Below are positions 1-37,877 of a stretch of 37,877 bases of DNA, one piece after another. This stretch comes from Cytophagales bacterium. Lineage in GTDB: Bacteria; Bacteroidota; Bacteroidia; Cytophagales; Spirosomataceae. A model generated the notes under the pieces. It saw only the letters and a list, made by a program, of their open reading frames with translations. It searched no databases and was not told the origin of the DNA. Each line of letters starts with the position of its first letter. The stretch's first letter is position 1. The DNA is taken from positions 1-37,877 of the forward strand of contig JAAFJE010000033.1 of assembly GCA_013298025.1 (NCBI GenBank), written 5' to 3'. The translations under genes and the position numbers were made by a program.

Positions 1-121
1 TTTCAGCAGGCCCTTGTTTTTCATTTTCTATCGAAGGGTCATTTTGACCCTTCGATGAAAAAGTAGTTTCAGCAGGCCCTTGTTTTTCATTTTCTATCGA
101 AGGGTCATTTTGACCCTTCGA
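1..121 (-). repeat. 66-bp palindrome-bearing tandem repeats in parB, left part of the array
   Basis: Two complete palindromes sit at 31-55 and 97-121, exactly 66 bp apart. Each has 11-bp arms, TCGAAGGGTCA and TGACCCTTCGA, around three bases. The frame is 22 codons per unit, read on the minus strand as SKGQNDPS plus a linker rich in Glu, Gln and Asn. The array continues at 37528-37877. After the second palindrome the sequence changes abruptly into unique parB DNA. Confidence 0.95.
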
Positions 122-604
122 TGAAAGGTGCTTTAAATTTTCTGCTTTATCCGATTTTTCGTTATTGTAGCGTAAGCCACGAAAATAAGAAATCTGCGAT
201 AAAGAAAGATTCCTACGGCCTAATTGAAGATTAATCATATAATCTTTCGCTTCTTTTATGGAAGGGAAAGAGAGCATATATACCTCAAAGTTTAAGTTAT
301 GTCTTTTACAAATAGCGTGGCGGTTATGTCCATCGATAAGGACATAAACAATATCGTCGGGGTCTTGCGATGCTAAACCTATTTGTTGTTTGGCTACTTG
401 CCAAAGTTGAATAGGCGTTTGGCAACCATGCTGTAAAATATTACTTTCTAGTTGTTCGGATTCTTCTGGTGAAAGTGCAGGAATAAGGTTTTTCAACTCA
501 GGCAGAATAATGATATTTTGACGGATGGCATCCGCACTTAAAATATTACTAGACAAAGCTTGCTTTGTTTTTGAGGCAAGTATTTTTTTTATATCCGTTT
601 TCAT
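1..604 (-). CDS. parB: ParB-like partition protein, N-terminal part (gene continues at 37877)
   Basis: The start ATG at 604-602 directly abuts the parA stop codon (TAG then ATG), so the two genes are translationally linked. The protein begins MKTDIKKILASKTKQAL and holds a ParB N-terminal domain. The motif IDGHNRHAIC (about residues 93-102) matches the nucleotide-binding GHNR/GERR box, and LGRRNLSLSQISYFRGLRY follows at about 125-145. After NEKSDKAENLKH the frame enters 22-residue repeats with core SKGQNDPS and runs off the window. The C-terminal helix-turn-helix half is at the other end (37134-37877). In known ParB systems this protein binds a centromere, loads as a CTP-dependent clamp and stimulates the ParA ATPase. 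That role is inferred from the family; the frame and motifs are read directly. Confidence 0.88.
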   Translation of the reverse strand, partial: MKTDIKKILASKTKQALSSNILSADAIRQNIIILPELKNLIPALSPEESEQLESNILQHGCQTPIQLWQVAKQQIGLASQDPDDIVYVLIDGHNRHAICKRHNLNFEVYMLSFPSIKEAKDYMINLQLGRRNLSLSQISYFRGLRYNNEKSDKAENLKHLSSKGQNDPSIENEKQGPAETTFSSKGQNDPSIENEKQGPAE

Positions 605-1561
605 CTATTTAACAATTTGAAGATACGCAATGTATTCATCACAAAAATCCCAATAACATTTGGCGGCATCCGAATTTCCTGAGAATTTAGAGATTGAACT
701 TTGAGCTATTTGGGATTTTTGAAAGTCAATCAAATGCCGTATTTCAGCATTAAATATTTTAATATTTTTCACTTCTTCTTTTACATACGCCTTAATGCCA
801 TCGTGAACGCTATTTTTCTTGACCATCGTAAACACTACTCCATCAATCTGTAAAGAAGCGTTCAAGTCATGACGGACTTCCATGATTTTACCCCAAATAG
901 AATTTAGCCCTTTTACAGCCGACATCTCAGGCAATAACGGAATAATACAACTTGTTGAAGCAGCCATAGCCGAAAGCGTTAGCTTGTTGAGAGAAGGTGG
1001 GCAATCAATAATGATGTAGTCGTATTGGTTTAAGAGATGGCTAATGCGGTTTTTCAAACGAAATTCGCCTCCTGTCAATTCATGAAATCTCATTTCCACA
1101 TTCGCCAAGTCTATATCAGAAGGCGATAAATCAAGATTGGGAATAATGTTTAGTACGGGAAAAGGCACATTATTAATTAACGAATCAGCTACTTGCACCT
1201 CTGGCGAATCAACGCCTAATATCTGGCTTAGGTTTCCTTGTGGGTCTAAGTCTATCAATAAAATTTTAAATCCTTTATTGGCCAAGGCTTCGCCCAAAGA
1301 AGCTGTTGTAGTAGTTTTGCCTACTCCTCCTTTGTGATTTACGACAGATATGACTCTTGCATTTTGGTAGAGCAATGCCGAGTAACCATATTTTGAAAGA
1401 ATGGGCAGTAATAAATCGAGATGTTTCTCAGGAATCGCCCTATTTTCATTTAATGCTCTTGTGATTGTCTGACGAGGAATACCCGCTTCTTTTTCTAAAG
1501 AACTTACAGATAATGCTGGATTGTGTCTAATAAATTTTAAAGCAAGTTCGTTCGTTATCAT
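605..1561 (-). CDS. parA: ParA partition ATPase with N-terminal helix-turn-helix
   Basis: This 318-residue protein is a ParA/MinD-type ATPase that drives plasmid segregation by patterning on the nucleoid. Residues 1-60 form a DNA-binding head, with PALSVSSLEKEAGIPRQTIT reading as a helix-turn-helix. Such heads usually repress their own par operon. The deviant Walker A KGGVGKTTT is at residues 78-86, LLIDLDPQGNLS is at 101-112, and the IIIDCPPS Walker B/switch segment is near 185. The ATG is preceded by an AAGGAAAGG purine stretch. On the minus strand a TATTTTTG box (TAnnTTTG type) lies at 1596-1589, without a clear upstream partner. The stop codon touches the start of parB. Family assignment is firm; autoregulation is inferred. 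Confidence 0.95.
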   Translation of the reverse strand: MITNELALKFIRHNPALSVSSLEKEAGIPRQTITRALNENRAIPEKHLDLLLPILSKYGYSALLYQNARVISVVNHKGGVGKTTTTASLGEALANKGFKILLIDLDPQGNLSQILGVDSPEVQVADSLINNVPFPVLNIIPNLDLSPSDIDLANVEMRFHELTGGEFRLKNRISHLLNQYDYIIIDCPPSLNKLTLSAMAASTSCIIPLLPEMSAVKGLNSIWGKIMEVRHDLNASLQIDGVVFTMVKKNSVHDGIKAYVKEEVKNIKIFNAEIRHLIDFQKSQIAQSSISKFSGNSDAAKCYWDFCDEYIAYLQIVK

Positions 1562-1683
1562 CCTTTCCTTATTTCGTTAAATAATACCCAAAAATAAACA
1601 AAAAAGGTTAAAAAATACCATTTTATTTAATTTTTGAGATATTGTAAAATTTATGTAAACGAACTGTACCAACCGCCTATTAC

Positions 1684-1708
1684 TTAGATACCATCACTTG
1701 TTATCTAA
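1684..1708. promoter_or_regulatory. Short inverted repeat upstream of parA
   Basis: TTAGATA and TATCTAA flank an 11-bp spacer, in the AT-rich gap between parA and the AraC gene. It could be an operator for the HTH domain of ParA, but it lies over 120 bp from the start codon. No copy was recognised elsewhere. Confidence 0.25.
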
Positions 1709-1782
1709 ATTATTCATCATAGATTAAAATAAAAATTGCTTATCAAAACTTTTTAAATAACTACCCAATTAAATAGTTTTAT

Positions 1783-2700
1783 TTAGTTGTTAAACTTCGC
1801 CCGAAACTCTAACGGACTCATATCAACTTTGGTTTTAAATAATTTACTAAACGACTGTGAATGCTCAAAGCCTAATTGAAAAGCTATTTCACTTACTGAA
1901 AGGCTGGTAGTAGCAAGCTTTTCTTTGGCTTTTTCGATGAGTTTTTGATGGATATGTTGCTGTGTACTTTGCCCTGTAAGACTTCTTAATAAATCACTTA
2001 GATAGTGTGTTGAAACATTCAGTTCTTGTGAAACATACTGTACACTTGGAAGGCCTAAATCAATAATTTTATTGGCGAAATACTCATTAAGTAATGTATC
2101 AAATTTCACAATTAAATCGTTACTGACATTTTTTCGGGTCAAGAACTGGCGATTGTAAAAGCGATTGGTATAATTGAGTAATAAATCTAAGTAGGAAACC
2201 ATCACATCTTGACTAAATTGGTCTATTGAATTTTGGGACTCTAATTCAATATTTTGTAAAATCATTTCAAGCATTTTTTCTTCCTTATCAGAAAGATGTA
2301 AAGCTTCGTTTACTTCATAAGAGAAAAAACCATAGTCTTTAATGAACTTTCCAAGGGGATATGGGCGTATAAAGTCAGGATGAAAAACTAACCACCAGCC
2401 AGAAACCTCATAATTATCTTGCCCCTTGGTTGATAATAATTGACCTGGGGACATTGCTGCTAAAACACCTTCATCAAAATCATAATAGTGTTGCCCATAT
2501 TTTAATTTCCCTTTCACGTTTTTCTTTAAAGACACACTATAAAAGTTTAAAATGAGATGATGAGTAGTAGCACTGTCAGTATTCGGAACAGTATCAAAAT
2601 TGATAAGACTAATTAGCGGATGATGTGGCTTGGGTAGCCCAATAAGTCTATGTAACTCAGAAACAGAGTTTATAACGGTTGGATTTACTCTATTTTTCAT
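1783..2700 (-). CDS. AraC-family transcriptional regulator
   Basis: This full-length AraC/XylS-type activator has an N-terminal sensing domain and two C-terminal helix-turn-helices. The C-terminal motif runs from LNEYFANKIIDLGLPSVQYVSQELNVSTHYLSDLLRSLTG to SVSEIAFQLGFEHSQSFSKLFKTKVDMSPLEFR. I start it at MKNRVNPTVINS (ATG at 2700), giving 305 residues. The longer open frame back to 2748 would begin inside the terminator hairpin at 2720-2752, and its extra residues look non-coding. The gene lies downstream of an SDR-DoxX pair on the same strand, an arrangement common in Bacteroidota where such regulators control the neighbouring redox genes. The inducer is unknown. Confidence 0.9.
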   Translation of the reverse strand: MKNRVNPTVINSVSELHRLIGLPKPHHPLISLINFDTVPNTDSATTHHLILNFYSVSLKKNVKGKLKYGQHYYDFDEGVLAAMSPGQLLSTKGQDNYEVSGWWLVFHPDFIRPYPLGKFIKDYGFFSYEVNEALHLSDKEEKMLEMILQNIELESQNSIDQFSQDVMVSYLDLLLNYTNRFYNRQFLTRKNVSNDLIVKFDTLLNEYFANKIIDLGLPSVQYVSQELNVSTHYLSDLLRSLTGQSTQQHIHQKLIEKAKEKLATTSLSVSEIAFQLGFEHSQSFSKLFKTKVDMSPLEFRAKFNN

Positions 2701-2719
2701 GGTAAAATCTGTAATGATT

Positions 2720-2752
2720 AAAAGTGTCGTTACAGGCTGCAACGACACTTTT
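2720..2752 (-). terminator. Rho-independent terminator after the DoxX gene
   Basis: Perfect 12-bp arms, AAAAGTGTCGTT and AACGACACTTTT, flank a 9-base loop. The A/T ends give a U-tract on either strand. It sits 14 bp after the DoxX stop and 19 bp before the AraC start, so it separates the SDR-DoxX transcript from the regulator. Confidence 0.85.
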
Positions 2753-2765
2753 CAAAGATGTTAAA

Positions 2766-3152
2766 TTAATGATTTGTGACTTTTTGAGTAAATAGCCAAG
2801 CCCAAGCAATCAACAGAAACTGAAAAGGTAGTCGGATGATACTTGCCCCAAAACCTGCATTATTGGTTCGATAAAAATCAATAGACTGCGGAATGTGAAT
2901 GCCTAAAAAATAAACTATCAGCATAGCTATGATAAGTTTTGCTGATACGCTTCTGGTTTTCAGAGGCAAAAGCAATAATCCCAACACGATTTCTATGATA
3001 CCACTCAAATAAATTAAAAAGATATGAGTTGGCAACCATGCAGGCATCATGGCCAAATATTGCGTAGGATACAACAAGTGCATCGCTCCCATTGCTACAT
3101 AAAACAATACCAAAAGGTATAGCAATACAACTTTAATCGTCTTCATCGTCAC
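2766..3152 (-). CDS. DoxX-like small integral membrane protein
   Basis: This 128-residue protein has four predicted membrane segments: VVLLYLLVLFYVAMGAMHLL, a segment around IFLIYLSGIIEIVLGLLLL, LIIAMLIVYFLGIHI, and FLLIAWAWLF near the end. Size, topology and the GAMHLLYPTQYLAMMPAWLP loop fit the DoxX/DUF417-like group of four-helix membrane proteins. No catalytic residues are visible. Its start is 12 bp after the SDR stop, so the two are co-transcribed. In related cassettes DoxX proteins accompany oxidoreductases, but the biochemical role remains unclear. Confidence 0.75.
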   Translation of the reverse strand: MTMKTIKVVLLYLLVLFYVAMGAMHLLYPTQYLAMMPAWLPTHIFLIYLSGIIEIVLGLLLLPLKTRSVSAKLIIAMLIVYFLGIHIPQSIDFYRTNNAGFGASIIRLPFQFLLIAWAWLFTQKVTNH

Positions 3153-3164
3153 TATGATTTTTAG

Positions 3165-3980
3165 TTATTGAGCTTGTTCTGCTACTGGTTGCCATGCTTT
3201 CCAATCTGCCAAACGTTTAGCATAAACAGGCTCTATCACGTGTAAAGGTACTGCACCCAAAAACAAACGCAAAGGCGGATTTTCAGCATCAGCAAGCGTT
3301 AATATCGCATTGGCTGTATTCTCAGGATTCCCTTGTGAAACACTACTAAATGCTTGATACAAAGCTGCCTTTACACCGTTGTATGCCTCAATAGCTTTGC
3401 TTTGTTTGGCTGATGCCGTTCCCCATTCAGTAGCATAACCAGCAGGTTCAATTAATGTAACTTTGATGCCAAAGCCTGCAACTTCCTGAGCAAGTGAATC
3501 ACAAAGTCCTTCAACAGCCCATTTTGAAGCATGATAAATACCCAATGTTGGAAAGGTTGTTACGCCACCAATACTTGATACTTGCATGATATGTCCGCTT
3601 TGTTGCTCTCTCATAATGGGCAATACTGCTTGAATAATCCATAAAGAACCAAAGACGTTGGTTTCAAATTGAGCTCTTGCTTCGGTTTCGGAAATCTCTT
3701 CGATACATCCAAAATGCCCAAATCCTGCATTACTAATCAATACGTCTATTTTCCCGAAATACTCCTTTGCTTGCTGAACTGCTGTAAAACAAGCCTCACG
3801 ATTATCGACATCTAAAGAAATTGGCAAAACAGCATCGCCATATTTTGTTACTAAATCAGCTAAAGAATCAATGTTTCTGGCGGTTGCTACTACTTTATCG
3901 CCACGTTGAAGGGCGGCTTCTGCCCAAATTTTACCAAAGCCTTTTGATGTTCCGGTAATTAACCAAACTTTATTTTCCAT
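3165..3980 (-). CDS. Short-chain dehydrogenase/reductase (SDR family)
   Basis: This 271-residue classical SDR has the Rossmann nucleotide-binding motif TGTSKGFG near residues 9-16. It also has the structural NAGFG motif after VLISNAG, a catalytic Ser in MQVSSIGGV, and the YHASK active site (YxxxK). It would oxidise or reduce a carbonyl or alcohol using NAD(P)(H); the substrate cannot be told from sequence. It is first in a two-gene unit with the DoxX-like gene. The upstream 287 bp (3981-4267) holds no gene, only a 7-bp inverted repeat GTAGCAC/GTGCTAC at 4086-4110 and the hairpin at 4228-4268. Confidence 0.92.
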   Translation of the reverse strand: MENKVWLITGTSKGFGKIWAEAALQRGDKVVATARNIDSLADLVTKYGDAVLPISLDVDNREACFTAVQQAKEYFGKIDVLISNAGFGHFGCIEEISETEARAQFETNVFGSLWIIQAVLPIMREQQSGHIMQVSSIGGVTTFPTLGIYHASKWAVEGLCDSLAQEVAGFGIKVTLIEPAGYATEWGTASAKQSKAIEAYNGVKAALYQAFSSVSQGNPENTANAILTLADAENPPLRLFLGAVPLHVIEPVYAKRLADWKAWQPVAEQAQ

Positions 3981-4227
3981 TGTTTTATTGATTTAATTTG
4001 ATGTTGCAAAGGTCTCTCAAGTAAAACACTGAAAAGTAGTCAAAGTGTAGGATATTGTAGCCAAAACGGAGTAATACACAAATTTGTAGCACTATTTCAT
4101 TTTGTGCTACTACGTTTTATGAAATAAGACAATTTTCTGTATATGCTCCTTGGGTGTAATATTTTTTCCTATGGATTTGGTTAAGATATGGCAAATAAGA
4201 TAATGGCTAAACAATCAGGTACGAAAA

Positions 4228-4268
4228 GCATTACTCCAATAGCCCTGTTATGGCTATTGGAGTAATGC
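4228..4268 (-). terminator. Strong hairpin after the AraC remnant
   Basis: 17-bp perfect arms (GCATTACTCCAATAGCC and its complement) enclose a 7-base loop, immediately at the stop codon of the decayed AraC gene. There is no long U-tract, but position and stability fit a transcription terminator. Confidence 0.7.
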
Positions 4269-4690
4269 TATGACTCATTTTTATCCATTTTGAAATTTTT
4301 CGGAGAAACGCCCATATAATTTTTAAACACCCTTGAAAAATGATATTGGTCATCGTAGCCCAATTTTAGGGCTATTACCTTCACGCTGTATTTTCTTTCC
4401 ATGAGCATCATACAGGCTTTTTGAATCTTCAGAGAAGTAAAGAGCTGCATGGGAGAATACTTCACTTTTTTCTTAAACTCTGATAATAAATGCGATTGGG
4501 AAAGTTTTGAAATCTTAACAAAGTCACTTAGTTGTAGATTGTATTCAAGGTTTTCTTTCATATAATTAATACAAAGTTGTATGGGGGCATTTTGAGGTTC
4601 TGCCCAAAAACCATGTGAAGTTTGAAAGGTCCATTTTCTGGTACAATCACAGCGATAGATTTATTTAGTAAATAGACACAAAATCATAAT
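4268..4690 (-). pseudogene. AraC-family regulator remnant (C-terminal DNA-binding domain)
   Basis: The 97 residues from ATG 4561 form an intact AraC C-terminal domain: LSDFVKISKLSQSHLLSEFKKKVKYSPMQLF and YSVKVIALKLGYDDQYHFSRVFKNYMGVSPKNF. The frame continues protein-like upstream of that ATG (TSHGFWAEPQNAPIQLCINY). A segment reading NKSIAVIVPENG then lies in a different frame, with stops beyond it. The gene has therefore lost most of its sensor domain and carries a frameshift near 4630. Translation from 4561 could still make a free DNA-binding domain, but decay is the simpler reading. Confidence 0.75.
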
Positions 4691-4872
4691 TGCACTTTGT
4701 TATACCTTTTATCAAAATACCTATAATTAATTTCATCCTAATATATGGTACAAACGGATGCTTTATGAATAGTCTGGTATTATAAGGCTTTCTTGTAAAA
4801 TGTTTACTCCAAAAGGGTATTGTTCACAGTTGTTATGACTCTTTAAACAAATAAGTTTAAAATCTTCATAAT

Positions 4873-5664
4873 ATGTATTCTTCTCGTTTACTATTTTTTT
4901 GTGCCATCCTTTGTACATACCAAATAAAAGGGCAATCGCATTATCAGGGCCAGCACCAAGGTAAGTTTGCCATCGCAGATAAAGCCGCACCTGTTGTACA
5001 ATCATTCGATTTGCAGGCTGTTCGATTATTAAATGGGCGATTTTATGATAATATGCAAAGAGAACAAGCTTGGCTAAAGCAACTAAGCGTTAAACGCCTC
5101 TTACATAGCTTTCGGACTAATGCAGGTATATACGATGCTAATGAAGGGGGATATTTTGACATGAAAAAATATGGTGGTTGGGAATCGCTCGATTGCGATT
5201 TGAGAGGACACTCCACGGGGCATTTACTTTCGGGCTTGGCTTTGATGTATGCTCAAACAGGCGATAGCTATTATAAACTCAAAGGCGATAGTTTGGTAAA
5301 TGGTTTGGCCGAAGTACAAACGACATTAAATCAAGGAGGTTATTTGAGTGCATTTCCGCAAGAGCTAATCAACCGAAATTTGGCAGGTAAAAGGGTTTGG
5401 GCACCTTGGTACACTTTGCATAAGATTTATGCGGGTTTAATCGACCAATATCTTTACAGTGATAATCCTTTGGCTTTATTAATTGCCGAAAAAATGGGAT
5501 TGTGGGCTTATCAAAAACTCCAAGCTGTTCAGCCAGAGCAACGTACAATCATGCTTAGAAACGAATTTGGCGGTATCAACGAATCGTTTTATAACTTATA
5601 TGCTATTACAGGGAAAAAAGAATTTCAGTGGCTTGAGTTTATCAGCCCCCATTTTTGCCTTTAA
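4873..5664 (+). pseudogene. GH127/GH146-type beta-L-arabinofuranosidase, 5' fragment
   Basis: The 263 residues start with a signal peptide (MYSSRLLFFCAILCTYQIKGQ) and match the N-terminal third of the DUF1680/GH127-GH146 family. Family blocks include LLNGRFYDNMQREQAWLKQL, GGWESLDCDLRGHSTGHLLSGLALMYAQTGD, GYLSAFPQELINR, APWYTLHKIYAGLIDQY and NEFGGINESFYNLYAITG. Full-length members are about 600-800 residues and carry their catalytic cysteine region further on, which is absent here. The frame breaks just after ITGKKEFQWLEF and runs into the tail of a different protein (5655-6218). I read this as a deletion that joined two genes, leaving an inactive product. No other gene of this family is in the window. 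Confidence 0.85.
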
Positions 5665-6218
5665 GTGATGGCATAAGTTTTCATTTAAGTGCTTTTTTTA
5701 CTGATTCTTCCCGTACAAAACTCGCAACACAACACGCACAAACGCCTATAGCAATTGATAGAATTTGTGGACCAGTTAAAAAACTAAACGATACGACCTT
5801 TCAAGTAAGTTTTTACAGAATGGGCTTTCAAAACCAAAAACGAAGTAATGTAATTTGGCTAGTTGCTCATAACGAAGGCGACGAGCAATACAAATCGGCT
5901 GTGCAACAAATGGAACTAAAATTTCCGTTGAAAAATACCCAAGGCACAGCACAAAGAATTACTTTTGAAGCTATACCGAATCAGAAAATAGGCGTGCGAT
6001 TTTATGACCTAAAAGGCTTCTCTACGGCAAATTTGCCTGTACATTTTTATGTAAAAGAAGGGCCAGCTTATATAGAAAACGGACGATTGATTTTTACCAA
6101 AATCCCCCCCAAAACTAAATTTCCCGTAAAAATTACGGTAGTGGCTTGGCAGTACGGTGTGGCTGGTAAAATTCAAACAGCCGAACCCGTGGAACAAAGC
6201 TTTGAGATAACAAAGTAA
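5655..6218 (+). pseudogene. C-terminal fragment of an exported protein of unknown family
   Basis: About 187 residues are open from the junction with the GH127/GH146 fragment. No credible start codon or signal peptide is present. It reads as one or two beta-sandwich domains: FQVSFYRMGFQNQKRSNVIWLVAHNEGD, then FEAIPNQKIGVRFYDLKG, then LPVHFYVKEGPAYIENGRLIFTKIPP and VAWQYG near the end. The last segment resembles Ig-like tails of Bacteroidota surface or periplasmic enzymes. I do not recognise the parent gene. It lies in a different frame from the preceding fragment, so a fused protein is not made. Confidence 0.6.
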
Positions 6219-6253
6219 CAAAAGTTTAAAGCGTATTTTTACAAAACAATCTT

Positions 6254-7306
6254 ATGAAAATAGTAGGTACAATAATCGTGTGGATAAGCGTATGCTCGAT
6301 GCTCATGGCACAAAAAAAGAATCAATCCTTCGAGCCTATTAGCAGGCAAATTCAAGCTTGGGTCGATAGCGGTCATTACAAAGGAGCGGCTATTTTGATT
6401 GCACACAGCAATAAAGTGTTGTATAAAGACACCTTTGGCAATTATACACCTCAGACAGTCGTATATATAGCATCGGCAGGAAAATGGTTGGCAGCAGCTA
6501 CCATTGCAGCGTTGGTAGATGAAGGAAAATTACATTGGACCGACAAGGCAAAAAAATGGATTCCCTCACTCAGCGATGCCAAAGGAGAGGCGACGCTCGT
6601 TCAATTGCTTTCGCATACGGCTGGCTATCCTGATTACCAACCTACAGGAAACCCAGTAGATATTACCCAAGATTTGGCGACTTCTGTGGCTAATTTATTG
6701 TCTTTGCCTGCCGATACGCTTGCCGGAACAAAGTTTAAGTATGGTGGTTTGGCTATGCAAATAGCAGGAAGAATGGCCGAATTGGTAACAGGTAAATCAT
6801 GGGAAACGATTTTTCAAGAAAAAATAGCACGACCTCTAGGTATGACCCAAACGCATTTTACTCCTGTTGATTCATCGGGTGGCCATGCACCAATGTTGGG
6901 CGGTGGGGCAAGGTCAACCTTAGAGGATTATGCCAAGTTTTTATCCATGATTTACAATAAAGGAAGGTATCAGGGCAAAAAGATTTTATCAGAAAAAGCA
7001 CAGCAATGGATGCAAGCCAACCAAGTAGGCAAGGCAAAAGTCGCATCAGGTGAATTTGTAGAAAAAGTAAGAGGACGAACTGGCTCCGATATTTATGGCT
7101 TAGGCGAATGGCGAGAAGAAGTAAACGCACGTGGCGAAGCAACGTTGTTGAGTAGTCCTTCGTGGGCTGGGGCTTATCCTTGGATTGATAAAAAACACCA
7201 TATTTATGGCTTTTTTATTACGCACGTAACAGGCTTTAAAAAAGGTTTTTCTCCATTTTATACGAGTCCTCGTTTGGCATTAGATGTGCGGAAGATAATC
7301 AATTAA
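6254..7306 (+). CDS. Exported serine hydrolase of the class C beta-lactamase / S12 family
   Basis: The 350-residue protein has a signal peptide ending near MLMAQ. The family SxxK motif appears as ASAGKWLAAATIAALVDEGKLHWTDKA, with the nucleophilic Ser near residue 76. The second motif is KYGGLAMQIAGRM, so YxG replaces the usual YxN, as in many esterase-like members. LLSHTAGYPDYQP and MTQTHF are typical of the group. Members include peptidases, esterases and amidases; with carbohydrate genes around it, a deacetylase or esterase role is possible but unproven. It is convergent with the lyase gene at 7342-9624 and shares a bidirectional terminator with it. Confidence 0.85.
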   Translation: MKIVGTIIVWISVCSMLMAQKKNQSFEPISRQIQAWVDSGHYKGAAILIAHSNKVLYKDTFGNYTPQTVVYIASAGKWLAAATIAALVDEGKLHWTDKAKKWIPSLSDAKGEATLVQLLSHTAGYPDYQPTGNPVDITQDLATSVANLLSLPADTLAGTKFKYGGLAMQIAGRMAELVTGKSWETIFQEKIARPLGMTQTHFTPVDSSGGHAPMLGGGARSTLEDYAKFLSMIYNKGRYQGKKILSEKAQQWMQANQVGKAKVASGEFVEKVRGRTGSDIYGLGEWREEVNARGEATLLSSPSWAGAYPWIDKKHHIYGFFITHVTGFKKGFSPFYTSPRLALDVRKIIN

Positions 7307-7338
7307 AAAGGATTGGCAATATATTGCCAATCCTTTTT
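7305..7338. terminator. Bidirectional terminator between convergent genes
   Basis: Perfect 15-bp arms, AAAAAGGATTGGCAA and TTGCCAATCCTTTTT, enclose the loop TATA. The A- and T-runs at the two ends give a U-tract in both directions. It lies between the stop codons of the serine hydrolase and the heparinase-like lyase. Confidence 0.93.
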
Positions 7339-7341
7339 ATA

Positions 7342-9624
7342 TTACTTTTGAATCGAAATGTTAATCATATTATTTTGATAATCAGGATTGTAAGTTTTGC
7401 TGTTTAGTAATATACTGGTAGGTTTTTTAGGCGTACTAAATTTTGCCCTTATCAAAGGTTGTCCTGTAATTTGTAGCTGAAAGTCATTCGCTTGGTTTTT
7501 TGAAATCAGCGATAATTTAGCGAGCGAGCTATACAACACTTGGTCGTTTTGTCGAAGAAAACTACCATACCCAATAAAATAATCTGTAACGGTATTGGGG
7601 TCGTTGGCTGGGTGTGTAATCGCCGTCAAATACGCATCGGTGGTAAAGCTTCCGAAAGTTTTGATGCTGTTGAGGTGCATCAAACGGCCATCAGCTTTGA
7701 GGTTTAGGTAAACATCCGTTACGTTGCCATTTTGTTTGATTTTTATGCCAATCATATCTTCACCCGTGATACGCTCAATTTCGGGAAGATTGGTATCGTT
7801 TAAAGAGTCTTTTAAAATAACTGCCGTAATAAACTTGGTTTGCCGTACTTGCTCAGGATAGCCGATGCTATAATATTTTTCTTGTTCTTTTACATTCTCT
7901 TCTTTAGGAGCAAAAACCTCTGTCAGCGTCATTTTTTCTGGAAAATCATGGTTAAAACCCGTTTCTACCAACGTTTCAGGAAAAAGTGGACGCACTAATA
8001 CCGCTCCTTTTTTATTGATAATACTAATATCTCCTCTCACTTTCTGCGATTCACCCTCTGGATGTAACAGCCATTCAAACTTGCCTGTTTCGTGTGCTTT
8101 TACATCGTCGATAATCAAAATCACCTTTCCTAGCCATAAAAAATGCCTAAAATTGCGTGAATAAATGGAAGAAGTTGGCCCTGTTCCGTTCGATAAAACG
8201 TATTTGATATTGCCAGCATCCAACAAATCTGTCATTTCTCCCCTCAACGGTGCACCGTGGTATTGCTGTTCTGTTGGCTGATATTTTCCATTGAAAGTCA
8301 ATACATTATGTGCAGGACTTTGAAAGAAATAAGCTGGATATTCTTTGGAAGCATACCAAGAATTACCCGCATCTTTGATAACAGGTTCGCCTTTATGAAA
8401 CAAGATAAATGAATTGACATCGGCGTGAGAATGGTTCCAGGTATGTCCCGATTTAACCGCCAGCATAGTAGCATTATTTTTCCAAGAATCACGCATCGTC
8501 ACCCAATCCATGTCTTCAAAAAGTTCGGATGTTGGGAGGTTGGGGAGGGTCGGAGCTTTTGAAAAATCGGGATGATAGACAATACCCATCGGAGCGTTTT
8601 TAAATAAGCCTTCTCGGTGCTGCCCATTTTCGATATGATTGAGATACCATAACGAATTGGGGTCTTGGTAGCCCAAGGCCCAGAGGAGTTTTACGGGACG
8701 TTCACCCACTACATTTTTATGCCCATCGCCAAAATTTAGCGAGTACATGATTCCATCCCGAGCATACCCCACGTGCATGAAAAAAGAAGGAATATTTTTA
8801 AGCAAAGGAATGTCGGGTTGTTTTATTTTCGGTAAAACATTTTGGAAAGCTAAACGGAAAAATAAGTATTCAGATACCCCAAACGAGGCATAATTTACAC
8901 TTTCGTACATACCACCTTTGGCATCCCATGTTTTTACTTTGTGTTGTAATTGGTCGCCTGCAAAATTAAACCATTCTTCTGCCGATACGTTCAAATCTTT
9001 GAGCCATTGGTTTGCTTCTGGAATATCGTCTTTTAGTGCCAATACCGCTACGCCAGCCATATAAACGCACGACGACCACCAATTATGCCCCATCGAATTG
9101 AGGCTATGAATGCGTTTTTCGGGTAAAAACCATTCGTCTAAAGCTGGACGAATGCCCATCCTAACTAAGCCTGAAACAATAATATTTTTTTCTTCTTTGG
9201 TGAGTTCTTCATATACCCCTTCCAAGCCCATCACAACAATCCAACAATTACCTGCGGTACGCAAATCGGAAGCCCAAGCAGGTTGGCGTTTGAGCATTTC
9301 AACATTCGACCAAGTGCTTTTTTTACAAAGATTTAAAATTTGTTCTTTCGCTTTGTCGGCAAAGCGTTTTTCACCTGTTACCAAATAAGCTAAGGAAAGA
9401 AAGTCAACTTTATCGAGGTTTGGTTTGCTTAATAAGCCTTCGGCTGTGGTATAAATATCGTCCCAATTTTTTTTAATTTCGGGGTCTGTAGCTATGCGTT
9501 TTTTGAGTAATGCTATTCTTTCTGGAGTAAAAAACAGCTTTGTATGTTTTTGTGCTACCAAATGATGTGTGCTTATGATAAGCAAAAATCCTAAAAACAG
9601 TAAGGAATATCTGATTTTTTTCAT
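7342..9624 (-). CDS. Heparinase II/III-like polysaccharide lyase
   Basis: The 760-residue protein has a signal peptide (cut near HHLVAQ), an N-terminal alpha/alpha-toroid and a C-terminal Hepar_II_III beta-sandwich domain. The domain hallmark HSHADVNSFILFHKGEPVIKDAGN is at about residues 398-421. Candidate catalytic residues by analogy with PL12/PL17/PL21 enzymes are H180-N181 in SMGHNWW, Y240 or Y245 in YESVNYASFG, and H398/H400. Such enzymes cleave uronic-acid glycosidic bonds by beta-elimination, leaving 4,5-unsaturated ends. The GH88 enzyme in the same operon removes exactly that type of end, which supports the assignment. There is no T9SS tail, so it is probably periplasmic. It is the last gene of the operon. 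The PL family number and substrate cannot be fixed from sequence alone. Confidence 0.88.
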   Translation of the reverse strand: MKKIRYSLLFLGFLLIISTHHLVAQKHTKLFFTPERIALLKKRIATDPEIKKNWDDIYTTAEGLLSKPNLDKVDFLSLAYLVTGEKRFADKAKEQILNLCKKSTWSNVEMLKRQPAWASDLRTAGNCWIVVMGLEGVYEELTKEEKNIIVSGLVRMGIRPALDEWFLPEKRIHSLNSMGHNWWSSCVYMAGVAVLALKDDIPEANQWLKDLNVSAEEWFNFAGDQLQHKVKTWDAKGGMYESVNYASFGVSEYLFFRLAFQNVLPKIKQPDIPLLKNIPSFFMHVGYARDGIMYSLNFGDGHKNVVGERPVKLLWALGYQDPNSLWYLNHIENGQHREGLFKNAPMGIVYHPDFSKAPTLPNLPTSELFEDMDWVTMRDSWKNNATMLAVKSGHTWNHSHADVNSFILFHKGEPVIKDAGNSWYASKEYPAYFFQSPAHNVLTFNGKYQPTEQQYHGAPLRGEMTDLLDAGNIKYVLSNGTGPTSSIYSRNFRHFLWLGKVILIIDDVKAHETGKFEWLLHPEGESQKVRGDISIINKKGAVLVRPLFPETLVETGFNHDFPEKMTLTEVFAPKEENVKEQEKYYSIGYPEQVRQTKFITAVILKDSLNDTNLPEIERITGEDMIGIKIKQNGNVTDVYLNLKADGRLMHLNSIKTFGSFTTDAYLTAITHPANDPNTVTDYFIGYGSFLRQNDQVLYSSLAKLSLISKNQANDFQLQITGQPLIRAKFSTPKKPTSILLNSKTYNPDYQNNMINISIQK

Positions 9625-9648
9625 GATATATGGTAAAGTGTAAATGTT

Positions 9649-11298
9649 TTATTCTATTCTAAACCAATCAAAATCGGCAAAACCTGAGTCATTGATGGTA
9701 TCTTCTCTGGTGATAAATAGTCCAACCTTTGCCCCAATCCAACGACCTACTTCGGCTTTAAATGGTGTGCCAACATCTGAAAATTGCTTTCCATCAAGGC
9801 TATAGCTAAACGAACAGATGCCTTCTTGGGCTACATTTACTCGTAAGTAAACCGTTTGTTTTGCCGCCACTTTTACAATTTTTTGCTCCACTTCTGGCTT
9901 ATGATTATCGGCATCTTGGCACGTAGTATAAACGAGCCAAATGCCATCGTCTGTCGATTTCAGGGCAATATTGGCATAACTAAAACCCATGACAACCAAG
10001 CCAACTTTTTCGTTTTTAAGCCTATCGCAAGGCGTAAAAACGAGTTTGGTTGTAGCTTTGAACGTAGGTGCTGGAAATTTTTGTAATAAAACATTAGGCG
10101 ACCACCACAAATTTTCGTTTGCAGGAATTTTATCAGAAAACAAGCGTAATGCTCCTTGGCTTGGATTCATAAACGACCAAGTTGTTTTGGGATTGGCGTT
10201 CCATTGCCATTGTTTTCCCAAATACAAGTCGTTGAACTCGTCAGACTCTTGTGGGTTTTCGACCACAACAGGCAGGGAGGTTTTGGGCTTTCGATAAGTC
10301 AAAACAGGCTCACCCGTGCCGTCATTGTCGGGGTCGATGCCCATAACAGGCCAATTGTTTTTCCATTGCATTGGTTGCAAATGTACCACCCTGCCATACA
10401 GCCCTTTATCTTGAAAATGCAAAAACCAATCTTCGCCCGTTGGGGTTGTCAACCAAGCTCCTTGATGCGGGCCGTTGATGGGGCTATTGCCTTGGCTCAT
10501 GACCACTTTTCTTTCATAAGGGCCATAAATATTTTTTGAACGAAATACTACTTGCCAACCTGTAGCCACCCCACCAGCCGGAGCGAAAACGTAGTAATAG
10601 CCATTACGTTTGTAGAGCTTTGGCCCTTCGAGCGTAGGGTCTAGGTCGTGGCCATCAACAATGATTTTTCCATCATCGAGTACTTTTGTTCCTGTTTTAT
10701 CCAAAGATTTTAGCACTAAAAAGCTTTTTATGCCTGCCCTACTGCCTGCAAATCCATGAATCAAATACGCCTTTCCGTCTTCATCCCAAAATGGACAAGG
10801 GTCTATGAGTCCTTTTCCTGCTTCAATTAACACAGGCGTTGACCAAGGCCCTTCGGGATTCTTGGCTTTTATCACGTAAATACCAAAGTCGGGGTCGGGA
10901 TAATAAATCAAAAACTCTCTGTTGTTGTATCGAATGGCAGGAGCCCACACGCCTTTGCCATGCTGAGGCGTATTGAATACATCGAAAGGCGGTTGTTTGA
11001 TAAGGGCATTGGTAAGGATTTTCCAATTGACCAAATCGCTCGAACGCAAGATGGGCAAACCCGGAATATTCTCGAAAGAAGAAGCTACCAAGTAATAATA
11101 CGACCCTACCCGAATGGCATCGGGGTCTGAATAATCAGCGTGCAAGACAGGGTTTTTATACGTGCCATTCCCGTTGTCGGGACTCCATACTTTCGATTGA
11201 TATTGTGCTTGTACAGCACTATTACATAGCACAAAACTCCCTAAAGCTAGTAGTTTAGGGAGTGATTTTTGGGAGAAAAAAGATAAAATATTACGCAT
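9649..11298 (-). CDS. Glycoside hydrolase family 43 (arabinofuranosidase/xylosidase type)
   Basis: The 549-residue protein begins with an export signal (ALGSFVLCNSAVQAQ). It has a five-bladed propeller GH43 domain followed by a C-terminal beta-sandwich (about residues 350-549, from PQESDEFNDLYLGKQWQWN). The three family acidic residues are visible: the Asp cluster ADYSDPD at 54-60 (base), D166 in LIDPCPFWDEDG (pKa modulator) and E224 in PTLEGPKLYK (acid). Layout and sandwich resemble the GH43 subfamily that removes alpha-L-arabinofuranosyl or beta-xylosyl residues. It is 24 bp upstream of the lyase and 7 bp downstream of the transporter, so it is firmly in the operon. It probably acts in the periplasm on side chains of imported oligosaccharides. 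Confidence 0.92.
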   Translation of the reverse strand: MRNILSFFSQKSLPKLLALGSFVLCNSAVQAQYQSKVWSPDNGNGTYKNPVLHADYSDPDAIRVGSYYYLVASSFENIPGLPILRSSDLVNWKILTNALIKQPPFDVFNTPQHGKGVWAPAIRYNNREFLIYYPDPDFGIYVIKAKNPEGPWSTPVLIEAGKGLIDPCPFWDEDGKAYLIHGFAGSRAGIKSFLVLKSLDKTGTKVLDDGKIIVDGHDLDPTLEGPKLYKRNGYYYVFAPAGGVATGWQVVFRSKNIYGPYERKVVMSQGNSPINGPHQGAWLTTPTGEDWFLHFQDKGLYGRVVHLQPMQWKNNWPVMGIDPDNDGTGEPVLTYRKPKTSLPVVVENPQESDEFNDLYLGKQWQWNANPKTTWSFMNPSQGALRLFSDKIPANENLWWSPNVLLQKFPAPTFKATTKLVFTPCDRLKNEKVGLVVMGFSYANIALKSTDDGIWLVYTTCQDADNHKPEVEQKIVKVAAKQTVYLRVNVAQEGICSFSYSLDGKQFSDVGTPFKAEVGRWIGAKVGLFITREDTINDSGFADFDWFRIE

Positions 11299-11305
11299 GA
11301 AAAGA

Positions 11306-12517
11306 TTATTTTTTCACTTGATAAAATTTGAATGCAAAAGAAGCGATAACAGCGTAACAAAGAATAGGTAAATAATAGGCTTGTGCAACGCTATAATTCG
11401 CTAGTATGCCCATAATCAACGGGAAAAATGCACCACCCACAACCCCCATCGAGATGAAAGAAGCCGCCTGTTGGGTATGTTTACCTAAGTTTTTGAGTCC
11501 TAAACTGAAAATGGTTGGAAACATGATGCTAAAGAAAAAGTTTATCATCATCAAAGCGATGTAGGAAGTCCATCCCCAAGCCTGAGCCACAACCAAACAC
11601 GACACAATACTACCAAAAGCAAATGTTCCGAGTAGTTTGTTTGGGGCAATGTATTTCATTAAAAAAGTACCAACAAAGCGTCCTAATGCCATCATTGCCA
11701 TAAAAATAATCATATAATTGGCGGCTTGCTCGTCACTGAAACCCATTACGTCGTGGCCATAGTTGATAAAAAACGACCAAGTGCCTGCTTGTGCTGCTAC
11801 ATTAAAAAACTGAGCGATTACCGCCCAAATAAAATGCCGTTGCTGCCAAAGGGGCTTTTCTTGTACCGTTGTTTCTTCTCCTTCATGTCCGTGTCCTATT
11901 TGCAAAACAGGAACTTTGATAAAAGAAAATAGGATAGCTATTATACTGATAGCCAACCCAATAGAAACATAGAGTGTTTTTACAGAACTTAAATCGCTTT
12001 CTTGATTACTTGCTCTTAGTAAGAAATAAGAACCAATGGCTGGGCCAATCATCGTTCCTACGGCATTGAACGATTGTGAGAAATTGAGGCGTTGGTCTGA
12101 TGTTTCTTGTGCACCCAATGCCGCAGCAAATGGGTGAGCAACGGTTTCGAGTGTAGCCATGCCACAGCCTAAAATAAATAAAGCCAAACGGAACATACCA
12201 AAAGATTCGGCATTGGCGGCAGGCACAAATAAAAATGTACCTGTAGCAAACAAGCCCAAGCCAAAAAGTACACCTGCTTTATAGCCAAATTTTTTCATGA
12301 ATAACCCTGCTGGAATGCTCATCACGGCATACGCACCGAAAACGGATAATTGTATCAAGCCCGACTGTGCCTTGGTTACGTGCAAAACATTCTGAAAATG
12401 TTTGTTCAACACGTCGCTCATGGCATGAGCAATGCCCCAAAGCATGAATAAGGAGGTGACAAAAATAAAGGTAAGAAGATACTTTTTCTCTGTTAAAGTC
12501 GCTTTTGTGTTAGTCAT
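11306..12517 (-). CDS. FucP-like MFS sugar:proton symporter
   Basis: The 403-residue protein has about twelve membrane helices. It starts with LLTFIFVTSLFMLWGIAHAMSDVLNKHFQ, the N-terminal signature of the FHS/L-fucose permease branch, and carries ATLETVAHPFAAALG, the family's conserved helix-5 block. NFSQSFNAVGTMIGPAIG is also typical. A hydrophilic loop (HGHEGEETTVQEKPLWQQRH) separates the two six-helix halves. It would carry a monosaccharide or small uronide released in the periplasm across the inner membrane. Its operon partners are the ROK kinase upstream and GH43 downstream (7-bp gap), so transport coupled to phosphorylation is likely. The transported sugar is unknown. Confidence 0.9.
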   Translation of the reverse strand: MTNTKATLTEKKYLLTFIFVTSLFMLWGIAHAMSDVLNKHFQNVLHVTKAQSGLIQLSVFGAYAVMSIPAGLFMKKFGYKAGVLFGLGLFATGTFLFVPAANAESFGMFRLALFILGCGMATLETVAHPFAAALGAQETSDQRLNFSQSFNAVGTMIGPAIGSYFLLRASNQESDLSSVKTLYVSIGLAISIIAILFSFIKVPVLQIGHGHEGEETTVQEKPLWQQRHFIWAVIAQFFNVAAQAGTWSFFINYGHDVMGFSDEQAANYMIIFMAMMALGRFVGTFLMKYIAPNKLLGTFAFGSIVSCLVVAQAWGWTSYIALMMINFFFSIMFPTIFSLGLKNLGKHTQQAASFISMGVVGGAFFPLIMGILANYSVAQAYYLPILCYAVIASFAFKFYQVKK

Positions 12518-12572
12518 GAATGATACTTGTTATAAATAAAATAGATTTAAAAGTTTCACAGATATTGAGATG

Positions 12573-13430
12573 CTAGTCGGTTAAGCCAAAATCTATCGCT
12601 CCCATAAGTGCAGCCTGCTCGTTGAGGGTGGCTCTCACTAAGTGAATTGGATGAGGAAATTGGTGAAGTTGTTGTTGGATATATGGAAAAAACTTTTCCG
12701 AAGCTTGGGCTATATTTCCCCCAACCACTATCACTTCTGGTGTAAATTGTTTAATAAATTCACAGATAAAAAAGCCAAGATTTTCGGCAAAATCGCCAAA
12801 AATTTGTCGAGCCGTTTCATCTTCTGAATATAATTGTACCAGTTGTTTTACGCCTTCAATATTCTTTTGGGTTTTTTGCTGGTAAGTGTTTACAAACCAA
12901 CGAGTTGAAATATAATCTTCGGCAACACCTTCGAGCATCTGATAGGTAATACCCAAGCCCATATCTTGTGCAATGCCATTGTCAAAAATAGAAGTACCTA
13001 GCCCTGTTCCAAGCGTAATACCAATGCCTTTCTGAAATCCTTTACCTGCACCAAAACGCATTTCTCCTGCTAAAAATGCTTCAGAATCATTTCTAAAAAT
13101 AATAGACTGAGGTGCTAAATTAAGTCGTTCGGCGAGTGCTTCTTTGATGTTAATACCATATAAGGCATCAAATTTATTGACGTTCTTCATCAAACAGATT
13201 CCTGTGGTATAATCGAATGGGCCAGGCATGGCAATACCCAATTGTATAGCTGTACAATTTTGGCTTGCTTGGGCAATAGCAGTTGTCCAAATGTGTAAAA
13301 TCTCGTCTGCCGAAGCATGAGGATTTACTTTGGCTCTGGCTATACTTTGTTCTACAACAATACCTTTGTTCAAATCTACGGTAGCGGCGGTAATGTGCGA
13401 GCCACCAATATCAACACCTATATAGTTCAT
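12573..13430 (-). CDS. ROK-family sugar kinase
   Basis: The 285-residue protein shows the ROK/ASKHA motifs in order: phosphate-1 GVDIGGSHITAATVDL (residues 5-20), GIAMPGPFDYTTG (65-77), the catalytic Asp D115 in FRNDSEAFLAGE, and the GITLGTGLGTSIFD phosphate-2 loop (137-150). It has no N-terminal helix-turn-helix, so it is a kinase rather than a ROK repressor. The CGxxGCxE zinc motif of glucokinase-type ROK members is absent, which makes a strict glucokinase less likely. It would phosphorylate a hexose delivered by the adjacent permease. It lies 34 bp after GH97 and 55 bp before the transporter. Confidence 0.9.
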   Translation of the reverse strand: MNYIGVDIGGSHITAATVDLNKGIVVEQSIARAKVNPHASADEILHIWTTAIAQASQNCTAIQLGIAMPGPFDYTTGICLMKNVNKFDALYGINIKEALAERLNLAPQSIIFRNDSEAFLAGEMRFGAGKGFQKGIGITLGTGLGTSIFDNGIAQDMGLGITYQMLEGVAEDYISTRWFVNTYQQKTQKNIEGVKQLVQLYSEDETARQIFGDFAENLGFFICEFIKQFTPEVIVVGGNIAQASEKFFPYIQQQLHQFPHPIHLVRATLNEQAALMGAIDFGLTD

Positions 13431-13464
13431 GGATTAAACGTTAGTCTATAATGAGTTCATAAAA

Positions 13465-15360
13465 TTATTCTTGTTCAAGCCATATAGCGTGTCCCCCTGA
13501 TGCCAAAAGCGATAGGTCTAATTGGCTTGTGGCATCAACTGTAATTGTTTTTAATCCTACTTTAGTAGCTGTTTTTACAGAAGGGTCGTCGAAATAAAGA
13601 TGGGCTTTGTATGTTTTATTTTGTGGTAAAAAGTCGAAACTGAGCTTCAATTGTCGGGCTTCGGTATTGGTCATTGTACCAATAAACCAATCGTTGCCAC
13701 TTCGACGAGCTACGCTTATGTATTCGCCAATTTTACCCTGTAGCACCTTTGTTTCGTCCCAGCTAGTAGGTATTTTTCGCCAAAACTCTAATTCTGGTTC
13801 ATCTTTGCTTTGGGCTGGTTTGTCGTACCAAAACAACGTTTGAATCGGACTATAATAAACGGCAGCCATAGCCAACTGGTGTGCGTGGGTTGTTTTGATA
13901 CGATTGGCATAATAACAAATCGTATAATCGGCGGCTCCGCCAATGTAGCGGGTAAAAGGTAGGGTTACGTTATGGGTTGCGTCGGGCATTTCTTCGTTGC
14001 CTCTGATGCCTTCGGCGGTCATAAGGTTAGGGTAAGTACGCATTTCGCCCGTGGGTCGCCAATCGTCATGAATATTGACCATGAGATTATTGGCGGCACA
14101 TTTGCGAATGGCTTCTTCAACCCAAGTTGTCCAATACTGCGAACCCACTTGTACGAAGCCAAACTTCACGCCCTTGATTCCCCATTTTTTATACAAAGGA
14201 AAAATCTCATCCGCTTGCTGTACCAACGATTGTAGATTGACATACAGCCATATTCCTACGCCTTTTTCTTTACCATATTGTACAACGGCAGGCATATCGA
14301 GAGGGGCTTTTACTTGCGTAGCGTCGGTGTCCCATGTAAGGGCTGGGCCATACCATTTCCAGTCGAAAAGAATGTATTGTAAATTGTTTTTTGCTGCAAA
14401 ATCAATGGCATCTTTTGCCCCTTGGGTTGTGAGGGTCATTTCACGAATGATTTTACCGGGCTTTATCCAATCGGTATTGGTAAGACGAGAAGGGGGATTA
14501 AGATTTAATAAAATATCATTATTTTCAATCAGTTGCCCTTCCGATTCGGCTACCATTACCACACGCCAAGGTGTACCAAAATACGTAATGGCATCAACGC
14601 CTCCGTACAAGCTTGTTTGGATGGTATTGGGTTTGGTTTTGCTCAACATAAATTTTCCTCGGGCATAATTCACCATTTGGGCTTCTGCCAAACAAGCCCA
14701 CAGCCCGTTGGCCAAACGCAAAGGCATCGGACGCTCGCCCGAATCGACCCAATTGCTCAAAGGTAATTCTTGGTATTTTCCTTGAGCCCACTGCGTATAA
14801 AAGGCGGTTGTGCCTTTGGGTAGCGAAAATTCGGTATTTTCTGCCGTGATTTGATAATACGAGCCTTTAGGATTTTCAGGAAAATAATAGCGAACGGCCA
14901 AGCCTTCGTTGTAAAGCCTTACCTGAATATCCATTTTGTAGTCGGCATTGCTGGCTTTTTGAAAGGATAAAATAGCGGCATTGTAATGGTCTTTGATAAG
15001 CGAACGCTCGCCATAAAGGGGCTTCCAAGTGGTATCGACCGAGCTTTGGCTTGCCTTCAAAAAATCCATATCCTCGCACCAACGGGTAGTTTTGTCCACT
15101 TTCAAAGCCATTGCCAACTCCGATAAGTGGTTATCTAGTTGAATATCAAGGGCCGACTCTAAAATAATGGGTGTGTTTTTATACGTAAGTGTATAATAAA
15201 TGGTTTTCAGACCTTTTTTGTCGGCTTTTTGATAAAGCTTACAGGTCAATGTGCCATTGGGAGAGCTAAGTGTTTGAACAGTAGCAGGTATAACACCTTT
15301 TTGAGCTATAGACCATACACTAACAAGGCAGTAGCAAATCAATAATGTAATTTTTTTCAT
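13465..15360 (-). CDS. Glycoside hydrolase family 97
   Basis: The 631-residue exported protein (signal MKKITLLICYCLVSVWSIAQ) has the three-part GH97 layout. An N-terminal beta-sandwich covers about 25-290, a TIM barrel about 300-545 (YILFDWKWYG, GIWLYVNLQ, MVNIHDDWRPTG, RTYPNLMTAEGIRGNEE) and a C-terminal sheet domain about 550-631. Retaining alpha-galactosidase members carry an Asp nucleophile after the VK of the GIKGVK segment; here the sequence is VKFGFVQVGSQ, with Gly401. That resembles the inverting SusB-like arrangement, with D432/D433 and E450 as acidic candidates. It may release alpha-glucosyl or alpha-galactosyl ends from periplasmic oligomers. It follows GH88 by 39 bp in the operon. 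Confidence 0.9.
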   Translation of the reverse strand: MKKITLLICYCLVSVWSIAQKGVIPATVQTLSSPNGTLTCKLYQKADKKGLKTIYYTLTYKNTPIILESALDIQLDNHLSELAMALKVDKTTRWCEDMDFLKASQSSVDTTWKPLYGERSLIKDHYNAAILSFQKASNADYKMDIQVRLYNEGLAVRYYFPENPKGSYYQITAENTEFSLPKGTTAFYTQWAQGKYQELPLSNWVDSGERPMPLRLANGLWACLAEAQMVNYARGKFMLSKTKPNTIQTSLYGGVDAITYFGTPWRVVMVAESEGQLIENNDILLNLNPPSRLTNTDWIKPGKIIREMTLTTQGAKDAIDFAAKNNLQYILFDWKWYGPALTWDTDATQVKAPLDMPAVVQYGKEKGVGIWLYVNLQSLVQQADEIFPLYKKWGIKGVKFGFVQVGSQYWTTWVEEAIRKCAANNLMVNIHDDWRPTGEMRTYPNLMTAEGIRGNEEMPDATHNVTLPFTRYIGGAADYTICYYANRIKTTHAHQLAMAAVYYSPIQTLFWYDKPAQSKDEPELEFWRKIPTSWDETKVLQGKIGEYISVARRSGNDWFIGTMTNTEARQLKLSFDFLPQNKTYKAHLYFDDPSVKTATKVGLKTITVDATSQLDLSLLASGGHAIWLEQE

Positions 15361-15399
15361 TGATATAAAATGATTTTGAATGATTAAAACAATGTAAGG

Positions 15400-16587
15400 C
15401 TATTTTTTTCTAGTGGTTAGGTACTTATATCTTAGAAGAGCTTCTATATAGTAATAATCGGCATAAATAATAGACGCATCTACTTCCCCTTGGATTGGAC
15501 GATTACCAGTTGAGTGTAGTAAAAACGCATCGTTTGTTGTTCCACTTTTATAGGTTGATGAAGCCAAACTTTCGAGCATTTTTTCAGCCTTTTTAAAGTA
15601 TAGCTTCTTTTTTTCAGCATCCTTTACGTAGCCCGAAAGCTCCAACAATGCCGATGCCGTTACGGCAGCCGCAGAAGCATCACGGGTGGTATTTGGAATT
15701 TCTGGCGTGTTGAAATCCCAGTATGGAATGAGGCTTTCGTCGGGTAAATTTTTCAAATACACGTCTGTAACCTTCTGAGCAAAATCCAAAAACTGAGGAT
15801 TTTTTGTAAAACGATAGCACATCGTAAAGCCATAAATCGCCCAAGATTGTCCTCTTGCCCACATGGTATTATCGGCATATCCTTGGTGGGTCATACCTTT
15901 GATTTTTTTCCCCGTAAGTGTATCATACAATACCACATGGTAGGAAGTATAATCATCCCGAAAGTGGTTTTGCATGGTGGTGAGGGCGTGTTTTTCAGCA
16001 ATCTGGTAAAGGTTTTTGTTTTTTCCATTTTTGGCAGCCCAGAACAATAGCTCAAGATTTATCATATTGTCGATAATGGTATTATGGGCCTTAAAGCGGG
16101 CAATTTCTCTTGGCCAAGAAAGGATTGTACCTACTTTTGGGTTGTATAAAGTGGCTAGGGTATCGGCTGTTGCTAAAATAATTTTTTTGTAAGCAGCATT
16201 AGAGGCGAGACGATAGCCATTGCCATAGCTACAAAACATTTGAAATCCTAAATCGTGGTCGTATGCTTTTTGTTGAGAAAGCGGTTGTAATTGCTTATCA
16301 AATCTTTGTGCTTGTTTTTTGAAAACAGGCTTTTTTGTTCCTTCGTACAAATACCAAAGCGTACCCGACCAAAAGCCACTGCACCAATCTTTGTAATCAA
16401 CCAAACGCCATGTTTTTTTACCGTTCTCGATACTTCTAGGAATATTTACTTGGCCATCAGGGGGCAAATTTTGCAATGTTTTTAGTGCTTGATTAGCACA
16501 ATAATCAATTTCTTGTTGCGTGTTTAATTGGGCTTTTGCCGTCCATGCAAGGCTCATAGCCAAGCAGTATGCCACGATTTTTTTCAT
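15400..16587 (-). CDS. GH88 unsaturated glucuronyl/uronyl hydrolase
   Basis: The 395-residue protein has a signal peptide (MKKIVAYCLAMSLAWTAKAQ) and an alpha/alpha-barrel. The catalytic aspartates of the GH88 unsaturated glucuronyl hydrolases are matched by D112 in DHDLGFQMFCSYGNG and D173 in IIDNMINLELLFWA. MWARGQSWAIYGFTMCYRF and PYWDFNTP are further family blocks. It hydrates the 4,5-unsaturated uronyl end that polysaccharide lyases leave, freeing the next sugar. The window holds two candidate lyases that could supply substrate. It is the first enzyme gene after the LacI gene, and a perfect 20-bp palindrome at 16609-16628, 22 bp before the start codon, probably controls it. Confidence 0.93.
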   Translation of the reverse strand: MKKIVAYCLAMSLAWTAKAQLNTQQEIDYCANQALKTLQNLPPDGQVNIPRSIENGKKTWRLVDYKDWCSGFWSGTLWYLYEGTKKPVFKKQAQRFDKQLQPLSQQKAYDHDLGFQMFCSYGNGYRLASNAAYKKIILATADTLATLYNPKVGTILSWPREIARFKAHNTIIDNMINLELLFWAAKNGKNKNLYQIAEKHALTTMQNHFRDDYTSYHVVLYDTLTGKKIKGMTHQGYADNTMWARGQSWAIYGFTMCYRFTKNPQFLDFAQKVTDVYLKNLPDESLIPYWDFNTPEIPNTTRDASAAAVTASALLELSGYVKDAEKKKLYFKKAEKMLESLASSTYKSGTTNDAFLLHSTGNRPIQGEVDASIIYADYYYIEALLRYKYLTTRKK

Positions 16588-16608
16588 ACTTTATCTTTAA
16601 ATAAAATT

Positions 16609-16628
16609 TTGCTTAAAGGATTAAGCAA
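16609..16628. promoter_or_regulatory. Palindromic operator candidate upstream of GH88
   Basis: TTGCTTAA and TTAAGCAA flank four bases (AGGA). The same 8-bp arms with the same 4-bp spacing occur upstream of the ECF sigma gene (31769-31788). The 20-bp dyad size fits a LacI-family operator, and a LacI gene begins the locus immediately upstream. Binding is inferred. Confidence 0.65.
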
Positions 16629-16682
16629 GTAAATAAAAAATATACACTTCGTAAATTGAAAGTACTATTATGTCAAAAAATG

Positions 16683-17705
16683 CTATACGATAGATTTTTT
16701 AGATGAATCTCTAATAATTAATTGTGCTGGTAAAATATATGTTTGGGGCAGATATTTATCTACGTTATTCAAATGTTCGAGCAAGGTAGTAATCAATTGT
16801 TGCGACATCGCTTGAATAGGTTGGGCAATTGCTGAAACCGAAGGTTGATGGATTCTGAACAAATCGTTATCGTCGAAAACCATAATACCCAACTGTTCGC
16901 CCATGCGAATTTTGAGTTTATTAAATAATTCGATACCTGTAATAGCCAAATAGTTTGTGGCAAAGAATACCGCATCAATTTGTGGAAAATCCTGTAATAT
17001 TCGTTCCAGTTCATCCATAATCAAATGTGCTTTGGCGGTATGGTAATCCACTTTTTTGACCAAAGACATCAATTTATGTTCGTAAATGGCTTGTTCATAA
17101 CCTTTTAATCGGTCGAGCATTTGCGGTTGAACAGAATCAAGGGTAATCATAGCAATATGCTGATAACCACTTGAAATGAGTACATTTACAGCTTGGTAGG
17201 CACTTGCAAAATTGTTCATTCCTACATAGCTCACCTTGGTATTAGGACAATTTCTATCAAACAAAACCACAGGCAATTTGTCCTCTATCAGTTTTTGTAC
17301 TTCACCGTCTATGCCTTCTGTTGGCGTAATGATATAACCATCAACATTTCTTTCACGGAAGGTATTGATTAGTTCTTTGGCTTTTTGTAATTCATTTTTG
17401 GTACTACTATAAATAATTTTATACCCATTTTCGTAGGCCACGTTTTCTATATGTCCGGCTACACTAGCAAAAAAAGGGTCGGCAATATCTTCTACGATAA
17501 GCCCAATAACATTGGTTTTGCCAGTACGCAAGCTTTTGGCTAGATGGTTTGGTTTGAAGTTATTTTTCTCAATAAAAGCCATAACCCTTTGCGTTAGCTC
17601 AGGGCTAATGCGTTTTTCTTTGGCTTTGCCATTAAGAATATAAGAAACCGTTGCTGTAGAAATTTGAAGGGCACTAGCCACTTCCTTTATCGACATTTTT
17701 TTCAT
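16683..17705 (-). CDS. LacI-family transcriptional regulator
   Basis: The 340-residue protein has an N-terminal LacI helix-turn-helix with hinge (MSIKEVASALQISTATVSYILNGKAKEKRISPELTQRVMAFI, then PNHLAKSLRTGKTNVIGLIV). A periplasmic-binding-like sensor domain follows (about 65-335), with DPFFASVAGHIENVAYENGY and a C-terminal block VSAIAQPIQAMS. Either MKK or the Met at residue 4 could start it. It heads the catabolic operon, 95 bp before GH88, and is the obvious local regulator. The effector is presumably a sugar or uronide from the pathway. A separate inverted repeat lies just upstream (17714-17760) and may be an autoregulatory site. Confidence 0.93.
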   Translation of the reverse strand: MKKMSIKEVASALQISTATVSYILNGKAKEKRISPELTQRVMAFIEKNNFKPNHLAKSLRTGKTNVIGLIVEDIADPFFASVAGHIENVAYENGYKIIYSSTKNELQKAKELINTFRERNVDGYIITPTEGIDGEVQKLIEDKLPVVLFDRNCPNTKVSYVGMNNFASAYQAVNVLISSGYQHIAMITLDSVQPQMLDRLKGYEQAIYEHKLMSLVKKVDYHTAKAHLIMDELERILQDFPQIDAVFFATNYLAITGIELFNKLKIRMGEQLGIMVFDDNDLFRIHQPSVSAIAQPIQAMSQQLITTLLEHLNNVDKYLPQTYILPAQLIIRDSSKKSIV

Positions 17706-17713
17706 CTAAACCT

Positions 17714-17760
17714 ATAATCGTCTTAAATATGCGTTGAAATATTGCAAGTTAAACGATTAT
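17714..17760. promoter_or_regulatory. Inverted repeat upstream of the LacI gene
   Basis: ATAATCGT and ACGATTAT form perfect 8-bp arms 31 bp apart. On the inner side each is followed by TTAA (one extra base on the left). They begin 9 bp before the LacI start codon. The wide spacing suggests two half-sites rather than a hairpin. Confidence 0.35.
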
Positions 17761-17889
17761 TCTATCAAGAAGATGTAAAAGGTCATTTTTTATACTCGTT
17801 TTTATACAATTAAGTGGTATTTTTTTACAAAAAGGAAGATTGTCAATGGATTAATGATTTTTACCCTGTCACAAGAAGATTGCATAAAA

Positions 17890-17923
17890 TCAACCCCAAG
17901 AGTTTTGTGGCTCTTGGGGTTGA
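17890..17923 (-). terminator. Terminator after the giant lyase gene
   Basis: 13-bp arms TCAACCCCAAGAG and CTCTTGGGGTTGA enclose an 8-base loop, 6 bp past the stop codon. On the minus strand the hairpin is followed by TTTTATGCA, a short U-tract. Confidence 0.85.
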
Positions 17924-17928
17924 AATAC

Positions 17929-20900
17929 TTACTTTTGAATAAACACTTTGACAGGATTCCACTCCGCTACTTGTAAGAAGAAAATGCCATTTTCTATCGA
18001 ATCAGGCAAGGTAATTTCAAGTACATTTGCGTTGTTGTGGCTCACACTGGTATCAAGTATTTTATTACCACTCAATCCATAAAGTTTGATAGACACTCGC
18101 TCCTGCGAACTTAGCAAGGAAGGCATTCTCACATACAACTTTTCGCCTTTCGATGGGTTAGGATACACGATTACTTCTGGTGTAAAGTCTATTGATTCTG
18201 TCATCAGTGGGTCAATTCTCAATCCTGAGATGGGTTCATGCCCAAAAATCAAGGAGTCTTTGTAATAGACCGTCACGTTCTCATTCAACAACAATGCTCC
18301 TCCTGTGTGGTAAGCATAAGAGTAATCGTTGCTTTGTGAAAAATTAGCCCAATTTCCTTTCGCTATTCTGAAATTGATATTACCCGAACCTGAAAGCGGA
18401 TAACAGATGCCTGCTGATGCTTGAAAGCCTATTTCAAAATAGCTATCGCTTCCTTGAAGAACAGGACTCACACCTACAAATGAGCCATACACCTTCGTTG
18501 ACCCCATTTTTACATAATCGAAATAAGCATTTAGACTTGTAGCTCCATCTTTGGTAAACCAATATCGAACTTTCAAATCCTTGTAATTCACAGGCATATT
18601 TCCTTCATTTTGAATACTCATGAACGTGTGAATGGTGTTGGAATTGGCGGGAGTCTTAGCATCGGTATATACTTTGAGACTATAGATTTTACTCTCGTTT
18701 TCAGGCTCTTTACCCCAAATCAGTTTGCCATTTCTATAGACTGTCATTTTGCTAGATGTCACATAATTCGTATTGGCTAACCAAGAGTAATCGTTGCTTT
18801 CAGATAGAGAAGTCCAATCGGTATTGGCAATTCGAGTTTGGATAACACCAGAGTTGGCGTTTGCATTGAGCTGTCCAGCATTCGCAAGGAAGCTATATTC
18901 AACATATCCTAAAGCTCCGTTTTTAGGGTTTTCGAGTGATGTATAATTCGCTTTAATATTTGAATTACCCAGCGGAGAATAGTCAATGAAAGTATTAATA
19001 CCAGCATAGTTTTCAGGCGAGAACCAATAGCGAACAGTAATTTCGCTCAAAGGAATAGCTATAGCGGTTTGATTAACCAAAGAGAAATTAGGTTTGATTT
19101 GGTTGTTGGTGGTATTATTATCACCATTCTGATACTGGAGAATAATGGCATTGCTAATAGCCAAGGTTTGTGAAACACTCGTAGCAGGATTATAAACCCC
19201 ATTGCCATTTTGAGAAGCCGTAATGGTTGTTGTTCCAGCGCCAACAATATGTATTTTACCATCAATAATCGTGGCTACGGTCGTATCTGAACTAGCAAGA
19301 GAAACGGCTAAACCAGAGCTTGATGTTGCCCCTGCTGAGAAATCTGCGTCATCGACATATTTGTTAGGCAAAGTAGCAAACGAAATAGTTTGGTCTAACT
19401 TACTTACAGTCAAGGTTTGCGAAATACTCGTAGCAGGATTATAAACTCCATTGCCATTTTGCGAAGCCGTAATGGTTGTTGTGCCTGCTCCAACGATATG
19501 GATTTTACCATCAACAATTGTGGCTACGGTCGTATCTGAACTAGCAAGTGAAACGGCTAAACCAGAGCTTGACGTTGCCCCTGCTGAGAAATCTGCGTCA
19601 TCGACATATTTATTAGGCAAAGTAGCAAACGAAATAGTTTGGTCTAACTTACTCACAGTCAAGGTTTGTGATACACTCGTGGCAGGATTATAAACTCCAT
19701 TGCCATTTTGAGAAGCCGTAATGGTTGTTGTGCCTGCTCCAACGATATGGATTTTACCATCAATAATCGTGGCTACGGTCGTATCTGAACTAGCAAGAGA
19801 AACAACCAAACCAGAGTTTGATGTAGCATTTGCGGAGAAATCTGTATCACCAACATATTTGTTAGACAAAGTACTAAACGAAATGGTTTGGTCTAACTTA
19901 CTCACAGTCAAGGCTTGTGAAACACTCGTGGCAGGATTATAAACTCCATTCCCATTTTGAGAAGCCGTAATGGTTGTTGTTCCTGCTCCAACGATATGGA
20001 TTTTACCATCAATAATCGTGGCTACGGTCGTATCTGAACTAGCAAGAGAAACAACCAAACCAGAGCTTGATGTAGCATTTGCGGAGAAATCTGCGTCATC
20101 GACATATTTGTTAGACAAAGTACTAAACGAAATAGTTTGGTCTAACTTACTCACAGTCAAGATTTGTGATACACTCGTGGCAGGATTATAAACTCCATTG
20201 CCATTTTGCGAAGCCGTAATGGTTGTTGTTCCAGCCCCAACGATATGTATTTTACCATCAACAATCGTGGCTACGGTCGTGTCTGAACTAGCAAGAGAAA
20301 TCGCTAAACCTGAGCTTGATGTAGCATTTGCGGAGAAATTCTCAGAGATAACACTTTTCGTAGGAATGCTAAAGAAGGTAATATGTTGGTCTTGTTTGTT
20401 AAGAATTTCTACCGTAACAGATGTACTAGCAACAGATGTACACCCTGCATTATTAGTACACGTTGCATAAATTGTATGAACACCAACGTCACTAACTTTT
20501 AGCGTTGTATCGGTAGAGCCATCAGACCATTTTATCGTTCCATTACAACCAGTAGCATATAACGTTACGGTATTAGGAGCATAGACTGTAGTATTACCAC
20601 CAATAATTGTAGGAGGAGTAACTGTACCTACAATTTCTATTGTTTTAGTATCAGTACTTTCACCATCTGTATAAGTATAAACTACCGTGTGCGTACCTAC
20701 GCTTAATTGTGCAGGAGATAAAACAGAAGAGGCAACCCCGTCTATTGTAAATGTACCGCCAGCAGGAGAGGCTGCGAGCGTTACATCACTAGCATTTTTA
20801 CAATAAAAAGAATTAAGATTTGTAATACTTACTGGAATCGTGAATATATTTCCTAATGTGAAAGGAGAAAAACTACTAACATTTTGATACGTAACGCTGT

Positions 20901-23900
20901 AGTCTGTTCCTGTGCCAGAAACAGGCGTTGAGTTTGCTAGTTTTTCCCAGCTACTTGTAATTGTATTGTAATGGAACAACTTCATATTTGCAGTTGCATT
21001 ACCACTGGCATTGACATCTACGCTATTATAACCAAATTTCAGAACGCTACTTGAGGGTGCTGTTGGAGTTATATTCCAAGTTCTATTGACAGCTTTACCT
21101 GTTGTTGATTCGATAAGACCGCTAGGAGAAAAACCATTTTGTAAACCAGCTTGTATTACAGAACTGGTCGTAGGCGTAATAGTCACAGGGGTATAACTTG
21201 TGTTAGATGTACCTATCCAGAACGGCGTTGAAACACCAGCCGCTACAGCTTGTTTATAAATGGCATTGGGTGCGAGCGTAAACCAAGATACACCAGAGCC
21301 GTTTGTTGTATGACCATTGGCACTAACAGGTGCTGTTGCAAAATTCAATGCAGCATTTGTTGCATCAATTGTTCCTCCATCAGCTACATTGACATAGATT
21401 TTTTGTGTAGAGGCATTTTTAGCCATTCTAACATCTGAACCTAATTTTAAAATACCTTGACTACCTACATTGATAGTAATCGCTTGTGAAGCAGAAGGAT
21501 TTGAAGTACTGGTATTATTATAAACAACGAAATGGGCATTACTTACATCAAGCGTACCATTGATATTGTAGGTCATATTACCAAAATTAGAAGTACCTCC
21601 TAGTCTAATAGCAGCAGTAGCGTTATCTTCTGTGGCGTTCGTTGGAGAATGGAAAGAGCCATTTGGGTTAGAGATACGTACTGTTTTTCCAGCATTAATC
21701 GTAAGCGTTTTATTAGCTGTGCCAGCCAAGAGAGAAAATGTATTAACTCCACTAGATTGTACACTGTTGTTTCCAAAGTTGGCATCTATATCGAATATGA
21801 TATTTTGAACGTTGTTGCCAGTGGGTTGAAATCTAGCAATATTAACCACTCCTGTACCTGTTATCGTTGGCGAACCACTTCCTCCTAAATATAAGCGAAT
21901 GCCCTCTCCAATAGTACTATTGCCTGTTGTTGTTCCGCCTAATGTACCATCTACTCTTACTACTGCATCTGTTCCATTTACAGTCAAACTAAATACCGAG
22001 CCTCCTGGTGCTGTAGTAGATTTATATACCCCACCTGATTGTAACGTGAAATTTTTGGCAACGGTTAAGTTCGCCGAAATATTACAAGTACCACCTATAA
22101 AAACATCTCCATTCACTGTTACGGCTGCAGTATAGCTCATTGTACCATCAACGCTCAAGGTATTTGCTACTGTTAATCCAATTGTTTCGGTTAGTGTTGC
22201 ACCTGATTGAACGGTGAGATTTTTACAACTAGCTGCTGTTGTGGCTAATGTAACAGTATGCCCACTCAAGATATGTACATTCGTTGTAGCTGATGGAGCA
22301 GACGTTGTTGTTCCACTAAACCCACCATTACCATCAGCAATTCTCCACGTTCCTCCATTCCAGTTCATGTTACCAGAAGAAAGATAATCACCCGCAGTGA
22401 TACCAGTGACCAACAACGTTCTACTTACATTGGCAGCAGGGGCAAAATTATCATTTCCTGCCTGAGAAGCCGTAATAGTCGTAGAGCCTACGCCTACAAT
22501 ATGTATCAGGTTGTTTACAATAGTGGCAACTGTTGTATTAGAACTGGTGTAGGTAATGGGTAAATTTGCACTAGAACTGGCGTTCGGGTCAAAGTCGGTA
22601 GTACCATACGTTTTTGTTGTGATGGCAGGAAACGTAATTGTTTGAGTTGGTAAAGCCCCCAAATAGCTAATATTTAGGTTATTGATAACAAAGGCGTTAC
22701 TTGCTCCAACAATTTTAATACGCATACTTTGTACACCTGCATTGAGCGTAAAATTTGGTGCAACAGTAAGCGTTTCCCAATTTTGAGTATTGCTGTAAGG
22801 AATTGTAACTTCTCCTGTTTTATCAATGCCTTTAAATTCTACTTTGATTTTTCCACCAGTAGCAAGAGCCAAATAGCGTAAATCAAGCTTATACCTGCCC
22901 GATGTTGGCACGTTGATAGTATAGTTTAACCATTCGCCATTTTCAAGTGCTGCTAATTGAAAACCACCTTCAGAGCAAGTGTCTATATCAACGGCTTCAC
23001 TAACACGATATTTTCCTGTGGTATTACTGCTAGAAACATCGAAATAGGTTTTATTTTGTCCATTAATAGGCATATAATCGAAGTTTTCTGCTTCAATTGT
23101 ACCTGGAATTTGATTCATAGCAAATACAGGTTTACCATTAGAAAAAGAACAAGGGTCCCCAGCACATAAATAGGGCCTGCGGAAGGTTAAGCCGCCCCAT
23201 CCAGGGTAATCTACTTCAAACCCTTGTGTTTCGTATCCTGATTCTTGCGTAGAAATATCGTATGTTCTTTGAGTCCATTTGTATTTATCGGAACTTAATC
23301 CAAGTCTGTCACGGTAATGCCCTAATATCAATTCTGTGATTGGAGCTCTATCAAATTTGAACGCAGAACCTCGTAAGACTGCCCCTGATAAGCTTTCATC
23401 ATAAGGATTTATTTTCAAAGACAGCCATCTACCTGTTCTATCCTTTCTACTAATAAACTCGCCCGATTCTACGGTTGGTTCCCACGGCGTAGTTTGGTCA
23501 GGAAATGGGTAGTTGAGTGAAACATTATAACGATAAGTATATTCCATACCGAGGAGTAGTCTATTATCTAAAAAGCCATAAATATCATCTCCTTGATTCC
23601 AAGCCATTTCGGCAGTAGTTATGATATTTCCAATGCCAAGAAGTGCATGGTTTTGGTCTCTAGCACTTTCTTGGCATTGCCCATTTTCCCAAACATAATT
23701 TGAAATAAGTTCATTATAGCCATAATCCTCGACGGTATTTTCTCTACCATTATAAGAATAAACCGTTTGATAAGCATTAGAAGCACTGGTAGGCGTTGTA
23801 CCATTGATAGGAGGGCCACTTGGATAAGGCAAGTCATCCGAACGGTGTGGTAAGCCTTTAAGGTAACGAATAGCTCTATCGTACATGATTCTATTATCAA

Positions 23901-24579
23901 GAAAAATCCCCATGGCGGCAATACCTCTCATCCCAAAAAGTCCTTGGTTTCCGTGTCGAGCTGGATCACCGTTATACATAAACCAATAAAAAGTCACCTC
24001 TTCACTATTTATCGCTGCGGTAGGTTCTGTTGTGTTAGAATAGCCCGGATATACCAGCATGGCTTTGAACTTGTCTATATCTGACTGATTCCAGCCTGAG
24101 TAAGTGCTTTTAATAATTTCAGCTGCTTCCAGCATTTTCCAAATTACACGACCAGCATCGAGGCTTCTTGTACCTCCTGTTTTGATACTTTTGATATTTG
24201 ACCAAGCATTAAAAATTTCTACTGCTTTTTTTGCATATCGTTCATCACCAGTAACATACCATAAAATAGAATTGCAGTAAGCCGCTAAACCGTCGTACTT
24301 AAAATCGTCGTAGTTATAGCCAGTCATGGAAGATACTGTATAAAGAACGGTATTGTTGGCATTACCTCTTACGGTATAATTATAACTTCCATACGTACTT
24401 GAGGCCATAAGGTTATACGATGATTTCCAGGGGTCTAGTCCAGCGGCGACCATCGCTTTCATACGGTCTAGGTCTGATTTTTTATGCGAAACACCAGGAT
24501 GCACAAAGGTTTGGGCATACAGTTTCTCGAATGATAACACAAGGGTTATCATTAACAGAAAAGAAAGTATTTTCTTCAT
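17929..24579 (-). CDS. Giant secreted alginate-lyase-superfamily enzyme with CBM6, two CBM3 modules and T9SS tail
   Basis: The 2216-residue protein has a signal peptide (1-22). An alginate-lyase-type alpha/alpha domain covers about 25-475, with RHGNQGLFGMRGIAAMGIFLDNR at 208-230 and ARDQNHALLGIGNIITTAEMAWNQGDDIYG at 306-335. A CBM6-like module covers about 491-642 (GTIEAENFD, NGEWLNYTINVP). An Ig-like unit, a long Thr/Asn/Gly-rich beta-repeat region (about 730-1240) and Ig/PKD-like units follow. Five 83-residue repeats occupy 1395-1809. Two CBM3 modules lie at about 1810-2115, each with VRYW, NDYS and a YxxxxLIxGxEP end. A type IX secretion sorting domain (YPNPSKGEKLYV to FIQK) closes the protein. 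The lyase fold resembles PL5/PL38-type enzymes acting on uronic-acid polymers. It is probably exported to the cell surface and bound to plant-type cell wall. It lies downstream of susCD on the same strand. Confidence 0.88.
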   Translation of the reverse strand: MKKILSFLLMITLVLSFEKLYAQTFVHPGVSHKKSDLDRMKAMVAAGLDPWKSSYNLMASSTYGSYNYTVRGNANNTVLYTVSSMTGYNYDDFKYDGLAAYCNSILWYVTGDERYAKKAVEIFNAWSNIKSIKTGGTRSLDAGRVIWKMLEAAEIIKSTYSGWNQSDIDKFKAMLVYPGYSNTTEPTAAINSEEVTFYWFMYNGDPARHGNQGLFGMRGIAAMGIFLDNRIMYDRAIRYLKGLPHRSDDLPYPSGPPINGTTPTSASNAYQTVYSYNGRENTVEDYGYNELISNYVWENGQCQESARDQNHALLGIGNIITTAEMAWNQGDDIYGFLDNRLLLGMEYTYRYNVSLNYPFPDQTTPWEPTVESGEFISRKDRTGRWLSLKINPYDESLSGAVLRGSAFKFDRAPITELILGHYRDRLGLSSDKYKWTQRTYDISTQESGYETQGFEVDYPGWGGLTFRRPYLCAGDPCSFSNGKPVFAMNQIPGTIEAENFDYMPINGQNKTYFDVSSSNTTGKYRVSEAVDIDTCSEGGFQLAALENGEWLNYTINVPTSGRYKLDLRYLALATGGKIKVEFKGIDKTGEVTIPYSNTQNWETLTVAPNFTLNAGVQSMRIKIVGASNAFVINNLNISYLGALPTQTITFPAITTKTYGTTDFDPNASSSANLPITYTSSNTTVATIVNNLIHIVGVGSTTITASQAGNDNFAPAANVSRTLLVTGITAGDYLSSGNMNWNGGTWRIADGNGGFSGTTTSAPSATTNVHILSGHTVTLATTAASCKNLTVQSGATLTETIGLTVANTLSVDGTMSYTAAVTVNGDVFIGGTCNISANLTVAKNFTLQSGGVYKSTTAPGGSVFSLTVNGTDAVVRVDGTLGGTTTGNSTIGEGIRLYLGGSGSPTITGTGVVNIARFQPTGNNVQNIIFDIDANFGNNSVQSSGVNTFSLLAGTANKTLTINAGKTVRISNPNGSFHSPTNATEDNATAAIRLGGTSNFGNMTYNINGTLDVSNAHFVVYNNTSTSNPSASQAITINVGSQGILKLGSDVRMAKNASTQKIYVNVADGGTIDATNAALNFATAPVSANGHTTNGSGVSWFTLAPNAIYKQAVAAGVSTPFWIGTSNTSYTPVTITPTTSSVIQAGLQNGFSPSGLIESTTGKAVNRTWNITPTAPSSSVLKFGYNSVDVNASGNATANMKLFHYNTITSSWEKLANSTPVSGTGTDYSVTYQNVSSFSPFTLGNIFTIPVSITNLNSFYCKNASDVTLAASPAGGTFTIDGVASSVLSPAQLSVGTHTVVYTYTDGESTDTKTIEIVGTVTPPTIIGGNTTVYAPNTVTLYATGCNGTIKWSDGSTDTTLKVSDVGVHTIYATCTNNAGCTSVASTSVTVEILNKQDQHITFFSIPTKSVISENFSANATSSSGLAISLASSDTTVATIVDGKIHIVGAGTTTITASQNGNGVYNPATSVSQILTVSKLDQTISFSTLSNKYVDDADFSANATSSSGLVVSLASSDTTVATIIDGKIHIVGAGTTTITASQNGNGVYNPATSVSQALTVSKLDQTISFSTLSNKYVGDTDFSANATSNSGLVVSLASSDTTVATIIDGKIHIVGAGTTTITASQNGNGVYNPATSVSQTLTVSKLDQTISFATLPNKYVDDADFSAGATSSSGLAVSLASSDTTVATIVDGKIHIVGAGTTTITASQNGNGVYNPATSISQTLTVSKLDQTISFATLPNKYVDDADFSAGATSSSGLAVSLASSDTTVATIIDGKIHIVGAGTTTITASQNGNGVYNPATSVSQTLAISNAIILQYQNGDNNTTNNQIKPNFSLVNQTAIAIPLSEITVRYWFSPENYAGINTFIDYSPLGNSNIKANYTSLENPKNGALGYVEYSFLANAGQLNANANSGVIQTRIANTDWTSLSESNDYSWLANTNYVTSSKMTVYRNGKLIWGKEPENESKIYSLKVYTDAKTPANSNTIHTFMSIQNEGNMPVNYKDLKVRYWFTKDGATSLNAYFDYVKMGSTKVYGSFVGVSPVLQGSDSYFEIGFQASAGICYPLSGSGNINFRIAKGNWANFSQSNDYSYAYHTGGALLLNENVTVYYKDSLIFGHEPISGLRIDPLMTESIDFTPEVIVYPNPSKGEKLYVRMPSLLSSQERVSIKLYGLSGNKILDTSVSHNNANVLEITLPDSIENGIFFLQVAEWNPVKVFIQK
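19153..20397 (-). repeat. Five 249-bp in-frame tandem repeats within the giant lyase gene
   Basis: Five units of exactly 249 bp (83 codons) cover 1245 bp. Each unit encodes an Ig-like/BIG2-type domain that includes SLASSDTTVATI, DGKIHIVGAGTTTITASQ and NGNGVYNPATS. The first unit in protein order (nearest 20397) differs at its start (KQDQHITFFSIPTKS). The other four begin LDQTISF and are nearly identical in DNA, so they were duplicated recently. A divergent sixth relative lies earlier in the protein, near residue 645. Confidence 0.95.
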
Positions 24580-24653
24580 TAAAAAATAATTTTGAGGATG
24601 GAATGAGAGATGAATTTTGAGGACTTATTCTTTTAGCATAAAGAATCATCAAG

Positions 24654-24695
24654 ATAACTTTTGGTAATAATTGAGCAACTATTACCAAAAGTTAT
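24654..24695 (-). terminator. Stem-loop between susD and the giant lyase gene
   Basis: Perfect 16-bp arms ATAACTTTTGGTAATA and TATTACCAAAAGTTAT enclose a 10-base loop, 15 bp after the susD stop. No U-tract follows on the minus strand. It is therefore more likely an mRNA-stabilising or attenuating hairpin than a full terminator, setting different levels of susCD and the lyase. Confidence 0.6.
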
Positions 24696-24710
24696 TCCTT
24701 GTACTAAAAA

Positions 24711-26438
24711 CTACCAACCTGTGTTTTGTACAAGGTTAGGATTCAATTGAATTTGCTGCGATGGGATAGGTAATAAATAATTTCGCTCTTGCCATTTTCT
24801 ACTGGTTTCGATTCTATAGATACCCCCAACGATGTTATTTTTAATGCCAGACCAGTAGGTTTCATAGGCGGTACCCGTCCATGCAATGCCTTGAATATCC
24901 ATAGGCAATTCTGTTTCAGCGGTTTTCCAGCGCATAAGATCATCTCTTCTAAAACCTTCAAAATAGAACTCAATATTGCGTTCTCTTCTGATTTCGTTAC
25001 GCATATCCAATCCATTAGCTGAAACAAAAGCATTACTTAATTTAGGCATGGCTTTGTTTACTCGGTTTCTGACCAAGTTAAGCGAACGGTCTAAATCAGC
25101 ATCAGAAATGCTTCCATTACGCTCATAAACAGCCTCTGCATAATTTAATAATACTTCGGCATAGCGAATTACTGGATAGTCGTATCCTTCTTGGTTATCA
25201 TCTAAGCGACGTTCTGTTGCCCATTTCTGATTGGCATAACCAGAATTGGCATTTGATTTATGTTTTCCTCTTGAGCCAGCAATATCAGTTGCATCGCCTT
25301 TCCAAGTTGTTCTCGCTCCAGGATTTTCGTTGTCCCAATAGTAACGACCATCAATCATTAGGTTATAACGCATACGGTTATCACGATTTTCAAATTCAGA
25401 GGTTGTGGTAGCAAAACCTTTGAATAATGGTGATTTTTCTATTGGTAAACCATCACTACACAAATACATGGTAGCAAACTTACGTGTAACCCAATAGACG
25501 TTGTTTAGGGTAGCATGGGTGATATTGGTACGAATCTGGCGAGAAGCAAAGTCATAACGGTTGGCAAGTATGTACTCTTTATTGGCTGCCTTGGTTATAT
25601 TTGCTGGGTTAGACTGCTGATTTTCTAAAATAAACATATACTTCTGTGCCGAATCGCCCAAGGCTGTTGGAGCAAATAATTCGTATTGTGTACTTTTGAT
25701 AACTGCATCCGAATTAGAGATAGCTTTATCTAAAAGGGTATTCGCCCTTGTTGTATTACCTCTAAACTTCTGCCAAGTACCTTCATATAAAGCTACTCTT
25801 CCTAAAAACGCTTGAGCTGCCCCAAGACTGATACGTCCTTTATCGGCGGTAGCAATGGCACTTTCGGCAGGTAAAACAGCGATAGCAGCTTCTAGGTCTT
25901 GTACGATAAAATCAACTACTTCGGCTCTTGCATTTTTAGGGGCTGTCAATTCACTCGAAGTAGTAGTAAGCGTTTTTGTAATAAGCGGTACTTCTCCGAA
26001 TAATTGTAACAAATCGAAATAAATATAAGCCCTAAAAAAGCGAGCTTCGGCTACATATTTTTGTATTTCAGCAGGTTGGCTATACGTGGCCGCTTTCTCA
26101 ATAAGATAGTTCGTTGCTCTGATACGTGCGTATGCTGTGTTCCAGTTGCCATCAGTACTAGGAATGGTATTAGAGCCATTACTAAACGTATTTCCTCCGG
26201 TAACAAACACAAAGTCGGCTCTTCTGTCAGAATGGGGCGAATCGTTTAAAATGTCTGTGAACGTTCTCAAATACGTATAAAATTCGTTGGCTGCCAATTT
26301 GAATTGGTCGGCTGTTTTCCAGTAGTCTGCATCTGAAATTTCGTTAATGGGCTTCATGTCAACCAAATCATTACAGCTTACACCCGTAAACAATAATCCC
26401 ATCAATGCCGCTTTTATATATATTTTTTTAATATTCAT
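24711..26438 (-). CDS. susD: SusD/RagB-like outer-membrane glycan-binding lipoprotein
   Basis: The 575-residue protein has a lipoprotein signal ending GLLFTGVSC, with lipidated Cys near residue 22. The SusD N-terminal region follows (NDLVDMKPINEISDADYWKTADQFKLAANEFY), then the TPR-rich RagB/SusD body (YLIEKAATYSQPAEIQKYVAEARFFRAYIYFDLLQLFGEVPLI). The C-terminal block has DYPVIRYAEVLLNYAEAVYE, RRERNIEFYFEGFRRDDLMRWK and the ending YLLPIPSQQIQLNPNLVQNTGW. It forms the lid of the SusC transporter and captures oligosaccharides at the cell surface. It starts 37 bp downstream of the susC stop. Confidence 0.97.
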   Translation of the reverse strand: MNIKKIYIKAALMGLLFTGVSCNDLVDMKPINEISDADYWKTADQFKLAANEFYTYLRTFTDILNDSPHSDRRADFVFVTGGNTFSNGSNTIPSTDGNWNTAYARIRATNYLIEKAATYSQPAEIQKYVAEARFFRAYIYFDLLQLFGEVPLITKTLTTTSSELTAPKNARAEVVDFIVQDLEAAIAVLPAESAIATADKGRISLGAAQAFLGRVALYEGTWQKFRGNTTRANTLLDKAISNSDAVIKSTQYELFAPTALGDSAQKYMFILENQQSNPANITKAANKEYILANRYDFASRQIRTNITHATLNNVYWVTRKFATMYLCSDGLPIEKSPLFKGFATTTSEFENRDNRMRYNLMIDGRYYWDNENPGARTTWKGDATDIAGSRGKHKSNANSGYANQKWATERRLDDNQEGYDYPVIRYAEVLLNYAEAVYERNGSISDADLDRSLNLVRNRVNKAMPKLSNAFVSANGLDMRNEIRRERNIEFYFEGFRRDDLMRWKTAETELPMDIQGIAWTGTAYETYWSGIKNNIVGGIYRIETSRKWQERNYLLPIPSQQIQLNPNLVQNTGW

Positions 26439-26475
26439 GTTTTTAATTATTTAATAAAATAAATATTTCCTTTGT

Positions 26476-29400
26476 TTAGAATGTTAGGTTCACACCAAAA
26501 GTAAAGTAACGATAGAATGGAAAACGTTGGCTGGTTGTACTTACGTCGAGGTTGTCTGAATCGCCTGCGTTCGATACAGTTCTTGGTGCTTCGGGGTCCC
26601 AACCATCGTTGATTTTTGAAACCTCCCAAAGGTCGTTACCTGAGAAATACACACGCAAGCGGTCGATTTTAGCTTTTTGCGTAATTTTAGATGGAATTGT
26701 ATAACCTACTACTAAGTTTTTCAAACGTAAGTATGAACCATCTTCTGCTACCCAATCAGAAGGGAAATAGTTATAATTGTTAATCGCTCCTGTTGATGAA
26801 ATACGAGGCAAACGAGCATCTGTACGGGTTGGAGTCCACCATTCGTTTATGAAAGCAGCGTTTTGTGCTTGGAAGATAGTACCTGCAGGGATACGCCAGT
26901 TGCCATCACGAACGATGGTTCTTTCGCCTACGCCTTGGAAAATTACATTAAAGTCGAATCCTTTGTATTGAATACCCGCATTGAACGAGTAGGTATAACG
27001 TGGGTTGTCTGTACCCAAGAGAACGGCATCTTCAGGGAAGGTAATTTTGCCATCGCCATTTACATCTTTAAACATATTATCGCCTAAAGCAAGACGGCTA
27101 TTGGCTTGTGCCGTTTCAGCACCCGAAGGCATCCCAACGTTATTACCTGTGATGTACTTGCGGTATGCTGTCAATTGCTCTTGTGTTTGGATTCTTCCTT
27201 CATATACCAAGCCAAAATATGAGTTGATAGGGTAGCCCTCAACTGCCGAGTTGAAACCTCGGTTGGCACTACTAATAACCTTTTGACCTCCAAAATCGAC
27301 TAATTTGTTTTGGTTATCAGAAATATTAAAGCCTACATTATAGGAAAAATCCCCAATTTTGTCTTTCCAGTTTAGTGATAAATCCCAGCCCCATACACTC
27401 AAATCTCCGTTGTTTCCTGTGGGAGCATTAGCACCCATCACCGCCGAATATGTACGACTCAACAACATGTTGCTATTTCTTTTCCAGAAATATTCAAATG
27501 TTCCCGACAAACGACGCTTCAATACACTGAAATCAACCCCAATATTTTTAGATTCGAGCTTTTCCCAAGTACGGTCATAAGCAACTAAGGTACTCGTTGG
27601 TGCTACACGTACTACTGGACTAGTACCTAAAATTGGATAATTAGCATCAGTCGGACCGTTAGAATATGCCAAATTCATAAATTGAATATAATCATAATTA
27701 CTAATACCACTCTGATTACCCATCACACCATAAGAAGCTCTTAATTTTAATTCATCAAAAATGTTTAATTTTTTAACAAACTCTTCTTGACTCAAACGCC
27801 AACCTGCTGATACGCCATAGAATAGTTTCCAACGGTCTTCTGCACGGAATTTGGAAGAACCATCATAGCGGGCATTGGCTTCTACAAAATATTTATCTGC
27901 AAAATTATAATTAAAACGGCCAAAATAACCTGCTAAAGCTGTATGAAATTGCGATTCTACAACAGTTTTAGAAGTAGGATCCCCTACGCTTAAAGAAAGT
28001 GAAGAAGGTACATTGGCAAGTACATCAAAAGTTCTGGCTATATATACATTTCGCTCAAAGCGTTCGTATTGAGCACCAACAACGGCTTTTAACGTATGGT
28101 CGGTGGCTACTTGTTTTTCATATTCTAAATAGCCATTAAGCGTGTAATTGGCTTCTTGTCTGGTAGAACGTTGGTAAAAGCTTCGTGTTGGAAGGTTTGA
28201 AATAAGCGTATTGCCTGTATAATCGTACCAACCAACAGAGTTGCCTAAAGTTCTAATATCTGTATTTAACAAATAATACCCTGCAAAAGCTACGGCTTTG
28301 AAATCAGGATTAAAATTGTAGGTTAAGTTTAAATTGGTATTCCAACGGTTATTGTATTCGTCGTTGTCTCCACCCAAAGCAGCAATTTGATTCACAGAAG
28401 CATTTTGGATACCCGACCCCCAAACATAAGGCTTGCCTGTAAGCCCAAGACCACTGAGCGGTTTACCAGGCTGATTGCCATTGTTTACTATATTCGCCAA
28501 ATATGTTGGTTGTGTAATATCTTGTTTCTCGAAGGACAAGTTCGTTTCAAGCTTGAGTTTCTGAGTGAACTGATAGTTATGGGCTAGACGAAAATTGTAG
28601 CGATTAGCATAATTATTACCAACTTTAAGTAAGCTTCCATCTTTCAAGTAGCCTAATGAAATACGATAACCGCTTTTCTCTGAACTACTTGAAATGCTCA
28701 GTTGATGTTCCATAGAAGTTGCATTACCCCACAACATATCTTGCTCTGTACCACCAAAGAATGGAAAATCTCTCACGTCACCAAACTGAGTTGCGCCACT
28801 TGCACTTGCGGCTTCATATTCGGCCCTGGTCATCCACTGTTTTCCTGCTGCCAAAGCTTTTTCGGCTACAGAACCGTAATTATACCACATATCTGTAACT
28901 GGAAATCCATCTGTAGAACGAGCTTCTTTTACAAGAGGAGCCCAAGCATTGATGTCAGTCAAACTTGGCAACAAGCCTATTTTTTTCACCGAAGTAGAAG
29001 CGTTATAATCAATTACAACTTTGCCAGATTTTCCACGCTTTGTCGTAATTAATACAACCCCACCCGCAGCTCTTGAACCGTAAATGGCCGCAGAACCGTC
29101 TTTCAAAAATGAAATATTTTCAATATCGTTGGGGTTAAAAGAGTTTAATGCTCCTACGCTTGGCACAGGTACGCCATCTACAATCACCAATGGTTCTGTG
29201 GCATTGACAGAAGCAGCCCCACGAATCTGGAAATTCCAGCCTTCACGACCTGCTTGAGCAGAATTTCTTGTTACAGTAACGCCCGGGACTTGTCCTTGTA
29301 AGGCTGCCAGCGGGCTAGATACGGGACCACGGTCTTTGAAGGTTGCCGCCGATACTGTAGCAATTGAGCCTGTTAGGGTTGCTTTTTTGGCTGTACCATA

Positions 29401-30078
29401 GCCTACTACTACTACTTCATTCAACGATTGTGTATCAGAATTTAAGGTAACGCTTATAAATGAACGTTTACCTACAGTTACCTCTTTTTTCTCAAACCCT
29501 ACCGAGGTTATTACTAATACTGCTGTTTCTGGAGCTATCAACGTAAATTCTCCCTTGGCATCGGTGCTTGTGCCTTTGGTTGTGCCTTTGATTACTACGT
29601 TTGCCCCAGGCAAAGGTTGGCCGTTCTCATCTACGATTTTGCCTTTTACCGTTTGGTCGCCTATGCTTATTTCATAGTTGAGGCGACGTTCTAGCTGATT
29701 GATTGCACTTAGCATCATATTCTTTTTAAGAATAATTTTATTGCCAACCAATTCGTAATCAACTTTTAATGGCTTTAGTAATTTATGTAAAATGAGATCT
29801 AATTTTTCATTTTCTGCAACAAAACTGAGACGAGTATTTGCTGAAAAAATTTGAGAACTATACATAAAATGTATGTCTGATTGTTGCTCAATTTTCTTCA
29901 AAATCAATTCGATACTTTGATTGGTACTCTGAACGCTCACTTTACGATTCAGCAAGTCCTGTGCGACTCCTTCTCGTGCCTGGGCAATCGTTGTACAAAT
30001 GATAGCAATAAGTACCTGATATAGACTTATCCGCATGATTTTTAGGATTGTTTTTTGAAATAGTACTTTGTTTTTCAT
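26476..30078 (-). CDS. susC: SusC/RagA-like TonB-dependent transporter with STN signalling domain
   Basis: I start it at MKNKVLFQKTILKIMR (ATG 30078), giving 1200 residues; the open frame extends 17 codons further upstream without a recognisable signal. After a hydrophobic segment (ISLYQVLIAIICTTIAQA) comes an STN/secretin-like domain (VSVQSTNQSIELILKKIEQQSDIHFMYS, about 45-120). A carboxypeptidase-regulatory-like domain (GKIVDENGQPLPGANVVIKGTTKGTSTDAKGEF), a plug with VVVGYGTAKKATLTGSI and SAAIYGSRAAGGVVLITTKRG, and a 22-strand barrel follow. The STN domain marks it as a transducer that signals to a FecR anti-sigma factor, and a fecR gene lies directly upstream. It imports the oligosaccharides released at the surface. 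Confidence 0.97.
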   Translation of the reverse strand: MKNKVLFQKTILKIMRISLYQVLIAIICTTIAQAREGVAQDLLNRKVSVQSTNQSIELILKKIEQQSDIHFMYSSQIFSANTRLSFVAENEKLDLILHKLLKPLKVDYELVGNKIILKKNMMLSAINQLERRLNYEISIGDQTVKGKIVDENGQPLPGANVVIKGTTKGTSTDAKGEFTLIAPETAVLVITSVGFEKKEVTVGKRSFISVTLNSDTQSLNEVVVVGYGTAKKATLTGSIATVSAATFKDRGPVSSPLAALQGQVPGVTVTRNSAQAGREGWNFQIRGAASVNATEPLVIVDGVPVPSVGALNSFNPNDIENISFLKDGSAAIYGSRAAGGVVLITTKRGKSGKVVIDYNASTSVKKIGLLPSLTDINAWAPLVKEARSTDGFPVTDMWYNYGSVAEKALAAGKQWMTRAEYEAASASGATQFGDVRDFPFFGGTEQDMLWGNATSMEHQLSISSSSEKSGYRISLGYLKDGSLLKVGNNYANRYNFRLAHNYQFTQKLKLETNLSFEKQDITQPTYLANIVNNGNQPGKPLSGLGLTGKPYVWGSGIQNASVNQIAALGGDNDEYNNRWNTNLNLTYNFNPDFKAVAFAGYYLLNTDIRTLGNSVGWYDYTGNTLISNLPTRSFYQRSTRQEANYTLNGYLEYEKQVATDHTLKAVVGAQYERFERNVYIARTFDVLANVPSSLSLSVGDPTSKTVVESQFHTALAGYFGRFNYNFADKYFVEANARYDGSSKFRAEDRWKLFYGVSAGWRLSQEEFVKKLNIFDELKLRASYGVMGNQSGISNYDYIQFMNLAYSNGPTDANYPILGTSPVVRVAPTSTLVAYDRTWEKLESKNIGVDFSVLKRRLSGTFEYFWKRNSNMLLSRTYSAVMGANAPTGNNGDLSVWGWDLSLNWKDKIGDFSYNVGFNISDNQNKLVDFGGQKVISSANRGFNSAVEGYPINSYFGLVYEGRIQTQEQLTAYRKYITGNNVGMPSGAETAQANSRLALGDNMFKDVNGDGKITFPEDAVLLGTDNPRYTYSFNAGIQYKGFDFNVIFQGVGERTIVRDGNWRIPAGTIFQAQNAAFINEWWTPTRTDARLPRISSTGAINNYNYFPSDWVAEDGSYLRLKNLVVGYTIPSKITQKAKIDRLRVYFSGNDLWEVSKINDGWDPEAPRTVSNAGDSDNLDVSTTSQRFPFYRYFTFGVNLTF

Positions 30079-30177
30079 ACTTTTGTTTGATTTGTCGTTG
30101 TAATAATTCGGCAAATACTCCCCTACCACACCTTTTTGGTGTGTGTCAACTTTGCCAAAGGATAATGGGAGTTTTAG

Positions 30178-30207
30178 AACGAAGGTGCGGGAACACCTTC
30201 GTTTTTT
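30178..30207 (+). terminator. Hairpin with T-run between fecR and susC
   Basis: 10-bp arms AACGAAGGTG and CACCTTCGTT enclose a 6-base loop and run into six T on the plus strand. No plus-strand gene ends here. On the minus strand it lies in the 351-bp fecR-susC gap and could act as a leader hairpin. A smaller hairpin, CACACC-N5-GGTGTG, is at 30127-30143. Confidence 0.5.
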
Positions 30208-30286
30208 CCATTTTAATGCTTTTTGTTACATAGCTAATGTTTTAAAAGTTTCACGTATTAATAAGGTCTATTAAGTTATTTAGTGA

Positions 30287-30421
30287 TTAAGTGAGTTAGC
30301 GATTGAGTGAATTGTCAATTAGTGTTTTTATTTTCAAAAACGTATCATTATTTTTAATCAATATGACTTATAAATATTTGAAAATAAAAATCTTAACTCA
30401 CTAATTCACTAACTCACTCAA
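30287..30421. repeat. Long imperfect inverted repeat between fecR and susC
   Basis: The left arm (30287-30338) and right arm (30377-30421) are imperfect complements of roughly 45-52 bp. Both carry AGTGAGTTAG-type motifs at the outer end and TTTTTATTTTCAAA at the inner end. Within each arm, AGTGA and GAGTT motifs recur. It starts 9 bp after the fecR stop. It could be a large terminator or attenuator for the fecR message, or a small MITE-like element. Confidence 0.6.
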
Positions 30422-30429
30422 TGAGGTTA

Positions 30430-31521
30430 CTAATAACATCCTTGGCTATACACAAGGATGCTTTTATCTTTGCGTTCGTATTTTGCATCAATGGTTTTAC
30501 AAATCAAATCGAGCTTTTCAACTAGTGGTTCATCGCTCAAATACGCCGTCAAATAACAGTTTTTCATGGTTTCAGCATTAAATTCTATCTGAATACCATA
30601 AGTTTCTTCTAAGGTTTTAAAAACTTTAGCAATAGGTGTTTTGTCAAATTCAAATACTTGTTGTTGAATAGGCATGGTAAGCTGGTTTGCTTCCTTGACC
30701 ACACTACGAACCATTTGTTTACTATGCTGGTCGAATACAACTTGTTCGTTTGGCGTTAAGACCAATCCTTCGAGCTTCTTTTGTTGTTGCTCTTGGTTGA
30801 GGTTATGGGCTGTATTTTCAAAAACTGCCACTTTTCCTGTTTTAACAATCACTTTCACTTGTTCATCATTGGCGTTGGCTTTTATCGAAAAGCTTGTACC
30901 TAATACTTTGGTTACGAGCTTATTGGCAAACACATAAAAAGGTTGTTGAGGATTTTTGGTTACTTCAAAAAACGCCTCTCCTACCAATACTACCTCTCGT
31001 TTATCACTTTCAAACGTGGCCGGGTACATGATTTTGCTATTTTTCTGTAAAATAACCGTACTGCCATCAGCCAAATTAATCGCCATTTGTTGGATACTTG
31101 TATTTTCTTGCGTAAGCCATTTTTGTGTAGATTGCTCTACATACGCCATATTATCGGTGGCAGTATCACTTTTTCGGTTGAACCAAAACAAGGCTAAGAG
31201 TACAAAAATAGAAGCTGCCGCATAAAATAAACTGTTCCACGTAAAGCCGTTCCATGTATTTTTTTTGCTTTCACGGTGGTCTAGTGTTTCGTTCAATCGA
31301 AGTATTTCCTCCGTGATTTCATCATCATCAATATGATTCAATGCTTTATTGACCGATAATAATATGTTTTTACTTTCCAGTATTTCGGCTCTTTTATCTG
31401 GATTCAACAGCATCCATTCCTCCCAAAAAACCTTGTCTGCAACAGCATCTTCTAAAACCCATGCCCGAAAAGAAGCATCAGCTATAAAATCAGTGGGTTT
31501 ATATTGTCTATAATCTTGCAT
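30430..31521 (-). CDS. FecR-family anti-sigma factor
   Basis: The 363-residue protein has an N-terminal cytoplasmic part (1-95) that would hold the sigma factor. One membrane helix follows at about 97-115 (SLFYAAASIFVLLALFWF), then the periplasmic FecR domain (about 145-240: LADGSTVILQKNSKIMYPATFESDKREVVLVGEAFFEV, then FYVFANKLVTKVLGTSFSIKA). The C-terminal DUF4974-type domain starts at about 288 (FEFDKTPIAKVFKTLEETYGIQIEF). It relays substrate occupancy of the SusC STN domain to the ECF sigma factor. Its gene is divergent from the sigma gene, with a 280-bp shared regulatory gap, instead of following it in the usual sigma-fecR-susCD order. Confidence 0.94.
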   Translation of the reverse strand: MQDYRQYKPTDFIADASFRAWVLEDAVADKVFWEEWMLLNPDKRAEILESKNILLSVNKALNHIDDDEITEEILRLNETLDHRESKKNTWNGFTWNSLFYAAASIFVLLALFWFNRKSDTATDNMAYVEQSTQKWLTQENTSIQQMAINLADGSTVILQKNSKIMYPATFESDKREVVLVGEAFFEVTKNPQQPFYVFANKLVTKVLGTSFSIKANANDEQVKVIVKTGKVAVFENTAHNLNQEQQQKKLEGLVLTPNEQVVFDQHSKQMVRSVVKEANQLTMPIQQQVFEFDKTPIAKVFKTLEETYGIQIEFNAETMKNCYLTAYLSDEPLVEKLDLICKTIDAKYERKDKSILVYSQGCY

Positions 31522-31760
31522 AAGATTTTTGTATTAATTTCAAAGTAATGAGAAACACTTGTGCGTTTGATACTCTTTTAAAAATACTTTTTTTTAGAAA
31601 AATAGTAAAAAAATAAAACACCTGTATGAACTAAGCACAACCGATTAAGTTTTATTTTAGGTTATTGAATATAGTCACACCATAGAAAAAATGTCTATAA
31701 AAAGTCTTTTAAATAGCTTTAAAAAAGTTTTCATAAAAATGTATTATTAATTATTTTTTT

Positions 31761-31796
31761 ATTTACATTTGCTTAATCAATTAAGCAAATGTAAAT
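31761..31796. promoter_or_regulatory. Perfect palindrome over the ECF sigma promoter
   Basis: 16-bp arms ATTTACATTTGCTTAA and TTAAGCAAATGTAAAT flank TCAA, ending 5 bp before the sigma ATG. The left arm contains TACATTTG (31764-31771), a match to the Bacteroidota -7 box TAnnTTTG. The dyad would therefore cover the transcription start. Its core, TTGCTTAA-N4-TTAAGCAA, is shared with the site upstream of GH88. It could be a repressor operator, a hairpin masking the ribosome site, or both. Confidence 0.75.
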
Positions 31797-31801
31797 AGGC
31801 A

Positions 31802-32416
31802 ATGATTAAGCAACTTTCTGTAGAGCAAAAAAATGAGGTTTATATTGACTTGTGGGAGCAATCGCAACAAGGCAGTAGAGAAGCTTTTTCACAGCTTTGC
31901 CAAGCACATTATCGAACGTTATTTAATTATGCCTTGAATTTTACGGACGACCGAGAGTTTATCAAAGATACCATACAAGACTTGTATTTATATCTTTGGG
32001 AAAAGCGTAGTAGTATCGGAAAAATACACGTCATGAGTATTTATTTAATTCGTTCTATACGCAACAATTTGTTGCATCAGATGCGTAAACATAAATGGCA
32101 AGAATTTAAAAGCGAATTTGGCGAAGCCCTCGAATATACCGATGGCATGAGTTTGGAAGACGAATGGGTACAAAATGAAGTGTATTCACAAAGTGAACAA
32201 CGCATCCGAAAAGCATTAGAGTTGTTGCCCAAACGCCAAAGAGAAGTTTTATTTTTGAAATTCTACAAAGGATTAAGTCATGATGAAATTGCCGAACTGA
32301 TGGCTATCAATAAGCAGTCGGTGTCTAATCATCTACAAAAATCTATGACCACTTTGCGTACACTATTTCCTAACCACTGGGAGATTTGGGGGCTTATTGT
32401 CTTATGTTTGCCCTAA
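31802..32416 (+). CDS. ECF-type RNA polymerase sigma factor
   Basis: The 204-residue protein shows sigma region 2 (about 22-95: REAFSQLCQAHYRTLFNYALNFTDDREFIKDTIQDLYLYLWEKR, then YLIRSIRNNLLHQMRKHK). Region 4 (about 138-190) includes LPKRQREVLFLKFYKGLSHDEIAELMAINKQSVSNHLQKSMTTLR. It lacks regions 1 and 3, as expected for the ECF group. It would be freed from FecR when SusC senses ligand and would then transcribe susCD and linked genes. It is divergent from fecR. A perfect 36-bp palindrome sits directly in front of its start codon. A strong terminator follows 16 bp after its stop. Confidence 0.95.
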   Translation: MIKQLSVEQKNEVYIDLWEQSQQGSREAFSQLCQAHYRTLFNYALNFTDDREFIKDTIQDLYLYLWEKRSSIGKIHVMSIYLIRSIRNNLLHQMRKHKWQEFKSEFGEALEYTDGMSLEDEWVQNEVYSQSEQRIRKALELLPKRQREVLFLKFYKGLSHDEIAELMAINKQSVSNHLQKSMTTLRTLFPNHWEIWGLIVLCLP

Positions 32417-32432
32417 ACATTTCTGACCCTTT

Positions 32433-32477
32433 ATAAAACAAAAATCCTGTGTTTGCAACACAGGATTTTTGTTTTAT
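32433..32477 (+). terminator. Rho-independent terminator after the ECF sigma gene
   Basis: 21-bp arms starting ATAAAACAAAAATCCTGTG enclose a 3-base loop and finish in GGATTTTTGTTTTAT. The GC-rich core CCTGTGTT/AACACAGG followed by T-runs fits a terminator for the sigma gene. It also shields the origin from transcription. Confidence 0.92.
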
Positions 32478-32505
32478 ATCTTTTGCTCATCGTAATTTTC
32501 TTGGC

Positions 32506-32552
32506 TTAGAGCCTATTCATGGAGAGCAAAGCTCTCCATGAATAGGCTCTAA
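32506..32552. repeat. 47-bp perfect hairpin palindrome at the edge of the origin
   Basis: 22-bp arms, beginning TTAGAGCCTATTCATGG, flank the loop AAA with no mismatch. It is followed at once by a DnaA-box-like sequence and the origin. No T-run follows, so it is not an ordinary terminator. Possible roles are a single-strand initiation or assembly site, a mobile palindromic unit or a resolution site. Confidence 0.7.
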
Positions 32553-32767
32553 TTATCCCCAACTTTAGTACTTATCAACAGTCATAATTCTTGCTATTTT
32601 TTAACTCTAACTACGAGAAAAACCCCGTCGCGGAAAATTTAATTTTTTAAAAAATAAAAAAAAATAAAAAACAACTAATATTAGTAGCTATTTACTTATT
32701 AATAACTATTATACTATTAGGAAATTTTTCTTTCAAAAATACCTGATTTTCAGACACTTACAAAAGT

Positions 32768-32905
32768 TAATTACGAGAAAAACCCCGTCTAACTACGAGA
32801 AAAACCCCGTTAATTACGAGAAAAACCCCGTCTAACTACGAGAAAAACCCCGTTAACTACGAGAAAAACCCCGTTAACTACGAGAAAAACCCCGTCAATT
32901 ACGAG
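32768..32905. repeat. Iteron cluster (six 21-22 bp direct repeats plus a partial)
   Basis: Six copies of TAACTACGAGAAAAACCCCG or its TAATTACGAG variant start at 21-22 bp intervals (TACGAG blocks at about 32772, 32794, 32815, 32837, 32858 and 32879). A seventh copy keeps only ATTACGAG (32898-32905). The two-helical-turn spacing places all Rep monomers on one face. An eighth copy stands alone near 32608-32629. Confidence 0.95.
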
Positions 32906-32927
32906 AGGTTATTTTTTTTCTCGTAAT
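32898..32927. promoter_or_regulatory. Inverted half-iterons: probable Rep autorepression operator
   Basis: ATTACGAG and CTCGTAAT form a perfect inverted pair 14 bp apart, the second 21 bp before the rep ATG. The half-site equals the first part of the iteron. In pSC101/pPS10-type plasmids such inverted half-iterons are bound by Rep dimers to repress rep. A TATTTTTG box at 32935-32942 lies right next to the start codon. Confidence 0.7.
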
Positions 32928-32947
32928 AAATAGGTATTTTTGACGCT

Positions 32948-34120
32948 ATGAAACAGCAAAAGAAACCTATTATTGTAGAATCTGACATAACGGTTGCCCA
33001 ACATAATGAACTGGTCAAGGCAAGATTCAATATGTCTTTGATGGAAACCCGGCTATTTATTGCTCTATTGGGGCGTATCAACAAAGGTGATACAGATTTT
33101 TCTTTGTGCAGAATACCTATTTCAGAAATATCTTCTAATGTTGATGGGGGAAAAGCGTATCAGGACGTAAAAGAAGCCGTTGTGAAGTTATCAAGTAAAG
33201 TCATTACGGTTGAAACGGTTGACCAAAACGGAAAACGTGAAATTATCAGCGACCCACTGATGGCTACTTGTCGCTACAAAGATGGTTCTGGTTTTATCGT
33301 TGCTCAACTAAACAGTTTTGTGAAGCCTTACCTTTTGCAATTGAAAGGCAATTTCACCGTAGCCGAAATCAAAGTGTTGCTTCAATTACGAAGTTATTAT
33401 TCGTATCGAATCTATTGGTTGCTAAAATCTTTTTCGTACAACTCTAATACTTTCAGTGTAAAAGTAGAAGATTTAAAAACCATGATGGGTATTGAAGGAC
33501 AATATCCTAATTTTTATGATTTTAAAAAATGGGTATTGTTAGTATCGCAGCGAGAGCTAACGCAAACCGATATGGCTTTTTCTTTTAACGAAATCAAAGA
33601 AGGGCGTTCAGTAAAACAACTAGAGTTTATCATCAACAGGCAGTTATCTTTACCTATGGAAGAAGAGTTGAATTTGCCCAATTATCTTCAAAGTTTGTTA
33701 TCTGAAATTGGTGTGAGCTTAAATTCCATGCAAGAGATTAGCGAAATGCTCAATAGCGGAAAGATAGACCAAGACTATATTTATTTTGTTATCAAAGAAT
33801 TAAAAAATAAAAAATCGAAGGGTAGTATTAAATCGCTTGCGGGAGCTATTTACTCGGCCATTATCAAACAACATTTGATGGAAGCTTATCTTAGCGAAAA
33901 AAACCAACATATTTATAAGCAACCTGTTACGGCCAAAAAGAAAGAAGAAAGTAAACCTGTGGTGAAATTAAAACTCAAAGACCAAGAAGAAGGTTTTGCC
34001 GCCATGTTGAAAAGAAAAGTAGCTCCAGCAAAAGACTTTACTACTTACTTGGCTTCTTTGATGGCAGATGGATTTAGAATTGTACTCATAAACGGAGAAG
34101 AATATTTAATAAAAGAGTAG
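32948..34120 (+). CDS. Rep_3-family plasmid replication initiator
   Basis: The 390-residue protein opens with [31 protein letters not shown], the signature of the Rep_3 (RepB/RepE-like) N-terminal winged helix. The second winged helix (about 135-235) includes [48 protein letters not shown] and [27 protein letters not shown]. The C-terminal 150 residues are Lys-rich and less conserved. It binds the iterons immediately upstream to open the origin and, as a dimer, probably represses its own promoter. The stop is 8 bp before a truncated parA, so an intact rep-parA pair once existed here. Confidence 0.95.
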
Positions 34121-34128
34121 AAAAAAAT

Positions 34129-34272
34129 ATGAAAGTATTTTCAATTACCAATAATAAAGGCGGAACAGGCAAAACAACCACAACCTTAAATTTGGGGGCT
34201 GCTTTGGCACAAAAAGGCTTTAAAGTATTATTGATTGACCTTGATGCTCAATGCAACCTAAGTATAACGTGA
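34129..34272 (+). pseudogene. Second parA gene, truncated after 46 codons by an IS
   Basis: The frame begins [17 protein letters not shown], a ParA start with deviant Walker A motif (KGGTGKTT), and continues to [13 protein letters not shown]. It then enters the left end of the IS982-type element and stops at TGA 34270-34272. Typical ParA proteins are 200-320 residues, so only the ATP-binding start remains. It is only 8 bp after rep. The intact parA at 605-1561 is a different subtype with an N-terminal HTH domain. Confidence 0.9.
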
Positions 34273-35317
34273 GCTTTTCGGATTTTAGGGTCAAAAAATA
34301 GCATAGGATTGCAAATGGGACTATTTTAGAGTTGCAAAACTTAACAAATAACCATCGAATCACTATGCTTGACGAAATATACTACGAAGTTGATGAGTTC
34401 AACAAACTTTACTTAGAAAAAATTGCGGAATATGCTTCCCATATTAACTGGTATCCTAAGCGTAAAATTGGCTGTATGTCCATGAGTGAAATTATGACCA
34501 TTCTAATTTTTTATCGCTGCGGCGAACCGTCACTATTCTCACTACAAAAACTTTAAACATTATTACGAGCAATACGTCTGTAGAGATTAAAAAAAAGACT
34601 TTCCCATTTTAGTAAGTTATGACCGTTTTGTTTGGTATATTCCGATAGCGTTTTTACCCATGATGTGCTTTCACCTATTTCGTTGTAAATCATCCATTCG
34701 GACAAATAATTATTTCATTGATAGCACTAAAATAGTAGCTTGTCACCCTAAACGGGCTCATCAAAATGAGGTATTCAAAGGCATTGCATCTTGGGGTAAA
34801 ACTTCAACAGGCTGGTTTTACGGAATCAAAATACATCTGATTATTAATAACTTAGGGGAAATAATCCAGACTTGTTTTACAACAGGAAGTACATCTGACA
34901 CAAATATTGGTGTTCTTTTCTACTTATTAAAAGACCTAAGCGGTTGGGTATTTGGTGATAGAGGGTATTTAATGAATCAAGCAAAAATGGACTTCATTGA
35001 ACATGATGGAACGTTAGATTTCTTTGCAAAACCTCGCAATAATGCTAAAAAGTCAAACCAAAAATTCATGCCTGATGAGGCTAAAAAAATAGCTAAAAAA
35101 AGACCTGTTATTGAAACTGTTATTGGGCTTCAAAAGGGTGTTTTGGACTTAGAACATACCCGCCACAGGTCAGCTTTGAATGCTTTTACTCATATGTTGG
35201 CGGCCATGTGTGCTTACTCCTTTTATCAAAGAAAACCAAAAGTTTCTATCCAAACTCATAGGGCTTTGAAACAATATGAGGGCTTAATAGCTGCCTGAAA
35301 TCTGAAAAGTTCACGTT
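34266..35317 (+). mobile_element. IS982-family insertion sequence, decayed
   Basis: The terminal inverted repeats are AACGTGAGCTTTTCGGATTT on the left and, read inward from the right, AACGTGAACTTTTCAGATTT: 18 of 20 bases match. The length is about 1052 bp, normal for the family. The single transposase gene is broken. I see no clear target-site duplication, and the two flanks belong to different truncated genes on opposite strands. Confidence 0.85.
34365..35298 (+). pseudogene. IS982-family transposase, frameshifted
   Basis: The N-terminal part (MLDEIYYEVDEFNKLYLEKI, then KRKIGCMSMSEIMTILIFYRCG) and the C-terminal catalytic part are in different frames. A one-base shift lies near 34521-34530. 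A second lesion, an in-frame TAA at 34588-34590, falls in the CRDxKKDFP block. The DDE residues survive: Asp in FIDSTKI (34720), Asp in FGDRGY (34957) and Glu in VIETVIG (35113). The repaired length of about 311 residues is normal for IS982. Two lesions make it unlikely to be active, and programmed frameshifting is not known to me for this family. Confidence 0.88.
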
Positions 35318-35448
35318 AAAGTTAGAAAAAAACCTAAAAAAATCACGTTGGGAAAACTAACTTTATCAATCACATATATGGGTGTGCTTCCGATAATTCC
35401 TATTATCGGTGACGAAATAAATACAGCCTTAAAAAGTTTATTGTTCAT
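35311..35448 (-). pseudogene. 5' fragment of an unknown membrane-protein gene cut by the IS
   Basis: An ATG at 35448 opens a frame (MNNKLFKAVFISSPIIGIIG, then a second hydrophobic segment VIFLGFFLTL) that ends at a TGA inside the IS right end, after 45 codons. Two membrane segments are plausible. It might be the start of a membrane sensor, but nothing identifies the family. It reads toward the IS on the minus strand, so it is not the missing part of the truncated parA. Confidence 0.35.
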
Positions 35449-35768
35449 GAAAACAAATATAACTATTTTGTCAATCTACTGGATAGCATATTTGAAGTAA
35501 AATGGACGAAAAGAGTATTGTAATGGACGGATTACTTTTTAAAAATTGAGTTTAATAATTCAACGTTGAGTGAATAGAATCAGGAATGCCGTCGGTTGAG
35601 ATACCAACGGCACATTACTACAAGCTTAGTAAGCTGTAAAGTATAAAGAACGGGTTTTAAGTACCCATACCATACACGCTTCATCTGTTACAAAACCTTT
35701 AATATGCAGATATATTCCATAAGTGTTTAGATATACTTGCATAAGTGAAGGTGTTGCTATCGAATAAA
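35449..35768. other. Gene-free stretch between the IS flank and higA
   Basis: I find no supported gene. A stem-loop TGCCGTCGGT/ACCAACGGCA (one mismatch, 6-base loop) lies at 35587-35612 and could end the higBA transcript. The rest is AT-rich without clear repeats. Confidence 0.5.
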
Positions 35769-36125
35769 TTACGATAACAACACTTCAGCAGGAATCCCTA
35801 ACTCTTGATGAAATATTTTAACAAGTTTTAAAGTAAGAGGCTTCTTTTTGTTAAGTAAAGCCGAAACATAACTTTTGCTTCCAATCCACAAAGCTAAATC
35901 CTTGTTTAATAATCCTTTTTCTTCCATTTTTAGTTTTACGGCCTCAATAGGGTCTGGAGTAGGTATGGGGTAATGCGCATCTTCGTATGCTTTAATTAAT
36001 AACAGAGCAATTTGTAATTGTTCTCCTTCTTGGCTATTAAATTCTGGAGCTAAATCAAACTGAGTATCTACCCATTCCAACATTGCTTCATATTCATCAT
36101 CCGTCTTAATTGGTCTTAAATTCAT
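35769..36125 (-). CDS. higA: HigA-like antitoxin with helix-turn-helix
   Basis: The 118-residue protein has an acidic N-terminal part (MNLRPIKTDDEYEAMLEWVDTQFD) and a C-terminal Xre-type HTH. The HTH runs DPIEAVKLKMEEKGLLNKDLALWIGSKSYVSALLNKKKPLTLKLVKIFHQELGIPAEVLL, about residues 58-117. This is the layout of HigA antitoxins of the COG5499 type. It follows higB on the same strand after 140 bp, the usual toxin-first order of higBA modules. It should bind and block HigB and repress the shared promoter. On a plasmid it would serve maintenance by post-segregational killing (inference). Confidence 0.88.
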   Translation of the reverse strand: MNLRPIKTDDEYEAMLEWVDTQFDLAPEFNSQEGEQLQIALLLIKAYEDAHYPIPTPDPIEAVKLKMEEKGLLNKDLALWIGSKSYVSALLNKKKPLTLKLVKIFHQELGIPAEVLLS

Positions 36126-36265
36126 ATATATGTCTTGTTTAATAATTTAATATCAACGATAATCTATTTTAAGGTAAATATTAATGTTTCAACCCTTGTT
36201 CTATTGAACACTTTATACCTAACTAATAAATACTATTTTAAAAATTAGTTACGAATTCAATTTAT

Positions 36266-36574
36266 TTACTTTTTGTAGCTGACGTTGGTAACATCAATAT
36301 TGTCGTATTCAGTATGCGTTCCAAACCACTTTATCTGAATCGCTTTATAAGTAAATACAATTCTAACGACAAGACGAAAGTGGTTGCCCATAATATTAAA
36401 AACTACTCTATCATCACCAACCAAACTAGCATTACCATAGGCACTTTTTAATTCTTGAAAATTCTTGAAATCAGCTTGAATAAATTCATAATACCATTCC
36501 AAGAGAGCATTAGATGCTTTAGGATATTTTTTACAATAAGCTAATAATGTCTTTCTTGTAATAATGTTAAACAT
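36266..36574 (-). CDS. higB: HigB-type mRNA interferase toxin
   Basis: The 102-residue protein matches the HigB_toxin family of Bacteroidota. Its blocks are KTLLAYCKKYPKASNALLEWYYEFIQADFKNFQELKSAYGNASLVGDDRVVFNIMGNHFRLVVRI and then KAIQIKWFGTHTEYDNID. The basic and aromatic surface around NHFRLVV and WFGTHTEY is characteristic. Members cleave mRNA in association with the ribosome. It is transcribed from a well-formed Bacteroidota promoter overlapped by two direct repeats (36591-36639) that probably bind HigA. The length is normal and the frame intact. Confidence 0.9.
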   Translation of the reverse strand: MFNIITRKTLLAYCKKYPKASNALLEWYYEFIQADFKNFQELKSAYGNASLVGDDRVVFNIMGNHFRLVVRIVFTYKAIQIKWFGTHTEYDNIDVTNVSYKK

Positions 36575-36590
36575 AGAAGGAAGAGTTTAG

Positions 36591-36639
36591 GTTTACTAAT
36601 AGAGAACAAATATATAAAGTTTACTAATAGAGAACAAAT
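36591..36639 (-). promoter_or_regulatory. higBA promoter with two direct-repeat operator candidates
   Basis: On the minus strand TTTG (36638-36635), a 20-base spacer and TATATTTG (36614-36607) match the Bacteroidota sigma consensus TTTG-N19-TAnnTTTG. Two identical 21-bp copies of GTTTACTAATAGAGAACAAA plus T (plus strand, 36591-36611 and 36619-36639) overlap the boxes. This is a good place for HigA repression. The predicted transcript start is about 25 bp upstream of the higB ATG. Confidence 0.75.
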
Positions 36640-37038
36640 GGTTATACAACAAAGGCGAATACCCTTGAAAAATATTCCCAAAATAGTCCTTTTTATATTG
36701 GTTTAAAAAGAGAAATAAACACAACGTCAGATATTTCTTTTAGCTACGTAGCCATTGAAGGAGAGAAAGCAGGACGTGGCAGAAAACCCATTGAGCAAAT
36801 AGAATTTACCGTAATCTATACAGGGCCAATCACACATCATTCATTTGATGACCATAACCTACCTTTATTTACCCGATTAACAACACAGTTTCATTTACGT
36901 AAAGACCAGGCAGTCAAAATATTAGAAAATTTTCAACCCGTAGAAATTAATAAAATGCTTTATGATATTCACCTGAAAATAATCAATAAAGAACTGACAA
37001 ATATTGGTGCTTATACCGCAAAAGCATTCGGAATTTAA
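36631..37038 (+). pseudogene. 3' remnant of a second Rep_3 initiator gene
   Basis: After an in-frame stop at 36628-36630, 135 codons are open with no convincing start. The product reads ANTLEKYSQNSPFYIGLKRE, then ISFSYVAIEGEKAGRGRKPIEQIEFTVIYTG, LPLFTRLTTQFHLRKDQAVKILENF and KELTNIGAYTAKAFGI at the end. The middle part resembles the end of the second winged helix of Rep_3 proteins (basic GRGRKPIEQIEF strand), followed by their C-terminal tail. No iterons accompany it. It differs from the C-terminus of the intact Rep (32948-34120), so it is a relic of another replicon rather than a duplication. Confidence 0.7.
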
Positions 37039-37133
37039 TTTTAAAAGTTGTAAAAAAGTCGGTCAAAAAATCCATTATCTACATGAAATTATCTAATAAT
37101 TGTTTGGTTTACCGAATCTTAAAGCGTGATACC

Positions 37134-37877
37134 CTATGACATAGCAGCCAAGGTTTGTTGGGCCAAGGCTATCATCTGTTCTAAATCGGCTCTGCTATTT
37201 GTCTTTACGAATTTCTTACTGATAGTCATTAGCTCAACTGCTTTTTCTTGGATACCAGACATAATTTTAGCTGTATTGGCGGTTTCGCTTGTGTTGGTAT
37301 CAACAAGGGCTATTAATTGCTGCATTCCCGAAACTGGTTTTTCCAAATCTTGCATTTTAGCCAATTTCTGAATCAATCCTTTGTCAATTTTCTCCTTACC
37401 GCTTAAAATATTATTCCGAAATTCGAGGTCTAATTTTTCCAGACCCTTGGCAAACTCGGCATCTCTTTTAATGGTTTTGGGACTTACCTTATACTCTTTT
37501 GAAAGTCGTTCGGCAGTTGAAAGTCCCGAAGGGTCATTTTGACCCTTCGATAAAAAAGTAGTTTCAGCAAGCCCTTGTTTTTCATTTTCTGTCGAAGGGT
37601 CATTTTGACCCTTCGATAAAAAAGTAGTTTCAACAGACCCTTGTTTTTCATTTTCTGTCGAAGGGTCATTTTGACCCTTCGATAAAAAAGTAGTTTCAGC
37701 AGGCCCTTGTTTTTCATTTTCTATCGAAGGGTCATTTTGACCCTTCGATGAAAAAGTAGTTTCAGCAGGCCCTTGTTTTTCATTTTCTATCGAAGGGTCA
37801 TTTTGACCCTTCGATGAAAAAGTAGTTTCAGCAGGCCCTTGTTTTTCATTTTCTATCGAAGGGTCATTTTGACCCTT
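37134..37877 (-). CDS. parB: ParB-like partition protein, C-terminal part (continues from position 1)
   Basis: Read on the minus strand from 37877, the frame passes through six units of the SKGQNDPS repeat. It then goes directly into GLSTAERLSKEYKVSPKTIKRDAEFAKGLEKL, the ParB helix-turn-helix. A C-terminal helical region follows (RNNILSGKEKIDKGLIQKLAKMQ to LEQMIALAQQTLAAMS), ending at TAG 37136-37134. Added to the 604 bases at the left end, the gene is 1348 bases, which is not a multiple of three. Adding the 14 bases missing from the broken repeat gives 1362, or 453 codons plus stop. The repeats therefore form the linker between the nucleotide-binding domain and the HTH. Confidence 0.88.
   Translation of the reverse strand, partial: KGQNDPSIENEKQGPAETTFSSKGQNDPSIENEKQGPAETTFSSKGQNDPSIENEKQGPAETTFLSKGQNDPSTENEKQGSVETTFLSKGQNDPSTENEKQGLAETTFLSKGQNDPSGLSTAERLSKEYKVSPKTIKRDAEFAKGLEKLDLEFRNNILSGKEKIDKGLIQKLAKMQDLEKPVSGMQQLIALVDTNTSETANTAKIMSGIQEKAVELMTISKKFVKTNSRADLEQMIALAQQTLAAMS
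37528..37877 (-). repeat. 66-bp palindrome-bearing tandem repeats in parB, right part of the array
   Basis: Palindrome cores GAAGGGTCA-N3-TGACCCTTC begin at 37528, 37594, 37660, 37726, 37792 and 37858 (the last cut by the window end). With the two on the left there are eight. Substitutions between units fall outside the palindromes: TAA/TGA and CTG/CTA beside the arms, and CAGCAGGCC, CAGCAAGCC or CAACAGACC in mid-spacer. The copy at 37528 keeps 9-bp arms. Confidence 0.95.

Follow-up and report, generated by a model that had tools for sequence, protein, structure and literature searches.

Does this plasmid carry its centromere inside the gene for the protein that binds it? The question is raised by a 37,877-bp stretch of DNA (the window, meaning the whole stretch analysed), which is the entire contig G000:C27 of an assembly of 5.44 Mb in 53 contigs. 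Within a parB gene, a 25-bp palindrome, TCGAAGGGTCA-NNN-TGACCCTTCGA, with 11-bp arms around a 3-bp spacer, recurs with a period of 66 bp. The spacer of the window form is TTT (TCGAAGGGTCA-TTT-TGACCCTTCGA), and seven complete copies and one cut copy occur, in parB only. No match was found in 100 dinucleotide shuffles of the window. The gene lies on the minus strand and is interrupted by the contig ends, with its 5' part at 604..2 and its 3' part at 37877..37134. The relevant features are as follows.

31..55, unstranded: candidate parS palindrome, 11/11 arm pairs
97..121, unstranded: candidate parS palindrome, 11/11, first copy in the direction of translation
134..604, minus strand: parB 5' part, predicted N-terminal ParB-fold domain, residues 1-157 of the ORF at 2..604 (ORF; Foldseek of relative L006)
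605..1561, minus strand: parA, Walker ATPase with a 68-residue N-terminal extension (Pfam AAA_31, E 3e-49, residues 69-239)
32766..32906, unstranded: 21/43-bp direct repeats (GTTAACTACGAGAAAAACCCC), probable iterons, directly upstream of the Rep3 gene (repeat search)
32948..34120, plus strand: Rep3-type replication initiator (Pfam Rep3_N, E 3e-29; Rep3_C, E 6e-15)
37134..37877, minus strand: parB 3' part, spanning the repeat linker, the HTH and the C-terminal region; its ORF runs off the contig end (ORF; HTH block VSPKTIKRDA, L003)
37461..37484, minus strand: start of the parB recognition helix, SPKTIKRD (motif, L003; helix 200-213 of the L006 model; covariation with the site)
37526..37550, unstranded: candidate parS palindrome, 10/11, last copy ahead of the HTH
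37592..37616, unstranded: candidate parS palindrome, 11/11
37658..37682, unstranded: candidate parS palindrome, 11/11
37724..37748, unstranded: candidate parS palindrome, 11/11
37790..37814, unstranded: candidate parS palindrome, 11/11
37856..37877, unstranded: eighth palindrome copy, cut by the contig end, maybe the same as a copy at the contig start (52/118-base end overlap)

The final 118 bases of the contig, and also its final 52, are identical to its first bases. Because of this overlap the end copies may be identical DNA, and the true copy number is 6, 7 or at least 8. The preliminary description had counted at least eight copies plus two more at the contig start; the palindrome it described is confirmed, with its arms, its spacer of 3 bp, its recurrence every 66 bp and its place in the linker of parB, and the count gives way to this range. 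It had also held that the arms are invariant in the internal copies and that changes fall only in the spacers, which it took as a sign of selection on the DNA. However, the copy at 37526 has a substitution at its outermost arm base, and arms and spacers within the window array do not differ significantly in conservation (variable columns 1/25 vs 5/41, Fisher p = 0.40). The argument from within the array thus fails on the window alone, and selection on DNA finds its support among the homologues.

The contig is most likely a plasmid, because it carries a Rep3 initiator with upstream direct repeats together with a parA-parB pair. The rep-proximal iterons were considered as a centromere and rejected, as the 11-3-11 palindrome is absent there. 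The preliminary description had seen no other parS-like array in the window. A P1/F-like (type Ia) layout, with the centromere downstream of parB, does not describe the window, where 7/7 complete sites lie within parB. The contig also has a pair of perfect hairpins (32432-32478 and 32506-32552), each with a 3-nt loop and arms of 22 nt, located between an apparent sigma-factor ORF and the rep repeats; they are possibly terminators or a replication-related element. At 35769-36574, a HigB-type toxin gene (Pfam E 7e-27) and a neighbouring ORF, which matches HTH_3 below its cut-off, probably form a toxin-antitoxin pair. A 2216-residue ORF contains a 249-bp repeat in 4.7 copies (19162-20339), with units that are Ig-like by appearance.

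Sequence models are nearly silent on the parB gene. Pfam searches of both window parts returned no match at E <= 0.001, and an NCBIfam search of the 5' part and of the relative L006 returned none at 0.01 (the 3' part was outside this search). Among 68 relatives searched with Pfam at E <= 0.01, ParB_N matched 1/68 and HTH_11 24/68. Relatives in public plasmid records are mostly named 'hypothetical protein' or 'ParB N-terminal domain-containing'. A search of solved-structure sequences with a ParB profile gave one spurious match (E 0.059). Structure is more informative. L006, the ParB of pEMTOL04 from the water bacterium Emticicia oligotrophica and the closest complete plasmid relative, was predicted from an alignment that included 67 other relatives, with a mean pLDDT of 88. 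In Foldseek, all 23 matches of this model at E <= 0.001 were ParB, Noc, pNOB8-like ParB or the RK2 repressor co-complex, which we take to be KorB, and the probability was 1.00 for Noc/ParB/KorB. Query TM-scores were low (0.19-0.38), probably because the domains are placed differently. The modelled fold resembles nucleotide-bound ParB chains. A disordered stretch (residues 164-180) separates two well-predicted parts, and the midpoints of the L006 palindromes fall close to residues 161 and 180, at both edges of this stretch. As the first reading of the gene as parB proposed, the protein is, judged from the modelled relative, a ParB with a ParB fold followed by an HTH, despite the silence of Pfam and NCBIfam. 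The locus has the apparent makings of a type I ParABS system with an HTH-ParB, namely an adjoining gene for a ParA Walker ATPase, a ParB fold followed by an HTH, and a palindromic cis site matched to ParB. Recognition by a ParB sequence model is absent, and such recognition is a convenience and not part of the definition.

Relatives of the N-terminal part were found in 71/222 genomes of the family. The Emticicia aquatica relative, at 76% over the N-terminal part, was the only match among named genome contigs, where records very near the window may be missing. We listed a subset of the relatives, 145 distinct ParB-like ORFs from a family search, a genus search and plasmid records, and 119/145 could be parsed at both linker ends; the window gene, being in two halves, is not among the 119. 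A parA-like Walker-motif ORF lies upstream of parB in 116/119 loci. Of the ParAs found, 114/116 have an N-terminal extension (Walker motif beyond residue 45 of the ORF), and the window ParA has its domain from residue 69. In this trait the ParAs do agree with the P1/F-like (type Ia) layout. Such an extension also occurs in ParAs that bind operators.

Most relatives share a CA-NNN-TG core, and a site was scored as this core with at least 9/11 arm pairs, flanks being the fetched DNA, mostly 1 to 2.5 kb a side. The comparison of homologues at the same linker, proposed at the outset, revealed an 11-3-11 palindrome there in 67/119 genes, against a mean of 0.2 in dinucleotide shuffles. Flank sites were observed in 54 loci vs 2.5 in shuffles, and a linker or flank site in 105/119 vs 2.7. 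Of the parsed genes, 51 have linker sites and no flank sites, 38 have the reverse, 16 have both and 14 have neither; four of the 14 siteless loci carry weaker 8/11 sites. Many relatives in the same bacterial order share the arrangement. The 26/145 unparsed ORFs comprise six pieces (the two window-gene halves, L039, L115 and two of L026) and 20 full-length genes without TIxRD. Under the CA-NNN-TG rule, 19 of these 20 have no site and one has a weak site outside. Without that rule, 18/20 have an AA-NNN-TT palindrome of at least 10/11, which in L096 occurs as two linker copies at a 66-bp interval and in the other 17 lies at most 600 bp after parB; L126 and L135 have none in the linker or within 600 bp after parB. 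An order-wide set of 76 ORFs, 18 of them unparsed and near-duplicates included, was scored by a looser rule without shuffle control and serves for reading frames and the core switch only; its matches are inside in 27, outside only in 26 and absent in 5.

Several relatives are of interest in themselves. L026, a parB relative, retains the palindrome although a break at the linker divides the gene into two ORFs. A short-linker clade with the HTH SSRTIKRDG (L071, L084, L109, L112, L117, L127, L153 and others), found partly on chromosome-size contigs (L117, L127, L153), has CAAAGTGACA-type palindromes just downstream of parB. Another clade, with the helix TIKND (L067, L068, L070, L078, L080, L083, L085, L087, L091, L095, L098 and L105), has a conserved CATAAGTGCAA-NNN-TTGCACTTATG right after parB. 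L015 and L017 carry five-palindrome arrays (spacing 78-79 bp) that lie roughly 1.0-1.3 kb ahead of parB and hence, judged by the length of parA, upstream of that gene, together with one palindrome downstream and a 9/11 match in the linker; they are possibly intermediate between the layouts. In cyanobacteria, a ParB-like gene on a plasmid of Calothrix sp. PCC 7716 (L171, 2495-3604), located after an annotated DnaB helicase gene, encodes PNGKNFLS twice, 48 bp apart, in imperfect palindromes with an AA core. One on a Gloeothece verrucosa plasmid (L170, 1877-3724) has the linker repeat SGHFDH three times, also with imperfect palindromes. The linker-site layout may thus extend beyond Bacteroidota.

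Is the DNA under selection, or only the peptide? Peptides like KGQNDP or KGQNVP do recur in the linkers, and some linkers are not significant when recoded singly, so that the palindrome might be a codon by-product of a repeat peptide. Yet when the same peptides are recoded synonymously from pooled codon usage, only 2.6 genes acquire a near-perfect (10/11) linker palindrome, against 47/119 observed, and for 21/119 genes taken singly the test gives p <= 0.005. Palindrome density is 3.8 per kb in linkers vs 0.064 in the remaining parB. The arms differ by lineage and keep their complementarity (CATAAGTCCCA, CATAAAGGACA, CAAAGTGGACA, CGTGGTGGTCA, CATAATGCTCA, TCGAAGGGTCA), and a spacer flip between AAA and TTT turns Gln-Asn into His-Phe (QN to HF). 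All internal sites of the family set (118/118) share one reading phase, which could reflect common descent or a preferred peptide. Within the order-wide set that phase recurs in 24 genes, and nine, several of them close kin, use another that encodes EKDKMSS- or VDNLST-like peptides. The half-site CAAAGTGGACA is common to L243 and L009, which differ in frame. Conservation of the peptide in non-palindromic codons is therefore not the rule among homologues, given the 47/119 against 2.6 and the second frame in nine genes. That selection acts on the peptide alone is extremely unlikely, and a palindrome of fixed 11-3-11 geometry appears from these comparisons to be selected as DNA.

A palindrome selected as DNA might still be a mobile element. 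Rickettsia palindromic elements are palindromes tolerated within genes and scattered over many genes. An element of this kind, tolerated in coding sequence, could have entered parB and expanded there, and the in-frame position, the hydrophilic peptide and the tandem expansion would fit. The window palindrome differs from the Rickettsia elements in being confined to parB. At up to three mismatches, 7/7 places in the 5.4-Mb assembly are in this parB and none are spread across unrelated genes, and relatives share the position and differ in arms. The suggestion of a scattered mobile repeat has hardly any chance of being right. The exact inner pattern was matched in 4/222 of the relatives' genomes. 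In five complete plasmids (pEMTOL04, pEMTOL05, pRUNSL05 and two of Runella rosea), 10/11 sites with the CA-NNN-TG core occur in parB only. The window genome has three further parB relatives, two with their own arms (CATAAGGGTCA in C17, CGTGGTGGTCA in C6) and one, in C5, without a recognised site. The canonical chromosomal parS variant TGTTTCACGTGAAACA, the one searched for, was absent from the assembly at up to one mismatch.

If ParB reads the palindromes, the site should be matched to its recognition helix. We scored column-wise residue-base pairs with average-product correction. Across 102 loci and 4149 pairs, recognition-helix pairs rank 1, 2, 3 and 8. Among 66 loci with inside sites (4140 pairs), ranks 1, 3 and 4 are in the recognition helix, which makes up 8/460 columns; these top pairs are K18 with position 8, K21 with position 6 and N16 with position 9. 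In 36 outside-only loci the best helix pair ranks only 9. Helices with N before xKTI go with ..GA-CA in 11/11 cases, SPKTI and SAKTI with ..GT-CA in 4/4, and SEKTI is mixed. At the level of whole domains, partial Mantel tests did not single out the HTH, as N-terminal domain and ParA distances also correlate with the site. The core provides a further comparison. After misread rows were removed by eye, and with related genes treated as independent in the Fisher tests, the 27 genes in which Asn, Thr, Leu or Ser replaces the Arg of TIxRD have AA-NNN-TT in 21 cases, no site found in six and CA-NNN-TG in none, and Arg genes of the family set have CA as the best site in 79 and AA in one. The raw off-diagonal entries were two CA non-Arg and one AA Arg in the family set and six CA non-Arg in the order-wide set. 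The non-Arg CA rows are motif-search misreadings in which the printed motif is not the real helix, and the AA row with Arg (L106) reflects an AA match downstream of the gene, with a 9/11 CA site in the linker itself. Because loss of Arg pairs with the AA-NNN-TT core, this helix residue changes together with the innermost variable base. A candidate residue-to-base code emerges, with N199, K201, K204 and R205 of L006 set against site positions 9, 8, 6 and 10.

The helix covariation also bears on mRNA hairpins in the parB transcript as a control of ParB level or translation speed, an alternative raised at first sight of the array. In RNA, a stem of 11 bp closed by a 3-nt loop would be expected to be stable, every internal copy is transcribed, and G.T is the commonest mismatch in imperfect internal sites (14/67). 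However, no clear wobble preference exists, with G.T/T.G vs A.C/C.A at 20 vs 13 of 67 mismatches inside and 11 vs 11 of 62 outside. Sites also occur upstream of parA and downstream of parB, and they covary with the DNA-reading helix. Hairpins as the explanation are accordingly very unlikely.

Closely related loci differ in where the site lies. Among genes without a linker site, 38/52 have one in the parAB flanks. The linker of L012 contains two CATAATGCTCA palindromes. Those of L011, L013 and L014, which have the same HTH, contain none, and these loci carry arrays of three, nine and six downstream of parB. The four form a clade (SH-aLRT 99). On a tree of 105 loci, with weak support for 33/116 internal branches and with some long rows, the inside or outside state changes at least eight times. 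Internal sites are not always the sole sites, as 16 loci also have outside ones. Within these 16 loci the two kinds of site have matching half-sites: their mean distance is 0.5, compared with 3.83 when loci are paired at random, and none of 2000 random pairings gave a mean below 2.5. The exception is L145, where they differ by five. The spacing between linker copies is a multiple of 3 (42-90 bp), and that of the intergenic L013 array is 47 bp.

We consider it about 90% probable that the palindromes are the plasmid centromere (parS), bound by the ParB that they help to encode and arranged in tandem in the code for a disordered linker between ParB fold and HTH. We read them as parS because they form a selected 11-3-11 DNA palindrome, are matched to the recognition helix and are replaced in sisters by intergenic sites beside parAB. 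The proposal of a gene carrying its own binding sites as a linker thus draws support from the homologue comparison, the helix covariation and the location in parB only. Sites bound by ParB might instead be operators that autoregulate parAB without a role in partition, and repression from distant sites is described for the ParB-type protein KorB (PMC11790492). Against this, the internal sites are, in window coordinates, some 1.4 kb away from the start of the parAB operon, the five relatives' plasmids show no other candidate centromere of this kind, and arrays reach nine copies. A pure operator role is therefore improbable to a high degree, while an additional operator role is possible.

As a centromere, each palindrome would be bound by a ParB dimer through its two HTHs. 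ParB would load at the site, probably by forming a CTP clamp like other ParB proteins, and might then spread across parB and parA, with ParA moving the ParB-DNA complex and hence the plasmid. Feedback on parAB expression is plausible, because with sites about 1.4 kb into the operon spreading ParB would cover its own genes. In-frame duplication of a site with its spacer (66 bp, or 22 residues, here) would add centromere copies and lengthen the linker together. Across this bacterial order, the centromere could be a working part of the partition-protein gene, such that site, reader and linker evolve as a unit, copy number sets both centromere strength and linker length, and the fused ParB-parS pair is inseparable. 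We offer this idea tentatively and regard it as somewhat doubtful in its full form. If true, the inseparability of cognate ParB and parS would allow new plasmid specificities and incompatibility groups to arise by changing one gene. With these sites, a large group of Bacteroidota plasmids gains probable centromeres; the ParBs of these plasmids are mostly recorded as hypothetical proteins. Because closely related lineages differ in whether the site is within the gene or next to it, these plasmids are suited to testing the gains and costs of an intragenic centromere, changes in partition specificity and dual selection on a protein linker and a binding site.

Several known systems resemble this arrangement in part, as described in the available portions of the sources. 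The F plasmid centromere sopC consists of twelve 43-bp repeats with a 16-bp inverted repeat in each (PMC9178275). It is likewise a tandem array with one inverted repeat per unit bound by a ParB-type protein, but lies downstream of the protein genes and not within one (PMC2346475). Coding sequences are also a familiar location for parS. Nine of ten parS sites in Pseudomonas aeruginosa are predicted in coding sequence, and a putative parS of Mycobacterium bovis is located in parA. The Bacillus subtilis chromosome has ten 16-bp parS sites, eight of them bound by Spo0J in vivo (PMC2346475). One of the ten, parS-359, lies inside the parB coding sequence as the palindromes do here, whereas the available text describes no tandem repeat of it (PMC4442127, PMC4333373). 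The gene parT of Streptomyces SCP2 holds its own parS, an 18-bp inverted repeat, by ChIP-seq and binding (PMC12260392). The SCP2 ParA-ParT-parS system is thus alike in that the gene of the partition protein carries its own parS, but parT has one site, ParT is without a CTPase domain, and the available text describes no tandem array or repeat linker (PMC12260392). In Streptomyces SCP1, each parB of the pairs parB1/parS1 and parB2/parS2 contains an internal cognate parS, which was recoded without protein change for complementation, and specificity between the coresident systems is strict (PMC13245405). These parB genes share the internal cognate site with our locus and differ in having sites of 13 and 19 bp, one named per gene (PMC13245405). 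Intragenic parS is therefore already established in B. subtilis, SCP2 parT and SCP1 parB1/parB2. In the open-licence literature we found neither this Bacteroidota ParB family described nor any account of tandem arrays in coding sequence or of centromere repeats serving as a linker. What is new, as far as the literature was searched, are tandem coding arrays in a dedicated linker that recur across a ParB family mostly missed by Pfam.
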